DNA from: Simiduia sp. 21SJ11W-1
Lineage (GTDB): Bacteria > Pseudomonadota > Gammaproteobacteria > Pseudomonadales > Cellvibrionaceae
Reading direction: 5' to 3'
Assembly (NCBI RefSeq): GCF_024138675.1
Contig: NZ_CP090959.1
Location: 1,116,001-1,180,000 of the forward strand
Length of the DNA: 64,000 nt
Within the stretch, counting starts at the first letter, position 1. Every line of letters starts with the position of its first letter. Positions 1 to 64,000 of the stretch are shown piece after piece. The notes under the pieces were generated by a model. The model saw nothing but the letters and a program-made list of their open reading frames with translations, had not been told where the DNA came from and ran no database searches. Both the position numbers and the translations under genes were made by a program.

Positions 1-583
1 CCTGGCTAATTACCCGCTCTACATCGGCAGGTGTGTTTTGTTGCACGCATAAGGCGGCAGGTGGGCGTTGTCGCCGTTCGGGCTTGCGGCTAAGAATGCG
101 TTGCTCCAGTGCGCGGTAGGCTCTGGCGCGGCCGTGTTGGGCAACAGCCAGCAGTTGCCAGAGGAATTCGCTGGCAAGCCATGGCAAGTGCGCCTGTGAA
201 TTCGCGTAGTGCGGGTGGCTCGTCCAGGGGTAGACATCGGTGGCGGCTACCAACCCGATGGATACGGGCAGCGAGTGCAGGCGCACGAGCCCGCCCGGCG
301 CTTGATCTTCTGTGAGGGGTTGATAGTCACAGCGTGCCAGCAGCGGGTGGTCGGCCTCGCCTGTGAGGGTTTCAATCAAGTGTTGCATGAATACCCGGGC
401 GCGGGCTTCTGGCTCTACCAGCAACAGGTGAATTTCGTGCTCCAACAAGGCAAAGGCTGCAATGGGCGTGTGGGATGCCTCTTTGGCAAGCACGGCCAGA
501 ACGCCTTGAAAATCGTCTTCATGGCTTAGCAGCGCTTCGTCGGAGTGAAGTTGGAGGTATGTCAGCTTGTGGTTGTTATGCAT
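1..583 (-). CDS. Degenerate Y1/RAYT transposase-like protein (3' end outside window)
   Basis: The reading frame is open from an ATG at 583 to the left window edge (194 codons), so the C-terminus is missing. GGAG lies just upstream of the ATG. The protein resembles REP-associated tyrosine transposases: a strand ending E-I-H-L-L-L (residues 50-55) lies where the HUH motif (N-H-V-H-L-L) is expected, and V-Y-P-W-T-S-H (117-123) matches the family's D-Y-P-W-S-S motif. The first catalytic His appears replaced by Glu. Around 99-112 the family's Y-I-H-L-N-P-V-R-A stretch reads as R-L-H-S-L-P-V-S-I, so the catalytic Tyr also seems lost. I infer a domesticated or dead transposase relative, perhaps still DNA-binding. 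The family call rests on motif memory only. Confidence 0.55.
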   Translation of the reverse strand, partial: MHNNHKLTYLQLHSDEALLSHEDDFQGVLAVLAKEASHTPIAAFALLEHEIHLLLVEPEARARVFMQHLIETLTGEADHPLLARCDYQPLTEDQAPGGLVRLHSLPVSIGLVAATDVYPWTSHPHYANSQAHLPWLASEFLWQLLAVAQHGRARAYRALEQRILSRKPERRQRPPAALCVQQNTPADVERVISQ

Positions 584-690
584 TGCTTGGTCTCCGCCTG
601 AACCCTAAAAATAGCGCAGTTTCAGCCTTTGGCAAGTCTGCCCTCGGTGCTTCTGGTATTATCGCGCCATAATTGTTCAGGAGTTTTTTC

Positions 691-1173
691 ATGCCCTCAT
701 TCGATATTGTGTCTGACGTAGACAAGCAAGTGCTTACTAACTGTGTGGATCAAGCTACCCGTATAGTTACCAACCGCTTTGATTTTAAAGGGGTAGATGC
801 CACATTCGAGCGCCAGGACTATGCGGTAACACTGGTGGCCGAGGCCGAATTTCAGGTGATGCAAATGCTCGAAATTCTGCAGGGTGCGCTGCACAAAGCC
901 GGTGTGGATATTTCTTGCCTGGATGTAGGGGCACCGGCCATGAGCGGTAAGCAAACGCGCATGGTCGTTACGGTGCGCACGGGCGTTGAAACCGAGCTTG
1001 CCAAGAAAATCGTCAAAATGATTAAAGACAAAAAGCTCAAGGTGCAGGCCCAGATTCAGGGCGAGCAGGTGCGGGTGACGGGTAAAAAGCGCGACGATTT
1101 ACAATCGGTGATTGCCCTGTTGCGCACGGCAGATACAGGCATGCCCCTGCAGTTTGAAAACTTCAGGGATTAA
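691..1173 (+). CDS. yajQ: YajQ family nucleotide-binding protein
   Basis: 160 residues, close to the usual ~163. It begins M-P-S-F-D-I-V-S-D-V-D, the hallmark YajQ start. An AGGAG box about seven bases upstream supports the ATG at 691 over an upstream in-frame TTG at 673. YajQ proteins are small cytoplasmic proteins with two ferredoxin-like folds that bind nucleic acids; some members bind cyclic di-GMP and act as co-regulators. The window holds two GGDEF cyclases, but no direct link can be drawn. The gene stands alone; the convergent ABC permease ends 16 bases downstream. Identification is firm, cellular role less so. Confidence 0.95.
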   Translation: MPSFDIVSDVDKQVLTNCVDQATRIVTNRFDFKGVDATFERQDYAVTLVAEAEFQVMQMLEILQGALHKAGVDISCLDVGAPAMSGKQTRMVVTVRTGVETELAKKIVKMIKDKKLKVQAQIQGEQVRVTGKKRDDLQSVIALLRTADTGMPLQFENFRD

Positions 1174-1189
1174 GGATCTGCCGGCCGCG

Positions 1190-2164
1190 CTAGGGCTGCC
1201 AGCGAAACAGCTTGGTGGAAAGTGCCAGTAATACCGCTGAGATCCCCAACAGAATCAACAGGTGATCTGCCACCTGCACAAGGCTTGCGCCATCTACCAT
1301 GATGGCGCGCGCCGCTTTTACCATGTGGGTGAGCGGGCTTAGGTTAGATAGCTGCGAAAGCCAAGCGGGTGCGCCATCGAGCGAAAACCACACCTCAGAG
1401 ACCATCAGCAGCGGAAAGCTAATAAAATTCAGCAGCCCGTTGGCAAACTCTTCACTGGTTACCCGCGCGGCCACCACCAGCCCCAGCGCCAGCATGCTCA
1501 AATTCCCCACAAAGGCCACCACCAGTAAATCCCAATAGCTGCCAAGCATCAGGAAGTCGAGAAACACATCGCAGCTGATGTACACAATACTGCTCACCAT
1601 CAGCATGATCATCATGCGTGATGCGATTTGTGCGCCTAAAAATTCGATGGGGCGGGTGGGGGTGGCTTGCAGGCGTTTTAAAACGCCGTTTTTGCGATAG
1701 CGCACAATCACATAGCCAATGCCCCACAGGGCTGAAAACATCAGGTTCATGCCTAAAATGCCGGGCACAACCCAGTCCACATAACGCACGGCCCGGCCGG
1801 TCACTTCTTGGCGAAGCAAGGGCTTTTTGAGCAGTGCCTCAAGTACTTCACCTTTTTGGCTGGTGGGGTTTACCCAGTAGTGGCTTTCAGATACCAGCAT
1901 GTCGAGCTGGTGGTGCGCCACGCGGGTTTGGCCGTAATCTGCATCGTTTATGGCAACGGTGTGCACCAGCCCTGGCTGAAACAGCGCCTCGGCGGTTTGG
2001 CCGCTGAGCACGCCCACCTTAAACAGCGGCTGGCCGCCCGCACCGAAGGCCAGTGCCACCACGCCAATGATCAACGGCGGCATAATGAAGCTCCACACGA
2101 GCGAGCTTTTATCGCGGTAGTACTCTTTGTTGCGGGCAATAAATAGCGTTAACAATCGCTTCAT
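1190..2164 (-). CDS. ABC-2 type transporter permease
   Basis: 324 residues with an N-terminal membrane segment (about 20-42), a soluble loop, then five or so hydrophobic segments from about residue 135 to the end, the layout of ABC-2 exporter permeases. The sequence R-Y-R-K-N-G-V-L-K-R-L-Q-A-T-P around residue 180 is the typical conserved cytoplasmic loop. It starts 3 bases after the stop of the ATPase gene, so the two are co-transcribed and surely form one inner-membrane exporter. The substrate cannot be told; relatives export drugs, lipids or polysaccharide. Confidence 0.9.
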   Translation of the reverse strand: MKRLLTLFIARNKEYYRDKSSLVWSFIMPPLIIGVVALAFGAGGQPLFKVGVLSGQTAEALFQPGLVHTVAINDADYGQTRVAHHQLDMLVSESHYWVNPTSQKGEVLEALLKKPLLRQEVTGRAVRYVDWVVPGILGMNLMFSALWGIGYVIVRYRKNGVLKRLQATPTRPIEFLGAQIASRMMIMLMVSSIVYISCDVFLDFLMLGSYWDLLVVAFVGNLSMLALGLVVAARVTSEEFANGLLNFISFPLLMVSEVWFSLDGAPAWLSQLSNLSPLTHMVKAARAIMVDGASLVQVADHLLILLGISAVLLALSTKLFRWQP

Positions 2165-2167
2165 AGG

Positions 2168-3055
2168 TTATTCGCGTAGGCTGTGGCCGGTGAGTTTAAG
2201 AAACAGGTCGTCTAGCGTGGGTGGGCGAATTTGCAGGCTGGTGAGGTTGATGCCAGCGCCCATTAAATCTGCCAGCGTGCGCTCCACATCATTGCTTGCC
2301 AGCTGCCATTGGTCGTGGTGGCGAACGGGTTGAAACTGCGCCACCTGTGCGCTGGTTAACGCGCCCGCGTGCAGGCACACAAACACTTCATCGAAATGCT
2401 GCGCCAGCAGTGCGTTGGGTGTGCCTTGGGAAATAATCTGGCCGCGGTCCATAATGGCAAGCTCATCGCACAGGTGCTGGGCTTCATCCATGTAGTGGGT
2501 GGTGAGCACAATGGTTTTGCCCTGGGCCTTAATCGCGTTAACCAGCTCCCAAAAGTTATGGCGCGATTGCGGGTCTAGCCCGGTGGTGGGTTCATCCAGA
2601 AATACCAGGGCGGGGTTGTTGATCAGCGCCAGTGCCAGCAGTAGTCGCTGGCGCTGGCCACCAGAGAGCTTGGCGGCATCGCGCTTTAGGAAATCCCCAA
2701 GCTGGCACTGATCGATGAGCAGCGCAAGCGGTTGGGTTTGCTCGTACAGCCCGGCAAATAATTCCAGCACCTCAAGCACCGAGAGGTAATCCATCAGGGC
2801 GGTTGATTGGAACTGTATGCCGATGTTGCGCCTGAACGCAGGCGTGCGCGCAGCGCCCTGGTAGAGAATTTCGCCGCTGCTGGGCTCGGTAACGCCTTCA
2901 ATCATTTCAATGGTGGTGGTTTTGCCGGCACCGTTCGGGCCCAAAAGGCCAAAGCATTGCCCGGGTGCAATGCCAAAGCTCACGCCATTGACGGCGGTGT
3001 CGCTGCCGTAGCGTTTAACCAGGTTTTTCACTTCCAATAAATACGCCACTGCCAT
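2168..3055 (-). CDS. ABC transporter ATP-binding protein
   Basis: 295 residues. It carries Walker A (G-P-N-G-A-G-K-T-T-T), the signature L-S-G-G-Q-R-Q-R, Walker B (V-F-L-D-E-P-T-T-G-L-D-P) and the switch His in T-T-H-Y-M-D-E-A. This is the DrrA/CcmA-like class that partners ABC-2 permeases, and the permease gene follows after 3 bases. The ATG at 3055 is chosen because M-A-V-A-Y-L-L-E-V-K-N-L matches the usual family start; an in-frame TTG at 3073 would add six residues. Neither start has a strong ribosome site. The gene is divergent from the MFS gene. Confidence 0.92.
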   Translation of the reverse strand: MAVAYLLEVKNLVKRYGSDTAVNGVSFGIAPGQCFGLLGPNGAGKTTTIEMIEGVTEPSSGEILYQGAARTPAFRRNIGIQFQSTALMDYLSVLEVLELFAGLYEQTQPLALLIDQCQLGDFLKRDAAKLSGGQRQRLLLALALINNPALVFLDEPTTGLDPQSRHNFWELVNAIKAQGKTIVLTTHYMDEAQHLCDELAIMDRGQIISQGTPNALLAQHFDEVFVCLHAGALTSAQVAQFQPVRHHDQWQLASNDVERTLADLMGAGINLTSLQIRPPTLDDLFLKLTGHSLRE

Positions 3056-3179
3056 GCCCGCTGCGTGCCCCAAGGTTGTGGGCGGCAGTATAACAACTGG
3101 CGCCCAAGGTAGGGACTCTGCTAGGGTGCGGCATTATTTTTTATGCGTAAAGGAGCCGGCCATTTTTGCTCACATAGAT

Positions 3180-4529
3180 GTGAATACACTGCGCCGCTAC
3201 GGCGACCGGCGGGTGCTCTCGGTCTTTTTGCTGGGGCTTTCGAGCGGCTTTCCCTGGGTGATAATCGGCACGGCACTGACGCTCTGGCTGCAAGAGTTCG
3301 GGTTGTCGCGCTCAGCCATTGGCTACTTTGGTGCAGTGTTCGCGGCTTACTCCATTAACTTTTTGTGGTCGCCGTTGGTTGACCGCCTGAAAGTGCCGGG
3401 CCTGAACCGCCGCAAGGGTTGGATTCTTTTTGGCCAGCTGGGCATTGTGGTTTGCTGTTTTTCGCTGAGCCTGCAATCACCTGCCGATGCGCTGAAGTGG
3501 ATGGCCTGGCTTGCCATTGGTGTTGCGGTGTGTGCAGCCACCCACGACATCGCCATTGATGCCTACCGCATAGACAGCTTCGAGCCCGAGGAGGGCGACG
3601 GCCTGACCGCGGCCTCGGCAGCTGCCACCGCAGGCTGGTGGACGGGGTATGCGGGCCTGGGGTTTATCCCCCTGTTTTTATCAGATGGCAACTGGTCTTG
3701 GCCTGAACTCTACCAGCTCATGGCCGTGATGATGGCCGTCATTCTGGTGCTCTCACTGTTTGTGCCTAAACCCAAAGAGGGCCGCTCCATCGCCCTTGAA
3801 ACGGCCAGTTATTATGCCGGCCGCCTAAATGATTGGCGCGCCGGCGCCGGTGCCAACAAGGTATTGGTGTGGGTGCTGGTGACCCTTGTTGGGCCCTTTC
3901 ATGAATTCTTCCGGCGCAACGGGGTGAAACTTGCGCTCTCGATATTGCTGTTTGTGTTTTTGTTTAAAATCGGTGAGGCCTTTTTGGGGCGCATGTCGGT
4001 GGTGTTTTATAAAGAGCTGGGCTTTAGCAATACCGACATTGCCACCTATTCAAAGTTGATGAGCTGGTGGGTCACCATCGTGTTTGCCTTGATTGGCGGC
4101 TATTTCAATATGTTGTTTGGCGTGGTGCGCGGCTTGTTTATTGGTGGCATTGCCATGGCCGGTAGCAACTTGCTGTTTGCATTGATGGCGGTGGTGGGGC
4201 CGAATATTCCGCTCTACGCCTTTACGGTGCTGGTTGATGGTTTTTGTCAGGCTTGGTCTACGGTGGCGTTTGTGGCGTTTTTGTCGATGCTATCGAACCG
4301 GGCGTTCAGCGCCACGCAATATGCACTCATGGCCTCGCTGGGTACCTTTGCACGCACCCTGCTCAGCGCTTATAGCGGCGTAATGGTGGATTGGCTGGAT
4401 GGCAACTGGGTGGTGTTTTTTGTGATCACAACGCTAATGGTCACCCCAAGCCTGTGGTTGCTTTGGCGCATGCGTGAACCCCTTGAGCAAATGTTCCGTG
4501 CTGCCAAGCCGCCGAATCAGGCCAGCTAA
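3180..4529 (+). CDS. MFS transporter, AmpG-like
   Basis: About 449 residues from a GTG at 3180, with 12 to 14 hydrophobic segments. The N-terminal stretch L-L-G-L-S-S-G-F-P-W followed by G-T-A-L-T-L-W-L is very close to the AmpG/PAT1 type of MFS carriers, and the next motif, L-W-S-P-L-V-D-R-L, also fits. AmpG imports anhydromuropeptides for cell-wall recycling and feeds beta-lactamase induction in some species. Whether this copy carries muropeptides or another solute is open. The start is uncertain: AAGGAG lies 32 to 27 bases before the GTG, and the frame stays open upstream to 3054. Its 3' end overlaps the convergent alkyltransferase-like gene by 4 bases. Confidence 0.82.
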   Translation: MNTLRRYGDRRVLSVFLLGLSSGFPWVIIGTALTLWLQEFGLSRSAIGYFGAVFAAYSINFLWSPLVDRLKVPGLNRRKGWILFGQLGIVVCCFSLSLQSPADALKWMAWLAIGVAVCAATHDIAIDAYRIDSFEPEEGDGLTAASAAATAGWWTGYAGLGFIPLFLSDGNWSWPELYQLMAVMMAVILVLSLFVPKPKEGRSIALETASYYAGRLNDWRAGAGANKVLVWVLVTLVGPFHEFFRRNGVKLALSILLFVFLFKIGEAFLGRMSVVFYKELGFSNTDIATYSKLMSWWVTIVFALIGGYFNMLFGVVRGLFIGGIAMAGSNLLFALMAVVGPNIPLYAFTVLVDGFCQAWSTVAFVAFLSMLSNRAFSATQYALMASLGTFARTLLSAYSGVMVDWLDGNWVVFFVITTLMVTPSLWLLWRMREPLEQMFRAAKPPNQAS

Positions 4530-4840
4530 GCCTGCTGCCACCAGTGCTCGGCGCTCACCTTGTGGCTTGCGCTGAAGGTGACGCCCTCGCGCGCAAGCAG
4601 GGCGCGTTGGCGCTCAAAACTTTCCGTACCCGGGGCGAAGGCGGGTTTGCCGCTGGCTGTGAGCACCCGAAACCAGGGCAGTGTGCTGCCGGCGGGCAAT
4701 TGTTTCAGCAGGCTACCCACCATGCGCGCGCGCCCCGGGTGCCCGGCCATGCGCGCAAGCCGCCCATAGCTGGTAACTTTGCCCGGTGGAATATTCGAAA
4801 GCAGCTGGTAGATTTGCGTTTTAAACTCATCTGTTTTCAT
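4526..4840 (-). CDS. Alkyltransferase-like protein (MGMT family, no acceptor Cys)
   Basis: 104 residues, about the length of the single DNA-binding domain of O6-methylguanine methyltransferases. The conserved start (Q-I-Y-Q-L-L-S-N-I-P-P-G-K-V-T-S-Y-G) and helix with the Arg finger (R-A-R-M-V-G) are present. The active-site motif P-C-H-R-V reads P-W-F-R-V, so the alkyl-accepting Cys is Trp, as in Atl proteins (E. coli YbaZ type), and the next His is Phe. Atl proteins bind O6-alkylguanine and hand it to nucleotide excision repair; they cannot transfer the alkyl group. The same role is inferred here. Confidence 0.9.
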   Translation of the reverse strand: MKTDEFKTQIYQLLSNIPPGKVTSYGRLARMAGHPGRARMVGSLLKQLPAGSTLPWFRVLTASGKPAFAPGTESFERQRALLAREGVTFSASHKVSAEHWWQQA

Positions 4841-4904
4841 TTTGTCACGTACATCGTCTAAAATTCGCCAAGATAACGTTTATGCGATGAGAATTGGAGT
4901 GGGT

Positions 4905-5921
4905 ATGAAGTGGTTAGTCCCCGTGCTGCTAATAGTGGCGCAGTCGGCCTTTGCAGGCAAATTAACGCTGAAAAACGGCGACACGCTGTCTGGTGAAATT
5001 AAAAGTATGGATGCCAGCAACGTGGTGTGGGTGTCTGATGCGCTGGGTGAAATGGTTATTGCCAAGTCTAAAATTGATAACCTTGAAAGCAGCGAGCTGG
5101 TAAAGATAGACGGTCACGATGAAGCTTGTGCCATTGTGGGTATGGATGGCCCCAAAGTTAAATTCAGCTGCGCAGGTGGCAGCTCCGGCGATGCGCCGTT
5201 ACTCACCATCAATAAGGTAGAACCCTATGAAGATTTTCTCATGGGCTCTTCAACCTATACCGGTAAAATAAGCCTCACCGGTTTTCAGGATCGGGGCAAC
5301 AAAATTGAAGACACCTGGGTGTTTGATGCCTTCAACGAATATCGCCGCGGAGATTACCGCCACGGTGGCAAGTTGCAGTTTGACTCCAAATCAAAAGACC
5401 CGGAGCCCAAGCAAGAGCGGGGCCTGGCGGAATATCAATTCGACTGGTTCTTCGCCGAGCGCTGGTTCTGGACTAACACGCTCGCCTACAGTTTTGATGA
5501 TGCCAAAGCCATTGAGCAGAAATACCGCGCCGGTAGCGGTATTGGTTATCAGTTCTGGGAAAACGACATCACCGCACTCTCGGTGCGTGGCGGCGCAAGC
5601 TACGTGGATGAATATTTTAAAGCGCCCGATGTGATAACACCGGATTACGAAGAGCGCGACCAGCGCGCCGCCTGGACGGCCGGTTTGAACTACCGCCACA
5701 AGTTTGCCTTTGGTGGTGAGTTCTTTCACAGCTCCAACTACGCCGTGTCCAACGAAGACAACCAGAACTGGCAGCTGGATGCCGACACAGGCTTCACTAT
5801 GCCTTTGGTGGGTGGCGTATTTGGTGAAGTAAAGCACGAGTACGATTACAACAATCAACCGCAGCCAGATACCAAAAAGCTCGATACCCGCATCACCGTG
5901 GGTGTGGGCTACCAGTGGTAG
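4905..5921 (+). CDS. DUF481 outer-membrane beta-barrel protein (YdiY-like)
   Basis: 338 residues with a signal peptide ending A-Q-S-A-F-A-G. The mature N-terminus (K-L-T-L-K-N-G-D-T-L-S-G-E-I) is a small beta domain found in DUF481 proteins, and the C-terminal two thirds show alternating strands with conserved aromatic ends, finishing G-V-G-Y-Q-W as outer-membrane barrels do. GGAG five bases before the ATG at 4905 decides the start; the frame is open upstream to 4842 but without a ribosome site. Family function is unknown; some members are salt or stress induced. A bidirectional terminator lies downstream. Confidence 0.88.
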   Translation: MKWLVPVLLIVAQSAFAGKLTLKNGDTLSGEIKSMDASNVVWVSDALGEMVIAKSKIDNLESSELVKIDGHDEACAIVGMDGPKVKFSCAGGSSGDAPLLTINKVEPYEDFLMGSSTYTGKISLTGFQDRGNKIEDTWVFDAFNEYRRGDYRHGGKLQFDSKSKDPEPKQERGLAEYQFDWFFAERWFWTNTLAYSFDDAKAIEQKYRAGSGIGYQFWENDITALSVRGGASYVDEYFKAPDVITPDYEERDQRAAWTAGLNYRHKFAFGGEFFHSSNYAVSNEDNQNWQLDADTGFTMPLVGGVFGEVKHEYDYNNQPQPDTKKLDTRITVGVGYQW

Positions 5922-6106
5922 TGATTTAATTGGCAGCGAAAAGCCAAGCTTAAGGGCGGCTGCTGTCTGGCAGTATAGCGGCGGATATTTAGAAAGCAGC
6001 GCCTGTACTTGGGGCGCATGAAATCTGGGGTTTATATTTTTGCGCAATGCGAGAGCCCCAAGCGATGGCCGCTATTAAGCCCGCATTTCCTGCTTGCAGA
6101 ACCGTT

Positions 6107-6135
6107 AAAAACCGGCCCATAGGGCCGGTTTTTTT
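6107..6135. terminator. Bidirectional intrinsic terminator
   Basis: A nine-pair stem AACCGGCCC / GGGCCGGTT with the loop ATA, an A run on the left and seven T on the right. It serves the DUF481 gene on the plus strand and the convergent SDR gene on the minus strand. Confidence 0.9.
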
Positions 6136-6143
6136 ATGGGCTG

Positions 6144-6911
6144 CTAAATTCTTAAACCCGCATCCACTTCAATGGTGCGCCCAGACAGGTAGTTGTTTTC
6201 AAGAATAAATTGCGCGGTATGGGCAATGTGTTCGGGCTGGCCCATACGCCCCAGTGGCACCGCCATACGAATTAAATCCAGCGTCTCGGGTTTCATGGAT
6301 TGGGTCATTTCTGTTTCCACAAATCCCGGTGCAATGGCCATGGCGCGGATTTTATAGCGCGCAAGTTCCTTGGCCCAGGTTACCGTGAGCGCTTCTACGC
6401 CGGCTTTGGCGGCGGCATAGTTGCTTTGGCCCACATTGCCGGCCCGTGAAATACTGGCCAGGTTAATGATGGCGGCATCGTCGTTTTGTTGCAGCGCCAT
6501 AATAGAGGCCGCCTCGCGCCCGCACAAAAACACCCCGGTGAGGTTGACATCGATGACCTGCTGCCATTGCTCCAGGCTCATGCGTTTTTCAATGGCGCCG
6601 TCTTTGACTTTCAGCATCATGCCATCGCGGGTGATTCCGGCATTGTTGATGAGCCCGTCGATGCGCTCAAATTGCTCGGCTATCTGGGCGAAGGTACTGA
6701 TGACCGCCGCTTCATCGGCAACGTTACAAGCCAGTGCCAGCGCTTTGGGGCTACCTGCTTCTTTACAGGCCAGGGCCACTTCCTCTAACCGCTCTGCATT
6801 GAGGTCGATCAGGGCAAGCTGCGCGCCAAGGCCTGCCAGGTGCAGCGCCATACCTTTGCCAATGCCCTGGCTCGCCCCGGTGATAACGATTGTAGATGAC
6901 GAAAGTTTCAT
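6144..6911 (-). CDS. SDR family oxidoreductase, FabG-like
   Basis: 255 residues of a classical short-chain dehydrogenase/reductase. The cofactor motif T-G-A-S-Q-G-I-G, the N-N-A-G motif and the catalytic Ser and Y-A-A-A-K (N-Y-A-A-A-K-A-G) are all present, and the end S-G-R-T-I-E-V-D-A-G-L-R-I is typical of FabG-type 3-oxoacyl reductases. An insertion around K-D-G-A-I-E-K-R-M-S-L marks the subfamily often annotated as FabG-like but found outside the fab cluster. The substrate is not known. The ATG at 6911 has AGGGG upstream and is preferred to 6935. It is monocistronic, next to the shared terminator. Confidence 0.9.
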   Translation of the reverse strand: MKLSSSTIVITGASQGIGKGMALHLAGLGAQLALIDLNAERLEEVALACKEAGSPKALALACNVADEAAVISTFAQIAEQFERIDGLINNAGITRDGMMLKVKDGAIEKRMSLEQWQQVIDVNLTGVFLCGREAASIMALQQNDDAAIINLASISRAGNVGQSNYAAAKAGVEALTVTWAKELARYKIRAMAIAPGFVETEMTQSMKPETLDLIRMAVPLGRMGQPEHIAHTAQFILENNYLSGRTIEVDAGLRI

Positions 6912-7043
6912 AAATGCCCCTGTGATTCTGGCCAAAAGTGGAACGTTAAATGGACTCGCGAGTCTAACACAACTGTGTTGATGCCTTGAAAGGTTGAATT
7001 CTTCGGCCCCGGGCCCATCTAGGTACAGAGTAAGGAGGCGAAG

Positions 7044-7460
7044 ATGCCGTTATTGTTGATTTTTATTGCGTTACCCATGGTTGAACTGTGGTTGATGATC
7101 AAGATGGGGGGCGTAATAGGCGCTTTGCCCACGGTTTTATTGGTGATAGCTACTGCCGTTGTTGGCCTGGCCCTGCTGCGGGTGCAGGGGCTGAGCGCAC
7201 TGCTGCGGGCCCAGGCGCGCATGCAGGCGGGGGAGCTGCCCGCCCAAGAGCTGGTGCAGGGCGTGTTTTTGGCGCTGGGCGGCCTGTTGCTGCTGGTGCC
7301 GGGCTTCTTTACCGACGCCATAGGCTTTTTGTGTTTGACCCCCGGCGTGCGCCAGATTCTTGTGTCGGGCATCCTCAAGCGCGGGCGCGTGTATCAGTTC
7401 CGTGGGCCGGGTGCGGCCAAAAATGATGCCATTGAGGGTGAATATCGCCGCGAGCGGTAA
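7044..7460 (+). CDS. fxsA: FxsA family membrane protein
   Basis: 138 residues, with hydrophobic segments near residues 2-22, 28-46 and 74-94 and a charged C-terminal tail. The sequence P-M-V-E-L-W-L-M-I-K-M-G and the later L-L-L-V-P-G-F-F-T-D-A-I-G motif identify the FxsA family. In E. coli FxsA relieves exclusion of phage T7 by the F plasmid when overproduced; its normal role is unclear. The position directly upstream of groES is the same as in E. coli and other gammaproteobacteria, which supports the call. AAGGAGG lies upstream of the ATG. Confidence 0.93.
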   Translation: MPLLLIFIALPMVELWLMIKMGGVIGALPTVLLVIATAVVGLALLRVQGLSALLRAQARMQAGELPAQELVQGVFLALGGLLLLVPGFFTDAIGFLCLTPGVRQILVSGILKRGRVYQFRGPGAAKNDAIEGEYRRER

Positions 7461-7481
7461 AAAAAATTCTACTTGGGGGTG

Positions 7482-7508
7482 TTGAAATTCATTTGGTGGC
7501 CCCCATCT
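7482..7508 (+). promoter_or_regulatory. Sigma32 (RpoH) heat-shock promoter of groESL
   Basis: TTGAA at 7482-7486 and CCCCATCTA from 7501, separated by 14 bases. This matches the RpoH consensus (CTTGAA, 13-15 bases, CCCCATNT). It lies about 130 bases before the groES ATG. No CIRCE inverted repeat was seen, so control by RpoH rather than HrcA is inferred. Confidence 0.85.
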
Positions 7509-7638
7509 AGCCTTCACAAAATTTAACGGCTTGGTGTTTTGGGCGCTTGAATTTTTGCCAATGGGCACTATTTGAGGGTTCAGGCCGCCAGGCCAGCATT
7601 AATCATTGTTTAGCAACGCTAAATTTGGAGACAAATCC

Positions 7639-7932
7639 ATGAAAATCCGTCCATTGAATGACCGTGTAGTGGTTCGCCGCAACGAAGAGGAAGCCAAGTC
7701 TGCAGGTGGCATCCTGCTGGCCGGCGCCGCTAAAGAGAAGCCCAATCAGGGTGAAGTTGTTGCCGTAGGTACCGGCAAGGTTTTGGACAATGGTGATGTG
7801 CGCGCGCCCGCTGTAAAAGTTGGCGATAAAGTGGTGTTTGGCCGCTATGCAGACAGCAACACGCTGAAAGTAGACGGCGAAGAGCTGATCATCATGAGCG
7901 AGAGCGAAATTTACGGTGTGTTGGAAGGTTAA
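7639..7932 (+). CDS. groES: Co-chaperonin GroES
   Basis: 97 residues, the standard length. It starts [13 protein letters not shown] and has the mobile loop ([12 protein letters not shown]) that docks on GroEL. GroES forms a heptameric lid on the GroEL cage and is needed for folding in the cytoplasm. The ATG at 7639 follows GGAGACAAATCC; the frame extends upstream to 7606 but those residues are not part of the family. groEL begins 49 bases downstream, so both are one heat-shock operon behind the RpoH-type promoter. Confidence 0.98.
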
Positions 7933-7963
7933 TCCTTTTTACTGACCATCCTGTAATCACTAA

Positions 7964-9625
<1,662 letters not shown>

Positions 9626-9639
9626 GCCCAACCCCGCTT

Positions 9640-9670
9640 AAAAAAACCCGCCGCTTGGCGGGTTTTTTTT
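9640..9670 (+). terminator. Intrinsic terminator of groESL
   Basis: Eight-pair stem AACCCGCC / GGCGGGTT with loop GCTT at 9653-9656, followed by a T run to 9670 and preceded by an A run, so it may work in both directions. Confidence 0.93.
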
Positions 9671-9757
9671 CGCCTGACATTTTACTTTTGGTGGCGCTCG
9701 GGGAACTTGCGCCTGTGCGTTGAGTCAAATTGCCCATCTTGATCAGGGTATTCGCTT

Positions 9758-10483
9758 ATGGGGGCGCCCCGGCATATTTATGCGCGCCGCGCGCGGCCTG
9801 TGGGTTTATCCTGGGCTGAGGTACGTGCCTACCATCTGCACAATGTGCATTGGCAGGCACAGCCTTCAGGGGGCGGCGGTCACGCTATTTATGCAATAGT
9901 GTGTGCGGTGCTCGTGGCCTGTTTATATGTGGCGGTGGGCCGGCCGGGCGAGCCTCGGGTAAGTGTTCCGAAGACCATAGCGCTGCGCTTAGTGCCGCAA
10001 CCCACCCAAACCCCGGCGCCACCTATGGCCCGCCAGGCAGCCGTCAATAACACCCGGCCAGTGGTGGCCAATCCTTCCGAAACACCAGCACCAGCCCCAG
10101 TAGCCGCAGCCGCGCCGGCACAGGCTGTGCGCGAGGCACTTGTACCTAGACCCCGGTTCAACCTTGCAGACAGCAAGGCGCGCGCATTGTCTGGATGGGT
10201 ACCCCAAACGTCTGCACCGGCCACACAGCCAAGCCCCGTGTTTGACGCTGCATTAAGCGCACGCATACAAGCGGCGCCCAGAGGCCGGGCGCCACTGGAT
10301 GCCGTGCCACTGGCGCCGGATGCCTTCGGGCGTCAGGCGGTAGTGATAGGCGATAAGTGCTTTAGGGTGCAAAAGCTGGATGACCAGGCACTGCGGGGGA
10401 TGGCGAGCTGGGAGCCGGTCGCCTGTGCCCCCAAACGCCGGTCAAGCCCCGTTATTGACCTATCAAAACGCCGTCGCAATTAA
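9758..10483 (+). CDS. Proline/alanine-rich single-pass membrane protein, unknown
   Basis: 241 residues, family not recognised. A basic N-terminal part of about 40 residues precedes one membrane helix (residues 43-61), then a Pro/Ala-rich stretch of about 75 residues that could span the periplasm, then a small C-terminal domain with two Cys (D-K-C-F-R-V and P-V-A-C-A-P) and a very basic end (R-R-S-S-P...K-R-R-R-N). The layout recalls TonB-like or periplasm-spanning adaptor proteins but no TonB signature is clear. It is followed after 71 bases by the exported aspartoacylase-like gene, and the three genes up to the phosphatase may form one unit. Confidence 0.6.
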   Translation: MGAPRHIYARRARPVGLSWAEVRAYHLHNVHWQAQPSGGGGHAIYAIVCAVLVACLYVAVGRPGEPRVSVPKTIALRLVPQPTQTPAPPMARQAAVNNTRPVVANPSETPAPAPVAAAAPAQAVREALVPRPRFNLADSKARALSGWVPQTSAPATQPSPVFDAALSARIQAAPRGRAPLDAVPLAPDAFGRQAVVIGDKCFRVQKLDDQALRGMASWEPVACAPKRRSSPVIDLSKRRRN

Positions 10484-10554
10484 GCTTGCGGGCGTTTGCA
10501 ACTTCTAATCAGGGCCAGCACAATAGTGGCAATTTTTCTGGGGCAGTTTTTGCT

Positions 10555-12222
10555 ATGCCGAATTACACCATCGTGATGCTTTTTGTGTGGGCGCTGGGCG
10601 CGACCAGTGCTGCATGGGCTCAAGCAGTGCCGGCCGAGCATGAGGCTGACGCTCAAATTGACGCCGAACAGGCGCCGCAACCCGAGGCTCAACCCAAGCC
10701 CCAACCCAAGCCTCAACCCAAGCCCCAAGTTGAACAAGCGAGCGATGCCGCGGCCGAAGCGGTCCCCGTGTCTGAGGTGCCCCAAGCTGACGCTAAGCCC
10801 GAGCCGGCAGTGCCTGCCAAGCAAGCGCCAGCCGCTTTGCACAAAGCGGCCGCCGAACCCTCGAGCCCGGGTGCAACACAGGATGCAAGCCAGCAGAGTG
10901 CCGATGCCGCAAGCGGCCAAGAGCGTGCAGATGCCACGGCACCGCAAGCGCCTGAGCCCGCTGATGCCGCCGATGTTGCAGATGCGCCAGGCGATACCCC
11001 CACGGCTGAAAATATCGACTTGCGTGACGTGGTGGACTCACCGGTTGCCGAGCAATTGTTTGAAACCAAAGAAGATACCGGCGCTATAGAGCAGCCTGCC
11101 ATTGAGGGTGATGTACGCCTGAGTGCTACAGAGGCTGCCAACATCCCCAACACGGCCCGCAGATTTTTGGGAGTGGATGTTCCGCCTTCCACCACCACGC
11201 GCCTTGATTGGACGCCCTCAAAATCCTTTGCCGGTATGGCTGTTGATACCCCGGTGCTGGTGGCCAACGGCGCATTCGACGGCCCCACGCTGTGCCTTAC
11301 CGCGGCCATTCACGGCGATGAGCTCAACGGTATTGAAATGGTGCGGCGCGTACTTTACGACCTGGAGCCAGAAAAGCTGCATGGCATGGTGGTAGGCGTG
11401 CCCATCGTTAACCTGTTGGGCTTTTCCCGCAATTCCCGCTACCTGCCAGATCGTCGTGATCTCAACCGCTACTTTCCCGGCAATCCGCGCGGCAGTGTCG
11501 CCTCGCGTTTGGCGCATGCGTTTTTTCAGGATGTGATCAAACAGTGCGATGCCTTGGTAGATTTGCACACAGGCTCGTTTTACCGCACCAATATCACCCA
11601 GCTGCGCGCCGATATGCGCAATCCCAAGGTGGCCGAGTTTGCCAGCTTGTTCGGCGATATTCCGGTGTTAAATACCCGCGGTAACGGCAGCTCGCTCAGG
11701 GCCGCCGCAGTGCGCGCCGGTATTCCCACGGTGACGCTGGAGGCCGGCGAGCCCATGCGTATGCAGGTGAAAGTGGTGCAGGAAGGTGTTAAGGCCATCA
11801 ACACCTTGATGGAAAAAAACGGCATGTACCCAAGCTTCAGTTTGTGGGCCAAGCCTTCACCGGCTTACTACCGCTCGGCCTGGGTGCGCGCCAATGCATC
11901 GGGCATTTTATTCAGCGCGGTAAAACTCGGTGGGCGCGTAAAAAAGGGCGATAAACTCGGTGAAGTGATTAACCCGGTAACCAATGATAAAAAGGTCATT
12001 ATCTCGGCCTACGACGGGCGCGTGCTGGGTATGGCGCTTGATCAATTTGTGCTGCCGGGTTTCGCGGCCTACCACATTGGTATCCGCGAGCCGGTGGCGA
12101 AAGTTACCGCAGCGCCGGGCGAACAGCTGGATGATGATGGCGAGCTGGAAGGCGAAGAGAAACCTGCCATGCGTGAAGAGCGCAAGCCGCTATCGCCAGA
12201 AGAGGAAGGATACGATGATTAG
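10555..12222 (+). CDS. Exported succinylglutamate desuccinylase/aspartoacylase-family protein
   Basis: 555 residues. A signal peptide (to about A-A-W-A-Q) is followed by a Pro/Gln/Ala-rich low-complexity region of about 150 residues containing repeated P-K-P-Q units, then an M14-like zinc domain. Zinc ligands are visible as A-A-I-H-G-D-E-L-N-G and D-L-H-T-G-S, with the conserved R-D-L-N-R-Y-F-P-G. Most AstE/AspA relatives are cytoplasmic amidases; export plus a long linker is unusual. The C-terminal part (about 450-520) looks like the lipoyl-like barrel seen in some relatives. It overlaps the phosphatase gene by 8 bases. Substrate unknown. Start 10555 chosen because the signal peptide begins there. 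Confidence 0.8.
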   Translation: MPNYTIVMLFVWALGATSAAWAQAVPAEHEADAQIDAEQAPQPEAQPKPQPKPQPKPQVEQASDAAAEAVPVSEVPQADAKPEPAVPAKQAPAALHKAAAEPSSPGATQDASQQSADAASGQERADATAPQAPEPADAADVADAPGDTPTAENIDLRDVVDSPVAEQLFETKEDTGAIEQPAIEGDVRLSATEAANIPNTARRFLGVDVPPSTTTRLDWTPSKSFAGMAVDTPVLVANGAFDGPTLCLTAAIHGDELNGIEMVRRVLYDLEPEKLHGMVVGVPIVNLLGFSRNSRYLPDRRDLNRYFPGNPRGSVASRLAHAFFQDVIKQCDALVDLHTGSFYRTNITQLRADMRNPKVAEFASLFGDIPVLNTRGNGSSLRAAAVRAGIPTVTLEAGEPMRMQVKVVQEGVKAINTLMEKNGMYPSFSLWAKPSPAYYRSAWVRANASGILFSAVKLGGRVKKGDKLGEVINPVTNDKKVIISAYDGRVLGMALDQFVLPGFAAYHIGIREPVAKVTAAPGEQLDDDGELEGEEKPAMREERKPLSPEEEGYDD

Positions 12223-13777
12223 ATGTAAAGGCTTATCGGCAGCCTGTGCCTTGGGCCTGGCGGTGAGCCTGCCCGTATTTGCCACAGAGTCACCCGAGCA
12301 GTGGTATGCCGATGGCCAGGCGGCCATTGCGGCGGCCATTGCCCTTAAGCCCAATACCCGGCAGGCCAAAAATGTCATTTTGTTTGTGGGAGATGGCATG
12401 GGCATCTCCACAATCACGGCCACGCGTATTTTTGACGGCCAAAGCCGTGGTGAAAGTGGGGAAGAAAATGTCTTGGCGTGGGAAGCGCTGCCCTTTGTGG
12501 CGCTTTCCAAAACCTACAATACCAATCTGCAAACCCCTGATTCCGCCGGCACCATGAGCGCCATGATGACCGGGGTAAAAACAGATCACGGCGTATTATC
12601 CGTTGATCAGCGGGTAGTGCTGGGTGATTGCGCAAGTGTTAAAGGCACCGAGCGCATTACGTTGCTGGAGCAGGCTGAAACGGTGGGCATGGCAACCGGC
12701 GTGGTGAGTACCGCGCGCATTACTCACGCAACGCCCGCGGCAACTTACGCCCACAGTGCGGCGCGCGATTGGGAAAGCGACAGCGACCTGCCTGCAGAGG
12801 CCAAAACCCAAGGCTGTAAAGACATTGCGCGCCAGCTTGTTGAGTTTAATTACGGCGATGGCATAGAGGTGGTGTTAGGCGGTGGCCGACGCAATTTTCT
12901 GCCAGCGCAAACGCCAGACCCTGAGTACGGTAAAAATCTTGGCAAGCGCCAGGATGGCCGCAACCTGATTGCCGAATGGCAGCGCAGCCCGTCGCATGCG
13001 TTCGTATGGAACGCCGAGCAGTTGGCCAAGGCCGCAGCCAACCCCAAGGTAGAAAAGCTGTTGGGGCTATTCAGCCCGTCGCACATGGCCTATGAAGTAG
13101 ACAGGCCCCATGAGGCCCACCCGGAACCCACGCTTGCGGCCATGACGCGCACTGCCATCGACCTGCTGGCTAAACGCGAACAGGGTTTCTTCCTGATGGT
13201 GGAAGGCGGGCGCATTGATCATGCGCACCACGAAAATAACGCCGCACGCGCCCTCGCCGAAGGCCAGGCATTTAGCCAGGCGGTGGCCGCGGCCTTGCAA
13301 AAGGTTGATCTTGCCGACACGCTGGTGATTGTAACCGCCGATCATAGCCACGTTTTTACCATGGGCGGTTACCCCGCCCGTGGCAACCCAATTTTGGGGT
13401 TCGTGCGCCCGCCGGTAGAGCACGCCGGCAAGCAAGGGCTCACTCTGGCGCTGGATAAAAAGCCCTACACCACCCTTGGCTACTTAAATGGGCCTGGCTA
13501 CTCCAAGCCCGAGCATCGTGGCCTGCGCAGTTACGGGCAGGCCAATGCGGGGCGCAAGCTGGATGCAACGGTGGATGTCGAGCATGCGGATTTCCATCAA
13601 GAGGTGTTGATTCCCCTGGCCTCCGAGACTCACGGTGGTGAAGACGTTGCCATCTTTGCCGGTGGCCCATGGGCGCATTTATTTCATCGAACCCACGAGC
13701 AAAATTACATCTACCACGTCATGTATCACGCCTTGGGCATGCATGAGCGAATTGCCAAGCAGCCCAAGGCTGATTAG
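12215..13777 (+). CDS. Alkaline phosphatase, periplasmic
   Basis: 520 residues with a signal peptide ending L-P-V-F-A-T. Metal and catalytic motifs of the PhoA family are present: F-V-G-D-G-M-G, the nucleophile T-P-D-S-A-G-T, G-G-R-I-D-H-A-H-H and T-A-D-H-S-H, plus a C-terminal T-H-G-G-E-D-V. It hydrolyses phosphomonoesters in the periplasm to release phosphate. The ATG at 12215 has AGGAAGGA upstream and overlaps the previous gene's end, so translation is coupled. No Pho box was recognised in front of the unit. A perfect 18-bp stem terminator follows. Confidence 0.93.
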   Translation: MIRCKGLSAACALGLAVSLPVFATESPEQWYADGQAAIAAAIALKPNTRQAKNVILFVGDGMGISTITATRIFDGQSRGESGEENVLAWEALPFVALSKTYNTNLQTPDSAGTMSAMMTGVKTDHGVLSVDQRVVLGDCASVKGTERITLLEQAETVGMATGVVSTARITHATPAATYAHSAARDWESDSDLPAEAKTQGCKDIARQLVEFNYGDGIEVVLGGGRRNFLPAQTPDPEYGKNLGKRQDGRNLIAEWQRSPSHAFVWNAEQLAKAAANPKVEKLLGLFSPSHMAYEVDRPHEAHPEPTLAAMTRTAIDLLAKREQGFFLMVEGGRIDHAHHENNAARALAEGQAFSQAVAAALQKVDLADTLVIVTADHSHVFTMGGYPARGNPILGFVRPPVEHAGKQGLTLALDKKPYTTLGYLNGPGYSKPEHRGLRSYGQANAGRKLDATVDVEHADFHQEVLIPLASETHGGEDVAIFAGGPWAHLFHRTHEQNYIYHVMYHALGMHERIAKQPKAD

Positions 13778-13790
13778 GCGCCAACAGGTG

Positions 13791-13832
13791 ACCCATAAAA
13801 AACGCTGCCTTATCGCAGCGTTTTTTATGGGT
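13791..13832. terminator. Bidirectional intrinsic terminator with perfect 18-bp stem
   Basis: Arms ACCCATAAAAAACGCTGC and its exact complement flank the six-base loop CTTATC. The stem contains an A run on one side and a T run on the other, so it ends the phosphatase transcript and the convergent GGDEF transcript. Confidence 0.92.
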
Positions 13833-13860
13833 GAGAGGTAAGGTAAAGCGCGGCTCGTGG

Positions 13861-14535
13861 TTATTTATCGTCGCTTCGAAAGGCATCAGACAGTGCGGCT
13901 TTTTCATCGGCGCTGATCTGCGCTTCTGTGCGTAGATCGGCCACGCCGTGCACTACGCAGTTGCGCCCTTGGGCTTTGGCCTTGTACACCAGCTTGTCTG
14001 TGCGGGCTATGAAAGTTTCTGCTGAATCAGTATCTGTGTGACGGTAGGTGTCTATGCCTATGCTGGCGGTGATCACTAGCGGCCCCGTGGGCAGAGGTAC
14101 GGGCGAGCTTTCAATTTTTTTGCGCAGCCGTTCGGCCACGAACCGGCCGGTGAATAGATCGGTGCCGGGCAAAATTACCACAAATTCTTCGCCGCCATAG
14201 CGGGCTGCCACATCGAGCATGCGCAAATTATCTTTCAGCAATTGCGCCAGATGTACGAGCGCTGCGTTGCCGGCTTCGTGGCCGTGGGTGTCGTTTACCT
14301 TTTTGAAGAAATCCAGGTCGATAAACATCAGGCTTGTGGGGTTGTAAGAGCGCTGGGTGCGCTCCATTTCCTGGGCCAGGGCGTCGCGAAAATGGCGCTG
14401 GTTAAATAGCTGGGTCAGCCCATCGGTGCGGGCCAATTGCCGCAATTGGGTAAGTTCTGCAATCAACGGGCATTGCGCGTCTGCTGCCGGGCACTCGGGC
14501 TTGGGGCATGTCACTGGGTCTGGTGCTTGCGCCAT
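13861..14535 (-). CDS. GGDEF diguanylate cyclase, stand-alone
   Basis: 224 residues. The G-G-E-E-F active-site motif is intact, preceded by R-M-L-D five residues upstream, which is a complete RxxD product-inhibition site, so an active cyclase making cyclic di-GMP is expected. The N-terminus is short (about 45 residues) with four Cys (C-P-K-P-E-C, then two more) that could bind a metal or form disulfides; no membrane segment or known sensor domain is visible. It is transcribed alone, convergent with the phosphatase gene. Confidence 0.9.
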   Translation of the reverse strand: MAQAPDPVTCPKPECPAADAQCPLIAELTQLRQLARTDGLTQLFNQRHFRDALAQEMERTQRSYNPTSLMFIDLDFFKKVNDTHGHEAGNAALVHLAQLLKDNLRMLDVAARYGGEEFVVILPGTDLFTGRFVAERLRKKIESSPVPLPTGPLVITASIGIDTYRHTDTDSAETFIARTDKLVYKAKAQGRNCVVHGVADLRTEAQISADEKAALSDAFRSDDK

Positions 14536-14694
14536 GCGCTAATAACTACCTGATTCACGAAAGTTGTGGCCCTAAGTGTAGGCTGAATCAACATCTTTTG
14601 TGAACAGCCTAACTTTCTACCTATATGCCGCCTGTACGCCTTGCGCTAATTTACCGGGGTTTGCCCGTGGTTTGGTTTAATTAAGGAGAAATGT

Positions 14695-15321
14695 ATGTTG
14701 AAGCGCGTGTTTGCGGTTTGGGCGTTGTTGGTGGTGAGCTTTGCTCACGCAGAGACACCGTTGAATCGCGCGGCTTTGGCCCAGTATTTTACGGCGATTG
14801 AAAGCCTGCAGGTGGATTTGAAAAAGCACCAGGCAGCCCTTGATGCACTTGAGGTATCCCAAGGGGATCAGTTGATGTATGACCACAAGGCCTGGGCCCG
14901 GGAGTTGAGTGCACAACCCTTTGCCGGCGAGATTCGCGCGAGCCTTGCCGCTAACGGCTTTAAGTCAATTGAAGAGTTTACGGCCTTCGGTTCACGCTTG
15001 TTTCAAGCCATGCTGGCAGTGGGTGCAGAGCAGATGCCAGGGCAAATGCAGGCCGTTGAAGCACTGGGGGAGCAGGCATTGAGTACCCAAGAGTTGGCCG
15101 AACTCCGTGCCCAGGGGGTAGATGCAGCCACCATTGCACAAATGCAGGCAAATTTTGCCGAAGCGCGGGCCATGGCCCGGGCTATGCAGTCGGCGGGGGA
15201 TTCAGTGCCAGAGGCCGATAAGGCAGCGGTGCGTGAAAACTATCAATGGCTCCAGCAGCAGTTTGACGCCTTAGACCCAAGTGAGCCCGACGATGAAGAA
15301 TCGTCGGGTTGGGAGGAATAA
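14695..15321 (+). CDS. Exported protein of unknown function
   Basis: 208 residues with a signal peptide (M-L-K-R-V-F-A-V-W-A-L-L-V-V-S-F-A-H-A). The mature part is almost all helical and rich in Ala, Gln and Glu, ending in an acidic tail (D-P-S-E-P-D-D-E-E-S-S-G-W-E-E). No family was recognised. AAGGAG precedes the ATG. It is a single gene with its own terminator-like hairpin, so a periplasmic role of its own is likely. Confidence 0.75.
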   Translation: MLKRVFAVWALLVVSFAHAETPLNRAALAQYFTAIESLQVDLKKHQAALDALEVSQGDQLMYDHKAWARELSAQPFAGEIRASLAANGFKSIEEFTAFGSRLFQAMLAVGAEQMPGQMQAVEALGEQALSTQELAELRAQGVDAATIAQMQANFAEARAMARAMQSAGDSVPEADKAAVRENYQWLQQQFDALDPSEPDDEESSGWEE

Positions 15322-15352
15322 CCGGCCCGGGCGCCCGGCATAGGCCGGTTTC
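15320..15352. terminator. Likely bidirectional terminator hairpin
   Basis: ACCGGCC and GGCCGGT arms flank a GC-rich centre between two convergent genes. The following T run is short and interrupted, so efficiency is doubtful. Confidence 0.55.
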
Positions 15353-16156
15353 TTATCCGAACTTGCCGGTTTGGTAATCTTCAAAGGCGGCCATGAGCTG
15401 TTCGCGGGTATTCATTACAAAGGGCCCGTGGCGAGCAATGGGTTCGGCCATGGGCTCGGCGCCGAATACCAAAAACCGGGCCTTGCCCGTAACGCTCAGC
15501 TCAGGCTCGTCGCTAAGTACCGCCAGGTGCTGTTCGTTCACCGCTTTGCCGCCGATGGTAATGCTGCCTTCATACACATAGAGCAGGGTTCGCGGCGGCA
15601 GCGCCAGGGTAGTGGTGCCGTCTAGGTGAACATCCAGCAAGCTGGGCCGGGTAACAATATCTTTTACCGGGCCTGTGGTGGTGCCAACAGTGCCCGCCAT
15701 CACCCGTACCTTGGCGCCATCCACAATCGCGGTGGGAATCTCTTTTGCCGGAATATCCTGGTATCTGGGCGTCATCATTTTGTTGGCAGCCGGCAGGTTT
15801 ACCCACAGCTGGAAGCCCCACAACTTGCCTTCGGTTTGCTCTGGCATTTCAGAGTGAATAATGCCGCTGCCAGCGGTCATCCATTGCACGCCGCCAGATT
15901 CAATCACGCCTTCGTTGCCGCGGCTGTCTTTGTGGCGCATTTTGCCTTCGAGCATTATCGTGACGGTTTCAAAGCCGCGATGTGGGTGCGAGGGAAAGCC
16001 CGCCAGATAATCGGCGGCCTCGTCTGCGCGAATTTCATCCAGCATCAAAAACGGGTTCAATTCCGGCAGCAAATGGGTGCCCAGTGAGCGGTACAGGCTC
16101 ACGCCTGCGCCATCTTTAGTGGGTAGGGCGGCAAGGGTTTTTACAATGCGTTTCAT
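15353..16156 (-). CDS. Pirin family protein (YhhW-like cupin)
   Basis: 267 residues with two cupin halves. The pirin metal-site region P-H-P-H-R-G-F-E-T-V-T-I and the later H-S-E-M-P are present. Bacterial pirins bind iron or another metal; E. coli YhhW has quercetinase activity, while others act as redox-linked co-regulators. GGAGGAG lies upstream of the ATG. It is followed upstream by azoR on the same strand at a 72-base gap; pirin next to a flavin azoreductase and a LysR regulator is common and suggests response to quinones or electrophiles. Confidence 0.92.
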   Translation of the reverse strand: MKRIVKTLAALPTKDGAGVSLYRSLGTHLLPELNPFLMLDEIRADEAADYLAGFPSHPHRGFETVTIMLEGKMRHKDSRGNEGVIESGGVQWMTAGSGIIHSEMPEQTEGKLWGFQLWVNLPAANKMMTPRYQDIPAKEIPTAIVDGAKVRVMAGTVGTTTGPVKDIVTRPSLLDVHLDGTTTLALPPRTLLYVYEGSITIGGKAVNEQHLAVLSDEPELSVTGKARFLVFGAEPMAEPIARHGPFVMNTREQLMAAFEDYQTGKFG

Positions 16157-16228
16157 GGCTCCTCCTGGAGTTGGGGCGCACAGTCTAGTGGCCCGGTTTT
16201 GGCGCTATTGGTGGCGAGGGTCGCGCAA

Positions 16229-16798
16229 TCACGCGGCCGCAATCGCTGTGCGCGCATCGCCAATAACGGCGGCCCGGCGCTCAGAGGCCAGTGTTTCCGC
16301 GTACACAAAGTGTACGTTGGTGAGCCCTATAAAGCCCAAAAACTGCTTAACAAAAGGCGCCTGATGATCATGGGGTGAGCCCGCATAGGCACCGCCACGG
16401 GTCGCAATAATGGTGACGGGCTTATCAGCCAGCAAGCCTTTCGGGCCTTCGGGCGTGTACTTGAAGGTGCGCCCGGCCCGGGCCAGGTGATCCATCCAGC
16501 TTTTTACCTGTGAGGGCACGCCAAAGTTATACATGGGCAAGCCAATTACTATGGCATCGGCCTGTTCAATTTCAGCAATCAGCGTATCAGACAAGGCCTG
16601 AATGGGCTGTTGCTCGGCGCTGGGCTCAGGCGCATTGATGGCGGCAAAGCGTGCGCCATCCAGGTGGGGAATGGGCGCTGCCGCCAGGTTGCGCTCGGTA
16701 ACCTGCGTGGGGTTATGGGTGCTAACCCAGTGATTAATCAACTCATTTGAACTTGAGTTCTCGCCAAGAATACTGGTTCGGATAATCAATGCGTGCAT
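16229..16798 (-). CDS. azoR: FMN-dependent NADH-azoreductase
   Basis: 189 residues of the flavodoxin-fold NQO/AzoR family. The motif P-M-Y-N-F-G-V-P-S-Q-V-K-S-W-M-D followed by R-A-G-R-T-F-K-Y is diagnostic. These enzymes reduce quinones and azo compounds with NADH by two-electron steps and protect against electrophiles. It is divergent from a LysR-type regulator with a palindrome in the gap, which is the usual arrangement for control by the neighbour. Possibly co-transcribed with the pirin gene downstream. Confidence 0.95.
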   Translation of the reverse strand: MHALIIRTSILGENSSSNELINHWVSTHNPTQVTERNLAAAPIPHLDGARFAAINAPEPSAEQQPIQALSDTLIAEIEQADAIVIGLPMYNFGVPSQVKSWMDHLARAGRTFKYTPEGPKGLLADKPVTIIATRGGAYAGSPHDHQAPFVKQFLGFIGLTNVHFVYAETLASERRAAVIGDARTAIAAA

Positions 16799-16907
16799 GG
16801 CTTTTTACCTGTTCGTCACTTGAATTTTCTGTTTGTGGGCGAAGCTTCGTGTGTGAAGCTGCGTGTTAGGTGCACTGTAGGTGTGTTGCATCGCCAACAA
16901 AAGCGAT

Positions 16908-16934
16908 ATATTTTGACCTAACTCATCAAAATAT
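16908..16934. promoter_or_regulatory. Inverted repeat in azoR/LysR intergenic region (probable operator)
   Basis: ATATTTTGA and its exact complement TCAAAATAT are separated by nine bases, ending 14 bases before the LysR-gene ATG. Size and position fit a LysR-type binding site that represses its own gene and controls azoR. Confidence 0.65.
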
Positions 16935-16948
16935 TTGAATGGTGCCCT

Positions 16949-17869
16949 ATGATTACCTTGGAAGCCCTGCAAGTGCTGGATGCCATCGACCGCAAGGGCA
17001 GTTTTGCCGGTGCTGCGGCAGAGCTGCACCGCGTGCCCTCGGCGCTTTCCTACACCGTTAAACAGCTGGAGGCGTATCTGCAGTTGGAATTATTTGATCG
17101 CACAGGGCAGCGTGCAGTGATGACCGAGGCCGGCCGCCAGGTACTTAAGCGTGCACGCAGGCTGCTGGAGGGGGCCGAGCAGCTCACCGTTGAGGCGCGC
17201 CAGCTGGCCACCGGTTGGGAGCCAAGGTTGCGCCTGGTGGTGGAATCCATCTTGCCTATGGGCCCATTGTGGCCGGTGATTGCCCGGTTTTCAGAGCTGC
17301 ACCCGGGTATTGAAATTGATGTCTCTGAGCAAACCATGACCGGCAGCTGGGAAGCGCTTGCTGATCAGCGGGCAGACCTGTTAATCGGTGTGCCCGCCAC
17401 TGAACCTGCCGGCGTTAATGCCAGCAAGGCGCCACTCGGTGAGTTTTGCTCGCAGCTTGTGTGTGCACCCAGTCACCCGTTGGCGCTAATGGCCCCCGGT
17501 GAGTTAACCGATGAAGCACTCAAGCAATTTGCACAAATCGTATTGCGTGATTCCGCGCGCAGGTTGCCGCCGCGTTCGGTGGGGTTGTTTGCGGCCAAGC
17601 GCCAAATTTTGGTGGATCACTACTACGCCAAAGAGCAGGCCATTCTATCGGGCTTAGGCTTTGGGCAGCTGCCCAAGCTACGCATTCAACCCTATCTCGA
17701 TAGCGGCGCCTTGGTGCCCCTTGATGCCATAGTGCCGCTGCACGGTGTGATGCTGTATTTGGCTTGGGATGAAACCCGTGCGGGCCGCGGTGTGCGCTGG
17801 TTTGTGGAGACGCTTGGCGGCGAGCGGATCTTTGAAGATTTTTTGCTTTCAGCTGCACGGGCCCGGTGA
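16949..17869 (+). CDS. LysR family transcriptional regulator
   Basis: 306 residues. The N-terminal winged helix (T-L-E-A-L-Q-V-L-D-A-I-D-R-K-G-S-F-A-G-A-A) is typical, followed by a periplasmic-binding-protein-like effector domain from about residue 90. It is divergent from azoR, so it most likely activates azoR and pirin on sensing a quinone or related compound, and represses itself through the palindrome just upstream. The effector is not known. Confidence 0.93.
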   Translation: MITLEALQVLDAIDRKGSFAGAAAELHRVPSALSYTVKQLEAYLQLELFDRTGQRAVMTEAGRQVLKRARRLLEGAEQLTVEARQLATGWEPRLRLVVESILPMGPLWPVIARFSELHPGIEIDVSEQTMTGSWEALADQRADLLIGVPATEPAGVNASKAPLGEFCSQLVCAPSHPLALMAPGELTDEALKQFAQIVLRDSARRLPPRSVGLFAAKRQILVDHYYAKEQAILSGLGFGQLPKLRIQPYLDSGALVPLDAIVPLHGVMLYLAWDETRAGRGVRWFVETLGGERIFEDFLLSAARAR

Positions 17870-18008
17870 ACTTAAGCGCGCTGGAATTTACTGACGGGCT
17901 GGTACGGGTGTGCTTTTAATTTTTACGCAAAGGCGCTGTTTAATTGCTGCAGTTTTCTCTAGTATCGCGCCGTCATTTCATGGCGATTTATTTACAAGGA
18001 GTTTTACT

Positions 18009-18734
18009 ATGCGAGCAATTCGTAATTTTTTATCAGTGGCATGTTTTGCAGCCCTGCCCGCAGTTGCAGGCGCACAAGATTATCAGCTGGAAGTGGAAGC
18101 CGGTTATGTAACCGACACCGAAAGCGACATCGATGCTATCAATGTGGGTGGCACCTTTCACTGGCGCCAAGTGTCTACCGCGGGCAGCCCTTTGGCCGAA
18201 GCGGCATTTTTAGATCGCGTAGGTGGGGTATCGGTTGATTACTTGCGCATTGATACAGACTTCGGCGATTTCGACGCCTGGTCTTTAGAGGCCGATCACT
18301 ATTTCGACAGCGGTTTGTACTTGGCTGCGCGTGGCACTTTCCCCGATGAAGGCGACGACACCTGGGGCGCCTCAGTTGGCTTTGTGGCCACTGAAGGTTT
18401 GTTGCTGGTATTGGATGCAGACGACAACGGTGACGACATAGATTACACCGGCCGCGCCAAGTACGTGGGCAAGCTGGCTGGCGATACCGCCTGGGGCCTG
18501 GATGTTGCCATTGCCGATGAAGTCTACGGCGTTGGCGCCAACTACTTTTTCAGCGCTGCTTTCCTCATTGGCGCAGACATCACCTTATATGATGAAGCAG
18601 ACGCCACTACTCTGGGTCTGGAAGCCAAGTACTTCTTCACCCCAAGGTTTTGGGGATCTGCAAACTACAACACAGACGTTGCTGGCGACGCCGACCTTTC
18701 AACCTGGGGTATTGCTGCAGGCCTACGTTTCTAA
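18009..18734 (+). CDS. Porin-like outer-membrane protein
   Basis: 241 residues with a signal peptide ending V-A-G-A-Q. The mature chain is a series of alternating strands rich in Asp and aromatic residues, ending G-I-A-A-G-L-R-F, as expected of an outer-membrane barrel of about 10-12 strands. It resembles the small putative porins of Alteromonadales. AAGGAG precedes the ATG at 18009; the frame opens earlier but without a ribosome site. alkB follows after 65 bases on the same strand, so a role in hydrocarbon uptake (like AlkL) is possible but not shown. Confidence 0.78.
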   Translation: MRAIRNFLSVACFAALPAVAGAQDYQLEVEAGYVTDTESDIDAINVGGTFHWRQVSTAGSPLAEAAFLDRVGGVSVDYLRIDTDFGDFDAWSLEADHYFDSGLYLAARGTFPDEGDDTWGASVGFVATEGLLLVLDADDNGDDIDYTGRAKYVGKLAGDTAWGLDVAIADEVYGVGANYFFSAAFLIGADITLYDEADATTLGLEAKYFFTPRFWGSANYNTDVAGDADLSTWGIAAGLRF

Positions 18735-18799
18735 GCCATTGCACCCTCGGTTTATTTAACCGATTATGGAGGCTTTCTCACCGGATTGAGGAAGTCTCC

Positions 18800-19999
18800 A
18801 TGAGTTGGTTAACCCCTACTTACACCGCTCAAAATGCCCAAGGGCAAACCCTGAGTTACAGCGACGGTAAGCGCTGGGCCTGGGCGTGGTCTGTGATCAA
18901 CCCGTTTTTTTGCTGGATCGGCATTGGCCTTTATGTTGCAACGGGCATCGAGCTGCTGTTGTGGTACCCCTTGCTGCAAGGCTATGTGATTTTCCCGCTG
19001 CTGGATTGGTGGATAGGCGAAGACACCAATAACCCGCCCGAAGAAATTGTGCCCCAGCTGGAGCAAGATCCCTATTACCGCTGGCTTACCTATCTGGTGG
19101 TGCCCATGCACTATGTGGCGTTTATCGGTGCCGCCTGGTGGCTGGCCACCAGTGACGTGAGCGTGTGGGGCTATTTGGCCGTGAGTTTATCGGTGGGTTT
19201 GGCTGCGGGTCTGGGCATCAATACCGGCCATGAGCTGGGCCATAAAACCCGCAAGCTCGATCGCTGGTTGGCAAAGTTGGTACTTGCCGTGCCGTTTTAC
19301 GGGCATTTTTGGATTGAGCACAATCGCGGGCATCACCGCCACGTTTCAACGCCTGAAGATGTTGCCTCCTCGCGCATGGGGGAAAGCATTTATCGGTTTG
19401 CGCTGCGTGAAATCCCCGGTGGCATTGTGCGTGGCTGGCAGCTGGAGGCCGAGCGCTTGGCCAAGCAAGGGCGATCTGCCTGGAGTATTCACAATGAAAT
19501 ATTGCATTCTTATGTGGTGTCGTTGCTGCTGCAGGGCGGGCTGATTATCTGGTTGGGTTGGCAGATGCTGCCGTTTCTGATTATTCACAATGTGATTGCC
19601 TGGTGGCAGCTCACCAGCGCAAATTATGTAGAACACTACGGGTTGCTGCGCGCCAAGCGCGAAAACGGCCGCTACGAACCCTGTGCGCCGCACCACTCAT
19701 GGAATTCAAATCACAAGTTGACCAATCAGGTGTTGTTTCACTTGCAGCGTCACAGTGATCACCACGCCAATATGGCGCGCGCCTACCAATCGTTGCGCGA
19801 CTTTCCCGATTTGCCACGCCTGCCCAATGGTTACTACGGCATGTTTCTGGTGGCCTATTTTCCCGCGCTTTGGTTCAAAGTGATGAACCCACGGCTGCTG
19901 GCGTTAACTCACGTGCAGGGCGATTTATCCAAAGTGAATATTGACCCGGCCGCCCGTGAGGCGCTGTACGCGCGCTACGGGCAGCCGCAGGCGAGTTGA
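18800..19999 (+). CDS. alkB: Alkane 1-monooxygenase
   Basis: 399 residues, the normal AlkB length, with about six membrane helices. All di-iron His motifs are present: H-E-L-G-H-K, E-H-N-R-G-H-H-R-H-V, N-Y-V-E-H-Y-G-L and L-Q-R-H-S-D-H-H. AlkB hydroxylates medium-chain alkanes at the terminal carbon in the inner membrane, using electrons from rubredoxin; no rubredoxin gene or fused rubredoxin domain is in view, so it must be supplied from elsewhere. GAGGAAG precedes the ATG at 18800. A small DUF4124 gene follows after 7 bases. Confidence 0.95.
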   Translation: MSWLTPTYTAQNAQGQTLSYSDGKRWAWAWSVINPFFCWIGIGLYVATGIELLLWYPLLQGYVIFPLLDWWIGEDTNNPPEEIVPQLEQDPYYRWLTYLVVPMHYVAFIGAAWWLATSDVSVWGYLAVSLSVGLAAGLGINTGHELGHKTRKLDRWLAKLVLAVPFYGHFWIEHNRGHHRHVSTPEDVASSRMGESIYRFALREIPGGIVRGWQLEAERLAKQGRSAWSIHNEILHSYVVSLLLQGGLIIWLGWQMLPFLIIHNVIAWWQLTSANYVEHYGLLRAKRENGRYEPCAPHHSWNSNHKLTNQVLFHLQRHSDHHANMARAYQSLRDFPDLPRLPNGYYGMFLVAYFPALWFKVMNPRLLALTHVQGDLSKVNIDPAAREALYARYGQPQAS

Positions 20000-20006
20000 G
20001 GTTGAG

Positions 20007-20516
20007 ATGTTGGGCTATATGGGTAAATGGATTTTCAAGAGCTTGCTGATGACGGCACTGATGTTGGGCGTAAGCAGCTATTTGCTATACCTGCGCACGG
20101 GGCATACGCCTTGGTCTTTACTGGGTATTCACAGTTGGTCTGATGCGGGCAACCGGGTGTCGCCCACACTGGATATTGATCAGATGGCCTTGAAGGTAAG
20201 CCAGTCGTTGCAAGCGGCTGGCGCTACGGCCAAAGCGCAGGCAGAAAACTTACTGCCTGATGGGGTAAAGCCTGGTGCGGAAGCTACCCAGGTTTACCGC
20301 TGGGTAGATGCCCAAGGTGTTACCCACTTTGGTGAGGTGCCACCAGAAGATGTATCGGCCACCGCTGTGACCCTTGCCCCCAATCGCAATGTTATTCAGG
20401 GTGTGCCGAGCGAAGTTGTTGAAAGTGAAGCAGAGCAACCAGTACAAGATACGCAGGCACTCATGGAGCAGCTTAAGGCGCAGAGGTCCGATGCCTTATC
20501 GGGCGCGGGCGAGTAA
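20007..20516 (+). CDS. DUF4124 domain protein with N-terminal membrane anchor
   Basis: 169 residues. A hydrophobic segment at about 8-29 is followed by an exported part with the DUF4124 motif V-Y-R-W-V-D-A-Q-G-V-T-H-F-G (about 92-105). The domain is widespread in gammaproteobacterial envelopes; its function is unknown. It starts 7 bases after alkB with GAGGTTGAG as ribosome site, so it is co-transcribed with alkB. A weak terminator follows. Confidence 0.85.
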   Translation: MLGYMGKWIFKSLLMTALMLGVSSYLLYLRTGHTPWSLLGIHSWSDAGNRVSPTLDIDQMALKVSQSLQAAGATAKAQAENLLPDGVKPGAEATQVYRWVDAQGVTHFGEVPPEDVSATAVTLAPNRNVIQGVPSEVVESEAEQPVQDTQALMEQLKAQRSDALSGAGE

Positions 20517-20540
20517 ATTCACCTCCGTATTTTCAATCTC

Positions 20541-20568
20541 AAAGCCCCTGATTTTTATGGGGTTTTTT
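20541..20568 (+). terminator. Probable intrinsic terminator
   Basis: CCCC / GGGG stem with a ten-base loop, flanked by AAAG and TTTTTT. The stem is short, but the T run is good and it sits between the alkB unit and the haemoglobin gene. Confidence 0.55.
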
Positions 20569-20661
20569 ATTGCGTAAAAATCAGAAAATTTTGCAATTTC
20601 TTGCTGCTTGTGCGCGCGCCCCGTATGATTGCGCTCCCACTGTGTTGTTGAGTGTTTGATT

Positions 20662-21105
20662 ATGATTGCCCCGAAAAAGCCCTTTGGATTAATGGATAAT
20701 TCATTTCAGTCTGCCGGTGGTTATGAGGGCGTAAAGCAGCTGGTGGATGTGTTTTATGATGAAATGGCGGCGCAAACGGTTGCGGAAAAAATTCACCACA
20801 TGCACACAGACGACGCCGCACTCAGGCGCGACAAGCTCACCCGTTTCTTGTGCGGCTGGCTGGGTGGCCCGCGGTTATTTTCCGAAACCTACGGGCCCAT
20901 TAATATTCCGAAGGTACACGCCCACTTGGATGTAGGCGAAGCCGAGCGAGACGCCTGGCTGTTCTGTATGGAGAGGGCCTTGGCGCGCATGCCCTATGAC
21001 CCGGATTTCAAACACTACTTGCAGGAGCAATTGAAAATTCCCGCCGAGCGCATTCGTCAGGTTTCCCAGATGGCGCGGCGTGCGCAATCAACACCGCACG
21101 GCTAG
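20662..21105 (+). CDS. Group II truncated haemoglobin
   Basis: 147 residues from the ATG at 20662. The sequence V-H-A-H-L-D-V-G-E-A-E-R-D-A-W-L-F-C-M matches the F-G region of trHbO-type globins, giving the proximal His and the conserved G8 Trp; G-G-P-R-L-F-S-E-T-Y-G is the usual E-F stretch. These haem proteins bind O2, NO or peroxide and are thought to aid detoxification or oxygen supply. An inner ATG at 20692 is possible. No operon partner is visible. Confidence 0.9.
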   Translation: MIAPKKPFGLMDNSFQSAGGYEGVKQLVDVFYDEMAAQTVAEKIHHMHTDDAALRRDKLTRFLCGWLGGPRLFSETYGPINIPKVHAHLDVGEAERDAWLFCMERALARMPYDPDFKHYLQEQLKIPAERIRQVSQMARRAQSTPHG

Positions 21106-21450
21106 TGGGTTAGGCGGCCCTGCTTATGGCCCAGTTGGCAGTGTGACCTGTGTACATTGTGCAGGTTTTTCTTATGTCTTTCGCGTGTCGCCGTGCGCTC
21201 TGCTCATGCCAAGGTGTGATATTTCTGCAAGCTATGTGACTTATCAGTCGCATGACAATTCAGTTCTGGACGCCACACCCACGCACTACTAGGCTGCTAT
21301 CACGCTTTGTCGAGGGCTGTGGCGTTTTTGCCTACCCGTTTTTTACTGCGTATTTACTCTCGGCTTGTACGCCGTTTCCTCCCTGATGTTCGACAAAAGC
21401 CGCAGTAGCACAGTGCTGCGCATCTAATAACCAACAACAGGGGCAACTAA
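21106..21450. other. Intergenic region, no gene seen
   Basis: 345 bases between the globin and the secreted hydrolase. No convincing reading frame, RNA gene or terminator was recognised; it presumably holds the hydrolase promoter. A short GC-rich inverted repeat may exist but nothing is clear. Confidence 0.5.
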
Positions 21451-22893
21451 ATGAATACACTGCGTTGTTTTTTAATGGCGTCGCTACTGGTGGCGTCATG
21501 GCCACTGCTGGCCGAGCCCGGTGACTATGGCTTCTGGAAAACTCTGGGCAACCTGTTTGCCCCCGAGCGTGCCAACGATCCGGTAAGTTTTTCCGAAACC
21601 CAGGGTATGTACCCACTACAGCAAAAAGATTCAAACTTTAACGACGGCTTTAACCCGGGCAACTACGATAACTGGCAGAAGGTCGATGTGCCCTTAAGCA
21701 GTGGTGCCATGTGCGGCAATGGTTCACCGTTCAAGTTTTTTGTATACCGGGTGCCAGATACCAACAACACCGTTTTTTATTTTGAAGGCGGCGGTGCCTG
21801 CTGGGATTACGAGAGTTGCTCGGGGCAGGCGGGTATTCGGGGTGCGCGCAACCCTAACGGCATACCTGATAACTATGTGCAAAACATCAACCTGCTGGAT
21901 TTTCAAAACTCCGCCAATCTCGGTACTGCGGCCGCGTCACCCATTATTTACACCCACCATCCCTACAACCAATTTAAAACCGGCGAGTGGAATATTGTGT
22001 ACGTTCCCTATTGCACGGGCGATATCTATGTAGGTGACAAGACCGTAGTGTATGAAGACCCTACCGGCCAAAATGACGATCTTATTTGGCACCATAACGG
22101 GTTGCGCAATGTGCAGGCCGTGACATCCTGGGTGAAAAACAACCTGAAAAAGCCCACGCAGCTTGCGGTGACCGGTTGCAGTGCCGGCAGCATTGGCGCG
22201 CTGATGAATTACTCCAAGCTGCGGGGCCATTTTGAAAGCAGCTACGGCTATTTGGTAGATGACTCAGGCCCGCTTTATGATGCACCGCTCACCAGCACAG
22301 ATACCCAGCGCCACCCCTCCTTGCCCTTGCACCGCGAAGTGCTAAGTTCATGGACAATGTTCAGTGCAAACGGAGACCCGAGTGAAGAAAACCCCATAAA
22401 TATGCTGCGCGAGGTCACGCCCGGTTTTGATGTAAACCGCTTGGCGAGTTTATACGGCGGGCTATCGGCCAAGTTCCCGAATGATCGCTTGGGTATTACC
22501 CATTTTCTGGCCGACGGCAATTTCAGTTCTTATTCCTACGAGCGTTTTTATGACGACATTGAAAATAAACCCGATACCGATACCAAGCTCAACAAGTTGC
22601 GTGAAAAATGGCAGCAAGACACTCAAGACAACCTGATCCCGCTGTTGGCTGCCACAGGTAACTGGAGTTATTACTTCCCCATGTACCGCAACTTTAACGA
22701 AAGCCACTGCACTACGGTGCTGGATTTCCGTTACGGCGAAATAGAGGAGCTGGGCCTGTCGCTTTACGATTTCATGAACAACGTGGTGAACTATCGCGGC
22801 GGTGCGCCATTGCGCGCGGTAGAAACAGATAAGGTTTCCGACTACGTCAACAACCACGACTGGTTTTACGATTTGATAGAAGGTTTGCTTTAA
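21451..22893 (+). CDS. Secreted pectin-acetylesterase/Notum-family hydrolase
   Basis: 480 residues with a signal peptide ending P-L-L-A-E. The pectin acetylesterase family marks are visible: F-E-G-G-G-A-C-W-D in the oxyanion region, P-Y-C-T-G-D-I-Y-V-G-D, and the nucleophile region G-C-S-A-G-S. The family removes acetyl or acyl groups from polysaccharides or proteins. Plant members act on pectin, but many marine bacterial members have unknown substrates. Several Cys suggest disulfides. The gene stands alone with a strong terminator, so it is probably regulated separately. Confidence 0.88.
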   Translation: MNTLRCFLMASLLVASWPLLAEPGDYGFWKTLGNLFAPERANDPVSFSETQGMYPLQQKDSNFNDGFNPGNYDNWQKVDVPLSSGAMCGNGSPFKFFVYRVPDTNNTVFYFEGGGACWDYESCSGQAGIRGARNPNGIPDNYVQNINLLDFQNSANLGTAAASPIIYTHHPYNQFKTGEWNIVYVPYCTGDIYVGDKTVVYEDPTGQNDDLIWHHNGLRNVQAVTSWVKNNLKKPTQLAVTGCSAGSIGALMNYSKLRGHFESSYGYLVDDSGPLYDAPLTSTDTQRHPSLPLHREVLSSWTMFSANGDPSEENPINMLREVTPGFDVNRLASLYGGLSAKFPNDRLGITHFLADGNFSSYSYERFYDDIENKPDTDTKLNKLREKWQQDTQDNLIPLLAATGNWSYYFPMYRNFNESHCTTVLDFRYGEIEELGLSLYDFMNNVVNYRGGAPLRAVETDKVSDYVNNHDWFYDLIEGLL

Positions 22894-22908
22894 GCTTGTT
22901 GTGTATAA

Positions 22909-22933
22909 GCCGGCGCTGAGCGCCGGTTTTTTT
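22909..22933 (+). terminator. Intrinsic terminator
   Basis: CCGGCGC / GCGCCGG stem with loop TGA, followed by seven T; 16 bases after the hydrolase stop codon. Confidence 0.93.
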
Positions 22934-23104
22934 ATGGCAATCTCAAGCGCGCTTTAGATGTTTGTTGTGAAAAAATACAGTGGGTATGGGGTGGGCACTT
23001 GAGGTGCAGATGAGCAAGGTGCAGATGAATAAGTTGCTGAAGTCAGCGCAGCCTTTGTCGCGCAGGTGTCGCGGCATGGCTGCAGGTTTTACTAATCTCA
23101 GCGC

Positions 23105-23800
23105 TTAGCTATTATCCCCTTGGCTATTTTTATTGCCATTTTGCGAATCTTCTTCGCTATCGTCTTGCTGATAGGCGCGCTGGCGGGCCTGCAGTAATCG
23201 CTCGCGCAGGTAAGCTTGCCGGCTCAGGCCGTTGGGGATCTGGCTCATGGCGTTAACTTCGGCCACTATGGCCTTTTCTTCTGCTTTATAGGTTTTAAAT
23301 TGCGGGGTGTTTTCGGGGTTGTTCAGTGCAGCACTCGCACTTGCGTGCTCGCGGTAGTGCGCCACCAGTGCGTCTGCACGCTCTTTGAAAGCGGCTTCAT
23401 TGGCGCTATTTTTTTGCAGCCAAGCCATCTTTAAGTGCAGTGCTTCAAAGCCCATTACGCTGCCCTGGGCTTCAAGCCGCTCGATGTAGTCCCACATGGC
23501 TTTTGCGGTATCGGGGTTGTTTGGATCGCTATTGAAATAGGCCTGCATGGCGGCTTTATCAGCTTCGCGTTGCAAGTATGCCTGCACTTCGGGCGCTTTG
23601 AGTAATGCCTGTTGTTCGGGATTTAACGTGCCTTCGGTGCTTTGTAGTGAGCTGCTTGCTGCGCCAGTTGCATTATTCAGCCCGGGCTGCGTGCTTGTGG
23701 GCGTTGTAGGCGCTTGGGTAGTTTGCGCGAACTGTATCAGTGAAAAGCTTCCGGCAGCTGCTAAGGCCAAGGCAAGGGCAAAGGTGTGGTTGCGGTTCAC
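23105..23800 (-). CDS. Exported helical protein of unknown function (lipase-chaperone-like features)
   Basis: 231 residues from a GTG at 23800, chosen because C-G-G-A-G-G lies seven bases before it; an ATG at 23821 has no such site. An N-terminal hydrophobic segment (about 7-24) is followed by a Thr/Pro/Ser linker and a highly helical, Ala/Gln/Glu-rich body, finishing in an acidic and Asn/Gln-rich tail (D-D-S-E-E-D-S-Q-N-G-N-K-N). The membrane anchor, linker and helical body recall lipase-specific foldases (Lif), whose motif R-X-X-F-D-Y I do not find, so this is only a resemblance. No partner lipase is adjacent. Confidence 0.65.
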   Translation of the reverse strand: MNRNHTFALALALAAAGSFSLIQFAQTTQAPTTPTSTQPGLNNATGAASSSLQSTEGTLNPEQQALLKAPEVQAYLQREADKAAMQAYFNSDPNNPDTAKAMWDYIERLEAQGSVMGFEALHLKMAWLQKNSANEAAFKERADALVAHYREHASASAALNNPENTPQFKTYKAEEKAIVAEVNAMSQIPNGLSRQAYLRERLLQARQRAYQQDDSEEDSQNGNKNSQGDNS

Positions 23801-24098
23801 AGTGCCTCCGGTGTGCATCATTTATTGTGCTTGTAAGATGATGGGGCAAGTATGGTTCAGCGGCTGCGATTTTTCCTCTGCTGTTTTTGTATAAAGGCTT
23901 GGCTGGTTAGGAGTAAATCTCACTTATCGATTAGCGGTGTGACCGGGGGGCAAGTAAATGGCACTTGCCTAGCCCTCAATGTGTGTAAATGTAAGCCCAA
24001 GGTATTAGAAAATGTCGCGCGAACCCGGCCCGGTATTGCTGTGAAAATTTGCCATGCGATCCGTCGCCGGCAATGGGTAATCAAGTGTTCATCGGTGA
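23801..24098. other. Intergenic region, no gene seen
   Basis: About 298 bases between two minus-strand genes. No convincing reading frame or structural RNA; presumably contains the promoter of the exported helical protein. Confidence 0.5.
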
Positions 24099-24974
24099 CT
24101 ATTTTTTGTAGCTGGCGCGCAATGTTTCGCCCACGTTTAATGAGGTGGTATGTGTACCCGTGAGGTAGGCGTTTTCACCAAAGGCGGGCGTTTTGGGGTT
24201 GGGCGCTTTATGAAAATCCCCTTCACCATAGGCCGGCATGGCATTTAAACCCGTAAGCGTGCGGTAGGGTTCCATGGCCGGGTGCCGGGTGCCATGGGTT
24301 TGATCCACGGTGGTCATCACGCAGCGCTCGCAAGGGTAGGCGAGGGTGAGTTCAAAGTGCGGGCCGCTCAATGTGGCAAGCCGGTGTTCGGCAAAGGCGG
24401 GCAGGCCGTTAATAACAATATTGGGCCTGAACCGGTTCATTGGCACTGGCTGTTCGCCTTTTTGAATGAGTGCCTGGTTGAGCGCATCCAGGCTTGCCTG
24501 ATTGGCGATTAAAAGCGGTGCCATATCGGCAAACACCGTGTGTGCCTGGCCCAAGTATTGCGGTTTCGATTGCGGGCGCGGTGTATTGCTCAGCCGCACC
24601 AGGCGTAGGGGCCTAGGGTGGGCCAGCGCCTCGGTAAGCCACCGGCTGACCGAGGCACCTTCATCGAGTACTTGAACCTCATCATTCCAGATGCGCGCGC
24701 TAAAGGGGGAACCGCAGCCTTCATAGTGGCGTGCAATTTCGCACTCGCCTGTGGAAGCTGTAATCACAAGCCTGTGTTCGCTCAGGCGGGTGCGCAGGGT
24801 GGCAAGTTTTGGCAGTGTGCGCTGGGTGACGAAGCGGTTATTCTCATCGATGATCATCCAGCGGCGGTCATCTGCCAGGCCTTTGATATCGAGCTGGGCG
24901 TGCGCCAGGCGTAGGCCGTGCAAGCTTTTTACCGGGTAGATGTAGAGATCTGTGAGGCTAATGGCCACGGGCAC
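24099..24974 (-). CDS. MOSC domain protein, YcbX-like
   Basis: 291 residues. The N-terminal beta domain (L-T-D-L-Y-I-Y-P-V-K-S-L-H-G) and C-terminal MOSC core are present, with C-E-R-C-V-M-T-T-V-D, whose Cys binds molybdenum cofactor in relatives. YcbX reduces N-hydroxylated compounds using a Moco centre. The gene lies next to the Moco cluster moeA-moaB-mobB on the same strand, which fits. No C-terminal ferredoxin domain is present, unlike E. coli YcbX, so electrons must come from a separate partner. GTG start at 24974 or 24968. Confidence 0.9.
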   Translation of the reverse strand: MPVAISLTDLYIYPVKSLHGLRLAHAQLDIKGLADDRRWMIIDENNRFVTQRTLPKLATLRTRLSEHRLVITASTGECEIARHYEGCGSPFSARIWNDEVQVLDEGASVSRWLTEALAHPRPLRLVRLSNTPRPQSKPQYLGQAHTVFADMAPLLIANQASLDALNQALIQKGEQPVPMNRFRPNIVINGLPAFAEHRLATLSGPHFELTLAYPCERCVMTTVDQTHGTRHPAMEPYRTLTGLNAMPAYGEGDFHKAPNPKTPAFGENAYLTGTHTTSLNVGETLRASYKK

Positions 24975-24986
24975 CCGCCTTTTTGG

Positions 24987-25304
24987 TTACTTATTTTCTT
25001 CAGGCTTACTCGCAAACGCGGTGAGCTGTTCGGTGGTGGCCGGTTGTTGGTATTGCGCTTTCCACTCGCTGTAGGGCATGCCGTATACGCGCTCGCGTGC
25101 GGCATCGTAATCTATTGCAATGCCTTTTTCTTCGGCGGCGGCCTTGTACCATTTGCTCAGGCAGTTGCGACAAAAACCGGCCAGGTTCATGAGGTCGATG
25201 TTTTGTACGTCTTTGCGCTCATCCAAATGTTGTACCAAGCGGCGAAAGGCAGCGGCTTCCAGTTCCAGTTGGGTTTGGGTATCAAGATCGGCTATTTTGC
25301 TCAC
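24987..25304 (-). CDS. DUF1244 family protein
   Basis: 105 residues, with the family mark N-L-A-G-F-C-R-N-C-L-S-K-W-Y. Small cytoplasmic helical protein of unknown function, widespread in proteobacteria. It starts at a GTG that overlaps the moeA stop codon (GTGA), so translation is coupled to the Moco genes; this position is worth noting but does not prove a Moco role. Confidence 0.9.
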   Translation of the reverse strand: MSKIADLDTQTQLELEAAAFRRLVQHLDERKDVQNIDLMNLAGFCRNCLSKWYKAAAEEKGIAIDYDAARERVYGMPYSEWKAQYQQPATTEQLTAFASKPEENK

Positions 25305-26497
25305 GTTAATAACTCGCTAAATAAAAATGTGTCTAGTGTATCACCCTTGTTTACCTGGGTATGCGGTGGTATGCGGGCCAAGGCATTGGCCCAACTGGTT
25401 GAGGATAATACGCCGGAGTTTTGATCGGGGTAGGCGGTAATACTGTTGTCGTTTTGTAGCCGCACGCGTAAATATTCTTCCCGAATATTCGATTGTGGGC
25501 GTGCAAAGTTGGCGCGCGCCTTAAGGCTCAGGGGTTGAACTTCGCGCAAGCCTTGCAGGCGTTTGATAAACGGGCGCACAAATAGCATAAAGGTCACGAA
25601 TACTGCCACCGGGTTGCCGGGCAAACCAAAAAATGGTGTGTGTGCGATGCGCCCGAAGGCAAGGGGTTTGCCGGGCTTGAGCGCCAGCTTCCACACCATC
25701 AGCTCGCCTAAGTCTGCTACGCATTGTTTAACATGATCTTCCTCGCCCACGGAAACGCCGCCACTGGTAATTACCAGGTCTGCGGTGGCGGCTGCCTCTT
25801 GCAGGCCTTTGCGCAGCGCCTGGGGGTTGTCGGGTAATTGGCTGTGCCGGGCGGTAATGCCAAGTTTGGTGAGCAGTGCACAAAGCATGGGGCCATTGGA
25901 GTTGTAAATTTTGCCGGAACTCAGTGGTGTGCCGGGTGCGGTGAGTTCATCGCCCGTGGAAATTATGGCCACGCGCAAGGGGCGCACAACGGTGGCGCGG
26001 CCGAGCCCCAGTGATGCCAAAAGGCCCAGGTCTTGCGGCTGCAACAGGTGGCCACAGGCCAGTACCCGTTCGCCTTTTTTCAGGTCTGAACCGGCGCGGC
26101 GAATATTGTTGCCGGGGGTTACGCCATAGGGAAATTGCACGTGGTCGTCTTGGCGCTCGCATTGCTCTTGCATTACTACTGCATCGGCGCCCGGTGGAAT
26201 GGGGGCGCCAGTAAAAATGCGGGCACAGCTGCCAAGTGCCAGCGGTTCGGCCGCTTGGCCTGCGGCAATGCGCTGGCTGATTGCCAGCGGTGCGGCGAGT
26301 AAATCGCCGGTGCACACGGCGTAGCCATCCATCGCGCAGTTGTCTTCAAAGGGCACGTTGATGGGGGCGTGCAGGTCTTCTGCGAGCGCACAACCCAGGC
26401 ATTCTGCGATCGGGCGCTGCTCGGTGGCCGTGATGGGTTGTGCCGCTGCCAATATACGCGCCAGCGCATCGGCCACCGGGGTGAGGGCGCTTTTCAC
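25301..26497 (-). CDS. moeA: Molybdopterin molybdenumtransferase MoeA
   Basis: 398 residues. The substrate-site motifs F-E-D-N-C-A-M-D-G-Y-A and S-G-G-V-S-V-G-E-E-D, and P-G-N-P-V-A-V-F near the C-terminus, are all present. MoeA inserts molybdate into adenylylated molybdopterin. It starts with GTG overlapping the moaB stop codon by four bases and ends overlapping the DUF1244 start, so mobB-moaB-moeA-DUF1244 is one tightly coupled unit. Confidence 0.96.
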   Translation of the reverse strand: MKSALTPVADALARILAAAQPITATEQRPIAECLGCALAEDLHAPINVPFEDNCAMDGYAVCTGDLLAAPLAISQRIAAGQAAEPLALGSCARIFTGAPIPPGADAVVMQEQCERQDDHVQFPYGVTPGNNIRRAGSDLKKGERVLACGHLLQPQDLGLLASLGLGRATVVRPLRVAIISTGDELTAPGTPLSSGKIYNSNGPMLCALLTKLGITARHSQLPDNPQALRKGLQEAAATADLVITSGGVSVGEEDHVKQCVADLGELMVWKLALKPGKPLAFGRIAHTPFFGLPGNPVAVFVTFMLFVRPFIKRLQGLREVQPLSLKARANFARPQSNIREEYLRVRLQNDNSITAYPDQNSGVLSSTSWANALARIPPHTQVNKGDTLDTFLFSELLT

Positions 26498-27012
26498 GGC
26501 TGTGGCCTCGTGGGTTTTTCCATGAGCAGTGCCACAAAATTGCAGGGCTTGTGGCGCGCATCCAATTGCTCGGCAATGAGTTGCCAGCCGGTTTTACAGG
26601 CATTGGTGGAGCCTGGCAGGCAAAAAATAGCGGTGTAATTGGCCAGCCCGCCCAGCGCGCGCGATTGGATGGTAGAGGTGCCTATGTCTTGGTAAGACAC
26701 CTGCCGAAACAGCTCGCCGAAGCCTGTGATTTCTTTATCCAGCAAAGGGGCTATGGCCTCGGGCGTGGAATCGCGTCCGGCAAAGCCCGTGCCGCCGGTG
26801 ATTAAAATGGCGTTGACGTCATTGTTAGCAATCCACTGCGAGCAGGCGGCGCGAATCTGGTAGATGTCGTCTTTGACGATACTTTTATGGGCCAGGGTGT
26901 GGCCGGCGCCAGTGAGTGCTTCAACCAGTGTGCGCCCGGAGTTGTCGGTGTCTTCGGTGCGGGTATCTGACACGGTTAACACGGCAATATTTAACGGCTG
27001 GAATTCAGTCAT
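26494..27012 (-). CDS. moaB: Molybdenum cofactor biosynthesis protein MoaB
   Basis: 172 residues. T-V-S-D-T-R-T-E-D-T-D-N-S-G and I-L-I-T-G-G-T-G-F-A-G-R-D are the MPT-binding motifs. MoaB/MogA-type proteins adenylylate molybdopterin before MoeA acts. The ATG at 27012 has AGGAG nine bases upstream and overlaps the mobB end by eight bases; the frame extends further but that part lies inside mobB. Confidence 0.95.
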   Translation of the reverse strand: MTEFQPLNIAVLTVSDTRTEDTDNSGRTLVEALTGAGHTLAHKSIVKDDIYQIRAACSQWIANNDVNAILITGGTGFAGRDSTPEAIAPLLDKEITGFGELFRQVSYQDIGTSTIQSRALGGLANYTAIFCLPGSTNACKTGWQLIAEQLDARHKPCNFVALLMEKPTRPQP

Positions 27013-27556
27013 GGGGCAAGGCTCCTGATGGCGCGCAACGGGAAGGTTCTGCGCCGGTAAATGCTTGTACAAAGTCGGCAATCTGGCCGATATCGTCTAT
27101 GGGAAGGCGCGGCCCACTGCAGCCATAATCGGCCGGCGCTAGCTGCGGGTCGTCGGTGGCAATGGCCACCAGGTTTTGTGCCTGTTCGGGCAAGGGTGCG
27201 CGATTGTTTGCGCTGCGAATCACCTGGATTTTTGGGTGCCCGGCAAGCTTGAAGCCCTCTACCACCACCAGATCTACCGGCGCCAGCTGGGGCAGCAGTG
27301 CATCCAGTTCAGGCTCGGGTTCATCGCGCAGCTCTTGCATGAGCGCCCAGCGCTTGCTGGAGGCCAGCAATACCTGGTGCGCCCCGGCCTCGCGGTGCTG
27401 GAAGCTGTCGCGCCCGGGTTGATCGATATCGCAGTTGTGGTGGGCGTGTTTTACCGTTGAAATGCGCAAGCCCCGCGCGCACAGCTCGGCCACAAGGCGG
27501 GCAACCAGAGTGGTTTTGCCGCTGTTTTTCCAGCCGGTGATGCCAATGATCTTCAT
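27005..27556 (-). CDS. mobB: Molybdopterin-guanine dinucleotide biosynthesis adaptor MobB
   Basis: 183 residues. P-loop G-W-K-N-S-G-K-T-T-L near the N-terminus and the K-H-A-H-H-N-C-D-I-D-Q-P-G-R-D-S motif identify MobB, a GTPase that aids MobA in forming molybdopterin guanine dinucleotide. First gene of the Moco operon. mobA lies apart at 41661-42275. moaA, moaC, moaD and moaE are not in this window. Confidence 0.95.
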   Translation of the reverse strand: MKIIGITGWKNSGKTTLVARLVAELCARGLRISTVKHAHHNCDIDQPGRDSFQHREAGAHQVLLASSKRWALMQELRDEPEPELDALLPQLAPVDLVVVEGFKLAGHPKIQVIRSANNRAPLPEQAQNLVAIATDDPQLAPADYGCSGPRLPIDDIGQIADFVQAFTGAEPSRCAPSGALPHD

Positions 27557-27759
27557 AGCGCACTAACTTCAGGCATTGGGTGGGTGAGGGTGCGGGGAGT
27601 TTACCAGATCCGGCGCGCGCATCGCATGGGGCATGGTGGGGCCAATGTGCGGGCCGGCTGCCAGTGTTTCTGAACCGGCTCTGGGATATACTAGTGCGTT
27701 CGAACGAATTGGCCGGCAATTCAGCCACTTATCACCCAGACACAGGCAGTTTAGCGCCC

Positions 27760-29841
27760 ATGAGCTATCAGGTACTCGCCCGCAAATGGCGGCCCCGCAT
27801 CTTCCGCGAGATGGTGGGCCAAGAGCACGTATTGCAGGCTTTGATCAATGCACTGGATCACAACCGCTTACACCATGCCTACCTGTTCACTGGCACCCGC
27901 GGGGTGGGCAAAACCACCATTGCCCGTATTCTGGCCAAATGCCTGAACTGCGAAACCGGCGTAAGCTCCGAACCCTGTGGCCAGTGCAGCGCCTGTTTGG
28001 AGATTGCCCAAGGCCGCTTTGTTGATTTGATTGAGGTGGATGCCGCCAGCCGCACCAAGGTAGAAGATACCCGCGAGCTGTTGGAAAACGTGCAGTACGC
28101 GCCCACCCGTGGCCGCTACAAGGTGTACCTGATTGACGAGGTGCACATGCTTTCTACCAGCAGCTTTAATGCGCTGCTGAAAACCCTGGAAGAGCCGCCG
28201 CCGCACGTTAAATTCCTGTTGGCCACCACCGATCCGCAAAAGCTGCCGGTTACGGTGCTCTCGCGCTGTTTGCAATTTAATCTGAAGAACATGAACCCCG
28301 AGCGCATTGTGGGCCATTTGGCGTTTGTGCTTGAAAAAGAGCTGGTGCCTTTTGATGACGCCGCACTCTGGGCGCTGGGCCGCGCGGCCGATGGCTCTAT
28401 GCGCGACGCGCTGTCGCTCACAGACCAAGCCATCGCCTTTGGCAATGGCAAAGTTCAGGAAGCAGACGTGCGCGCCATGCTCGGCGCTATTGATCAGGGG
28501 CTGGTGTACGACATGCTACAGGCTCTGGCCGCCGGTGATGGCCAGGCATTGTTTGCGGCCGTGAACCAGCTGGCCGAGCACGCGCCCGACTACCAGGGCG
28601 CGCTGGCGGAGATGTTATCGGTGTTGCACCGCATAGCCATTGCCCAAGCCATGCCTGAGGCCATAGACAACAGCTTTGGCGATCGCGAGCGCATCTTGGC
28701 GCTGGCCTCCCAACTGCCTGCCGAAGATGTGCAACTTTTTTACCAAACTGCACTCTTGGGCCGGCGTGATCTGCCCTTGGCGCCAGATCCGCGCTCGGGT
28801 TTTGATATGGTGCTGCTGCGCATGATGGCCTTTAAGCCTCAGGGCGTGGCAGATCTCCCCAAGGCCGCACTTAGTGCGCCCGCTGCCGGTACGCCCGCAG
28901 CTGTCGCCCCGGCTGCTCGCCCGCCTGAGGCCGCCACAGCACAAGCGACTCCTGCCCGGGCTGCAGTGTCTCAGCCGGCCACACCTCCGCCGGCCGCACC
29001 TCAGCCGGACGCACAAGCACCCGTAGCCACTGAGGCTGCAGTACAACAGCCTGCGCCAGCGGTGCCAGCGCAAGAATCGGCACTCGTGCAGCCACCGGCT
29101 GAACCGCAGGTGCCTTCGGCCACACCTCAAGCGCAAGATAGCCCGCCCTGGGCCGATGATGAGGGCGAATCGAATTTATATGCAGACGAGCCAAGCCCGG
29201 CACCTGAACCCCAGGCCGCGCCCCCCGAGCCTGCCACTGCCGCAGTAGCCCCGGTTGAACCCGCACAGGATGTAGGCACACCGGCAGCGGTTGCGGTGAA
29301 TGAGGCACCCCAAGCGGTGCAGCAGCCCACACAACCGCAACCCTCACAACAACAATCCTCACCGCAGCTGCCCGTGGGCGAGGTTGTAACGCCCGCACCC
29401 CAGGCAGCCCCTGTGGCGGCGCCTGAAGCTGAACAAGCACCCAAAATAACACTGGCAGGCCTTACGCCTGAGCACTGGGTTGATCTCTATTTAGCGCTCG
29501 GTGTGGGGGGTGTGCTGCAAAGCACCGCCGCCAATAGCTGCCTGGATTCGGTAGAGGGCAATCAGCTTCGCTTTACCCTTGATGAGGCAAACGCCAACCT
29601 GTTCGACCCAAGCCACCAACAGCGCCTGGCCGATGTGATTACCGCCTATTTTGATGCGCCAGTGAGTGTGCAAATTGCACCTGGCCCGCTCACGCGGGAA
29701 ACGCCCGCGGCCACGGCTATTCGGCTGCGCGCTGAAAAACAGGCGCGCGCGCTTGAAAGCGTAAAAAATCATCCGCTGCTCAAAGCGCTGGAGGCAAGTT
29801 TTCAGGCCCAACTTGATGAATCAACCGTAGAACCCCTGTAA
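27760..29841 (+). CDS. dnaX: DNA polymerase III subunit gamma/tau
   Basis: 693 residues. Walker A (G-T-R-G-V-G-K-T-T), the zinc module (C-N-C ... C-G-Q-C-S-A-C), D-E-V-H and the S-R-C sensor are intact. It is the ATPase of the clamp loader. A long Pro/Ala/Gln-rich linker (about 370-560) separates the clamp-loader core from the C-terminal tau domain that binds DnaB and the polymerase. I saw no E. coli-type A-AAA-AAG slippery site near the core/linker border, so a frameshifted gamma form is not obvious. Start at 27760 matches the family start [12 protein letters not shown]. Confidence 0.97.
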
Positions 29842-29864
29842 CACATGTAAATAGAGGTACAACA

Positions 29865-30188
29865 ATGTTTGGCAATATGGGCGACCTGATGAAACAGGCG
29901 CAGCAAATGCAGGAAAAAATGCAGCAGATGCAGGCAGACCTCGCCAACGCCGAGGTAACCGGCAGCGCTGGCGCCGGCATGGTTACGGTGGTGATGAACG
30001 GCCGTCACGACGTGCGCAAGGTGAACGTGGATCAAAGCCTGCTCAGTGAAGACAAAGAAATGTTGGAAGATTTACTGGCCGCAGCGGTAAACGATGCGGT
30101 GCGTAAAGTTGAAGAAAAAAACAAAGAAATGATGGGCAACCTCACCGGCGGAATGCAAATGCCCCCCGGTTTTAAAATGCCGTTTTGA
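29865..30188 (+). CDS. ybaB: YbaB/EbfC nucleoid-associated protein
   Basis: 107 residues, the usual length. [13 protein letters not shown] is the N-terminal helix and the G-M-V-T-V-V-M-N-G strand is the dimer core. YbaB binds DNA as a dimer. Lying between dnaX and recR is the classic arrangement, and all are probably co-transcribed. Confidence 0.97.
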
Positions 30189-30211
30189 TTGCACCTACCG
30201 AGTAGTGTTGG

Positions 30212-30805
30212 ATGTTTAGCCCGCTAATTGATGAACTGATGAGTGCCCTGCGGTGTTTGCCGGGCGTTGGGCCCAAGTCTGCCCAGCGCATGGCGCTGCA
30301 TTTACTTGAGCGCGACCGAGAAGGAGCGAGCCGGCTTGCAAATTCTTTAGCAGTTGCCGTGGAGGGCGTGGGTGAGTGCAACCGCTGCCGCACGCTAACC
30401 GAGCAAGATGAATGCAGTATTTGCAGCAATCAACGCCGCACCAAGGCAATGCTTTGTGTGGTGGAAACACCAGCCGATGTGTTGGCCATCGAGCAGGCCG
30501 GCACCTACCCGGGCACCTATTTTGTGTTGCACGGCCACCTGTCACCCATTGATGGCATTGGCCCTGCGGATCTTGGCCTCGATAAGCTGCAAGCACTTTG
30601 GACTGCGGGCGATATTGAAGAAATGATTCTGGCCACCAACCCCACCATCGAAGGCGAGGCCACCGCCCACTATATTTCCGAGCGGGCCAAAAAAGCGGGC
30701 GTGAAAGTCACGCGCATAGCACACGGTGTGCCCCTTGGTGGCGAGCTGGAATACATAGATGGCGGCACCCTGGCGCACGCCTTCTCAAGCAGGCAAATTG
30801 TTTAA
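30212..30805 (+). CDS. recR: Recombination mediator RecR
   Basis: 197 residues. It has the helix-hairpin-helix ([13 protein letters not shown]), a Cys4 zinc module (C-N-R-C ... C-S-I-C) and a Toprim domain (V-V-E-T-P-A-D-V). RecR loads RecA at gaps with RecO and RecF. Its stop overlaps the rnd start (TAATG). Confidence 0.97.
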
Positions 30806-31956
30806 TGACCATTGCAACTACACCCATTTGGGTTGATTCACAAGATGAACTCCGCACCTTGTGCGAACGTTGGCAAGATCAAGCGGCCATCGCCATAGAT
30901 ACCGAGTTTATGCGCAGCCAAACCTATTACCCGCACGCGGGTTTGATTCAAGTGGGCGACGGCCGTGGCTGCTATTTAATTGATCCGCTCGCCATAAAAG
31001 ATTTAACCCCGTTGGCCCAACTGATGACCCACCCGGGCACAGTGAAAGTGATTCACTCCTGTTCGGAAGATCTGGAAGTGTTCCGCTTTTTACTGGGTGT
31101 TGTGCCCAAACCACTGTTCGATACCCAAATAGGTGCGGCCTTCGCCAACTTCGGTTTTTCACTGGGGTATGGGGCCTTGATTCAGCAACTGCTCTCCATT
31201 GAGCTGGAAAAGGGCGAAACGCGCTCCGATTGGATGCAGCGCCCGCTCAGCCAGTCGCAGTTGCACTACGCAGCCCTTGATGTGGCCTACCTGCTCATTG
31301 CCTACGGTAAAATTTTGGCTGAGCTCAAACAGCTAGGCAGGCTCGGTTGGGTGCGCGAAGAGTGCGAGCGGCTGGTAGCCGCCGCCGAAAGCCCGGAAGA
31401 TTTCAGCCAGGCCTACACCAAGATCAAACTCGCCTGGAAACTCTACCCAGATCAGCTCGCAATACTGCGCGATGTGTGTATTTGGCGTGAAAAAACCGCG
31501 CGCGAATTGGATATCCCCCGTAACCGATTAATGAAAGAGGGTGCGGCCTGGGAAGTTGCGCGCAGAAAACCTGGCCACACCAAGCAGCTGGCGGGCATTG
31601 ATGGCATGGGTAATCGCACCTTGCGCGACCACGCCGAAACCCTGTTGGCGATTGTGCAAAATGCCGAAGCCAACGGCCTGCCCGAGCGCTTGCCAAAGCC
31701 CTTTACGCCGCGCCAAGGCGAAGTATTAAAATCGTTGAAAGCCGTGGCAAACGGCGTTTCTGAAACCCAGGCCATAGCACCGGAGGTGCTGACGCGCAAA
31801 AAGGATTTAGAGGCGCTCACCCGCTCGGTGCTGGCCGGTAAGCCCGAATTACCTGACACATTAACCGGCTGGCGCTATGCTGTGGTTGGTCAGCAGTTGG
31901 CCGCTGAGGCCGAAACTCTGGTGCCTGAATACCAGCAAGAGAACTTCCATGTCTGA
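30805..31956 (+). CDS. rnd: Ribonuclease D
   Basis: 383 residues. DEDDy exonuclease motifs are visible: A-I-D-T-E-F, H-S-C-S-E-D-L and Y-A-A-L-D-V-A-Y, followed by HRDC-type helical domains in the C-terminal half. RNase D trims 3' ends of tRNA precursors. Coupled to recR by a one-base overlap and overlapping ycgL by eight bases; rnd-ycgL-ycgN order is like that in Pseudomonas. Confidence 0.95.
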   Translation: MTIATTPIWVDSQDELRTLCERWQDQAAIAIDTEFMRSQTYYPHAGLIQVGDGRGCYLIDPLAIKDLTPLAQLMTHPGTVKVIHSCSEDLEVFRFLLGVVPKPLFDTQIGAAFANFGFSLGYGALIQQLLSIELEKGETRSDWMQRPLSQSQLHYAALDVAYLLIAYGKILAELKQLGRLGWVREECERLVAAAESPEDFSQAYTKIKLAWKLYPDQLAILRDVCIWREKTARELDIPRNRLMKEGAAWEVARRKPGHTKQLAGIDGMGNRTLRDHAETLLAIVQNAEANGLPERLPKPFTPRQGEVLKSLKAVANGVSETQAIAPEVLTRKKDLEALTRSVLAGKPELPDTLTGWRYAVVGQQLAAEAETLVPEYQQENFHV

Positions 31957-32245
31957 TGCCATTCAAAACCTGTGCGACATTTATAAAAGCCCCAAAGACC
32001 CGGATATGTACCTGTATGTGCGAAAAACCGAAGGTTTGGCGCGCGTGCCCGAGGCCTTATTGGAAAAGTTTGGTAAGCCTTCCCATGTAATGACGTTGTT
32101 ACTGCGCGATGGCCGTAAGCTTGCCCGGGTAGATGTAGACAAGGTGCGTGCCGCACTCACTGAGCGCGGTTTTTATTTACAGCTGCCGCCGCCAAAAGAA
32201 GACTACATGACCCAGATCAACCAGCAAAATTCCAAGTTGGTTTAA
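31949..32245 (+). CDS. ycgL: YcgL domain protein
   Basis: 98 residues with the domain marks [14 protein letters not shown] and [11 protein letters not shown] small cytoplasmic protein of unclear function. The ATG at 31949 overlaps the end of rnd, so translation is coupled. Confidence 0.95.
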
Positions 32246-32247
32246 CC

Positions 32248-32697
32248 TTGGCCTGGTTTCGGGATTACTGGCGCGAGGTGCCACTGGCGGAGATGACCGA
32301 CAGCCAGTGGGAAGCCCTGTGCGATGGTTGTGGCAAATGTTGTTTGCAAAAACTGGAAGATGAAGACGACGGCGAAGTCTACTACACGCGCCTTGCCTGT
32401 GAGTTGTTGGATCTGGAAAGCTGCCGTTGTACAGACTACCCCAATAGGCTGCAAAAAGTGCCCGACTGCCTGCAGCTTCGGGCCGAAAAAATCACAGAGT
32501 TTCACTGGCTGCCGGTGACTTGTGCCTACCGGTTGGTGGCCGAAGGGCAAGATTTACCCGAGTGGCACCCGTTGATTTCAGGCTCACCTGCAACCGTGCA
32601 CAGCGCCGGTATTTCAGTGCGCGGGCGAGCGAAATCTATGGCCGGAGTACCTGAAGATCAGTGGCAGGAAGACGTAGTGCATTGGGTAGATTTATAA
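32248..32697 (+). CDS. ycgN: YcgN family Cys-cluster protein (UPF0260)
   Basis: 149 residues. The Cys motif L-C-D-G-C-G-K-C-C and C-R-C-T-D-Y-P plus L-P-V-T-C-A-Y-R-L are characteristic; the set likely binds zinc or an Fe-S cluster, but function is unknown. The start is a TTG at 32248 whose product (M-A-W-F-R-D-Y-W) resembles E. coli YcgN better than the internal ATG at 32293; the ribosome site is weak. It lies three bases after ycgL. Confidence 0.92.
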
Positions 32698-32727
32698 CAG
32701 CCCTGCTTAAAATTTTGGAGTAAACAC

Positions 32728-33081
32728 ATGCAAGACCCGAATATCCCCATTATGTGGTACGCCTACCTGGCTGGCGTGTTGGGCCTGATGATTGCCACCT
32801 GGTGGATGTTTCGCCAACGCAGCGAACTTGCACAATTTGCCACTGTTACCGTGGGCGCATGGCTACTGACGCCCGTGGCGCTCACCCCTGAAATCCCGCA
32901 ATGGGCGCCGGCATTTTTCGTACTGGTGCTCGATGGCCTGTTTACCGATCATTCCATTGAACGGGTGATCTGGCCCATGGCTTTCGTGTGGGTGGCGGCG
33001 CTATTGTTGAGTTTGGCTGCGCGCATAGCCTGGCAAAAGTGGCGTGGTAAAGCCGGCGCCCCAAAGGCTGAAGAACACTAG
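32728..33081 (+). CDS. Small inner-membrane protein, unknown
   Basis: 117 residues with about four hydrophobic segments (11-27, 38-52, 60-74, 84-102) and a basic tail. No family recognised. TTGGAG precedes the ATG and it follows ycgN by 30 bases, so it is likely the last gene of the dnaX-recR-rnd line. Confidence 0.75.
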   Translation: MQDPNIPIMWYAYLAGVLGLMIATWWMFRQRSELAQFATVTVGAWLLTPVALTPEIPQWAPAFFVLVLDGLFTDHSIERVIWPMAFVWVAALLLSLAARIAWQKWRGKAGAPKAEEH

Positions 33082-33214
33082 CTGCAAGTGAGTAGCCCGT
33101 AAGTTCCAGCCCACCCAAAGGTGTGCCAGCGCAGCACGCCGTGATCTTGTGAAAACCTAGCTGCTAGCCTGCCAGTTATTTTGCGCGTGAAGCGGCAGTT
33201 GGCCTGTATGGCGG

Positions 33215-34030
33215 TCACTGGGCATCGTTTGGAATAATAATTTCGACGCGCCGATTGATTTGCCGCCCGCGGGCTGAATCATTACTGGCGATGGGGGTGC
33301 CTTCGCCTTTACCCTTAGCCTGCATGCGGTAGCTGGCAATACCCTGTTTTAACAGGTAAGCCCTTACTGAGTCTGCTCGGTCTTGTGAGAGGGCCAAGTT
33401 AGCGGCATCGCTGCCGGTGCTGTCGGTATAACCTTCAATGATCAGTTGACGATCTTGATTCTGGTTGAGAAACCGTGAGAGTTTATCAAGATTCTCAGTG
33501 GTGCCGAACTTCAATTCAGATTTTCCAGACTCAAACAGCATATCGCCTAACGTCAAGACCATGCCTCGTGCGCTTTTTTTCGCATTGAGATCCACCAGCT
33601 CCTGTTCAAGTTTAGCGTTGCGGGCCATCGTTTCCTGCAATTTATCACGGGCGACATTTGCCTCTGATGTGCGCGCGTTTAAACGCGAGGCTTCACGCTC
33701 ATCAATCAAGGCTTTACGTTGATCTTCCAGTAATCGGCTTTCTGCAATCGCAATTGCAATTTCAACTTTATGATCGGCCATAAATCTACGGTGCTCTACC
33801 ACAACCTTTTCACGTTCCGGTTGTTCGGCTATACGGGTAGCCAGTTCCGCTTCCTTGATGGCCAGCTGTGCGCGGCTGGCGAGTTGTTGGTCTGATTGAA
33901 GGTTGGTGAGTTTTTCACGTACCTCCACAGCGTTGGCAGGTTTTGTGCTGGTGCCGGAGCAGCCGATGGCGAGCACTAGCGCAGCGGCGGGTGCTGCTAA
34001 TTTTAGGTGTTTAACCAGGTGTATATTCAT
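33215..34030 (-). CDS. OmpA-family lipoprotein with DUF4398-like N-terminus
   Basis: 271 residues. A lipobox (L-A-I-G-C) ends the signal peptide, so the protein is a lipoprotein. A helical DUF4398-like region is followed by coiled coil (about 80-150) and a C-terminal OmpA domain with peptidoglycan-binding signature (I-I-E-G-Y-T-D-S-T-G, then L-S-Q-D-R-A-D-S-V). It probably ties the outer membrane to the cell wall. The start overlaps the upstream DUF4398 gene by ATGA. Confidence 0.93.
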   Translation of the reverse strand: MNIHLVKHLKLAAPAAALVLAIGCSGTSTKPANAVEVREKLTNLQSDQQLASRAQLAIKEAELATRIAEQPEREKVVVEHRRFMADHKVEIAIAIAESRLLEDQRKALIDEREASRLNARTSEANVARDKLQETMARNAKLEQELVDLNAKKSARGMVLTLGDMLFESGKSELKFGTTENLDKLSRFLNQNQDRQLIIEGYTDSTGSDAANLALSQDRADSVRAYLLKQGIASYRMQAKGKGEGTPIASNDSARGRQINRRVEIIIPNDAQ

Positions 34031-34464
34031 TGCGTGTTTCCTTGGTTGCGCTGCATTTCTTGCTTTAGCATCTCTATGCTGCGGATCATGTCTTCATTAA
34101 CTTGCTTGGCTTTAATTTTATTGGCGCGTGCCAAGGCGAGCCTTGCGCTTACTTCTGATTCGTTCGCTAGCCGAGTGGCCGAGGCCACGTCTTTTTCCTG
34201 AGCCGCTGCGCGTGCATCGGTAAGCTTCTTTCGAGCTTGGCTGAGTTCCGGAAGTGCATAATCCGATACCCGTTCCTGATCGGCATTTTCGATAGCGGAC
34301 TCAGCGCTTTGCAGGGCGCGATAAGGGTGTGGTGCATTCGTTGTGCATGCAGTTAGCGACAACAAGATAGCTATAATCGAAACCCCAAAAAAAACAGCGT
34401 GAGAAGGCTGTGGTTTTAGCAGTGGTGATGCACGATTGAACGGCAGTTTATCTATTAGTTTCAT
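34027..34464 (-). CDS. DUF4398 lipoprotein
   Basis: 145 residues from the ATG at 34464, which has AGAGG upstream. A basic N-terminus, hydrophobic segment and lipobox (L-T-A-C) are followed by a helical DUF4398 body. It forms an overlapping pair with the OmpA-type lipoprotein, so the two are translated together and likely act in the same envelope layer. Confidence 0.88.
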   Translation of the reverse strand: MKLIDKLPFNRASPLLKPQPSHAVFFGVSIIAILLSLTACTTNAPHPYRALQSAESAIENADQERVSDYALPELSQARKKLTDARAAAQEKDVASATRLANESEVSARLALARANKIKAKQVNEDMIRSIEMLKQEMQRNQGNTQ

Positions 34465-34612
34465 GGGCAATGCCTCTTCTGACACCTTCGGAGTGAGTGG
34501 CGGTAGGCAATAAATATAACTTAATGGGTTGCGGAGGTCGGTTCTGTAGCGTACAGATGCCTATCGGTGAGCCTATGTAAGCTTAAGCTTTTCTTAAATA
34601 ATGGAGTGTTCA

Positions 34613-34759
34613 ATGCAAGATATTCTTGTGTTTACATTGTTGTTCATCTGGGCGCTAGGTTTGGTTTTTTCCTATACTGTGGGTGGGTATATCCACCTTC
34701 TTTTGCTTGTGGTGATTGTGGTGCTGGCAAAGAAGGCTATTGATAACAGAGGCGTTTAG
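34613..34759 (+). CDS. DUF5670 (lmo0937)-like membrane peptide
   Basis: 48 residues, below common length cut-offs. It has two membrane helices around residues 4-18 and 27-41. The central turn F-S-Y-T-V-G-G-Y-I-H-L-L-L matches the lmo0937/DUF5670 family pattern (S-Y-T-L-G-G-F-I-H). GGAG lies upstream of the ATG. Such peptides are often found beside stress-envelope genes such as DUF4398, OmpA and BON proteins, exactly as here. Function unknown. Confidence 0.8.
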   Translation: MQDILVFTLLFIWALGLVFSYTVGGYIHLLLLVVIVVLAKKAIDNRGV

Positions 34760-35254
34760 CAAAGGCTTGAATGGCTGCCACCCTGTGAGATCTCCGTAAG
34801 TGTGCCTTGGCGTTTGTGCGTTTGTTGTTAATTTTTCTATTTAACGGCGATTCTTGCAACGAAAGCGTGGAATCCAGGTGTGTGGTTTCAGGAATTGGAT
34901 AAAAATATAAGCTAATGTAGTTAGCTTTTACCCTAATGCTCATTGCTTGGGGTTGAACTTGGTTTCACTAGTTTTCTCAATATTTATGGCTGTTATTTTA
35001 TAGCTGCGCATTGAAGTCGGTAAGTCGCCATGTTCAGGGCAGGGTGGCGCATCGATCATCGTCTGTTGGGCAAGTGTCGGTTGAATACTTATTTAAGCTG
35101 TGTGAGTGTATGATCTCTGTTATGTTCGCTAGCGTACATAGTGTGAAATAGCTGCTGGTTATAATGCTGGCAGAATTATTGTCGGTGCGGATTTGTCAGT
35201 CGATGTCGTCAATCATTCCCTAATTTGACAATCCTTAATTGGCAAAATAATTCT
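34760..35254. other. Intergenic region, AT-richer, no gene seen
   Basis: 495 bases. A short minus-strand frame (34737-34943) overlaps the small membrane-peptide gene and has no ribosome site or family match, so I do not call it. The stretch presumably carries the promoter of the CRP-family regulator and perhaps a small RNA, but no clear signal was seen. Confidence 0.5.
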
Positions 35255-36013
35255 ATGATTTCCACCGATACAGCGGCGAAATACTGCCCTACCCAAAATC
35301 ACCTCGTTGCGGCGCTGCCGTTAGATGTTCGTCGGCGCTTGGAGGAAAATTTGGAGCTAATATATTTGCCGCTAGGCGAGGTACTCTATGAGTCTGGCTA
35401 TACGTTGCGCTACGCCTATTTCCCTTTAGATTGCATTATTTCCATGTTGTACGTTATGGAGGATGGCGCTTCGGCAGAGATTTCAGTTGTAGGCAATGAA
35501 GGTATCTTGGGTACGGCGTTGTTTATGGGCGGCGATAGTACCTCCAGCCGTGCGCTAGTGCAGAGTGCGGGTTATGCCTACCGAATACCTGGGCGACGCT
35601 TTAAAGACGAGTTTGACAGGCATTCAGAGATGCTGATGTTGCTCTTGCGATATACCCAGGCGCTTATTACCCAAATGGCTCAAACAGCCGTCTGTAACCG
35701 TCATCATTCGGTGGATCAGCAGTTGTGCCGCTGGATGTTATTGTCGCTCGACCGATTGCCTAGCAATAACCTGATTATGACCCAAGAGCTGATAGCCAAT
35801 ATGTTGGGGGTTCGTCGCGAGAGTGTAACGGAGGCCGCGGGAAAATTGCAGAATCTCGGTGTGATTGCCTATCACCGCGGCCATATTAAGGTGCTGGATA
35901 GAGATATGCTTGAATCACTCTCGTGTGAGTGTTACGCAGTGGTTAAAAAGGAGACAGACCGATTGCTACCACGATGTCGTCCTAAGAAAAGCGGCGAGTG
36001 TCTAATCAGCTAG
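35255..36013 (+). CDS. Crp/Fnr family transcriptional regulator (first paralogue)
   Basis: 252 residues: cyclic-nucleotide-like beta barrel (Y-L-P-L-G-E-V-L-Y-E-S-G), coiled dimer helix and C-terminal winged helix (L-I-A-N-M-L-G-V-R-R-E-S-V-T). The cAMP contacts of true CRP are absent. The end carries S-C-E-C-Y-A-V-V, a Cys-x-Cys mark typical of this subfamily. ATG at 35255 chosen; an upstream TTG at 35225 is less likely. The ligand is unknown. Confidence 0.88.
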   Translation: MISTDTAAKYCPTQNHLVAALPLDVRRRLEENLELIYLPLGEVLYESGYTLRYAYFPLDCIISMLYVMEDGASAEISVVGNEGILGTALFMGGDSTSSRALVQSAGYAYRIPGRRFKDEFDRHSEMLMLLLRYTQALITQMAQTAVCNRHHSVDQQLCRWMLLSLDRLPSNNLIMTQELIANMLGVRRESVTEAAGKLQNLGVIAYHRGHIKVLDRDMLESLSCECYAVVKKETDRLLPRCRPKKSGECLIS

Positions 36014-36152
36014 ATGGAGGTGTATTAGGTTTGATACAACGGTTCGCCATCGTACAGATTTTCTTGCCTGGGTAAAACATACTGGACCTACATTTGTCGT
36101 GAGAAATCGTTGAATCTTTTTTTGGTTTACGTTTTCTATGTGAAGGTTTTGT

Positions 36153-36836
36153 ATGGAAAAATTATCATATCCCATTGAAAATTTGCTGATTTGTGCGCTT
36201 TCTCGCAGGTTGACAGATCACCTGATAGGCCAGTGTCGTCAAGTATGGCTGGCCCGTGGTGACCTGGTCTACGAGCGTAATCGGCCTTATCGATACATCT
36301 ATTTTCCTTTATCTGGCGTGTATTCTTTTAGAGCGATAGCCGACGACCATAGGTCAATGAGTATCGAAACTATCGGGCGCGAAGGCATGCTTGGCGTAGC
36401 CGCATTGCTGGGTAATGGTGATGCAAGATTTCAATGTGTTTCATTGGTGTCTGGCAAGGCATTGCGCATTTCGGTGGGGAATATTAGAAAAATACTGCGT
36501 AACAATTCAGGTTTTGATAGATCTGTAGGGCGCTATATTATGCATTTGATGGGCGAGTTGTCGCAATCTATCGTTTGTGTGCAATACCACACTGTTGAGC
36601 AAAGGTTGGCTAGGTGGCTGATAGAGGTGAGCGATCAATGCCAAGGGGAGGCGCTGGAATTTACCCATGTCAGCATTGCCAGATTAATGGGGGTAAGGCG
36701 TAGTGGCGTTAGTATTGCCGCGCATGGCTTTCTTGCCCAGTCACTTATTTCCTACACCCGTGGCTCACTGCGGATATTAAATCGCACCGGCCTCATGGAA
36801 AAATCATGTAATTGTTATATTCCGGTTAAGCATTGA
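36153..36836 (+). CDS. Crp/Fnr family transcriptional regulator (second paralogue)
   Basis: 227 residues, same architecture as the gene before it and with the same Y-H-T-V-E-Q-R-L-A-R-W and L-M-G-V-R-R-S-G-V motifs. It ends right after S-C-N-C-Y, where the first paralogue has a basic tail. The two genes are on the same strand, 139 bases apart, with GAAGG before this ATG, and are clearly related, though diverged. Probably an old tandem duplication; each may bind related operators. Confidence 0.87.
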   Translation: MEKLSYPIENLLICALSRRLTDHLIGQCRQVWLARGDLVYERNRPYRYIYFPLSGVYSFRAIADDHRSMSIETIGREGMLGVAALLGNGDARFQCVSLVSGKALRISVGNIRKILRNNSGFDRSVGRYIMHLMGELSQSIVCVQYHTVEQRLARWLIEVSDQCQGEALEFTHVSIARLMGVRRSGVSIAAHGFLAQSLISYTRGSLRILNRTGLMEKSCNCYIPVKH

Positions 36837-37048
36837 TGTACTGTGCTTGCAGATAAACGTTAATCCGATTTTGTGCTGGGTAAAACTTGGCCTGAATAAT
36901 CAAAGGTTTGGTGCTTTAATGGCCGGGCTATTTTTCGCCGCTGAAAGGCTCCTAGATACCAGGTAGGCAGTCAGATAATTAAAAAATAGAAGAGCAGCCG
37001 GTGGGTGTGCGGCAGGCTTTACAGCGGGAGAGAAATAATTTTCTCAGC

Positions 37049-37708
37049 CTATTTATGGCGGCCGCTGTTGTTAGTGTAAAACCCGTTGCTCTTTGTTTTT
37101 TCGGTGTACATGTTTTCATCGGCATGGTTTATTAATTCCATTTGGTTCTTTCCGTCTGTTGGGTAAACGGCCACCCCTATGCTTGCAGGGGCTAGAATGC
37201 TGATTCTTCCAATTTTATAAGACACCGCTAGTTTTTCGAGAAGTTTCTTCTTGAGTTCGTTTGCGCCTTCTATGCCATCTACTTCAGGTAGTAGTACTAC
37301 GAATTCATCGCCGCCATAGCGGTAGGTGGAGTCCTCTGCCCGTACGCAGGCAATCAATCGCCTTGCCATCTGGATGAGCACTTCGTCGCCGATGTTATGG
37401 CCGTAGGTATCATTAATAGACTTGAAGCCATTGAGATCCAGTATAAGTAGCCCAACTTGCTTGCCTTGCCGGTTGGCTTGATTGATTGATTGCAGCAATC
37501 TGTCTCTTAATAAACCTCTATTGGCGAGGCCTGTGAGTAGATCGTGATTGGCAAAGTGGCGCGCCTCAATGAGATCCTTTTCTAGTTTCATTACTTTATA
37601 GTGGAGCGTTTTAATGGTATTGCGTAGGAATGCTTCCTTTCGTCGGCTTGATTGCAGTAAATTGTTTCCCGGTCGCATCGCGCTAAGGTTTTCCATTGGT
37701 AGTACCAT
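37049..37708 (-). CDS. GGDEF diguanylate cyclase with short coiled N-terminus
   Basis: 219 residues. G-G-D-E-F is intact and preceded by R-A-E-D with five residues between, a complete inhibition site. The N-terminus has a helical linker (I-K-T-L-H-Y-K-V-M-K-L-E-K-D) but no sensor or membrane segment. The gene follows the unknown gene at 37739 by 30 bases on the same strand, so both form an operon; that protein may supply the signal. Confidence 0.9.
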   Translation of the reverse strand: MVLPMENLSAMRPGNNLLQSSRRKEAFLRNTIKTLHYKVMKLEKDLIEARHFANHDLLTGLANRGLLRDRLLQSINQANRQGKQVGLLILDLNGFKSINDTYGHNIGDEVLIQMARRLIACVRAEDSTYRYGGDEFVVLLPEVDGIEGANELKKKLLEKLAVSYKIGRISILAPASIGVAVYPTDGKNQMELINHADENMYTEKTKSNGFYTNNSGRHK

Positions 37709-37738
37709 AGTTTAAACCCCTATTTCGGTTGCTGGGTG

Positions 37739-38401
37739 CTAGTTTAAGGTGTGAGAGTGATGCTCGGTGCTAAGTAAGTACTCGTGTAAGGTACTTGGAT
37801 GGTTGCGAATGATTTTTTCGAACTTCCGCTCCATGGGCTTCCAGTTCGCAAGTTTCAGCCAGGCGCGTAAATATTGCAGTTTTCGGCTTGCCGTGTGGTT
37901 GGGGCCTCGCGCTAGTTGTATGTCTATCGAAAATACTGGAGTCATTCCAAGTTTGGCTGGGTTGACATGATTGGGCATGCCAATAATTTTAAGGGATTTT
38001 TCTTCGGTAAGAACCAACCATGCACAGTTTTCAAAGTTTAAATTGCTGCAGGTTTTTTCCAGGCTTAATCTGAAACAAAAGAAACTGCCAAAATCCTTGA
38101 GGATTGATTGCAGTAGCGGGCCGCTGGGTGTGTTGGTAGGAAGTTCCGCTTTGTTGTGCTCTGGCCATTGAGCTGGTGTAAGATTATTTTGGCTATGAGT
38201 GTTTTGGTTGGATGTGGCGCTTGTTTTTTTCTGGATGCAGAATTGGTTCTCTGATTTTAGTAGACCTAGTGAGAGTGCCATACTAGAGGCGCAGGTATGT
38301 AGCCTTTCGGCAAGCACATTAAGTGCACTAAAAGGCCCGATGTTTTGGAGGTTAGCATTTTTTTGAGCAGATTTCATACTGTGCATACCTGCTTTTTGCA
38401 T
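37739..38401 (-). CDS. Hypothetical protein co-transcribed with a GGDEF cyclase
   Basis: About 220 residues, family unknown. There is no signal peptide or membrane segment; a few Cys are scattered, and the central part is a mix of helix and strand. Three ATG codons lie near the start (38401, 38386, 38377) and none has a clear ribosome site. It lies 30 bases before the cyclase, so a role as sensor or partner of the cyclase is an inference from position only. Confidence 0.6.
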   Translation of the reverse strand: MQKAGMHSMKSAQKNANLQNIGPFSALNVLAERLHTCASSMALSLGLLKSENQFCIQKKTSATSNQNTHSQNNLTPAQWPEHNKAELPTNTPSGPLLQSILKDFGSFFCFRLSLEKTCSNLNFENCAWLVLTEEKSLKIIGMPNHVNPAKLGMTPVFSIDIQLARGPNHTASRKLQYLRAWLKLANWKPMERKFEKIIRNHPSTLHEYLLSTEHHSHTLN

Positions 38402-38502
38402 GGTGTGAGTCGCTACAATCTGGTTCTCGCACTATGGCTCTGGGAGTACATATTCTTCATGTAAGCCCGTCAGCGGTCATAGAGAATATGTGATATAGCT
38501 GT

Positions 38503-39342
38503 TTAAAAGGTTAATTCTTCTGGCTTAACCTGTTTTACACCGCGAATGTTCTGAGCCATTTCAATGGCAAGTTCGCGCTCGGCGCCACTGCCCACTTTAC
38601 CCGTTAGTGTAACCAATCCATCTTCAGTGGTTACCGAAATGTCCGAGCTGTCTACATTACTTGAGTAGATATAGGTGGACTTTATTTTTGTAGTAATCCA
38701 GCTATCTGATACTGTGGTGTTTTCGCTTGATTTGGCAATTTTCTTGTTTTCCGGCGCGGGCGTGCCCTCCTGCTTTTTGACGATTAGCTGGTTCTTCACA
38801 GACTTCACTCCCCGCGTGTTTTTTGCCAGCTTTCCGGCGAGCTCTTTGGCATCAGCTGTGCCTACGTTACCCGTAAGGGTTACATTGCCGAACTTGGTGA
38901 TCACATTTGTTGTTAAGCCGTCCGACGTTTTGCCCCACAGGAGCTTTGATTTTACCGCTGTGGTGATGGAGGCGTCGTCTATGTATTGCCCATAGTCGTT
39001 CTCTGACTGCTCATCATTTTTGGAATTTTGCTCTGCAGAGACAGTGATTTTGTTGTCTACGGATTTAATGCCATCCACACCCAGCGCAATTTGCTTGGCA
39101 AGTTCCTTGTCGGTGTCTTCTGTGACGCCCCCATTGAGCGTGGCCTTGCCGTTGGCCACGGTCACCTGGATGTCATTGGATCTCAGGTAGGGGCTTAGGG
39201 CATAGGTTGTCCAGATTTGTGCTTCTTGACGCGCCTCAAGAATATTCTGAGACGTGCAGTCATCTGACCAGGCGCTGCCACTCAAGGCGGCTGCCGAAAC
39301 CAGCATTGCCAACGGGATTGCTTTACGGTTAAAGTTTTTCAT
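38503..39342 (-). CDS. Periplasmic protein with three BON domains
   Basis: 279 residues. A signal peptide (to about A-W-S) precedes three tandem BON domains (about 38-100, 120-190, 210-278), each with the G-V-K-S-V/G-I-K-S-V-type turn and a V-T-L-T-G or A-T-L-N-G strand. BON proteins such as OsmY bind membranes or act as periplasmic chaperones under osmotic stress. GGAG precedes the ATG. Placement beside the lipoproteins and CRP regulators supports an envelope-stress role. Confidence 0.92.
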   Translation of the reverse strand: MKNFNRKAIPLAMLVSAAALSGSAWSDDCTSQNILEARQEAQIWTTYALSPYLRSNDIQVTVANGKATLNGGVTEDTDKELAKQIALGVDGIKSVDNKITVSAEQNSKNDEQSENDYGQYIDDASITTAVKSKLLWGKTSDGLTTNVITKFGNVTLTGNVGTADAKELAGKLAKNTRGVKSVKNQLIVKKQEGTPAPENKKIAKSSENTTVSDSWITTKIKSTYIYSSNVDSSDISVTTEDGLVTLTGKVGSGAERELAIEMAQNIRGVKQVKPEELTF

Positions 39343-39773
39343 GGTGTTGCTCCGTTAATACTTACGTAGCGTTCAATTCTTGAATGCCTAATGCGTTAGT
39401 GTTGTTTGTTGATCCGCTGTGGCGTGCCCAGGTGCGTGAGTTGGCATCTGATTGCCTGGCGCTGGCCATTGCACACTGTGCATTCGGTAGGGCCGCCACG
39501 ATTAGCAACCTTAGAGAAGCCGCTGATGAGGGTCGGTACGCTATCTCACATAGGGCAATATTTGTGATCGGTGGCGTTCTGGTTAGTGGCGGGGCGTGAC
39601 AATAATTGGCGTCTTATTATTTTCTCGTTGTTTAATTATGACGCAGGCTTTTGGCATGTTAAATACGATCAACTCGTATGCTGCTGGTTGTTCAAGGCGA
39701 TTGGGGTTGCACTTGAATCCATACACCCTGAGCTATTTTGTGAATAATAATTTCGGTCGCAGTGGCGAGCGAG
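39343..39773. other. Intergenic region with weak ORFs only
   Basis: 431 bases between the BON gene and the NodB deacetylase gene. Plus-strand frames at 39384-39599 and 39596-39871 lack ribosome sites and recognisable products. The stretch near 39343-39380 should hold the BON promoter. Confidence 0.5.
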
Positions 39774-40556
39774 CTAAAAATTTTTGGCGATTTGCTGGTA
39801 GGTTGCTACAAAGAATTTTTCGGGGTGCTGTGCCAAGTAGTTCAGCAGCGCCTGGTGTGCTTGCGCGCTGATGGCGAGGTGGTCGCCACCTATGCCGTGA
39901 AAGGTAATATTTATCAAGCGGCTGTGCGCGGACGCTGTTTTCACCTGGGCAATAAGCGCCTCGCCCGAAACCCCAGAGGGGGACAGCCAGGTGGCGTTTA
40001 GGGCCGGCGGCTCTTGGCTCAGAATGGCGGTAAACAGCGGCGCAACCAAGGGCAAGTAGGGTTGGCCGCCGGCGTGGGTATCGCCACAGGGGGGTGTATA
40101 GGTGCGCAACTGCTGGCCGTCGATGGCCGTTAAAAAGCTGTTGGCCGCTTGCAACTCTTCGAGCATTTGCCTGGGGCTGCGCTGGTCTAAATCCTGGTGA
40201 GGCTGCACCCAGTCGCGCCCGGGCAGCGAAGCCCTGCAGTGGTGAAATACGCTATGGTTGCCCAGCGCGTGCCCCTGGGCTGCCAGCGCCCGCCACTCGT
40301 CTAAGCGCTCTTGAATGACGGGGGAGGCGAGCGTCAGGTAAAAGGTCGCCCGCAAGCCCGTGCTGTTCAGTGCCGGCAGGGCGTGATCCAGCTGGCTTGG
40401 CAGGGCGTCGTCATAATTCAGGCTGACCGCCGTTCGGCCATCGTCGGGCCAGTGGGGTTGGGCATTTATTAACGGGCTTAGTAGCAATAAGCTTAAACCC
40501 CAAAATATACGCGAGCGGGGTGATCCGGGTAGGCTGAACCTGCGTAGTGGGGCCAT
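39774..40556 (-). CDS. Exported polysaccharide deacetylase (NodB/CE4)
   Basis: 260 residues with an N-terminal signal or anchor (L-L-L-L-S-P-L-I-N-A). NodB-domain marks are present: S-L-N-Y-D-D-A with the first Asp pair, and H-x3-H in G-N-H-S-V-F-H-H. CE4 enzymes remove N-acetyl groups from chitin, peptidoglycan or exopolysaccharide, using a metal held by those residues. Substrate unknown. It is monocistronic. Confidence 0.87.
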   Translation of the reverse strand: MAPLRRFSLPGSPRSRIFWGLSLLLLSPLINAQPHWPDDGRTAVSLNYDDALPSQLDHALPALNSTGLRATFYLTLASPVIQERLDEWRALAAQGHALGNHSVFHHCRASLPGRDWVQPHQDLDQRSPRQMLEELQAANSFLTAIDGQQLRTYTPPCGDTHAGGQPYLPLVAPLFTAILSQEPPALNATWLSPSGVSGEALIAQVKTASAHSRLINITFHGIGGDHLAISAQAHQALLNYLAQHPEKFFVATYQQIAKNF

Positions 40557-40711
40557 GAATTGCGCCTGCTGTTTTCATATTTAAGGGGGAGTCTACTGAA
40601 CTGCAGCCAGTGCTTAAATAAGCAGGCCAGAATTTAACCGCGGCACAGGCTATGAAAATCTACCGGGCTGGCTAAAATGCCGGCACCACTGTGACTACTG
40701 GAGATGCGATT

Positions 40712-41647
40712 GTGCCCGATATCGTTGTGATGTTTTTTCTACTGGGCCTGATTGCCGGCCTGCTCCGATCTGACCTTACCGTACCGAAAGCTGCGTACGA
40801 AACCCTAAGCCTGTTGTTGATGCTTACCATCGGCCTGAAGGGCGGTATGGCCTTGTATGGCAACCTTAGCTGGCAGCTGGTGCCCGAGTTGTTAACGGTT
40901 ATGCTGCTGGGCGGCGCTATTCCCTTGGTGCTGTTTCCGTTACTGCGCAAGCTCGTGGGCTTGAACCTTGAAGACAGCGCCAGCATTGCCGCGCACTATG
41001 GTTCTGTGAGTGCGGGCACCTTTGCGGTGGCCTTGGCCTATGTAGAGGCCCGTGAGCTGGTGGTGGCACCGGAGGTGACGCTCTACCTGGTGGCCATGGA
41101 GCTGCCCGCCATTGTGGTGGGGCTTTTGATCTACCGGCGCCTGCAGCGCGGCGGGCCGGTGCAACCTACCCTGGGTAAGCTTTGGCACGAGGCGTTCACT
41201 AACCAGGGCGTCATCTTGCTGCTGGGCGGTGTGATTATTGGTGTGATGTATGGCCCTATTCAGGGCGCTGCGGTTACCGATTTATACACAGGTGCCTTTA
41301 AGGCTGTGCTGGCCTTGTTCCTGCTGGAGATGGGTTTAACGGCGGCCAATACGCTGCGGCCATTCCCCTGGGCGCACTGGCGTCTGTTGAGCTTCGCGCT
41401 GATTGCGCCGCCGGTGCTTGCGCTAGTGGGTATTGCTGCAGGTAAGGCGCTGGGTATGAGCGAGGGCACCCAAGTCATTTTGGCCTCGCTCACCGCCAGT
41501 GCGTCTTACATTGCCGCACCGGTGGCCATTAAAGGCGCTATTCCCAAAGCCGACATCGGCTTGGCTATGCTCGCATCGCTTGGGCTTACCTTTCCCCTCA
41601 ACGTGCTGGTGGGTATCGGCTTCTACCACTATTTGATTGCCCTATAA
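40712..41647 (+). CDS. SbtA-like sodium-dependent bicarbonate transporter family protein
   Basis: 311 residues with about ten membrane helices in two inverted halves; the G-L-K-G-G-M-A-L and A-A-H-Y-G-S-V-S-A-G-T-F stretches match SbtA/DUF897 proteins. Cyanobacterial SbtA takes up bicarbonate with sodium; in heterotrophs the role is uncertain. A GTG at 40712 with GGAG eight bases before is preferred to the GTG at 40691. No SbtB-like PII gene is beside it. Confidence 0.87.
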   Translation: MPDIVVMFFLLGLIAGLLRSDLTVPKAAYETLSLLLMLTIGLKGGMALYGNLSWQLVPELLTVMLLGGAIPLVLFPLLRKLVGLNLEDSASIAAHYGSVSAGTFAVALAYVEARELVVAPEVTLYLVAMELPAIVVGLLIYRRLQRGGPVQPTLGKLWHEAFTNQGVILLLGGVIIGVMYGPIQGAAVTDLYTGAFKAVLALFLLEMGLTAANTLRPFPWAHWRLLSFALIAPPVLALVGIAAGKALGMSEGTQVILASLTASASYIAAPVAIKGAIPKADIGLAMLASLGLTFPLNVLVGIGFYHYLIAL

Positions 41648-41660
41648 CGCGCCTGCGCAA

Positions 41661-42275
41661 TCAGTTCATCAACGCCCGGGCCTCTGCGAGTTCCTCCCGG
41701 GTGTTGATGTTAAAAAACGCCGGTTGGCAGCTGCCAAAATCTACCTGAATGCCACCGAGTTCGCGCACCAGCTGTTGCAGCTTGTGTTGGTCTTCACGGT
41801 AGGCATGGGTAAGGCGCGGCAACAGGCTTTTATGCCACAGGCCGAACAGCGGGTGCATGCGGCCCTGCTCAGAGGCCACCGCCAAATGTGATTTGACGCC
41901 CAGCCCCTTGGCCAGGCGGCGGCCTAAGTCTGCGGGGAAAAAGGGCGTATCGGCCGCCACCGTCAGTAGCCATTGTTGCGGGTGTGATTGCAGCCAGGTG
42001 AGGCCTGCAATAATGCCGCTCAAGGGGCCTGCGCTGGGCGGGGTGTCTGGCAGCATGGGAATGGGCGGCAAATCTGCCAAGGCACGGTTGAAGCGATCGA
42101 GCGCGCCGTTTACATTCAATGCAACACTTGCCACCTGCGGCGCCAGGCGTTGATGGGTGTAGTGCAGCAAGGGTTTGGCGCCGAGCGTGAGCAGGCATTT
42201 ATCGGTGCCGCCCATGCGGGTGCCGGCGCCCCCGGCAATAATGAGCCCTGCAATATTGTTGCCGTTGATTTCCAT
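41661..42275 (-). CDS. mobA: Molybdenum cofactor guanylyltransferase MobA
   Basis: 204 residues. L-I-I-A-G-G-A-G-T-R-M-G-G-T-D-K is the nucleotide-binding start of MobA, which attaches GMP to molybdopterin. Convergent with the SbtA-like gene and divergent from pdxH; away from its partner mobB at 27 kb. Confidence 0.95.
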   Translation of the reverse strand: MEINGNNIAGLIIAGGAGTRMGGTDKCLLTLGAKPLLHYTHQRLAPQVASVALNVNGALDRFNRALADLPPIPMLPDTPPSAGPLSGIIAGLTWLQSHPQQWLLTVAADTPFFPADLGRRLAKGLGVKSHLAVASEQGRMHPLFGLWHKSLLPRLTHAYREDQHKLQQLVRELGGIQVDFGSCQPAFFNINTREELAEARALMN

Positions 42276-42343
42276 GGCCTGTCGTCTGTTGTGAAGTCTT
42301 GGCCGTATAATAGCGGCAATTACCTGCTACGCCGAGTGACGCC

Positions 42344-42982
42344 ATGAGTTTGAATCTGGAAGATTTACGCCGCGACTACCTGATGGGTGGCCTGGATCAC
42401 AGCGATCTGAATGACGACCCCATCGCCCAGTTTGAGGTGTGGTTGCAGCAAGCCATAGACCTGCAACTAAAAGACCCTACGGCCATGACAGTGGCCACGG
42501 TAGATGCCAGCGGCCAGCCGTCGCAACGCATTGTGCTGCTGAAAAAGGTGGATCACGGTTTTGTGTTTTATACCAACTACGGTTCGCGCAAAGCCCAAGA
42601 GCTGAGCGCAAACCCTAAAGTGAGTTTGCACTTTCCCTGGCACGACATAGAACGGCAGGTGAAAATCTGTGGCGTGGCTGAAAAAGTCAGCGCGGCAGAA
42701 TCGGCCAAGTATTTTCTCTCGCGCCCGAAGGAAAGCCAGCTGGCAGCCTGGGCCTCTCACCAAAGTCACCCGGTCGCTACGCGGCAGTTGCTCATGCAGC
42801 AGGTGGCGCGCATGAAAGAAAAGTTCGCCGCAGGCCTTGTGCCTGCGCCCGATTTTTGGGGCGGCTACCGGGTAGTGCCCTCTGAAATCGAATTCTGGCA
42901 GGGCGGTGCCAACCGGCTGCACGACCGCTTCCAATACACCCGCACCCAGGGCGGCTGGCAACGCAAACGCTTGGCGCCCTAG
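42344..42982 (+). CDS. pdxH: Pyridoxamine 5'-phosphate oxidase
   Basis: 212 residues. FMN-site motif R-I-V-L-L-K-K-V-D and [10 protein letters not shown] are present, and the end W-Q-R-K-R-L-A-P is the usual PdxH C-terminus. It makes pyridoxal phosphate from pyridoxine or pyridoxamine phosphate. Independent gene, divergent from mobA. Confidence 0.97.
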
Positions 42983-43003
42983 GCGGCTTTCATTACGTTG
43001 GTG

Positions 43004-44200
43004 TTAGCGAGCATCAACCGCCTGTTGCGCGGGGGCTTGTAGGGCAGGCGCTTGGAGTGCAGGCGCTTGGGGTTTGCCAAGGCCGGTATCATCTTCGGCG
43101 TGTGCCTGCACCAGCGCCAGCAGCACCCCTTTTTCTTCCCACAGGCTGATTTGCAAGCCGCGCGCAAAACGCAGCAGTGGGCGCTCGTCTATGTTAATGG
43201 CCCCCAGTTTTTCAAAGCTTTCCGCAAACGGCACCTGAAACAGCGAGGCGCCATCGGCCAAACGCAGCACAACGCCGTTTCGACCCTGAATGCTTACATA
43301 ACGCCCGCCAATTAACCGGCTGTTGAGATCTGGCAGGTGGATGCTATTTACCAGAGTGAAATCCAGCGCCGTAAAGGCTTGATCGAGCGCTGCAATATTG
43401 TTGCCTTGATATTCCAGTGGCTGTTGCTGCAGGTGCAGGCTAACCACTTCGCCCGTGATGGATTCCGTCAGCTGTGTTTGCTGATAGGCCTGCCACTGGG
43501 TGTGCGCAGCCAAGCCCACGCCCAGAAAAAACAGCAGGCAGGCGATTTTTTGCCAGTGGCTCAGTGGCCGTTTGGGTGGCGTGAAAGCAGGCAGGCTACG
43601 GGCTTTAAGCGCGCTTAATTGGGCCTCTGTTAAGGCCGCGCCCGCAATTTCCTTTTTGCACAAGGTTTTTAACGGTTGAGCTTTTTCCCCAGTGGTGGCT
43701 TGCTCTTCGATGGCGCTTGTGGCTTGTGGTGCGCTCGCAAGCTCTAAGTGCAGTTGGTGAAACTTTTCCAGCAGGGCTTGGTGCGGCAGCTGCCACTCAT
43801 CGGCCATTTGCTCAATAGAAAGATCAAGCCAGGCCCAAAGGTAGAGTATGTCGCGCAGGTCGGGCTCGAGTGTGGGCCACTGGTGGCTTAATTGCCCGGG
43901 TTGCAACTGCAGTTGTTCCAATGCCTCAAGCGGCGCCTGCAGGCTTTGCTTGGGGTTTTCATGGTCGGGTTTTGCGCGCGCACTGGTTTGGCTGCGCATG
44001 CGTTCATGCAGGAGGTTGCGCATCACCTTGCGTAGATAGGCCTCAGGCTGTAGCGCGGTTGTTTGTGATAACCGCATCCAGCGCTCAATCGCTGCGCGCA
44101 GTAAATCCAACGCTTGCTGGGTGTCGGCTGTGAGCACCAGGCCAAAGCGAAACAGGTTAGCCCATTGGTCATCGGTCAAATTTAACGGCGTTACCGGCAT
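43004..44200 (-). CDS. Membrane protein fusing ECF-sigma-like and anti-sigma-like parts
   Basis: 398 residues. Residues 1-75 resemble ECF sigma region 2 (A-Y-L-R-K-V-M-R-N-L-L-H-E-R), and 110-152 resemble region 4 (R-D-I-L-Y-L-W-A-W-L-D-L-S-I-E-Q-M-A). A single membrane helix follows at about 218-234. Residues 285-365 look like the periplasmic end of anti-sigma factors (D-L-N-S-R-L-I-G-G-R, then V-V-L-R-L and L-Q-I-S-L-W-E). The C-terminus has repeats of the type L-Q-A-P-A, from 15-base DNA repeats near 43033-43077. I infer a self-contained sensor or a dead sigma scaffold; activity is unproven. Start 44200 ATG. Confidence 0.6.
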   Translation of the reverse strand: MPVTPLNLTDDQWANLFRFGLVLTADTQQALDLLRAAIERWMRLSQTTALQPEAYLRKVMRNLLHERMRSQTSARAKPDHENPKQSLQAPLEALEQLQLQPGQLSHQWPTLEPDLRDILYLWAWLDLSIEQMADEWQLPHQALLEKFHQLHLELASAPQATSAIEEQATTGEKAQPLKTLCKKEIAGAALTEAQLSALKARSLPAFTPPKRPLSHWQKIACLLFFLGVGLAAHTQWQAYQQTQLTESITGEVVSLHLQQQPLEYQGNNIAALDQAFTALDFTLVNSIHLPDLNSRLIGGRYVSIQGRNGVVLRLADGASLFQVPFAESFEKLGAINIDERPLLRFARGLQISLWEEKGVLLALVQAHAEDDTGLGKPQAPALQAPALQAPAQQAVDAR

Positions 44201-44219
44201 GGGAATCTCGCTATTTTCT

Positions 44220-44258
44220 TTGAGAGTTTAATTGAGAGTTACATTGAGAGTTACATTG
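44220..44258. repeat. 12-base tandem repeat upstream of the sigma-like fusion gene
   Basis: Units TTGAGAGTTTAA, TTGAGAGTTACA, TTGAGAGTTACA and a partial fourth, about 3.25 copies. It lies 20 bases before the start codon of the minus-strand gene, inside its 5' untranslated region or promoter spacer. Confidence 0.85.
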
Positions 44259-44475
44259 TGTGAACAGCAACCCGTGCGTTCAAGCTTGTGGGCGGCAGTG
44301 CCCGAGCCTGGTATGCAGATGGGCTGCAGCTTTAATTGAGCAAAGGTTACCATTGCCGCAGGCCTCTGGCACATAGCTTTTGGCTTAAGGCCTGTGTTGC
44401 TGGGGCAATGTTTCTGTGTACCAGTTGCTATGCCATACTGCGGCCACGTTTAACCTGTAAAACCGCGAGGTGGCT

Positions 44476-45459
44476 ATGCGATTTATAGATTTGCCGCGCT
44501 TTGGCGATGCCAGTGTGATGTGTGTAAGCGAAACAGATGCCCCAACGCCCGTGGCAGGCGAAGTGCAAATTCGCGTGCATGCAGCGGGCGTGAACCGGCC
44601 CGATGTAGTGCAACGCATGGGCCGTTACCCGGCGCCTGCCGGCCACTCGCCCATACTCGGGCTGGAAGTGGCCGGTGTGATCAGTGCCGTGGGCGAAGGG
44701 GTGAGCCAGTGGGCCGTGGGCGATGCCGTGTGTGCCCTGTGCAATGGCGGTGGCTATGCAGAGGTAGTGTGCGTGCCGGCCGGTCTTTGTTTGCCTAAGC
44801 CTGCCTCGCTTTCATTTGTAGAAGCGGCAGCCTTGCCGGAAACCTTGTTTACTGTATGGGGCAATGTGTTTGTGCGCGGGCGGTTACAGGCCGGTGAATC
44901 CTTGCTGGTACACGGTGGTAGCAGTGGCATTGGCACCATTGCCATTCAGTTGGCCCAGGCCTTGGGCGCGCATGTATATGCCACCGCAGGCAGCGATGAA
45001 AAATGCAGGGCTTGCACCCGCTTGGGCGCCAAAGCCGCCATTAATTATCGCCAGCAGGATTTTGTAGCGGAGCTTAAGTCGCTCACCCAGGATGCGGGTA
45101 TAGACGTGATTCTGGATATGGTGGGTGGCGATTATATCGCCAAAAATATTGATCTGGCGGCAATGGAGGGGCGCATTGTAAACATTGCTTTCTTGCAGGG
45201 GCCAAAGGTTGAATTGAATCTGTTGCCGGTGATGCTAAAGCGTTTAACGCTCACAGGCTCTACCTTGCGCGCCCAGGCCAATGAGGCCAAGGCGGCGCTG
45301 GCGCGCGGTTTATCAGAACAGGTGTGGCCGCTGATCGAGTCGGGTAAAATAGCGCCCGTTATTCACACTACCTTCGCCCTGGGTGAGGTAGAACAGGCGC
45401 ACCGGTTAATGGAATCGAGTGCGCACATCGGCAAAATTGTGTTAACCGTTAACGATTGA
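44476..45459 (+). CDS. NAD(P)H-quinone oxidoreductase (PIG3/QOR family)
   Basis: 327 residues of the medium-chain reductase fold. The NADPH-binding stretch H-G-G-S-S-G-I-G-T-I-A-I-Q-L is clear, and no structural zinc Cys cluster is seen. Family members reduce quinones or enones. ATG at 44476 has GAGG upstream. yqhA follows after eight bases and a CoA-transferase after that, so this is an operon head. Confidence 0.92.
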   Translation: MRFIDLPRFGDASVMCVSETDAPTPVAGEVQIRVHAAGVNRPDVVQRMGRYPAPAGHSPILGLEVAGVISAVGEGVSQWAVGDAVCALCNGGGYAEVVCVPAGLCLPKPASLSFVEAAALPETLFTVWGNVFVRGRLQAGESLLVHGGSSGIGTIAIQLAQALGAHVYATAGSDEKCRACTRLGAKAAINYRQQDFVAELKSLTQDAGIDVILDMVGGDYIAKNIDLAAMEGRIVNIAFLQGPKVELNLLPVMLKRLTLTGSTLRAQANEAKAALARGLSEQVWPLIESGKIAPVIHTTFALGEVEQAHRLMESSAHIGKIVLTVND

Positions 45460-45467
45460 GGTAACAA

Positions 45468-45956
45468 GTGGAACGTTTTATTGAACAATTGATGTATCGC
45501 TCGCGCTGGTTGCTGGCACCTATTTACCTGGGGCTAAGTGTGGCAGTGCTGGCACTGGGTATTATGTTTTTCAGGGAGCTGTTTCATTTGTTGGTGGAAA
45601 TTCCCACCATAGCTGAAGCTAATATGATCCTACTGGTGTTGAGCCTGATCGATCTGGCCATGGTGGGCGGCTTGCTGGTAATGGTGATGATGAGCGGCTA
45701 CGAAAACTTTGTGTCGCAACTGGATATTGATGAAAACGATGAAAAGCTCAACTGGCTGGGCAAGATGGATTCTTCATCACTGAAAGCGAAAATTGCCGCC
45801 AGTATTGTGGCTATTTCATCTATTCACCTGTTAAAGGTATTCATGGGCGTTAAAAATTACGATGACATGCAGCTTATGTGGTACGTGATTATTCATATGA
45901 CCTTTGTAGCCTCGGCGTTTGCCATGGGGTATCTGGATAAAATCACCAAGCATTAA
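45468..45956 (+). CDS. yqhA: YqhA (UPF0114) inner-membrane protein
   Basis: 162 residues with four hydrophobic segments. [14 protein letters not shown] and [12 protein letters not shown] are family marks. Function unknown. It starts with GTG (GAGGTAACAA upstream) eight bases after the reductase gene. Confidence 0.95.
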
Positions 45957-45968
45957 CAAGGGGTGCCC

Positions 45969-47186
45969 ATGCACAAGCCGCTGACAGGGATACGCGTTAT
46001 TGAAATGGGGCAGCTGTTGGCGGGCCCTTTCACCGGGTGCCTGCTGGGCTACTTTGGTGCCGAGGTGATTAAAGTGGAGCCGCCGGAAGGTGGCGACCCG
46101 CTGCGCAACTGGCGCAAACTGGACGACACCGGCACCTCCTTTTGGTGGCGCTCATTGGGCCGCAACAAAAAATCCGTTACCCTCGATTTACGTAAGGCCC
46201 GTGGCCAGCAATTGGCCGGTGATTTAATTGCGAGCGCCGATGTGCTGGTGGAAAATTTTCGCCCAGGCGTGATGGAAAAGTGGGGCCTGGGGCCAGAGGT
46301 CTTCGCCGAGCGCAACCCAAAACTTGTGTATGCCCGTATTTCCGGTTTTGGCCAAACCGGCCCCTACGCCAACCGGCCTGGCTTTGCCTCTGTGTGCGAA
46401 GGCATGAGCGGCTTTCGCTATTTGAACGGCTTCCCCGGTGAGGCGCCGGTACGCCCGAACCTCTCTATTGGTGACACCATAGCAGGCATTCACGCGGCCC
46501 TCGGCATTGCGCTTGCGCTCTTGGCCCAGCGCAGCGGTGATGGCCGTGAACAGCCGCTCGGCCAAGTGGTGGATGTAAGCCTGGTGGAATCCATGTTCAA
46601 TTTAATGGAAGCGGTAGTGCCCGAGTATTCTGGCGCAGGTGTGGTGCGCGAGGCCTCGGGTACCACTGTGACCGGCATTGTGCCCACCAACACCTACCGC
46701 TGCGCCGATGGCAAATTTGTGGTGATTGGCGGCAATGGCGATTCCATTTTCAAGCGTTTGATGACGGCCATTGGCCGTGCAGACATGGCAATGGACACCC
46801 GCATGGCCAATAACGCCGGGCGCGTAGAGCATCAAGTAGCCATTGATAACGCCATCGCCAAGTGGTGCCTGGAGCACCCGAGCGCGCAAGTTATTGCCGT
46901 GCTTGAAGCCGAGCGTGTGCCCGTGGGCCCCATTTACAATGTGGCCGATCAAATGGCCGACCCGCATTTTCAGGCACGTAGTTTATTCGAGCGGGTAGAA
47001 ATCAATGGCAGACCGCTGGATATTCCCGCCATTTTGCCCAAGCTTACCGGCACCCCCGGTACAACCGAATGGCCCGGCGGTGAGGTGGGCAGCCACAACG
47101 ATGAGGTGCTGCAATCGGTGTTGGGCTTGTCTGCTGAGGCGATACAAGCGCTTGTGGCCGAAGGTGTGATTGCGCGCCGGGGTTAG
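45969..47186 (+). CDS. CaiB/BaiF-type (family III) CoA-transferase
   Basis: 405 residues. G-I-R-V-I-E-M-G-Q-L-L-A-G-P-F-T at the N-terminus and S-I-G-D-T-I-A-G, which carries the catalytic Asp, identify family III CoA-transferases such as formyl-CoA transferase and AMACR relatives. Substrates cannot be told from sequence. ATG at 45969 has AAGGGG six bases upstream. Third gene of the QOR-yqhA unit. Confidence 0.93.
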   Translation: MHKPLTGIRVIEMGQLLAGPFTGCLLGYFGAEVIKVEPPEGGDPLRNWRKLDDTGTSFWWRSLGRNKKSVTLDLRKARGQQLAGDLIASADVLVENFRPGVMEKWGLGPEVFAERNPKLVYARISGFGQTGPYANRPGFASVCEGMSGFRYLNGFPGEAPVRPNLSIGDTIAGIHAALGIALALLAQRSGDGREQPLGQVVDVSLVESMFNLMEAVVPEYSGAGVVREASGTTVTGIVPTNTYRCADGKFVVIGGNGDSIFKRLMTAIGRADMAMDTRMANNAGRVEHQVAIDNAIAKWCLEHPSAQVIAVLEAERVPVGPIYNVADQMADPHFQARSLFERVEINGRPLDIPAILPKLTGTPGTTEWPGGEVGSHNDEVLQSVLGLSAEAIQALVAEGVIARRG

Positions 47187-47234
47187 CCCGCAAAGCTTTG
47201 GCGGTTTTTACGGTGTTTCTGGGCGCGGTTGATC

Positions 47235-47264
47235 TGAAAAAATGCCCCCGGCTTTTACCGGGGG
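47235..47264 (-). terminator. Intrinsic terminator of the secreted-protein genes
   Basis: CCCCCGG / CCGGGGG stem with a six-base loop. On the minus strand it is followed by CATTTTTT. It ends the transcript of the gene at 47289-47840. Confidence 0.9.
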
Positions 47265-47288
47265 ATTCCTGCAATGGGTTTAAAGCCC

Positions 47289-47840
47289 TTAGTAGTTGGT
47301 TGCGAACTTGTTGTTAGATTCGTTGCTCTCGTCTATGGCTTTGTAGTAATCCACTTCAAACATCACGCGATCGCCGCGCGCAAAGTCGCCGGGGGCGAAT
47401 GTCACATCAATGTATTTTTGCTCGCCGGCACCAAAAACCGTTTTGATATTGGCGGCGCTGCCCCAGCTTTGGCCACCTTTTTTCTGATGGGTGCCCCAAA
47501 GCACCATTTCAGCATAGTGGGCGCCGCCCTTGTTTTTTACGGTCACCCGGTAGTTGCCTGGCGCACCCATGGGCTTGGCCGCAACAATGGTGAAATCCGG
47601 CTTTGGCGTGGCGGGTGCGCGTACGGCTTCACTTGTGGCGCGGGCCGGTTGCGTGCTTGCACCTGGCTCGCGACTTTTGGCCTGAATGGTCAGTGGTTTG
47701 CACTTGCCTATCCCGTTTTCAACAACCCATGTTTGACCCATAGGGCAGCGGTGCTTTTCGGGGTTGCCGGCGGCAAATGTCGCTGTGGCGGCGGCCAGCA
47801 GTGCAATGGCAGAGGTAATTTTGATGCTAGATGATTTCAT
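47289..47840 (-). CDS. Small exported protein with CARDB-like beta domain
   Basis: 183 residues with a signal peptide ending A-T-A-T-F-A. Two Cys (H-R-C-P-M-G-Q and G-K-C-K) form an N-terminal loop, then a low-complexity linker, then a beta-sandwich-like domain (F-T-I-V-A-A-K-P, V-T-V-K-N-K-G-G, V-D-Y-Y-K-A-I-D-E-S-N-E-S-N-N). The last motif is typical of CARDB domains. GGAG precedes the ATG. It follows the gene at 47890 by 49 bases; TGAACC is present at 47886-47881 but without a matching CGAC, so it may share the upstream promoter. Confidence 0.78.
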   Translation of the reverse strand: MKSSSIKITSAIALLAAATATFAAGNPEKHRCPMGQTWVVENGIGKCKPLTIQAKSREPGASTQPARATSEAVRAPATPKPDFTIVAAKPMGAPGNYRVTVKNKGGAHYAEMVLWGTHQKKGGQSWGSAANIKTVFGAGEQKYIDVTFAPGDFARGDRVMFEVDYYKAIDESNESNNKFATNY

Positions 47841-47889
47841 TTTGTAACTCCGGTTTAGCTGTAAGCGATGATTAAATAAAGGTTCACAT

Positions 47890-48279
47890 TTATTCCACAG
47901 GTACGTAGCGGAAGCACTTGTACGAGAGGTTTAACTTTGAGTTGTGGCTAGTGCCATCGGATGGCAGGCTCACAATGTCATTTTTAATATTGGTGACATC
48001 GGTATCCGGGTTGCAGGTGCGCACGATGGTTTCCGAACGGGCGCAGGTGTATTCGTACCAGGCTTTACCTTCGTGCTTGATCAGCTTTTTACTGACAGGC
48101 GTAAAGCCTTGGGCACAGGCTGCAGGTTTTGGAATGGCACCGGCCACTTGAACCTGAAATTTTGGCTTGGCACTGGTTGCATTGAGTGTGGGGTTCGCCA
48201 GTGATTGGGCGGTGATGAGTGCGCTGGCAATCAATCCGGCCATGGCGATGGTGTGGTGCAGTTTGCGCTGCTGTTTCAT
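47890..48279 (-). CDS. Small exported Cys-containing protein, unknown
   Basis: 129 residues, signal peptide ending A-Q-S-L-A-N. Four Cys in the mature part (A-A-C-A-Q-G-F, Y-T-C-A-R, R-T-C-N-P, Y-K-C-F-R) could form two disulfides. AAGGAGG precedes the ATG. A TGAACC-N16-CGAC element lies 85 bases upstream and is shared with two other small exported genes. Probably a surface or periplasmic effector of the ECF system. Confidence 0.75.
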   Translation of the reverse strand: MKQQRKLHHTIAMAGLIASALITAQSLANPTLNATSAKPKFQVQVAGAIPKPAACAQGFTPVSKKLIKHEGKAWYEYTCARSETIVRTCNPDTDVTNIKNDIVSLPSDGTSHNSKLNLSYKCFRYVPVE

Positions 48280-48363
48280 AGTAAGACCCTCCTTGGGCTT
48301 TGCGGTTAATGAGCCGTTGGGTTCTGCTGTTTTGCAGTGAACGCCTTGGCCCGTTACTTATGT

Positions 48364-48389
48364 GTCGCAGACCATTGGCAAACGGTTCA
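48364..48389 (-). promoter_or_regulatory. Candidate ECF sigma promoter (TGAACC-N16-CGAC)
   Basis: Minus-strand TGAACC at 48389-48384 and CGAC at 48367-48364, 16 bases apart, with an A/T tract just upstream. The -10-like part extends to CTGCGACACA. It drives the small exported gene at 47890-48279. Confidence 0.6.
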
Positions 48390-48478
48390 TATTTTTTTGC
48401 TGATGTTTCGCCTTGTCTCTATGGCCGCTGCAATCTTCCTTTTTGCACTGTCCCGGTTGTGAGTTCTACTTGTGAGTT

Positions 48479-50449
48479 CTACAGGGGTGCGTTACACAAG
48501 TCCCCTAAATCCGGGGTGCCCGTGGGCCAGAATTGGTTTACCTCTGGCGTCTGCATGCCTTCGTAAAGCGCCGTGGCGATGGCGGCGGCCACCAGCGGTG
48601 AGGCGAAAGAGGTGCCTGTTTGGTAGCGGCCTTGGCCGCGTTCGTTATACGTCCACACATCTTGCCCGGGCGCGCGCCAGAAAACCCTGTTGCCACCATT
48701 GGAAAGTGCCAGCAATCTTAATTGGTTATCGGTGGCACCCACGGCCTGCACTGCCGGGTAGGCCGCCGGATACATAGGGCGTTCAGCGCCACTGTTGCCC
48801 GCTGCAGCCACGAAGGTAACTTGTTTGGCGAGTTGGGTAATTGCTTGTGCCAGCAAGTCGCTGTGCTTGCCGCCAAAACTCATGTTGACCACCAAGGGCT
48901 TGAAGGCCGCGATTTTATCGAGGCCAATTAATAGCCAATCGGTGCGGGTTTCCATATTGCCGGTGGCGTCTTCGGCGAAAACATTCACGGCAAGCAGTTG
49001 CGCCTTGGGCAGCAGGCCCAGATCTTTGCCCACCATCAGCGTTGCCACACCGGTACCGTGCGGGTGGGGATCGGCGTCTTGTGCGGCCACGTGAACGCTT
49101 TGCACCCGGCCTTCAAAGACCGGCAACTGCGCGTTTACGGCGCTGTCTAGCAGAGCCAGACGGGGCGATTGGGGGCAGTGTGAGGGCAGCTGTGCGCCCA
49201 GTAACCGCTGTGCGTACTGGCGCTGTTCGCTGCGCTGTAACCGGTAGCGCTGATTGTTTTCTACCGGCCACTGGTTGGCAATTTGCGCTTTAACCGCCTC
49301 CAGATCCACTGAGTCGGGCACGCGGTAGGTGCTGAGCACCCAGCCAAGAGATGCCAGCGTGCGCCGGCTTTGAATGCGCAAGCCCCACTGGCCCAGGGCC
49401 CTTCGTTGTTGCTCGGCAATAGACATGTTTGGTGCCTGCAGTAGCAATTCTCGCAAGGGGGGCAGCCTGTCGTCGGGATTATCTTGCATCGGCTGTGGCC
49501 CCTGCGGCAGTGCAGCGCCCAGGAGGCTTGTACTGCGCACAATGGGGGCCGCTTCTCGAGGGCCGCTTTGGCGCGCAGCCGGTGGGCTGGGATGGGGTGC
49601 ATCTGTTGCTGTGGCCTGTGGATTTGGTTGGCCTGTGGGGGCGCTATCACCCGGCCTTGCTGTCTTAGCAGTGGCGGCTGGTTGTTGATGGGTTGGTGCT
49701 GTTCGTTGCGCGGCAGTATTGGCCGCGCTTTCGGGTGTCGTATCGGGTGTCGTATTGGGCGTTGTATGAGATGTTGTATCGGGCTTTGCAGCAGGTGCGG
49801 TAGCAGACGCTCTACCCGGTATTGTTCCTGGCGCTGTTTTGGGCGTTGTTGCGGGCGGCGTATCCGGCGCAGTGCCAGTGGCCGTTGGTGGTGAATTTTT
49901 TATTGGCGCTCGCTGTGTGTTTTGCGTTGTATTTTCCGCAGTATTTGGCGTTGTACCGGAATTAGAACCGGAAGTAGAACCTGAAGTTGTACCTGAAGCT
50001 GCCTCTCGGGTTGGATCGCCCGTTGTAGTTTGTGCAGCATCGTCATTGGCGCCGGGGGCAGTTGCGCGCGTGGCTGTCAGCTGGGTGGCGGGCTTCTGGG
50101 GCGCTGTGCCCGGCACCCTTGCCGGGCCCTGTGATGTGCTGGTTGCCTCTGGTCGCGCGCTGGTAGCTGCAGTGCTTGCCGTGGGCATGGCCGTGCCTGT
50201 GGAAAAAGTGCTGGGCCTTGTTGTTGAGGTGAGTGTTGTTGTGGGTATTGTTGCGGATGTAGTAGTGGGTGTAGTTGATGTAGGTGTAGTTGATGTAGGT
50301 GTAGTTGATGTAGGTGTAGTTGAAGATGATGCTGTGGCTTCCGGTGTGCTTGCCGGGGCACTGGTGCCCGGCTCTGGCGTTTGTGCACTGGTGAGGTTTG
50401 CCGCCAAGAGCAGCGGCAAAACAAGCCACAGAGCGGCCATACATTTCAT
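48479..50449 (-). CDS. S8 subtilisin-type serine protease with long Thr/Pro-rich region
   Basis: 656 residues, signal peptide ending L-T-S-A-Q. Residues about 25-310 are Thr/Pro/Ala/Ser-rich low complexity with short repeats such as T-P-T-S-T. A small propeptide-like section (about 330-400) precedes the protease. The triad is visible: Asp near 435 (A-L-L-D-S-A), His near 464 (H-P-H-G-T-G-V), Ser near 614 (G-T-S-F-A-S-P), with the oxyanion Asn in A-A-A-G-N-S-G. Its start overlaps the anti-sigma stop by four bases. Cell-surface or secreted location is likely. Last gene of the operon. Confidence 0.9.
   Translation of the reverse strand: MKCMAALWLVLPLLLAANLTSAQTPEPGTSAPASTPEATASSSTTPTSTTPTSTTPTSTTPTTTSATIPTTTLTSTTRPSTFSTGTAMPTASTAATSARPEATSTSQGPARVPGTAPQKPATQLTATRATAPGANDDAAQTTTGDPTREAASGTTSGSTSGSNSGTTPNTAENTTQNTQRAPIKNSPPTATGTAPDTPPATTPKTAPGTIPGRASATAPAAKPDTTSHTTPNTTPDTTPESAANTAAQRTAPTHQQPAATAKTARPGDSAPTGQPNPQATATDAPHPSPPAARQSGPREAAPIVRSTSLLGAALPQGPQPMQDNPDDRLPPLRELLLQAPNMSIAEQQRRALGQWGLRIQSRRTLASLGWVLSTYRVPDSVDLEAVKAQIANQWPVENNQRYRLQRSEQRQYAQRLLGAQLPSHCPQSPRLALLDSAVNAQLPVFEGRVQSVHVAAQDADPHPHGTGVATLMVGKDLGLLPKAQLLAVNVFAEDATGNMETRTDWLLIGLDKIAAFKPLVVNMSFGGKHSDLLAQAITQLAKQVTFVAAAGNSGAERPMYPAAYPAVQAVGATDNQLRLLALSNGGNRVFWRAPGQDVWTYNERGQGRYQTGTSFASPLVAAAIATALYEGMQTPEVNQFWPTGTPDLGDLCNAPL
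50271..50322. repeat. 15-base tandem repeats inside the protease gene
   Basis: About 3.5 copies of a 15-base unit (plus-strand GTAGTTGATGTAGGT), encoding T-P-T-S-T blocks. The region probably changes length by slippage while staying in frame. Confidence 0.85.
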
Positions 50450-51036
50450 GGCAGCTCTGCCTCAATGGCGGCGTGCACCACGCCGGGCATTTCACCCAGT
50501 GCAGATTCAACTTGGCTGCGGTCGGTGTAGCCTGGCTGCGCTTTGGCAATAAAAATCCGCAAGATGCCAATGCTGCTTGGGCCATCAACAATGCGCGCAT
50601 GGTGTTGTGTGAGCGTGGCGGCCAGATCTTCCCAGCGCAGGTTCGCGTCCAGCTCCAGCTGAATAAGCCAGCCATTGCTGAGTGCACCCGCTTGGCCTGC
50701 TGCAAGCAAGGTGAAATCAGGTGCCGGTGCTGGCCGTGCGAGAATAATAAACTGCACACACAGTACCAAGGCCGCGGCACTCGCCATTGCAGGGCGCCAC
50801 CATTGAGGTTGCGCTTTGGGTGTGTTGAGTTCGCGTTTTAAGCGTGCCCAGCCGAGGTCTGATGCCTGGGCCTGGCCTTGGTGTTTTATTTGCTGTTGGA
50901 TAGCGCGCAGCGCCGCCAGTTCTGCACGCGCTTGTTCCGATTGTGCAAGCCAGGCATCCACGCGTTGCTTTTCTGCCTCAGTCAAACTGCCGTTCACATA
51001 CCAGGGCAATAGTTCGGATAAATCTTCAGTGTTCAT
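50446..51036 (-). CDS. Membrane anti-sigma factor with propeptide-like periplasmic domain
   Basis: 196 residues. Residues 1-70 form a helical cytoplasmic domain like zf-HC2 anti-sigma factors (L-L-P-W-Y-V-N-G-S-L-T-E-A-E), but without the zinc His/Cys ligands. One membrane helix lies at about 83-100. The periplasmic end (121-196: W-L-I-Q-L-E-L, then R-I-V-D-G-P-S-S-I-G-I-L-R-I-F-I, ending P-G-V-V-H-A-A) has the pattern of inhibitor I9/subtilisin propeptides. It sits between the sigma gene and the subtilisin gene, overlapping the latter. I infer that the protease recognises this domain. Confidence 0.78.
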   Translation of the reverse strand: MNTEDLSELLPWYVNGSLTEAEKQRVDAWLAQSEQARAELAALRAIQQQIKHQGQAQASDLGWARLKRELNTPKAQPQWWRPAMASAAALVLCVQFIILARPAPAPDFTLLAAGQAGALSNGWLIQLELDANLRWEDLAATLTQHHARIVDGPSSIGILRIFIAKAQPGYTDRSQVESALGEMPGVVHAAIEAELP

Positions 51037-51097
51037 ATTGAACGTCCTTAGGCTAAATTACGTCTCATGCCTTGGTCGGTTTCATACCGCCCGGGGT

Positions 51098-51637
51098 TCA
51101 TTGGTTTGCCAAGCAGCGCATCAGCAGATTTTTTGCTTGCATCATTCGCGTTTTTACCGTGCCTGTTGGAATTTGCATGACCTCTGCAATTTCCGTGTAG
51201 GGCATCTCTTCAAAAAAGGCGAGCCAAACCACCTCTTTGAGTTTTGCTTTTAATGCATCAACACAGGTGCGCACACTGGCGGCATCTTGCGAAGCGCTGG
51301 CGGCAGCAAATAAATCGCAATCGCAACTGAGATCTTCGTGCAGGCTGATGTCTTCCTGATCCTCATGGCGACGCTTGGCGCGCAGCGCATCAATGGCTTT
51401 AAAGCGCGCCATGCTAAACAACCAGGTGCGCACACGGGCCTCGCCCTGAAAGCTGGCGCCTTTGTGCCACACCTCTAGCATCACGGTGTTGATCACTTCT
51501 GCAATGTCGGCGGGGTTGTGCAGCGTGCGTTGTAGAAACGCCGACAGGGCGCCAGCATGCCGGCGATAGAAACGCTCCATGGCTTGTTGGTCGCCCTTGA
51601 CGATGGCGGCTAATAGCAGTTCGTCTGAATCCGACAC
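51098..51637 (-). CDS. ECF RNA polymerase sigma factor
   Basis: 179 residues from a GTG at 51637, chosen for GGAG and AAGG just upstream; the frame is open further but overlaps the preceding gene. Region 2 (A-E-V-I-N-T-V-M-L-E-V-W, T-W-L-F-S-M-A-R-F-K-A-I-D) and region 4 (Y-T-E-I-A-E-V-M-Q-I-P-T-G-T-V-K-T-R) are complete. It is followed by its anti-sigma gene. The TGAACC-N16-CGAC promoters of nearby small exported genes are its likely targets. Confidence 0.93.
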   Translation of the reverse strand: MSDSDELLLAAIVKGDQQAMERFYRRHAGALSAFLQRTLHNPADIAEVINTVMLEVWHKGASFQGEARVRTWLFSMARFKAIDALRAKRRHEDQEDISLHEDLSCDCDLFAAASASQDAASVRTCVDALKAKLKEVVWLAFFEEMPYTEIAEVMQIPTGTVKTRMMQAKNLLMRCLANQ

Positions 51638-51641
51638 AGCC

Positions 51642-53549
51642 TTACTCCGGTTGATAGACAAATGCGTAATCGGCGCTGGCTGCGAGCATTTTACCAGCAC
51701 TGTTGTGGGCGGTAATGCGCCACAGGTAGCGTTGGCCCGGGTTCAGTTTGCTGCGCACCAATTCTGACAGGGGCGATTGGGTTACCGAGTTTGGCAGCAC
51801 CATACCCACCACAAATTGTGGCTCGCCTGACTGGCCCACCGTTGGCGTGGCACTTGTGATGGGCGCCTGATGATGCAGCGCAAAAATTTGCAATTGATAT
51901 ACGGCGGCGCCAGTGACCGTGGGCCAACGAAAGGGCGTTTGCGCGCTTACCGCTTGTTGGCTGGGCGAGAGCCCGGTCAATGCCAGTAAGCCCTGTTGCG
52001 CCTGCACTTGGTAGCCTGCATCTATCACCCACTCCTGCACCGGGCATTGGGGATCTGTGGCAACCTCTTCGGTGATCAGGTTTCTGTTGGTCACGCAAAA
52101 ACGCAGCAGGTATTTACCGGCCCGCTGTGTGGGCAGCGCTGGGCTTTCCAGCTGAATGCGTTGTGTGCCCGTTACCTGACGCCGCACAAGGGCCAGAGTT
52201 TTAAACAGCGGCAGCGCTTCGGTGCTGCCGGGTTCGGCCAGCTGCCAGCGGCCTTCAAGCAAGCCTGAACCGCTGTAGCTGACGGTAAGCTGTGCTGTGA
52301 GCGCCTCGTTTTCTTTCACCAGTGCCAGGTCGTTACCTGTATCAAAGGCCAGTTGTAGCCCCCGCACCTGCAACTCACCCGGGGAGCCTGTGCGCGCGGC
52401 GTCGAGCGCGCTGCGATTAACCAGCAAGGTCATGTAGGCGCGGGTATTGCCGCCGCCAATGGGGTCGGAGAACACCCGCTCAATCACCAGGCGCGAGCTG
52501 TTGCTGGCGAGCAGTGTTTGCATTAAATCGGTGCCGAGCGCGAGCGTTTCGCTAAATAAAAACGGCCCGCTGCCGGGCGCACTTAGCACGCCGCCTAAGT
52601 TTGCCACCAGCGCGCCATTGGCGGGGTTTACAATGCGCGCGCTCGTTGAAACTACGCCGTTGGTGTGGCCGCTGCCGGTACTGACTTGCCAGCTGAGTTG
52701 TACGGAATTTTCTTGGCTGGCATACACCTGCCGCTGCATGGGTGAAACCCGCGCGGCGGTGAAATTGCCCTGCACGGGAATGATCAACAGGTGCGAGGCC
52801 TGTACGTTATCGCCGGTACCACTGTCGGTAAAGGTGCGATCAATACGTACCTGGCTGATATTTTGCGATTGCCAGCTGCGTACCTGGGCGCTGCTGATCA
52901 TCAAATTTTCAGACAAATTATAGGGTGCCGCACCGGTGCCGTTCAGGGTGCTGCCCAGGGTGCCAAGCACTTGGCCTGTGGCGGGGTTCACCAATTGCCC
53001 CGGCGCGCTGGAGACGCCTGCCGTGTAGGTGGGGGTGGCGGTTACCTGCCAGGTGATGGGCAATAAATTGTTATTCACGGCATTGAGTGTGGATTGGGCG
53101 GGCGTGACGCCGGCGGCACTGATGCTGCCACGGGCAGGCACGTTAAGTGTCAGCGTGCCCACCACCTGGCGGCCAATGCCGTCTGAAAAAATGCGACGCG
53201 CCTCAATTTGGGTAACGCCCGCACTTTGCCAGCTCACCACTTGTGCCGCACTAATGCTCAGGGTTTCAGTGAAATTAAACGGGCCGCTGCCGGCTTGGTT
53301 CAAAGTGCCGCCGAAACTTCCGAGCACATTGAGCGTGGTGGCATCCAGCAGTTGCCCGGGGTTGGAATTGGCGCCACTGCTGTGGGATGCATCTGCTGCT
53401 ACCGTCCAGTTAACAACCAGTGCATTGTTGTTGGCGGTGTTGAGGGTTGCACTGCCGGGCGACACGCTAACGCCCGTGAGCAGGGCAGCGGCGGGCATGG
53501 CCCAGGCCACGAGGGCGAAACACAAAATGTGCGAGATACGTTTCATCAT
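51642..53549 (-). CDS. Exported protein with three tandem Ig-like repeats
   Basis: 635 residues, signal peptide ending M-P-A-A-A. Three related repeats of about 115-118 residues follow (about 24-140, 141-258, 259-375), each with a V-x-P start, an L-x-W-x-V strand, G-x-L-x-G/A-x-G and S-E-x-L/T-E-T-L stretches and a final x-R-x-F-S/T-D. The rest contains a Cys pair and further beta domains (W-P-T-V-T-G-A-A-V-Y-Q-L-Q-I). No known family named. Its start is 2 bases after the barrel gene ends, and the sigma gene follows after 4 bases. Likely a surface partner of the barrel. Confidence 0.8.
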   Translation of the reverse strand: MMKRISHILCFALVAWAMPAAALLTGVSVSPGSATLNTANNNALVVNWTVAADASHSSGANSNPGQLLDATTLNVLGSFGGTLNQAGSGPFNFTETLSISAAQVVSWQSAGVTQIEARRIFSDGIGRQVVGTLTLNVPARGSISAAGVTPAQSTLNAVNNNLLPITWQVTATPTYTAGVSSAPGQLVNPATGQVLGTLGSTLNGTGAAPYNLSENLMISSAQVRSWQSQNISQVRIDRTFTDSGTGDNVQASHLLIIPVQGNFTAARVSPMQRQVYASQENSVQLSWQVSTGSGHTNGVVSTSARIVNPANGALVANLGGVLSAPGSGPFLFSETLALGTDLMQTLLASNSSRLVIERVFSDPIGGGNTRAYMTLLVNRSALDAARTGSPGELQVRGLQLAFDTGNDLALVKENEALTAQLTVSYSGSGLLEGRWQLAEPGSTEALPLFKTLALVRRQVTGTQRIQLESPALPTQRAGKYLLRFCVTNRNLITEEVATDPQCPVQEWVIDAGYQVQAQQGLLALTGLSPSQQAVSAQTPFRWPTVTGAAVYQLQIFALHHQAPITSATPTVGQSGEPQFVVGMVLPNSVTQSPLSELVRSKLNPGQRYLWRITAHNSAGKMLAASADYAFVYQPE

Positions 53550-53551
53550 GG

Positions 53552-55561
53552 TTACAAGTCTCCTGCCGACCATGCCAGTTCAATACCTGCATGGGCCGAC
53601 CATTGTTCCTGGGCCCAGGCAAAGGCGCGGTTGTCTTGCCGCCCGTAGCTGCCACGCAAATACACATTGACGCCGGGCGTGTTGCCCTTGGCTGCCAGTG
53701 CCATCCAGGTGAGCTGCCCGTTGCCGAAATGGCTTAAAAAGTCGTCTTCAATAAACGCCGGATTCGCAAGCTCGCTGCGGTCTGCGCCGTAGTTGTAATT
53801 CAAACTCAGTACCAGCTTTTCGGGGATCAATTGCAGCAGGGTATCAATACCCAGGTTGCGGTTGTAATAGGTATCCCCGAGGTCTGTTTGGGTTTGTCGG
53901 TTGAACTGCGTAAAAAGGTTCACATTGGCGCGGGTTGAGGGCATCCAGCTCATGTTCAGGCCGAGCATGCGGTTTTCCATGTCGGAGCCTGGTTGGTAGA
54001 TGTCGTAGCCGTTAAGCGATACGGCTTCGGAGCGGTCGTCGAACCGGGTGCTGGCCCACTGCAGGCCCCAGCTCCAGGTTGATTGGCTGAAGTTCACACT
54101 GACGCTTTGCTCGTGGGTGAGGTTGTCCAGATCAAAGCCCACGGTCTGTGCGTTGCTGTCTGGTTGGCTGTGTTGGGTTTCGCTAATGTACAGCGTTGCC
54201 GAGGGCGCGCCGAGCACCGCCAATGCGCTGCCGGGCTCGAGCATGGGTACATAATTGACGGTGAGCATTTGGCGCGCGAGAGTTTGGGTGGGCAGTGCGG
54301 GATCATCGGCCTGGTTATTTTGCTCGCTCGACCACTCGAAATTGAGGTTGATACTCTGGCGCCCCAGCTGCGTGACCAACCTGTTTAACGCCACATCGCC
54401 GGGCAGGGTGAGGTTGCCCAGGCTGTAAAATTGCGCCCCCACTTTTTGGTGTTGTAGCGTTGCCGTCCAATAATCCAGCGGGCCAGTGGGCAGTGCGCCA
54501 GATTGCAGGCGGGCCAGCAATTGCAGCGCGGAATCTTGCTCGGCATCGGCGCCGAGATCGATGCCATCGCTATCAAAGCGCGACTCGGCGTACTCTGCAT
54601 GCAGCCAGATAGATTGCTCCATCAAATAGGAATCGAGGCCCAGATTCCAGCTGTCGCCGCCGTAAACAACCGGGTCGCCCGGCGCATATACCCCGGCGCC
54701 GCCGAGCTGGGTTTTACCATCCACATACCCGAGCTTTAGCATCAGTGCATCGCCGGCCAAGTGGGTGTTCAGTGTGGCGCCTTGTCCACGCAGTGTTTGG
54801 CCTGGCAGCACCAGTGCCTCATCTACGCGCGTGCTCGGTTCGCTATTGACCTTAAACAAGCGCAGCTCGGTGCTCTGGCTGGCATTGCCAATGCGCACTT
54901 CGGCGCCGCGCCGCTGAAACATGGAAAACAACAAGTCTTGCTGTTCAATGCGCACATTGCCCACCATGGCACCGGCGCTGAGTGTTGCGCCTTGGTGGCG
55001 GGCCTCAATGCGGTAACTGGGTAGCGCCCATTCTGTGCCGGTGTTGTTGCCCAGGTTTTCGCTGGTGCTGTCGTAGAGGGCGTCCAACTCCACTGTGAGG
55101 CTCAGGTTGTCTTGCAGTTGTGCCGCGCGCAGTGCCCAGCCGCCTTGGCTCGCCAGATGGCGGGCGGCTTGGTAGTCGTCGGGTTCTGATGCGTCTAGCC
55201 GGTAGCTGCTGTCGAGTGACAGCTGGCTGCTCCACTGGCCACTTGGCTCACTGGGGGCGGTAATGGTGAGGACTTGATCCAGCAGGCTTTGGATATCGCC
55301 ATTGGGCGCGAAGGCCAATACCTGCAGTTCGTAGTCACCGGGTGCCAGCGCCATATCCAGGCGCAGTTGCAGTTGCCCATCAGCGATAGTTGCAAACGGG
55401 GTGACGTCGTAACCGCCCAATTCCACCGCCAGGCTGGATTCGGGTGAGGGCAGTTGAGGCAAATTCAAAGCCAGCTGAGTGGTGTTTGCTGCCTGCCCGT
55501 TGACGGCTGCCAATGAAAGGCAAAGTGCCAGCAATAGCCGGCGAAAGTGTGAGTGTTTCAT
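53552..55561 (-). CDS. Outer-membrane beta-barrel protein, operon head
   Basis: 669 residues, signal peptide ending V-N-G-Q-A-A. A short N-terminal beta domain (about 28-115) precedes a long chain of alternating strands with many Asn, Gln and aromatics (e.g. S-L-N-Y-N-Y-G-A-D-R, F-T-Q-F-N-R-Q-T-Q-T), the pattern of a barrel of over 16 strands. It is not a TonB receptor: no plug or TonB box is seen. ATG at 55561 has GGGGAATT upstream. It shares the operon with the Ig-repeat protein, sigma, anti-sigma and protease. Confidence 0.78.
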   Translation of the reverse strand: MKHSHFRRLLLALCLSLAAVNGQAANTTQLALNLPQLPSPESSLAVELGGYDVTPFATIADGQLQLRLDMALAPGDYELQVLAFAPNGDIQSLLDQVLTITAPSEPSGQWSSQLSLDSSYRLDASEPDDYQAARHLASQGGWALRAAQLQDNLSLTVELDALYDSTSENLGNNTGTEWALPSYRIEARHQGATLSAGAMVGNVRIEQQDLLFSMFQRRGAEVRIGNASQSTELRLFKVNSEPSTRVDEALVLPGQTLRGQGATLNTHLAGDALMLKLGYVDGKTQLGGAGVYAPGDPVVYGGDSWNLGLDSYLMEQSIWLHAEYAESRFDSDGIDLGADAEQDSALQLLARLQSGALPTGPLDYWTATLQHQKVGAQFYSLGNLTLPGDVALNRLVTQLGRQSINLNFEWSSEQNNQADDPALPTQTLARQMLTVNYVPMLEPGSALAVLGAPSATLYISETQHSQPDSNAQTVGFDLDNLTHEQSVSVNFSQSTWSWGLQWASTRFDDRSEAVSLNGYDIYQPGSDMENRMLGLNMSWMPSTRANVNLFTQFNRQTQTDLGDTYYNRNLGIDTLLQLIPEKLVLSLNYNYGADRSELANPAFIEDDFLSHFGNGQLTWMALAAKGNTPGVNVYLRGSYGRQDNRAFAWAQEQWSAHAGIELAWSAGDL

Positions 55562-55665
55562 GCAATTCCCCTTGCGTGAACGAGTGCTTGAGCACCCGCT
55601 CGCCCCTGTAATTCCGTGTTCTAAAACCTTTGGCGTGACTGCCAAGTCAGTGGCTGGGCGTGAAT

Positions 55666-55671
55666 ATTATA
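55666..55671 (-). promoter_or_regulatory. Possible sigma70 -10 box of the barrel-to-protease operon
   Basis: Minus-strand TATAAT is a perfect -10 hexamer about 105 bases before the barrel-gene ATG. The region upstream has only a weak -35, and the TGAACC-N16-CGAC element is absent here, so the operon may be under housekeeping control. Confidence 0.35.
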
Positions 55672-55742
55672 CTGATGTTCCAATTATGCAAGTTGGGCGC
55701 TGAGGCCGCGTCGATCCACAGGTTTCTCTTTAAGAGCGCCGG

Positions 55743-55776
55743 AGCCCTGCACGCCGGTTTGACGGCGGGCAGGGCT
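55743..55776. terminator. Hairpin downstream of a small exported gene
   Basis: AGCCCTGC / GCAGGGCT arms enclose CGCCG / CGGCG, a long hairpin without a T run on the minus strand. It may end or protect the 3' end of the transcript from 55794-56300. Confidence 0.5.
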
Positions 55777-55793
55777 GCGTAAAACCTTCAACA

Positions 55794-56300
55794 CTAGAAG
55801 GAGCAAACGGCTTCGTTTTGATCGCCGGTGGCTTGGCCGCCCTGGCTTTCACACAAGTACATAAACAAGTTACAGGTTGAGTTTTCGCCGTTGTACGAGC
55901 AGCAAACGCCACCGGCACAGTCGGCAATTTCATACTTGGGCATAGACTGGGGCGCCGCTACCTGATTGGCGCCACTGGGCGTAGCCGGTTTTGCACCGGG
56001 AATGGGGCGCCCGCTGCGGTGGTGCTGCATGAGCAGGCGGTCGAAGTCCCGTGCTTTCAGTACGCGCTTTGCACTTTGTGGTGCTGCCCGCATGGGCGTT
56101 GCGCGTGGTGCCGGGGTTGCCTGTGCCTTTTGAATGGCGGGCAACAGCAAGCCCTTGGCCTGGTTGCACTCGGGTGAAACAACTTTGCTATCTGCGGGTG
56201 TCGGGCAGGGTTTGGCGACTTGGCGATCGGTGTTGTCGGCCAGTGCCAAATTGGCGCCGCAGGTAAATAGGGCCGCGATAAAAAGTGAACGCATAAACAT
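55794..56300 (-). CDS. Small exported Cys-rich protein, unknown
   Basis: 168 residues with a signal peptide ending A-N-L-A-L-A. A Pro/Ala-rich middle is followed by a Cys-rich end (I-A-D-C-A-G-G-V-C-C-S-Y, S-T-C-N-L, Y-L-C-E-S, A-V-C-S-F), six Cys that could make three disulfides. AAGGAG precedes the ATG at 56300. Its upstream region has a TGAACC-N16-CGAC element. No family recognised; a secreted effector or surface protein is likely. Confidence 0.75.
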   Translation of the reverse strand: MFMRSLFIAALFTCGANLALADNTDRQVAKPCPTPADSKVVSPECNQAKGLLLPAIQKAQATPAPRATPMRAAPQSAKRVLKARDFDRLLMQHHRSGRPIPGAKPATPSGANQVAAPQSMPKYEIADCAGGVCCSYNGENSTCNLFMYLCESQGGQATGDQNEAVCSF

Positions 56301-56358
56301 GATCTTTATCTCCTTGTGAATGATCGGGTCGCACGGTTCTGTGCGCCGTTGTGAGTAG

Positions 56359-56384
56359 GTCGCAGGTGCGCCTTCAATGGTTCA
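56359..56384 (-). promoter_or_regulatory. Candidate ECF sigma promoter (TGAACC-N16-CGAC)
   Basis: Minus-strand TGAACC at 56384-56379 and CGAC at 56362-56359, spacing 16, preceded by an A tract. The -10-like part reads CTGCGACCTA. It lies about 60 bases before the Cys-rich gene's ATG. Confidence 0.65.
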
Positions 56385-56667
56385 TTTTTTCTTGTTAATT
56401 CACCGATCACGATGCAACTACGGCAACAGCCATCAATATCTATGGGCGTTATTGCTCGAAAAGCCGGTAGCAGCCATTTTAGGGCTTATGGCCTGAGTTG
56501 ATATGGGCAATAGGAAATAAGCAGGGCTGCACTTATCAGGATTTAAAATTAACCCGAGGTGGTGCGGTGGGCGTACCTGACAAAACTTAAGAAAGTATGA
56601 GGGGGCCGTGGCGGCTGTGAGCAGTGCCGGTTTTAAAGGCGATAGTAGGTGGTAGTAGGCGTTAGAA

Positions 56668-56694
56668 GGCGCCAACACCTTGGGTGTTGGCGCC
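56668..56694. terminator. Perfect 12-bp stem hairpin
   Basis: GGCGCCAACACC and its exact complement with a three-base loop (TTG), 33 bases after the stop codon of the minus-strand gene at 56727. The flanking T content is modest (minus strand TTCTAACG), so it may be a terminator or a 3' protective hairpin. Confidence 0.65.
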
Positions 56695-56726
56695 TGTTTG
56701 CGAGCTGCTGGCCGGGCTTTGCCTGA

Positions 56727-57176
56727 TTACTTGAGCACGGTTACGTGGCCGCGGTGCTCGCACTTTTTACCCTTGTGTTCACCGGTGGTTACTTTGCCAC
56801 CCACGCAGCTGGATTTCTCTATCAGCTTGGGTGTTGCTTTATCGATGGGTTTGGCGATGCTTACGGGCTTGTGTTGGCGCTTACCGGTGGCCAGGCCGCT
56901 GGCGGCGTCTCGGCTCGGGCTGCCGATCCAGCGTGCGCGCCCTTGTTTCACTTCAAGTAATTGCCCGTCTTCACGTAAAAAGTAGCCGTTGCCCAAGCGC
57001 GATTCCTGGCCGGGTGCGGCATTCAGCGTGGGCCGGGTGGCGGCCAGCCTGTCGAAGCCCTGGTTGGCTTCGGCAACAGCCTTGGCTTCGCCGTCGATGC
57101 CATCAAATTTAATATAGGCTGCCGCATCACAAAATTGTGGGAGCAGAATAAACAGCAGTGGAATGATGAATTTCAT
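56727..57176 (-). CDS. Small exported protein with Hcp-like N-terminal motif
   Basis: 149 residues, signal peptide ending F-C-D-A-A. The mature N-terminus A-Y-I-K-F-D-G-I-D-G-E-A resembles the first strand of Hcp-type tube proteins (I-K-I-D-G-I-K-G-E-S), but the rest of the Hcp fold is missing. The C-terminus has a basic stretch with two Cys (S-S-C-V-G-G-K ... K-K-C-E-H-R-G-H). CAGGAGG precedes the ATG, and a TGAACC-N16-CGAC element lies about 40 bases upstream. Function unknown. Confidence 0.75.
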   Translation of the reverse strand: MKFIIPLLFILLPQFCDAAAYIKFDGIDGEAKAVAEANQGFDRLAATRPTLNAAPGQESRLGNGYFLREDGQLLEVKQGRARWIGSPSRDAASGLATGKRQHKPVSIAKPIDKATPKLIEKSSCVGGKVTTGEHKGKKCEHRGHVTVLK

Positions 57177-57213
57177 GGTACGCCTCCTGGCGATGTGTGG
57201 GTGTTATGGCTTT

Positions 57214-57239
57214 GTCGTGGCAAGTGCGGTGGCGGTTCA
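57214..57239 (-). promoter_or_regulatory. Candidate ECF sigma promoter (TGAACC-N16-CGAC)
   Basis: Minus-strand TGAACC at 57239-57234 and CGAC at 57217-57214, again 16 bases apart, preceded by a T/A tract. It sits in the 90-base gap between the HDOD gene end and the small exported gene. Confidence 0.6.
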
Positions 57240-57266
57240 AAAATATTTTATATTGTTTGGCAAGTA

Positions 57267-58160
57267 TCAGCGTAACGTATCAATGTATTCGGCAATAGCA
57301 TCTTCATGCTTGCTGATCAGTTGCAGCAGGCCGAAGTCGTCGAGCTGTTGGTATTTCTGTGGCAGGTTTTGAAAGGCCGGCAGCGCGCGTAGGGGTGGCA
57401 GGTCGTCGGCGTGGGAAAAAATCACCAGCGAGTGATAGAGCGCAAGGTTGATGATTTCAAGCGCGCTGATGCTTGGCGCCTGCGGCATCGACCAATTGCC
57501 GGCGTTGCGAATCATGTCTATATACACCTCATCGAGCTGCCACTTCTTGATCAGAATTAACCCCAGGGACTTACTGTAACTTTTGCAGAGCGCTATGTAG
57601 TCCTCTTGGGTGGGCTCCATGGGTTTGTCGTTAAAGGCCGAAAGCACCGCCAGTGTGCCGATTTCACTTAAAAAGCAGCCGGTAACCGGCTGAAATGTGG
57701 GTTTGAATTGGGTGGCCTGGGTGAGCAGTATGCAGATGGCGGTTTTTACGGCCTGGCGCTGCCAGCTCAGTATAAACAGCCGCTTGAGGCCTGCGCTTTT
57801 CATCACAAACAGGCTTTTGACACTGTGCGACATCACGATTTGGTCGATGATTTCCCGGCCCAGCAGGCGCACGGCGTCGTTTAATGTTTTGGCTTGCGCC
57901 ACGGTTTTGTAGATGGCCGAGTTGGCGGTTTTCATGATCAGCGCGGCAAGGCTTGGGTCTTGCATGAGCAGGTTTGCCAGCTGGTTGTGGCTGGTGAGCG
58001 GGTTGGCAAGGGCCTTGCGGATGCGCAGGGTAATGGCGGGCAGGCTCGGCAGTTGCTCTTCGCCTTTCATCACCTGTTGGATGACATTGCTGTAAATGGC
58101 AAATTCGGGGTTGTTAGCCGGCATGGGTGAGAAGCTGTCCCTGGTTGCGTTATGCGCCAC
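57267..58160 (-). CDS. HDOD domain signalling protein
   Basis: 297 residues. The HDOD domain covers about 35-240 (L-P-S-L-P-A-I-T-L-R-I, then L-A-A-L-I-M-K-T-A-N-S-A, then A-V-R-L-L-G). HDOD proteins are HD-related but lack catalytic residues and act in signalling, often with cyclic di-GMP enzymes. No other domain is attached. It is on its own between the small exported gene and the M3 peptidase gene. Confidence 0.9.
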   Translation of the reverse strand: MAHNATRDSFSPMPANNPEFAIYSNVIQQVMKGEEQLPSLPAITLRIRKALANPLTSHNQLANLLMQDPSLAALIMKTANSAIYKTVAQAKTLNDAVRLLGREIIDQIVMSHSVKSLFVMKSAGLKRLFILSWQRQAVKTAICILLTQATQFKPTFQPVTGCFLSEIGTLAVLSAFNDKPMEPTQEDYIALCKSYSKSLGLILIKKWQLDEVYIDMIRNAGNWSMPQAPSISALEIINLALYHSLVIFSHADDLPPLRALPAFQNLPQKYQQLDDFGLLQLISKHEDAIAEYIDTLR

Positions 58161-58197
58161 GCGTGGGCTGCGTGCACATTGAGCTTAGCAGAAACAA

Positions 58198-58222
58198 CAC
58201 AGCCGGCAGGGTGCCGGCTGTG
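58198..58222 (-). terminator. Intrinsic terminator of the M3 peptidase gene
   Basis: An 11-pair stem CACAGCCGGCA / TGCCGGCTGTG with a three-base loop, followed on the minus strand by TTGTTTCT. Lies 26 bases after the peptidase stop codon. Confidence 0.8.
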
Positions 58223-58247
58223 AGGGTGTTACGGTGGGTGCTTAGGC

Positions 58248-60422
58248 TTAGTTGAGGCCGCGGCGCTCCAGCAGTGGCTCGATGTTAGGCTCGGCGCCAC
58301 GGAAGGTTTTGAATACGCTCATGGCATCTTCACTGCCACCGCGCGACAGCAATGTCTTGCGGAAGTGATCGCCGTTTTCACGCTTCAAACCACCGTTTTC
58401 CTTAAACCACTCTACGGTATCGGCATCCAGTACTTCGCTCCAGATGTAGGCGTAGTAGCCGGCGGAGTAGCCGCCCATGATGTGGGAGAAGTAGGTGGAG
58501 CGGTAGCGCGGTGGCACGGCATTAACCTTGGCGCCTGCTTTTTCCAGCGCTGCGGCTTCGAAGTCTGTGACTTTTTCGGCGGCAGGCACCTGATCGGCGG
58601 TGAGCTGGTGCCAGGCTTGATCAATCAATGAGGCTGCCAGGTATTCGGTAGTGGCGTGGCCCTGATTGAACTTCTCGGTGGCCAGTACTTTATCAAGCAA
58701 CGCTTTTGGCATGGCTTCGCCGGTTTTGTAGTGCTTGGCATAGTTCGCCAGTACTTCAGGCCAGTTGGCCCACATTTCGTTCACCTGCGAGGGGTACTCT
58801 ACGAAGTCGCGCGGAACCGAAGTGCCGGCGAAGTAGGGGTACTGCACATCAGAGAACATGCCGTGCAAAGCGTGGCCGAACTCGTGGAACATGGTGTTCA
58901 CTTCATCGTAAGTGAGCAATGTGGGCTCACCCGCCGGTGGCTTGGGGATGTTCTGGTGGTTGGCAACCACAGGCTGGTGGCCCATGAGGTTGTTTTGGGC
59001 AACGTAGGCGTTCATCCAGGCGCCACCACGCTTGGAACTGCGCGCGTAGGGGTCGAACAAAAACAGTGCCAGGGTGCTGCCATCTTCTTCAAAAACTTCG
59101 AAAATGCGCACATCCGGGTGGTATACGGGCAGGTCTTTGCGCTCTTTGAAGGTGATGCCGTAGAGCTTGGTGGCGGCAAAGAACACGCCGTTTTGCAATA
59201 CGTTATCCAGTTCGAAGTAGGGCTTTAGCTGGTCGCCATCGAAGTTGTAGCGTTGGGCGCGCACCTTTTCGGTGTAGAAGGCCCAGTCGCCGGCTGCTAC
59301 TTTAAACTTGCCGCCTTCGGCATCTACCATCTTTTGCAGATCGGCCTGCTCGCGTTTGGCGTTGGCAACGGCTTTTGGCGTCAGGGTGGCCAGGCGCTTG
59401 TTCACGGCTTCAGTGGTTTGCGCGGTTTGGGTTTCCAGGCTGTAGGCCGCGTGGTTGGGGTAGCCCAACAATTTGGCGCGTTCGGCGCGCAGTTTTACCA
59501 CTTCTGCCAACACGGCGCGGTTGTCGAATTCACCGCCCTTTGAGCCGCGGGCCAAAGAGGCGGCCATAATGCGCTGGCGCACGTCGCGGTTGGTGAGTGA
59601 AGACAACGGCGGCTGGCCCGAGGTGTTCTTCAAGGTGATCACATACTTGCCTTCCAGGCCGCGTTCTTTGGCTTCTTCGGCAGCGCCGGCAATGGCGGCC
59701 TCAGACAAGCCATCAAGCTCCGCTGCGGTATCTACCACTACGGCCGATGCGTTTACTTCCTTCAGCACGTTTTGGCTGAATTTGGTGGAGAGGCTCGCCA
59801 GTTTGCTGTTGTAATCTTTCAGCTTTTCTTTATCGGCGTCAGACAAGTTGGCACCGGCACGTACGAAATCGCGGTAGTAGATTTCTACCAGACGCAGCGA
59901 CTCTGGGTCGAGGTTTAGTTGGGTGCGCTTGTCGTAGATGGCCTTCACGCGCTTAAACAGGGTGTTGTTCAGCAAGATGGCATCGTTGTGGGCCGAAAGC
60001 TTGGGCGCGATGTCTGAGCGGATGGCTTCCAGTGTGTCGTTGGTGTTGGCCGAGGTCATGGCGAAAAACACATTGGCAACGCGCGTGAGGATGGCGCCTG
60101 CGCGCTCCATGGCAACCAGGGTGTTTTCGAAAGTGGGCGCCTCTTGGTTGTTGGCAATGGCCTCAATTTCCGCCAGGTGATCTGCCATGCCGCGCTCGAA
60201 AGCGGGGGCGTAGTGGCTGTCTTTAATTTGATCGAAAGGCGGCAGCTTGAAGTAGAGCGCGCTTTCTTTAAAAAACGGGTTGCTGGCCTCGGCAGTGGCT
60301 GGGGCGGCAGTGGTGCTTTGCGCCTCTGTTGTGGCACTGGCTTGGGTGGCGTCTTCTTTGCCGCAACCGGTGGCCAATACCGCGATGGCCGTAGCCAATA
60401 GCAGGGGAGAGCGGGAAATCAT
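58248..60422 (-). CDS. dcp: M3 peptidyl-dipeptidase, lipoprotein form
   Basis: 724 residues. The signal peptide ends in a lipobox (L-A-T-G-C), so the enzyme is lipid-anchored, unlike E. coli Dcp. Zinc motif H-E-F-G-H-A-L-H-G is intact, and V-E-Y-P-S-Q-V-N-E-M-W and Y-A-K-H-Y-K-T-G match Dcp rather than PrlC. It removes dipeptides from C-termini of peptides in the periplasm. ATG at 60422 has GAGGATT upstream. Monocistronic with a terminator. Confidence 0.93.
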   Translation of the reverse strand: MISRSPLLLATAIAVLATGCGKEDATQASATTEAQSTTAAPATAEASNPFFKESALYFKLPPFDQIKDSHYAPAFERGMADHLAEIEAIANNQEAPTFENTLVAMERAGAILTRVANVFFAMTSANTNDTLEAIRSDIAPKLSAHNDAILLNNTLFKRVKAIYDKRTQLNLDPESLRLVEIYYRDFVRAGANLSDADKEKLKDYNSKLASLSTKFSQNVLKEVNASAVVVDTAAELDGLSEAAIAGAAEEAKERGLEGKYVITLKNTSGQPPLSSLTNRDVRQRIMAASLARGSKGGEFDNRAVLAEVVKLRAERAKLLGYPNHAAYSLETQTAQTTEAVNKRLATLTPKAVANAKREQADLQKMVDAEGGKFKVAAGDWAFYTEKVRAQRYNFDGDQLKPYFELDNVLQNGVFFAATKLYGITFKERKDLPVYHPDVRIFEVFEEDGSTLALFLFDPYARSSKRGGAWMNAYVAQNNLMGHQPVVANHQNIPKPPAGEPTLLTYDEVNTMFHEFGHALHGMFSDVQYPYFAGTSVPRDFVEYPSQVNEMWANWPEVLANYAKHYKTGEAMPKALLDKVLATEKFNQGHATTEYLAASLIDQAWHQLTADQVPAAEKVTDFEAAALEKAGAKVNAVPPRYRSTYFSHIMGGYSAGYYAYIWSEVLDADTVEWFKENGGLKRENGDHFRKTLLSRGGSEDAMSVFKTFRGAEPNIEPLLERRGLN

Positions 60423-60557
60423 CGTTGAATCCTCTTCTGTCTTATTGTGTGGCGTACCCGGTAGATGGCCGGGTACACGGGTGACTATAGGACGGCTGGC
60501 AGCCGCAAAGCCCCAATAAATGACGGGGCGTTCATCGTGCTCAAGCCTCACATTGCC

Positions 60558-61757
60558 TTATTTACGCGGCAACTGTGACTGTAAAAACCGCAACTGATTG
60601 CCGCCCATCACTTTTGCAATGGTGCCAGGCGGCAGGTCTTCGGCCATCAGCGCCTGGGTAATGAGCACCAACTGGCTTGTGTCTATGCGGGTGGCAACGG
60701 CGCCATCAAAGTCAGACCCAAGGGCCACCGCATCCTCACCCAAAAGTGCCACGGCTGCGGCAATGGCGCGGGCAATACCCGTTGGGGAGTCGTCGCAAAT
60801 GGCACCCGCCCAATAGCCAATGCCAATCAAGCCACCTTTGTTGGCGATGGCCTGCATGAGTGTATCGGGAATATTGCGGCGGCTATTGCAGTGGCCGTGG
60901 GTGCCTGTGTGGCTCACGATCAACGGCGTGCTTGAAAGCGAGAGTGTATCGCGCACCACCGCCGGTGAGGAGTGGGATACGTCAATCATGATGCCGAGCC
61001 TGTTCATTTCAAGCACCGCCTGGCGGCCAAAATCCGTAAGGCCTGCATTGCTTGCGCCATGTAGCGAGCCACCCAAGGCGTTATCAAAAAAGTGCTGCAG
61101 GCTCATCATGCGAAAACCGGCATCGTAGAGCACCTGAATATTGCCGATTTCACCATCGAGCGCGTGCGAGCCTTCAGTGCCGAGCATGGCGCCCACCACA
61201 GGCTCACCGGCTGCACGGCGTTGAAGTAGCTGGACAAGTTCTGCCTGATTGCGCACCAGCATGGCCTGGCCGGGTGCCTGGGCCACAAAGGTGTGCAGCT
61301 TTTCTGCCTGGTAGAGTGCGCGCGCTGTAAGGCTTTGCCAGGTGTCTTGCGGCCAGCGCTGGGCCAAGGCCAGCAGGGTGACGTTATCGCGGGCATCGGC
61401 GTGATTTTGGTGGTAGTTAAGCCCGGCGGGCGTTTTGGTTACCACGGTAAACATCTGCAGTGCCACATTGCCCGCGTGCAGGCGCGGGAAGTCTACATGG
61501 CCACGCCCGGCGTGCTCCGTGAGATCGCGCTGCCAAAGCAGCGAATCTGCGTGTAAATCGGCAATAAATAGCTGCTCGTGTAAGGCCTTGGCTTCATCGC
61601 TTAGCATGCTTGCAGTAGCACTTAATGGCAGCACCTTATTCATGCTGCGCTCGGCAAGCCCGGGGCCAATGGAAAGCGCCAGGGCTACCGCGGTAATAAG
61701 GATGATGATCAGGCCTGTGAGCGAGTACTTAATGATTGCGCGCCGTGAATGAGCCAT
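60558..61757 (-). CDS. Membrane-anchored dipeptidase, M19 family
   Basis: 399 residues. An N-terminal membrane helix (about 12-32) anchors the enzyme, whose zinc motifs are present: A-D-L-H-A-D-S, D-V-S-H-S-S, V-S-H-T-G-T-H and G-S-D-F-D-G-A. M19 enzymes split dipeptides, sometimes with D-residues. Together with the Dcp gene next door it could process peptides in the periplasm; the two are 135 bases apart and probably separate transcripts. Confidence 0.93.
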   Translation of the reverse strand: MAHSRRAIIKYSLTGLIIILITAVALALSIGPGLAERSMNKVLPLSATASMLSDEAKALHEQLFIADLHADSLLWQRDLTEHAGRGHVDFPRLHAGNVALQMFTVVTKTPAGLNYHQNHADARDNVTLLALAQRWPQDTWQSLTARALYQAEKLHTFVAQAPGQAMLVRNQAELVQLLQRRAAGEPVVGAMLGTEGSHALDGEIGNIQVLYDAGFRMMSLQHFFDNALGGSLHGASNAGLTDFGRQAVLEMNRLGIMIDVSHSSPAVVRDTLSLSSTPLIVSHTGTHGHCNSRRNIPDTLMQAIANKGGLIGIGYWAGAICDDSPTGIARAIAAAVALLGEDAVALGSDFDGAVATRIDTSQLVLITQALMAEDLPPGTIAKVMGGNQLRFLQSQLPRK

Positions 61758-61904
61758 GGGGTTCCTGTATTTATTGTTGTGTTGGTGGTAATGGCCACAT
61801 CTTACCTTATGAAAATAGACACGCCAGTATTGTGGCTTGCAATCTGTTTACCGGCCGGGGGCAACCCTTGCGCCTTGCCCTTCTAAAGTTTGTGGCTGAA
61901 GACT

Positions 61905-62477
61905 ATGATTGCTGGCAGTTTCTTCTATTACTATTCCAAGGCAATAACATTGAGAATATTTTTTGGCTGGTTGGCCCTTTGCTTTCCGCTAGTTATCTGG
62001 TTTTTTAATGCATTCACAAGCATAACTGCAAGATGGCACTTCGCTGAGCACCATCGCTTTTTTGATTTGCTTGCTGACGTGGGAAGTTTGGTTGTTTTTT
62101 CACTGGGCTTGGTGCTTTTACTGAAGCGTGAAGACGTGTTAAAAGCGATTGCACTGGTGGCTGTTATTTTTACCGGAATCCAATTTTGGATATGGCAAAG
62201 CACACCAGAAAGGTCGCTGGCAACGCTAGAGCTGCCGTCCGGTGTGGTTGCTGCAATCGCTGTGAATAGAGAAGATTTTACCGTTGAAGGTGCTGTTGAT
62301 CTGATTTTATATCGCCCCTATTGGGGGGTGTTTATCGAACCTGTGGCAACACTTGCCCGAGTGGACTATGTGTTTGAGTGCCGTTTGACACAGCCCAGGC
62401 CAGGAGTAGTGCTGCTGGAGCTTGAATTGCTGGATCACCAACAAAAGCAGTTGTTGGTCAGCATCCCCGATTTGTAG
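61905..62477 (+). CDS. Small membrane protein of unknown function
   Basis: 190 residues from the ATG at 61905 (GAAG upstream); a GTG at 61890 would add five. Three hydrophobic segments (about 14-33, 51-67, 78-94) are followed by an exported-looking beta domain (L-E-L-P-S-G-V-V-A-A-I, W-G-V-F-I-E-P-V). No family recognised. Confidence 0.7.
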   Translation: MIAGSFFYYYSKAITLRIFFGWLALCFPLVIWFFNAFTSITARWHFAEHHRFFDLLADVGSLVVFSLGLVLLLKREDVLKAIALVAVIFTGIQFWIWQSTPERSLATLELPSGVVAAIAVNREDFTVEGAVDLILYRPYWGVFIEPVATLARVDYVFECRLTQPRPGVVLLELELLDHQQKQLLVSIPDL

Positions 62478-62563
62478 CACCCCCGGCCGATAGGCGGCCA
62501 CCGCAAATCATTCCACGGTATTACCATTTAAAAGTTGCATACCTCTTGCGCTGCCCTTTATTA

Positions 62564-62601
62564 CCTTCTAAACTTTCAGAAAATATTGAAAGTTTAGAAG
62601 G
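62564..62601. promoter_or_regulatory. Perfect 15-bp inverted repeat before the GbsR-like gene
   Basis: CCTTCTAAACTTTCA and its exact complement TGAAAGTTTAGAAGG are separated by eight bases. The right arm ends seven bases before the ATG and includes the ribosome site AGAAGG. Such a site fits autorepression by the MarR-type regulator, and an RNA hairpin over the ribosome site is a second possibility. Confidence 0.75.
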
Positions 62602-62608
62602 CGATCCT

Positions 62609-63142
62609 ATGACCAAAGCCCAGCTTCACGATTGCGTACTGCATTTTGGCGAGATGGCCAGCCGTTGGGGGTTTAATCGGTCTGTGGGGCAGGTGCTGGC
62701 GTTGGTGGTGTTCAGCGAGGCGCCCCTATGCGCGGATGACATCAGCGAAGCGCTGGGAATTTCGCGGGGCAATGTCAGCATGGCAGCCAAAGAGCTGCAA
62801 AGTTGGCGGTTAATTCGCGTGGTACGCAGCCCAGGTGATCGCAAGGATTACTACGGCCCCAACGGCAGTTTGTGGGATATGGCGCAACAGGTGCTCAGTG
62901 AGCGTCGCAAACGTGAGGTAGACCCAACCTTAAGCCTGTTGCGTGGGCAACTCATGCTGCAAGACGATCAAGCTCCCAGCTACGCAACCCAACGCATGCA
63001 GGAAATTCACGATTTACTCGAACTCTTTACCCGCTGGTTGGATGATGTGCAGCGCTTGAAGCCTGCGCAATTGCAGGCGCTGTTAAAGCTTGGTGCAGGC
63101 GTGGGCCGGGTGCTGGAGCTAAAAGACAAGGTGTTTCGCTAG
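62609..63142 (+). CDS. GbsR/MarR family transcriptional regulator
   Basis: 177 residues. The winged helix (D-D-I-S-E-A-L-G-I-S-R-G-N-V-S-M-A-A-K-E-L, then G-D-R-K-D-Y-Y) is typical of GbsR-like proteins, followed by a helical dimer part. In many gammaproteobacteria such a gene precedes cytochrome bd oxidase genes, as here (101-base gap). ATG at 62609 chosen for AGAAGG. I infer control of itself and of cydA. Confidence 0.88.
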   Translation: MTKAQLHDCVLHFGEMASRWGFNRSVGQVLALVVFSEAPLCADDISEALGISRGNVSMAAKELQSWRLIRVVRSPGDRKDYYGPNGSLWDMAQQVLSERRKREVDPTLSLLRGQLMLQDDQAPSYATQRMQEIHDLLELFTRWLDDVQRLKPAQLQALLKLGAGVGRVLELKDKVFR

Positions 63143-63243
63143 CTTGTGGTTCACAAGAGAATAATGTCGCTTCATAAAATTGGTGCAGTCATTTGTGCGC
63201 CGGCGGCCGGTTAGGCCTGCATCTCTACCTAACTGGAGGCACC

Positions 63244-64000
63244 GTGGAATCCGAACTGCTCAATACGCTTACCTTATCGCGCATACAGTTTGCGCTGAAT
63301 ATCAGCTTTCATATTCTTTTTCCCGCCATCACCATTGCCCTTGCCTGGTTGTTGTTTTATTTCAAATTACGCTACCAGCTGAGTGGCCACCCGGTGTGGA
63401 TGCGCATTTACCGGTTTTGGGTAAAGTTGTTTGCACTGACCTTCGCCTTGGGCGTAGTCACGGGCATTACCATGAGCTTCCAGTTTGGTACCAACTGGCC
63501 TGGCTTTATGGAAACCGTGGGCAATATTGCCGGGCCGCTGTTGGGCTATGAAGTGCTCACGGCTTTTTTTCTGGAAGCCACCTTTCTTGGCATTATGCTC
63601 TTCGGTATTCATCGAGTGCCGACATGGCTGCATACTTTGGCCACTTTATTGGTAGCCGTGGGTACAAGCCTGTCAGCGTTTTGGATAATTGCGCTCAACT
63701 CCTGGATGCAAACGCCTGCAGGCTATGCAATGGAACAGGGAGTGGCTGTGCCCCTTGATTGGTGGGAAATTATTTTTAACCCCTCAATGCCCTATCGGCT
63801 CACGCATGTGTTGCTGGCATCAGGCTTAACCGCATGTTTCTTTGTGGCGGGAGTTTCAGCCTATCGGCTGCGCCACGGTGATGTTAAACAGGCGCCCCGC
63901 AAAGCCCTGCGCGTGGCATTGGTTGCCGCGGCGTTGCTTGCGCCGTTGCAAATGTTTGTAGGTGATTTACATGGCTTGAATACCCTCGCACATCAGCCGC
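63244..64000 (+). CDS. cydA: Cytochrome bd ubiquinol oxidase subunit I (5' part)
   Basis: The frame opens with GTG at 63244 (GGAGG upstream) and runs off the right edge after 252 codons. S-R-I-Q-F-A-L-N-I-S-F-H-I-L-F carries the His ligand of the distal haem, and G-Y-E-V-L-T-A-F-F-L-E-A-T-F-L is typical of CydA/CioA helix II. The oxidase transfers electrons from ubiquinol to oxygen in the inner membrane. Subtype (bd or cyanide-insensitive CioA) cannot be settled from this part, as the Q-loop lies outside the window. Confidence 0.95.
   Translation, partial: MESELLNTLTLSRIQFALNISFHILFPAITIALAWLLFYFKLRYQLSGHPVWMRIYRFWVKLFALTFALGVVTGITMSFQFGTNWPGFMETVGNIAGPLLGYEVLTAFFLEATFLGIMLFGIHRVPTWLHTLATLLVAVGTSLSAFWIIALNSWMQTPAGYAMEQGVAVPLDWWEIIFNPSMPYRLTHVLLASGLTACFFVAGVSAYRLRHGDVKQAPRKALRVALVAAALLAPLQMFVGDLHGLNTLAHQP

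Follow-up and report, generated by a model that had tools for sequence, protein, structure and literature searches.

The window analysed here, a stretch of 64,000 nucleotides from Simiduia sp. 21SJ11W-1, contains a gene that is, in our judgement, likely to descend from a metal-response pair of ECF sigma and anti-sigma genes; the two have become fused, and their product would now be a folded membrane protein that does not read promoters, rather than an active sigma factor tethered to the membrane. It is a single open reading frame with an ATG start, located on the minus strand exactly where the initial annotation had placed one protein with sigma-like and anti-sigma-like halves. Fusions of sigma and anti-sigma factors are already known, as in IutY, in ECF48, ECF52 and ECF53 and in some ECF36 proteins, and the one in Simiduia is a further variant; a search among open-licence papers retrieved nothing on this protein or on a sigma fusion in Simiduia. 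The gene and its parts are the following:

43004-44200, minus strand: whole fused gene, 398 amino acids plus a stop codon, with a fused homologue in a second Simiduia genome (G001)
43724-44200, minus strand: sigma half, residues 1-159, with a predicted ECF sigma2 and sigma4 fold (Pfam, NCBIfam, PDB profile search, AlphaFold model and Foldseek)
43985-44173, minus strand: residues about 10-72, helices resembling sigma region 2 (Sigma70_r2 match and helices in the model)
43739-43786, minus strand: residues 139-154, sigma 4.2 recognition helix in degenerate form, PHQALLEKFHQLHLEL, with a net charge of -1 (comparison with 46 other sequences)
43670-43735, minus strand: junction or linker, residues 156-177, at which one gene ends and the next begins in split relatives (junction comparison)
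43580-43669, minus strand: residues 178-207, putatively the cytoplasmic N-terminus of the anti-sigma protein before the fusion (alignment)
43499-43555, minus strand: single transmembrane helix, residues about 216-234 (hydropathy and conserved position in the alignment)
43091-43492, minus strand: residues 237-370, periplasmic domain (model pLDDT of 85.9; RseB/MucB C-terminal domain as a middling match)
43295-43297, minus strand: Val302, at the Cys position of the GGRYC motif (family alignment)
44220-44258, strand not assigned: 12-bp direct repeat, 3.2 copies, just upstream of the start codon of the fused gene (repeat reading)

The N-terminal half is ECF sigma-like by NCBIfam, by PDB profile search and in its structural model, as the initial annotation had proposed, with a weak match in Pfam. 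Sigma70_r2 scored 17.5 bits with this half alone and 15.6 bits with the whole protein, for a cut-off of 24, and Sigma70_r4 did not match the sigma half in Pfam. The NCBIfam models TIGR02983 (E 1.3e-9) and TIGR02937 (E 4e-4; 20.1 bits vs a cut-off of 42.9) were both retrieved below their own cut-offs; the split relatives in another Simiduia genome (G003) and in G006 exceed the curated sigma cut-offs, of which the window half falls short. In the PDB, a profile built from 12 related N-terminal halves matched ECF sigma factors best (SigH, E 4e-16). The sigma and periplasmic halves were modelled apart; trial full-length alignments mixed the halves. The AlphaFold model of the sigma half (pLDDT 72, pTM 0.65) likewise retrieved ECF sigma factors as best matches with Foldseek, with a TM of 0.63 to SigW within SigW-RsiW, and the predicted fold is sigma2-linker-sigma4. 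A membrane helix had also been anticipated between the halves, and the best 19-residue hydropathy stretch of the protein spans residues 213-231, with the top stretches all falling at this one place.

The periplasmic domain was modelled with a pTM of 0.83. The C-terminal half has no Pfam family match, and it is homologous to a separate anti-sigma-like protein that adjoins the sigma gene in other genera (E 1.5e-64 against the assembled family profile, which includes the window row). As no named profile matches, the case for an anti-sigma factor comes from genomic context and the logic of the operon; the initial annotation was right about both halves. NrsF (PF06532) did not match the window C-terminal half in Pfam and was absent from the families listed for 25 relatives; neither FecR nor a zinc-finger anti-sigma domain matched the window protein in Pfam at E up to 10, and DUF2275 was not found in it by Pfam. 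The DUF3379 model (PF11859) scored 19.2 bits with the G001 protein, vs a cut-off of 33.2, and matched 4 of 25 members at E up to 1. With Foldseek, the periplasmic domain retrieved nothing below E 0.001, and with VIA-align its top six structural matches were all RseB/MucB entries, with middling Z scores of 5.5-5.8, rmsd of 2.7-3.2 and 75-81 residues aligned, the next row having a Z of 4.4. Sequence profiles gave no sign of homology to RseB/MucB, with an hhalign probability of 0.3% against MucB_RseB_C (PF17188), and we regard an RseB-like fold as a lead from the model. RseB itself is a separate protein. Within the family, a histidine of the periplasmic domain is invariant (48 of 48 members), and the cysteine of the GGRYC motif occurs in 45 of 48, being absent in exactly the three proteins of the fusion clade, which carry Val, Ser and Ser. 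These data outline a single-helix, Cys/His-bearing anti-sigma-like family that is linked to bufferin operons in Gammaproteobacteria and has no Pfam model over cut-off.

Sigma and anti-sigma factors are normally separate proteins, as the initial annotation had stated, and two adjacent ORFs indeed encode the halves in every other genus that was examined. Matches were found in 13 of the 58 relatives searched and, outside the genus, they consisted of separate neighbouring ORFs for the N- and C-terminal halves. The C-terminal half occurs in 23 of the 144 family genomes; samples of the order and of the class yielded it in 20 of 390 and 35 of 369 genomes, respectively, with some weak matches in the class; a fragment in G084 (E 4.7e-9) was excluded from the pair tables. 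Among 55 loci (L084-L138), both profiles fell in one ORF only at the window's own locus. The split pair is thus spread across Gammaproteobacteria, and we found the fusion only in Simiduia, in the window species and in G001.

Outside Simiduia, the pair often ends an operon with the order bufA (DUF2282), bufB (MNIO), bufC (DUF2063), sigma and anti-sigma, which was checked with Pfam in G006 and is also found in three Shewanella genomes; some pairs have no buf genes nearby, e.g. those of G012, G151, G153, G062 and G063. Excerpts of one paper describe bufferins as chelating excess copper and report Buf1 clusters with sigma and NrsF genes (PMC12452194). Likewise, according to excerpts of two others, SigF-NrsF controls such genes during copper stress in Caulobacter (PMC8224329), and two conserved, probably periplasmic cysteines of NrsF help maintain inhibition (PMC3511200). 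The ancestral signal of the pair would have been copper or another thiophilic metal. The single-helix family described here occupies the place that NrsF has in the published bufferin clusters (L052-L070, L077-L079, L085-L088).

The bufferin/GIG operons of Caulobacter and Cupriavidus, with SigF-NrsF, resemble the ancestral arrangement in that an ECF sigma factor and a membrane anti-sigma factor with conserved periplasmic cysteine(s) control DUF2282/DUF692 genes. NrsF, however, spans the membrane with six helices and carries two conserved cysteines, whereas the family found here has one helix, a periplasmic domain and one cysteine.

The split loci also share a promoter motif, GCAATCA-N15-CGT. 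Among the 45 split loci, 24 had at least 3.2 kb of upstream sequence, and in 22 of these the exact motif occurs once upstream of the operon or of the sigma gene, the other two having one mismatch, at the first base; the remaining 21 loci, with under about 1.1 kb upstream, contain the motif in five cases. The reversed motif, used as control, was found 0 times in 119,696 bases. In G003, where the pair is still split, the motif lies 122 bp before the start of the sigma ORF and is the sole standout of a genome-wide motif scan in Simiduia. By contrast, it is absent within 3.6 kb upstream of the genes of the fusion clade (0 of 3: the window, G001 and G002). A scan for promoters of the sigma-70 type only detected none in 42900-44500. 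In many Gammaproteobacteria (L052-L079, L085-L088), this sharp promoter lies ahead of the bufferin operon or of its ECF sigma gene. We rejected a regulon defined by this motif in Simiduia, as there were 4-6 pattern matches per genome vs 0-9 for the reversed control.

How the fusion arose can be followed within the genus. In G003 the TGA of the sigma gene is followed directly, with a gap of 0, by the in-frame ATG of the anti-sigma gene; since these two genes are in one frame with only the TGA between them, the loss of one stop codon suffices for a fusion. This arrangement is rare, both genes being in one frame in only 2 of 43 split pairs, G003 and G210 (gap of 42), and the usual configuration is a four-base overlap in a different frame (19 of 43); G265 and G760 were excluded from the 45 pairs in this count on account of over-extended starts. 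The protein from G001 is fused, has 421 amino acids and retains an internal Met at the old start position, and that of the window has no Met after residue 132, on which ground an internal start for its C-terminal half was rejected. In S. aestuariiviva (G002), similarity to the sigma half and to the cytoplasmic stalk is gone from the locus; a 252-aa ORF for the C-terminal half remains, with just a short stretch between it and the neighbouring gene. A fusion produced by sequencing error was ruled out by the second fused genome, G001, and by the related later state in S. aestuariiviva.

Trees of rpoB with outgroups place G003 outside the window species, G001 and S. aestuariiviva with support of 98-100. 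The order within these three differs, the window species grouping with S. aestuariiviva in the rpoB protein tree (81) and with G001 in a concatenated protein tree (0.95), and G001 with S. aestuariiviva in codon trees (86-89). With G003 outside the other three, the simplest account, which fits the sequences, would be one fusion event in the ancestor of the three species. Two independent fusions were also considered: PdxH identities alone place G001 nearer to G003, but rpoB and the outgroups place G003 outside.

Before the fusion, the pair would already have been apart from any bufferin operon, with pdxH and a quinone-oxidoreductase-like gene close by; the loss of the stop codon between the in-frame genes would then have yielded one protein, in a lineage that lost its operon neighbours, the promoter and the conserved cysteine. 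The bufferin precursor DUF2282 had no match in the four Simiduia genomes (4 of 4), each of which has one MNIO gene, located elsewhere. In the MNIO clusters of the window species (genome G000; L080, contig C1, 1210630-1211415, outside the window) and of G003 (L083), a precursor with EGKCG repeats lies before the MNIO gene and a partner-like gene after it; no sigma gene was seen in 3.8 kb around these two clusters. One small genus thus shows an in-frame pair divided by a single stop codon, fused proteins whose recognition helix is ordinary in one species and degraded in another, and the loss of the sigma half. With these stages side by side, one can test whether a sigma factor dies once it is tethered or is converted into something else.

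The sigma half of the window species appears to have lost the surface with which a sigma factor reads DNA. Its recognition helix, PHQALLEKFHQLHLEL, lacks the conserved basic and Gly-Thr residues, and its net charge of -1 compares with +3 to +6 in the other 46 sequences, including that of G001, with an ordinary helix (+4) though the protein is also fused. Of 22 sigma columns conserved in at least 85% of the other sequences, 10 are broken in the window species, the most among 47; G001 breaks 6 of 22 and the split G003 6 of 23. In a fixed topology of 47 pairs, the tip branch of its N-terminal half was the longest of all (1.193), and the ratio of N- to C-terminal tip branches was 1.83 for the window, 1.46 for G001 and 0.52 for G003; summed over all branches, the halves measured 31.0 and 39.2, a ratio of about 0.79, and one very short tip, Spne, had a ratio above that of the window. 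Fragments, weak matches, G176 (a near-copy of G240) and nine stronger class hits (G566, G757, G578, G852, G716, G710, G692, G742 and G709) were excluded from this tree.

The hydrophobic core, in turn, remains hydrophobic in 35 of 39 columns. Neutral codon-level drift from G003 to equal identity gave a mean of 26.6 (sd 2.8), and 0 of 400 runs reached 35; at a laxer 55% identity the observed value was reached in 1.25% of runs from G003 and 0.25% from G001, and the core was kept above the neutral simulation in all four settings. Some of the divergence from G003 is older than the fusion, which biases this test towards retention and makes it overstate retention after the fusion. Conserved basic columns were kept in 5 of 9 cases, which equals the neutral expectation and hence indicates a loss of constraint, not selection for loss. 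With its core kept and its recognition residues lost, the sigma half would have retained the sigma fold while DNA-recognition residues were not retained. From these comparisons, the sigma half of the window species probably no longer reads promoters; its retained core argues that it still does something. In G001, the sequence suggests that the sigma factor may still work, as the helix is ordinary and there are no more broken columns than in G003.

The initial annotation had proposed an active sigma factor held at the membrane and freed by proteolysis, or else a sigma-derived scaffold. An active factor would sense a periplasmic signal, be cut by site-1 and site-2 proteases and direct, with its freed sigma half, a small regulon from a changed promoter. 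Its parts have the same order as those of IutY from P. putida, activated by Prc and RseP according to excerpts of two papers (PMC5411451, PMC8999054), and the kept fold and hydrophobic core, together with the normal recognition helix of G001, also speak for it. Nevertheless, the loss of the basic and Gly-Thr residues of the helix, the absence of the promoter upstream, the lost periplasmic cysteine and a sister species that dispenses with the sigma half disfavour it, and we regard it as quite improbable overall: possible for G001, unlikely for the window species. The scaffold fits better, with a core above the neutral simulation and DNA-contact residues that were not kept.

These same features would suit a sigma mimic, a membrane-tethered sigma fold that does not read DNA but binds core RNA polymerase or a different anti-sigma factor, in amounts set by tethering and release. 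PhyR is an anti-anti-sigma mimic, and PhyR structures are among the structural matches of the sigma half (TM about 0.5-0.6); moreover, the genome of the window species contains nine matches to the N-terminal half profile, including the fusion, so that partner anti-sigma factors may be available. If true, the periplasmic domain would act on a different regulon by means of a decoy kept in cis. The partner is, however, only hypothetical, a response-regulator domain was not seen and one sister species manages without the sigma half, which leaves a mimic improbable.

Plain decay would make the sigma half an idle passenger, kept in frame merely because the downstream periplasmic domain needs translation, as might be expected from its fast branch, from its loss in S. 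aestuariiviva and from the lack of any Met beyond residue 132 at which translation could restart. A core retained above neutral drift in every setting argues against this, and we consider decay very unlikely.

We thus favour a retired regulator: a two-gene ECF sigma/anti-sigma system, which in other genera often closes an operon for bufferins, i.e. copper-binding peptides, and is preceded there, with its operon, by GCAATCA-N15-CGT, would persist in the window species as a fused protein. Its sigma half would be a folded cytoplasmic domain that is inactive as a sigma factor and probably docks in cis on what was the anti-sigma stalk. What all members of the clade have kept is the membrane-anchored periplasmic domain.

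Like the window protein, IutY (ECF243) joins an N-terminal ECF sigma factor, a membrane segment and a C-terminal periplasmic anti-sigma domain, reportedly of the FecR type, in a single protein. Unlike IutY, the window protein has no FecR domain by Pfam and its recognition helix is degraded, and its ancestor came from bufferin operons, not from siderophore signalling. The ECF48, ECF52, ECF53 and some ECF36 fusions also join a sigma factor to membrane-bound anti-sigma-like parts, but neither a zinc-finger anti-sigma domain nor DUF2275 is found by Pfam in the window protein, and ECF48, ECF52 and ECF53 are described from Actinobacteria, whereas the window protein is gammaproteobacterial.

Other sigma genes occur in the vicinity and in the genus. 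Another ECF sigma-like gene lies in the window at 50900-51500 (minus strand), followed by a short ORF resembling an anti-sigma N-terminus. A second ECF sigma gene near the family described here (L074-L076; E about 1e-21) is present in the genomes of the window species, G001 and G003, and in the first and last of these it is followed by an overlapping anti-sigma-like ORF.

Follow-up and report, generated by a model that had tools for sequence, protein, structure and literature searches.

Four exact copies of TGAACC-N16-CGAC in the window (the whole 64-kb stretch of DNA analysed here) are predicted to be promoters of the linked ECF sigma factor, acting in a self-limiting response, a reading to which we assign a probability of about 0.88. 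The most likely overall picture is a mostly local, self-limiting ECF regulon for small exported proteins. We established the elements, their conservation, their spacing and their position by computation; dinucleotide shuffles of the window gave 0.05 expected copies, and at least four copies occurred in none of 100 shuffles. The original prediction had placed the string, behind an A/T tract, at three genes for small exported proteins, and we found all three on the minus strand, each with its tract, at 48364-48389, 56359-56384 and 57214-57239, where 84, 58 and 37 bases, respectively, separate the end of CGAC from the ATG. It was mistaken in stating that no other exact copy was present and that the operon lacked the element, as the window has four copies, not three, the remaining one lying within the operon at 51075-51100 (minus strand), between the ECF sigma and anti-sigma genes and 38 bases from the ATG of the latter. 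This copy has the position of an autogenous element, i.e., before the sigma operon or the anti-sigma gene. Its TGA, the first half of its -35, is also the stop codon of the sigma gene, a compact case of a stop codon doubling as part of a putative anti-sigma promoter. In all four sites the third base past CGAC is an A, and a -35 containing AAC is combined with a -10 of the form CG.C at a spacing within the 16-17 bases expected of ECF-dependent promoters. It is established knowledge that ECF promoters have this spacing, with AAC in their -35 and CGAC in their -10.

We used a position model trained on relatives' loci only, without the window sites. The elements before the 149-aa gene (57214-57239; score 38.4, genome E 6.3e-5), the 129-aa gene (48364-48389; 34.0, E 7.9e-4) and the 168-aa gene (56359-56384; 27.9, E 0.024) rank first in both window and genome, and are the only genome matches at E<0.03. 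The 51075-51100 site scores 13.4, far below the other three, and is absent from the genome-wide matches; its score is level with that of a chance coding site at 42351 on the plus strand (13.5), which we rejected as a promoter since a coding frame has its beginning there. A degenerate element (47861-47886, minus strand) precedes the CARDB gene, with TGAACC at 47881-47886 and TTAC in the CGAC position exactly as originally described. Its score of 9.2 is barely above noise (mirrored-window maximum, 7.7), and it is probably not a main promoter.

Across the whole 3.96 Mb genome, the raw string shows no excess (11 exact copies versus 17 for the mirrored control), which means that only position and context carry signal. 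The genome scan put forward with the original prediction placed 4 of the 11 copies within 8.9 kb, a clustering with a Poisson p of about 2e-9 when the remaining seven set the rate. Those seven are all within open reading frames, and the four window copies are the only ones that precede genes and are not enclosed in long reading frames.

The operon is encoded on the minus strand. Its first gene (53552-55561) encodes an outer-membrane protein with an N-terminal Ig-like domain and a barrel for which about 26 strands are predicted (AlphaFold model pLDDT 81; Foldseek matches to usher, LptD and Mtr barrels); in the window's genome, no element was found upstream of it. It is followed by a 643-aa exported protein that contains repeats and ends in an Fn3-like region (51642-53573) and by the ECF sigma factor (51098-51700; Pfam Sigma70_r2 1.7e-12 and r4_2 1.9e-13, TIGR02937 above cut-off). 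At 200 aa, with regions 2 and 4 only, the latter has the size (about 170-200 aa) and make-up of an ECF factor, and GTG 51637, directly after the upstream stop, is a more likely start than the listed GTG 51700. The anti-sigma gene is followed by that of an exported S8 (subtilisin-like) protease (48479-50449; Pfam Peptidase_S8 1.1e-22 in the C-terminal part) with a long low-complexity linker. A defence-system scan gave generic subtilase matches only.

We also examined relatives of this operon, which were found across Pseudomonadota with the barrel OMP, Ig/Fn3-like protein, sigma factor, anti-sigma factor and S8 protease. Pooling 34 related loci gave 62 copies at spacer 16, including some coding coincidences, e.g., in OMP coding sequence, versus 0-6 at each other spacer. 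Their locations are of three kinds: ahead of the operon, in the stretch separating the sigma gene from the anti-sigma gene, and ahead of exported genes that flank the operon. Spacer 16 occurs upstream of the OMP gene in 10 of 26 loci, compared with one copy over the other spacers tested together, and before the anti-sigma gene in 7 of 30 relatives, compared with three at other spacers; the sigma stop codon is part of the element in four of nine loci compared (window included). An exact copy is present inside or before the operon in 17 of 31 loci; at these two operon positions none was found in the other 14, several of which have near copies, such as N17 in Pseudomonas and CAAC in L118. Flanks not used in selection are also conserved, namely the A/T tract, a T before TGAACC and the A that is third past CGAC (83% of sites). 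Two apparent signals were discarded. The seeming enrichment of TGAACG-N16-CGAC in relatives comes from a conserved coding stretch of the sigma gene, and in several relatives, sites some 210 bases upstream of the Ig-like gene fall in OMP coding sequence and were excluded from the position model.

Outside the loci on which it was built, the model found 11 sites in relatives (four in G156, two in G024 and one each in G023, G016, G090, G121, G112), each before a signal-peptide-like start, and several of the encoded proteins belong to the same families. The original reading of the string as an ECF -35/-10 pair is thereby supported by the relatives' element at the same spacing, by the position model and by the predicted remote sites. 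The idea of a local regulon of the ECF factor has comparative support and nearly all members are local here, although relatives also have remote ones. The window sigma factor clusters with Pseudomonas sigmas (99/96 support), in which the internal promoter is present too. Bradyrhizobium-type sigmas picked up in a contig scan were set aside, as they group in a clade of their own and lack the operon, and the viral contigs searched contained no relative. What began as three sites seen by eye is a conserved, testable putative regulon with one sigma factor, one 26-base element and named targets in many genera, and a predicted promoter specificity for an ECF branch of which we found no description in the literature searched; a search for TGAACC/CGAC promoters returned nothing on this system, the main ECF classification lying outside its results.

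All predicted target genes in the window are on the minus strand. The 149-aa protein (56727-57176) has a signal-peptide-like start, an Hcp-like segment of about 35 residues (RDAASGLATGKRQHKP...) and an HVTVLK tail common to other regulon proteins. The match to Pfam T6SS_HCP (1.4e-6) is confined to this segment, residues 88-122, which aligns with Hcp of type VI secretion systems (PDB 5urw and 3he1). Unlike Hcp, the protein covers just profile positions 32-70 of 129, and with 35 matching residues and its N-terminus we rejected it as a full-length T6SS Hcp, a tube protein lacking a signal peptide. The 168-aa Cys-rich exported protein (55794-56300) carries LLPAIQK, a motif that one regulon protein from a Nitrosomonadales MAG has as well. 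The gene for the 129-aa exported protein (47890-48279) is followed after 49 bases by that of a CARDB-domain exported protein (47289-47840; Pfam CARDB 1.2e-4), with which it is probably co-transcribed, and an intrinsic-terminator-like hairpin (47245-47264) lies after the CARDB gene. Regulon proteins share short linear motifs (RDAASGxxTGKR, xxDKSSP, DYNSSRSN, LRKRPGR, HVTVLK and LLPAIQK), for which a literature search returned nothing on this system. In the loci examined the element precedes nearly every protein with these motifs, and the model-predicted remote targets in relatives bear such motifs as well. The outcome is a defined set of uncharacterized exported proteins, and the motifs common to them make S8 processing open to direct testing.

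The product of 50446-51036 (minus strand) is tentatively identified as the anti-sigma factor from its position next to the sigma gene and from weak profile matches (zf-HC2 0.009; anti-sigma model 2.5e-8), together with AlphaFold and alignment. It has the layout of a membrane-spanning anti-sigma factor, with a cytoplasmic helical domain, a membrane helix (78-100) and a periplasmic domain (122-195). The zinc motif HxxxCxxC is missing here and kept in the aligned proteins of L035, L037, L038, L039 and L043; class I anti-sigmas without zinc exist, and the motif does not define all members. In the AlphaFold model, the periplasmic domain adopts a ferredoxin-like beta-alpha-beta-beta-alpha-beta fold, and the ferredoxin-like folds that Foldseek returned include the propeptides of subtilisin and furin, with no match at E<=0.001. 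Comparison with the operon's own S8 prodomains using hhalign gave E 0.0098, a value equalled by 1 of 60 column shuffles. A subtilase-propeptide-like domain beside an S8 protease weakly suggests proteolytic signalling; literature searched for links between anti-sigma factors and subtilase propeptides yielded nothing on the sigma/anti-sigma/S8 system.

In the mechanism that we propose, the sigma factor would read all four elements, three of them driving genes for small exported proteins, one probably with the CARDB gene as second cistron. The 51075-51100 element would drive the anti-sigma and S8 protease genes and exclude the sigma gene itself, so that active sigma factor would raise its own inhibitor and the response would limit itself. 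The one-pass anti-sigma factor probably holds the sigma factor at the membrane and may release it once its periplasmic part is sensed or cut, with the co-transcribed protease and the barrel and Ig proteins as likely sensing or processing partners. A further idea, which we consider doubtful, is that barrel, Ig-like partner and protease form a dedicated export or processing machine for small modular exported proteins, in which the sigma factor induces the substrates and the propeptide-like domain of the anti-sigma factor is the target of the protease itself, such that protease activity itself is sensed.

Sequences of this kind can also serve other ECF factors, so the assignment to the linked sigma factor rests on linkage and conservation. 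Another ECF factor of the same genome might be the main reader, with the linked one a bystander or sharer: the genome holds about 13 further ECF-like candidates, and TGAACC-type -35 elements precede unrelated ECF genes, with CGTC at spacer 16 in the window's genome (L156) and with CGAC, also at spacer 16, in G059. We regard this as improbable, because the element tracks the linked sigma operon across families, with the exact copies inside or before it noted above, and because strong model matches (E<=0.001) occur in only 1 of 131 family genomes without the sigma factor. With the factor they occur in 12 of 13, and at E<=0.05 the figures are 13 of 13 with it versus 8 of 131 without, the matches in sigma-bearing relatives arising partly by construction.

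Two fixed half-elements at a fixed spacing would equally suit an activator, and the string could then be a two-half-site operator of another regulator. The half-sites are, however, neither inverted nor direct repeats of one another, their orientation to the gene is constant at mostly about 30-113 bases from the start, and spacing, AAC and CGAC fit ECF promoters, which makes an operator very improbable. The raw genome count with its seven coding copies, the sigma-gene TGAACG string and the pooled copies in OMP coding sequence are what chance or coding coincidence would produce. As a general account this is already refuted by the spacing and position conserved in many genera and by the genome-wide model matches; the clustering and the conserved flanks speak against it too, and its likelihood for the shared string is negligible.

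The locus is a well-supported example of a kind of control already known, and its predicted protease-linked sensor would be unusual among such systems. Like class I systems of the RseA/RsiW type, it pairs an ECF factor with an adjacent one-helix anti-sigma factor having cytoplasmic helical and periplasmic domains, and the promoter (AAC in the -35, CG.C in the -10) and autogenous element are also alike. It departs from that type in the ferredoxin-like fold of its periplasmic domain, in the further operon genes, which encode an S8 protease, a large barrel and an Ig/Fn3-like protein, and in an autogenous element placed to serve the anti-sigma rather than the sigma gene. The RpoE6-EcfR6-SMa0142 system of Sinorhizobium meliloti, group ECF26, resembles it in having a serine protease gene adjoining the sigma/anti-sigma pair and within its regulon, a likely sigma-dependent anti-sigma promoter inside the sigma reading frame, and prominent local targets (PMC6180224). 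We rejected ECF26 as the parent group, as its consensus differs (GGAATA / GT versus TGAACC / CGAC here; PMC6180224) and there was no sequence match: a search with the window sigma factor gave nothing from Sinorhizobium at E 1e-20, and a related Shimia anti-sigma factor had no match in a plasmid collection at E 1e-3. An outer-membrane barrel and an envelope regulon are likewise tied to ECF control in Bacteroidales, through a sigma/anti-sigma pair that responds to the toxin BcpT by induction, but the arrangement differs in that barrel and anti-sigma factor form a single fused protein (PMC9308784).

Four exact copies of TGAACC-N16-CGAC are present in the window, all on the minus strand, against 0.05 expected, and four copies were reached in none of 100 shuffles. 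The original prediction had named three of these sites (48364-48389, 56359-56384 and 57214-57239, with CGAC ending 84, 58 and 37 bases 5' of the start codons), and all three are exact, but it overlooked the fourth at 51075-51100, whose CGAC ends 38 bases 5' of a start codon. It saw no other exact copy by eye, and its statement that the operon itself lacks the element does not hold, as this copy straddles the 3' end of the sigma gene and precedes the anti-sigma gene. The sequence reads ..CAA TGA ACC.., so that the stop codon of the sigma gene forms the first half of the -35 element, an overlap also found in three other loci (L035, L037 and L039).

The operon, likewise on the minus strand, comprises genes for a barrel outer-membrane protein (53552-55561), an Ig/Fn3-like exported protein (51642-53573), the ECF sigma (51098-51700), the anti-sigma (50446-51036) and an S8 protease (48479-50449). 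For the first of these, the structural model combines an Ig-like domain at the N-terminus with about 26 strands, and it matched barrels only generically. A short tandem repeat (50263-50324) encodes TTPTS-type units in the protease linker.

The whole 3.96 Mb genome holds 11 exact copies, seven of them within reading frames, and only the four local copies precede genes; with the rate taken from the other seven, the Poisson probability of the local cluster is ~2e-9. Genome-wide, the raw string showed no excess (11 copies versus 17 for a mirrored control), thus the signal is carried by position and context. A position matrix built from 42 sites of relatives, with the window sites left out, gave scores of 38.4, 34.0 and 27.9 for the three predicted sites, 13.4 for the anti-sigma site and 9.2 for the degenerate site TGAACC-N16-TTAC (47861-47886, minus strand), compared with a mirrored-window maximum of 7.7. 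The matrix sites were chosen by their core, leaving the flanks free of selection, and these flanks are conserved: an A/T tract, a T before TGAACC and, three bases past CGAC, an A (83%; four of four window sites).

Orthologous operons occur in Cellvibrionaceae (including Marinimicrobium alkaliphilum and Microbulbifer rhizosphaerae), Halomonadaceae, Pseudomonas, Thioalkalivibrio and Kangiellaceae and Nitrosomonadales MAGs, and in part in Alphaproteobacteria. Across 34 loci (0.52 Mb), the 16-base spacer gave 62 copies, some of them inside coding sequence, versus 0-6 for any other spacer of 10-22. In fixed windows, it was found before the outer-membrane protein gene in 10/26 loci (one copy over all other spacers of 8-24) and before the anti-sigma gene in 7/30 (three copies at other spacers); in Pseudomonas the spacer is 16 or 17. 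Most Cellvibrionaceae relatives carry the element before the operon, where the sigma would amplify its own expression. In this genome, Pseudomonas, Chromatiales, Shimia and others it lies between sigma and anti-sigma genes, where the sigma would upregulate its inhibitor and the protease alone; the Thioalkalivibrio locus L039 has both arrangements.

A second such model, built from 40 sequences, returned, genome-wide, the three main sites as the only matches at E<0.03. In relatives it found 11 sites beyond the training loci (four in genome G156, two in G024 and one each in G023, G016, G090, G121 and G112). All 11 precede a protein with a signal-peptide-like start, as assigned by eye and a crude rule; one has 515 aa and the rest about 95-165 aa, and several share domains or motifs with regulon proteins. 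One, a G156 Hcp-segment protein, was found independently by protein search. Among 144 family genomes, matches at E<=0.001 occurred in 12/13 with the sigma versus 1/131 without; the relatives' share of the former is partly by construction, the absence in the latter is not. Spacing in relatives, position and model tests together support reading the elements as ECF promoters, with a regulon that is largely local (confidence 0.88).

From linkage and conservation, we infer that the local sigma reads them. The genome encodes about 13 further ECF-like candidates, and similar elements also precede unrelated ECF genes. A strong TGAACC-N16-CGAC stands immediately 5' of one such gene (L220, G059:C36), so the element is not confined to this sigma family. 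In the same genome as the window, TGAACC-N16-CGTC (L156, G000:C1:2501863-2501892, minus strand) lies upstream of another ECF-like sigma gene, possibly as its autogenous promoter with a different -10. The window sigma clusters with Pseudomonas sigmas (99/96), apart from Cellvibrionaceae ones, and is absent from three congeners, which suggests horizontal gain. The nearest described parallel, S. meliloti RpoE6, likewise has a serine protease and an internal anti-sigma promoter, but its promoter consensus differs (PMC6180224).

In the AlphaFold model, the anti-sigma has helices on the cytoplasmic side, one membrane helix and, in the periplasm, a ferredoxin-like domain (pLDDT above 90). The ferredoxin-like folds that Foldseek listed include the propeptides of subtilisin and furin, with no match reaching E<=0.001, and profile comparison with the operon S8 prodomains gave E 0.0098, matched by 1/60 column shuffles. 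We hypothesize that the sigma is activated by proteolysis; these matches offer a lead towards its S8-dependent release rather than a demonstration.

The targets are mostly small proteins without known family, taken as exported on the same by-eye and crude-rule basis, including Cys-containing AYEI/AYTVY-type, CARDB and Hcp-like-segment proteins and one RTX protein. They have short motifs in common that, in these loci, are almost confined to proteins preceded by the element. The CARDB gene (47289-47840) is probably carried by the promoter of the 129-aa exported gene (47890-48279), since 49 bases separate them, a terminator-like hairpin follows both and its own element is the degenerate one. In another genus of the family (g2, L159-L172), exported proteins of about 125-165 aa contain an Hcp-like segment SPRDAASGLATGKRQHKP; neither the sigma in these genomes nor such an element upstream of the Hcp-segment genes was found. 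Several regulon proteins (L023:13165-13599, L024:13923-14351, L211 and L212) stop exactly at ...TGKR, e.g., SPRDAASGLPTGKR, a pattern resembling an Hcp-like segment truncated at a basic site. In G156, a regulon gene is tandemly duplicated together with its element (L120:5839 and L120:6892).

Follow-up and report, generated by a model that had tools for sequence, protein, structure and literature searches.

Why should a membrane anti-sigma factor, whose gene overlaps that of a secreted subtilase, end in a domain resembling the propeptide of just such a protease? The question is raised by positions 50446 to 51036 of the window, i.e., the whole stretch of 64,000 nucleotides from Simiduia sp. 21SJ11W-1 that was analyzed here. 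An earlier note had suggested that the anti-sigma factor binds the neighboring protease and is cut or released by it, thereby freeing the sigma factor. How anti-sigma factors are recognized by site-1 proteases is understood in only a few cases, and the present locus shows a proposed recognition domain, the protease, the sigma factor, and target promoters together.

Architecture of the locus

The core genes and their parts are arranged as follows.

50446..51036, minus strand: anti-sigma factor, 196 aa (ORF), with a cytoplasmic class-I-type domain (aa ~1-75), one transmembrane segment (aa ~82-100), and a C-terminal prodomain-like domain (CTD)
50449..50748, minus strand: modeled CTD (aa 97-196), a disordered start followed by a beta-alpha-beta-beta-alpha-beta domain, probable relative of fervidolysin/subtilisin prodomains
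48479..50449, minus strand: secreted S8 subtilase, 656 aa, with signal peptide, ~300-aa T/P/A/S-rich linker, own prodomain, and catalytic domain (D/H/N/S intact)
50446..50449, minus strand: ATGA in which the anti-sigma stop and the S8 start overlap (ORF coordinates)
51098..51700, minus strand: ECF sigma factor upstream of the anti-sigma gene (longest ORF; the real start may be slightly further downstream)
51642..53573, minus strand: secreted repeat protein ending in an Ig/FN3-like region, a partner conserved upstream in gammaproteobacterial loci
53552..55645, minus strand: predicted secreted/outer-membrane-like protein, ~690 aa, gene 1 of the conserved five-gene order (putative barrel)

The product of 50446-51036 is a class-I-like (ZAS-type) membrane anti-sigma factor with one transmembrane segment, and its cognate ECF sigma gene adjoins. 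The single hydrophobic segment (top 19-residue window, residues 82-100) divides the N-terminal class-I-type domain from the CTD, and the N-terminus matched an NCBIfam antisigma model at 2.5e-8, under that model's cut-off, and zf-HC2 with an E value of 0.009. The H-x3-C-x2-C zinc ligands are absent from the window protein (AWLAQSEQARAEL) and kept in relatives, e.g., in locus L047 (HITTCTTC). The four-base overlap with the protease gene described in the earlier note is real, since both ORFs contain the ATGA at 50446-50449 on the minus strand. The gammaproteobacterial version of the locus carries two extra genes upstream, for the ~690-aa secreted/outer-membrane-like protein and the Ig/FN3-like secreted protein. 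These two uncharacterized products (51642-55645), for which no family match above the cut-off was found, are conserved 5' of the sigma gene in Pseudomonas, Chromatiales, and others.

Judged by its residues, the S8 protease looks active. The trimmed protein matched PF00082 with an E value of 8.7e-23, and the lack of any Pfam match for the untrimmed protein is perhaps due to its low-complexity linker. The catalytic triad D/H/S is intact in the window S8, and among the S8 proteins of the surveyed loci D and H are conserved in 58 of 58 and S in all 51 covered sequences. In the structural model (pLDDT 86, pTM 0.85), a prodomain with the fold order of the CTD, a flexible linker, and the catalytic domain were distinguished, and the top PDB matches were unprocessed pro-subtilisins. 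The S8 proteins have signal peptides, and some are predicted lipoproteins with lipoboxes, which places them in the same compartment as the CTD. The possibility that the CTD stands in for a missing S8 prodomain was ruled out by the N-terminal prodomain region that the S8 proteins themselves bear; because of this region, the CTD would be an extra copy that is dispensable for simple zymogen control.

Two side observations concern the proteases. The linker of the window S8 (49480-50380), located between signal peptide and prodomain, is T/P/S/A-rich and of low complexity, with tandem TPTST repeats. In the shorter S8 proteins of loci L021-L025, L062-L069, L081, L100, and L104, the triad is intact and the oxyanion-hole Asn is unaligned; it may be lost or shifted.

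Relationship of the C-terminal domain to protease prodomains

The earlier note had described the C-terminus as I9/propeptide-like on the basis of three strings, WLIQLEL, RIVDGPSSIGILRIFI, and PGVVHAA. All of them are present, but the last is not C-terminal, as had been stated, because the protein ends with PGVVHAAIEAELP. The relationship to propeptides was likewise supported at the level of the family, but the type was not: by sequence, the family is probably fervidolysin-type. The model PF22148 (Fervidolysin_NPro-like) matched 27 of 55 CTDs of the family, the window member not among them, with a best E value of 4.2e-6, and was by far the commonest Pfam family, whereas Inhibitor_I9 (PF05922) matched neither the window protein nor its CTD nor any of the 55 CTDs. 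The window CTD on its own matched no relevant Pfam family and no prodomain model, and its prodomain ancestry is therefore deduced from the homology of its family. Conservation within the family is modest. Searching the PDB sequences with a profile of the CTDs revealed no relative, and an NCBIfam scan of the CTDs gave chance matches only.

An AlphaFold2 model of the CTD, based on a 33-sequence alignment, has the ferredoxin-like order beta-alpha-beta-beta-alpha-beta with a pLDDT of about 90, so a fold unlike I9, which would have spoken against the idea, was not what the prediction returned. Among the top 50 PDB matches of this model in Foldseek, about 18 were S8 propeptide or pro-subtilisin chains, with probabilities near 1.00, yet none had an E value below 1e-3, and the matches also included unrelated proteins that have the ferredoxin-like fold in common. 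The comparison of profiles was more specific. In HHalign, the profile of the CTDs and that of the prodomains in the neighboring S8 proteins aligned with a probability of 88% and a score of 34.6 over 67 columns, well above chance, as indicated by the controls (no more than 13.05 in any of 60 column shuffles; 10.9 for the reversed profile; at most 16 for S8 catalytic windows; 9.9 for the anti-sigma N-terminus). By subgroup, the probability was 87 to 89% for the CTDs linked to S8 proteases and only 7% for those linked to the C14 proteases described below; both groups of CTDs are clearly homologous (HHalign probability of 99%). It is thus likely, on the strength of these profiles, that the CTD family shares ancestry with fervidolysin/subtilisin prodomains. 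The domain sits at the end of the protein, with a median of 4 residues beyond it.

The CTDs of the C14-linked Burkholderiales group have a conserved PPRE/PPKD tail. Locus L066 has CTD-like ORFs on opposite strands (1387-2091, plus; 265-678, minus) and contains no S8 gene.

Linkage to proteases across genomes

About 100 loci were collected from surveys of relatives, the order, and the phylum and from a profile scan of genome contigs. A genome scan with the single sequence found no relatives; alignments A2 and A3 diverged too much to serve as scan queries, and A5 was effective. Locus L013 and weak matches confined to the N-terminus were excluded as unrelated or kept solely as a comparison group of anti-sigma factors that lack the CTD.

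The gene order across the loci is sigma factor, anti-sigma factor, protease. An S8 gene on the same strand abuts or overlaps downstream, very often via ATGA, in 51 of the 77 loci with a CTD, and in 16 others a secreted C14 caspase-fold protease takes its place (Pfam E values mostly 1e-35 to 1e-39; 1.6e-11 in L070). The remaining loci comprise two that stop at a contig edge and eight that were scored as having no adjacent protease; of the latter, L011 and L017 have an S8 gene slightly further downstream and L048, L058, and L060 have one elsewhere in the locus. The CTD anti-sigma genes of L066 and L094 adjoin neither protease. None of the 26 related anti-sigma genes that lack the CTD has an S8 or C14 gene next door. 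Linked sigma, anti-sigma, and S8 genes, for which the earlier note had proposed a survey, thus co-occur in the presence of the CTD, and the association of CTD and S8 has a Fisher p of 1e-10 (77 versus 26 loci), a value that is too optimistic because not all loci are phylogenetically independent.

Loci of the S8 type occur in Proteobacteria of several classes and in Nitrospiria and Acidobacteria MAGs; those of the C14 type, where named, stem chiefly from Burkholderiales and Rhodocyclaceae. The distribution near the window is patchy, with the query matched in 7 of 58 relatives and in none of three other genomes of the same genus. The trio is found in strains of Pseudomonas and in other Proteobacteria that can be cultured. 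In L083, L085, L087, L092, L096, L101, L049, and L070, the sigma, anti-sigma, and CTD arrangement is followed by a secreted C14 protease, with no S8 gene. In L106, the CTD anti-sigma gene is followed by a HisKA_3 histidine kinase gene (6618-7778) and no protease.

Promoter motif and predicted regulon

The motif TGAACC-N16-CGAC was spotted by eye in the upstream sequences, in which a generic GAAAC-type promoter pattern had yielded nothing, and was tested afterwards. The window contains four exact copies within 9 kb (48364 to 57239), all on the minus strand, which are listed here as predicted sigma promoters together with the predicted regulon.

51075..51100, minus strand: motif ahead of the anti-sigma/S8 pair
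48364..48389, minus strand: motif
47890..48279, minus strand: gene for a 129-aa small secreted protein, putative member of the regulon (promoter motif)
47289..47840, minus strand: CARDB-domain secreted protein, probably co-transcribed with the 129-aa gene
56359..56384, minus strand: motif
55794..56300, minus strand: gene for a 168-aa small secreted protein that contains Cys, putative member of the regulon (promoter motif)
57214..57239, minus strand: motif
56727..57176, minus strand: gene for a 149-aa small secreted protein, putative member of the regulon (promoter motif)

The copy between the sigma and anti-sigma genes lies 64 bases from the anti-sigma start, and the other three lie 63 to 110 bases ahead of genes for small secreted proteins. 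The 3.96-Mb genome has 11 copies in all (17 for the reversed control). The seven copies outside the cluster are not located at comparable gene starts, and the intergenic copies of the genome are the four of the window. Near the anti-sigma or sigma start, the 16-base spacing was found in 27 of the 77 CTD loci, compared with 0 to 2 for each of the other spacings between 10 and 23. Since the motif is also present in C14-linked loci and in 4 of the 26 relatives lacking the CTD, it is tied to the sigma group and not to the CTD. Its placement predicts positive autoregulation of the anti-sigma and S8 genes, together with a small regulon of nearby genes for secreted proteins.

Some of the motif-preceded small secreted proteins share the tail motifs DYNSSRSN and DAASGLxTGKR/HSGRATGKR, possible signals for processing or targeting by the S8 protease (L012, 7283-7675 and 14402-14854; L014, 12162-12599 and 12786-13160; window, 56727-57176).

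A candidate self-reinforcing switch

The reading that we favor, with a probability of roughly 0.5, is a self-reinforcing switch of ECF sigma factor, anti-sigma factor, and dedicated protease, in which the CTD would dock the protease and activation of the protease would lead to cleavage of the anti-sigma factor. At rest, the membrane anti-sigma factor would keep the sigma factor bound in the cytoplasm, and the periplasmic CTD would offer the product of the adjoining protease gene a place to dock, and perhaps hold it in check. The S8 enzyme would become active through a signal that strips it of its prodomain or competes with it for the CTD, and would then cleave the anti-sigma factor on the outer side of the membrane. 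A site-2 protease (the genome encodes one of the M50 type) and cytoplasmic proteases would release the sigma factor, and the freed sigma factor would renew transcription of the anti-sigma and S8 genes and of the genes for secreted proteins beside the locus. Binding of the protease by the CTD, its inhibition, the cleavage, the direction of signaling, and the signal itself are what we infer from this arrangement. The partner that stays constant is a protease, whether S8 or C14, and this suggests proteolysis that targets the anti-sigma factor or is relayed by it. Because C14 proteases can take the place of S8, an exclusive role as a subtilisin inhibitor is unlikely for the CTD family as a whole. 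Several points count against the switch: the prodomain that the S8 protease already has, the C14 partners of the same CTD family, the weak match of C14-linked CTDs to S8 prodomains, the modest conservation of the CTD, and the exceptional loci L106, L066, and L094. We know of no subtilisin prodomain that binds a caspase.

Other readings explain parts of the same data. The CTD may be an ordinary ferredoxin-like sensing or dimerization domain, remotely related to prodomains, with the protease a mere neighbor in the regulon and another protease starting the cleavage. The Foldseek E values above 1e-3, the unrelated ferredoxin-like folds among the matches, the failure of the window CTD alone to match a prodomain model, and the change of protease class while the CTD stays are in line with such a domain; the absence of adjacent S8 or C14 genes from all relatives lacking the CTD and the specificity with which the CTD profile matched the prodomains of the adjacent S8 proteases, above the shuffled and catalytic controls, argue against it, and we consider it rather unlikely. 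Somewhat less credible still is a titration in which the protease is mainly an output and is not the enzyme that cuts the anti-sigma factor: the CTD would capture free mature S8 as an in-trans prodomain, as an inhibitor, or as a check on secretion, and the empty anti-sigma factor would change its state when the protease is busy or exported. Prodomain homology, a terminal position like that of a free propeptide, and predicted co-transcription of both genes from the sigma promoter would suit this model, but caspase-fold partners use the same CTD family, and the S8 protease has a prodomain of its own. That resemblance and adjacency both arose by chance is very improbable; the window protein alone indeed lacks a significant prodomain match, but the PF22148 matches of the family, the linkage survey, and the HHalign controls, taken together, weigh heavily against coincidence.

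Beyond the window, the self-reinforcing switch may exemplify a widespread class of transmembrane signaling based on anti-sigma factors that display a captured prodomain to an extracytoplasmic protease dedicated to them, S8 and C14 enzymes being swapped while sigma factor, anti-sigma factor, and CTD are kept; this generalization is put forward tentatively. If the proposal is true, it would provide a concrete candidate role, and with the adjacent anti-sigma factor a substrate, for bacterial secreted caspases, most of which have no assigned function.

Relation to known systems

No description of prodomain-bearing anti-sigma factors was found in the open-access literature searched, in agreement with the earlier note, whose author knew of no well-described system of this kind. 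Membrane anti-sigma factors with an extracytoplasmic domain that free the sigma factor by proteolysis are likewise found in the RseA/DegS/RseP (sigma-E), RsiW, and RsiV systems. To our knowledge, these have neither a prodomain-like domain nor a cognate S8 protease in the operon. The subtilisin, fervidolysin, and Tk-subtilisin prodomains (PF22148, PF05922) share the beta-alpha-beta-beta-alpha-beta fold and profile homology at the family level with the CTD, which differs in being carried in trans, as part of an anti-sigma factor, and in supplementing a prodomain that the protease already has.

Release of sigma factors by anti-sigma proteolysis is established for RseA/DegS, RsiV, and CalpL/T/S (PMC10028731, PMC5014341, PMC11417357). 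RsiV, which binds lysozyme and is cut by signal peptidase (PMC5014341), is an analogue in the sense of ligand-gated RIP. Three-part systems of ECF sigma factor, inhibitor, and dedicated protease also exist in the CRISPR-linked CalpL/CalpT/CalpS and Csx29/Csx30/CASP-sigma, of which Csx29 has a caspase fold and the locus is autoregulated (PMC10028731, PMC11417357). Those systems are cytoplasmic, triggered by RNA or cyclic nucleotides, and devoid of a prodomain domain, whereas the protease here is a secreted S8 or C14 enzyme. ECF54-type loci have subtilase, carboxypeptidase, and CHAT (caspase-like) neighbors and were described without an anti-sigma factor (PMC8999054). Their likeness, an ECF sigma gene near subtilase and CHAT genes, is one of gene context as described, and in contrast to ECF54 an anti-sigma factor is always present in the loci studied here.
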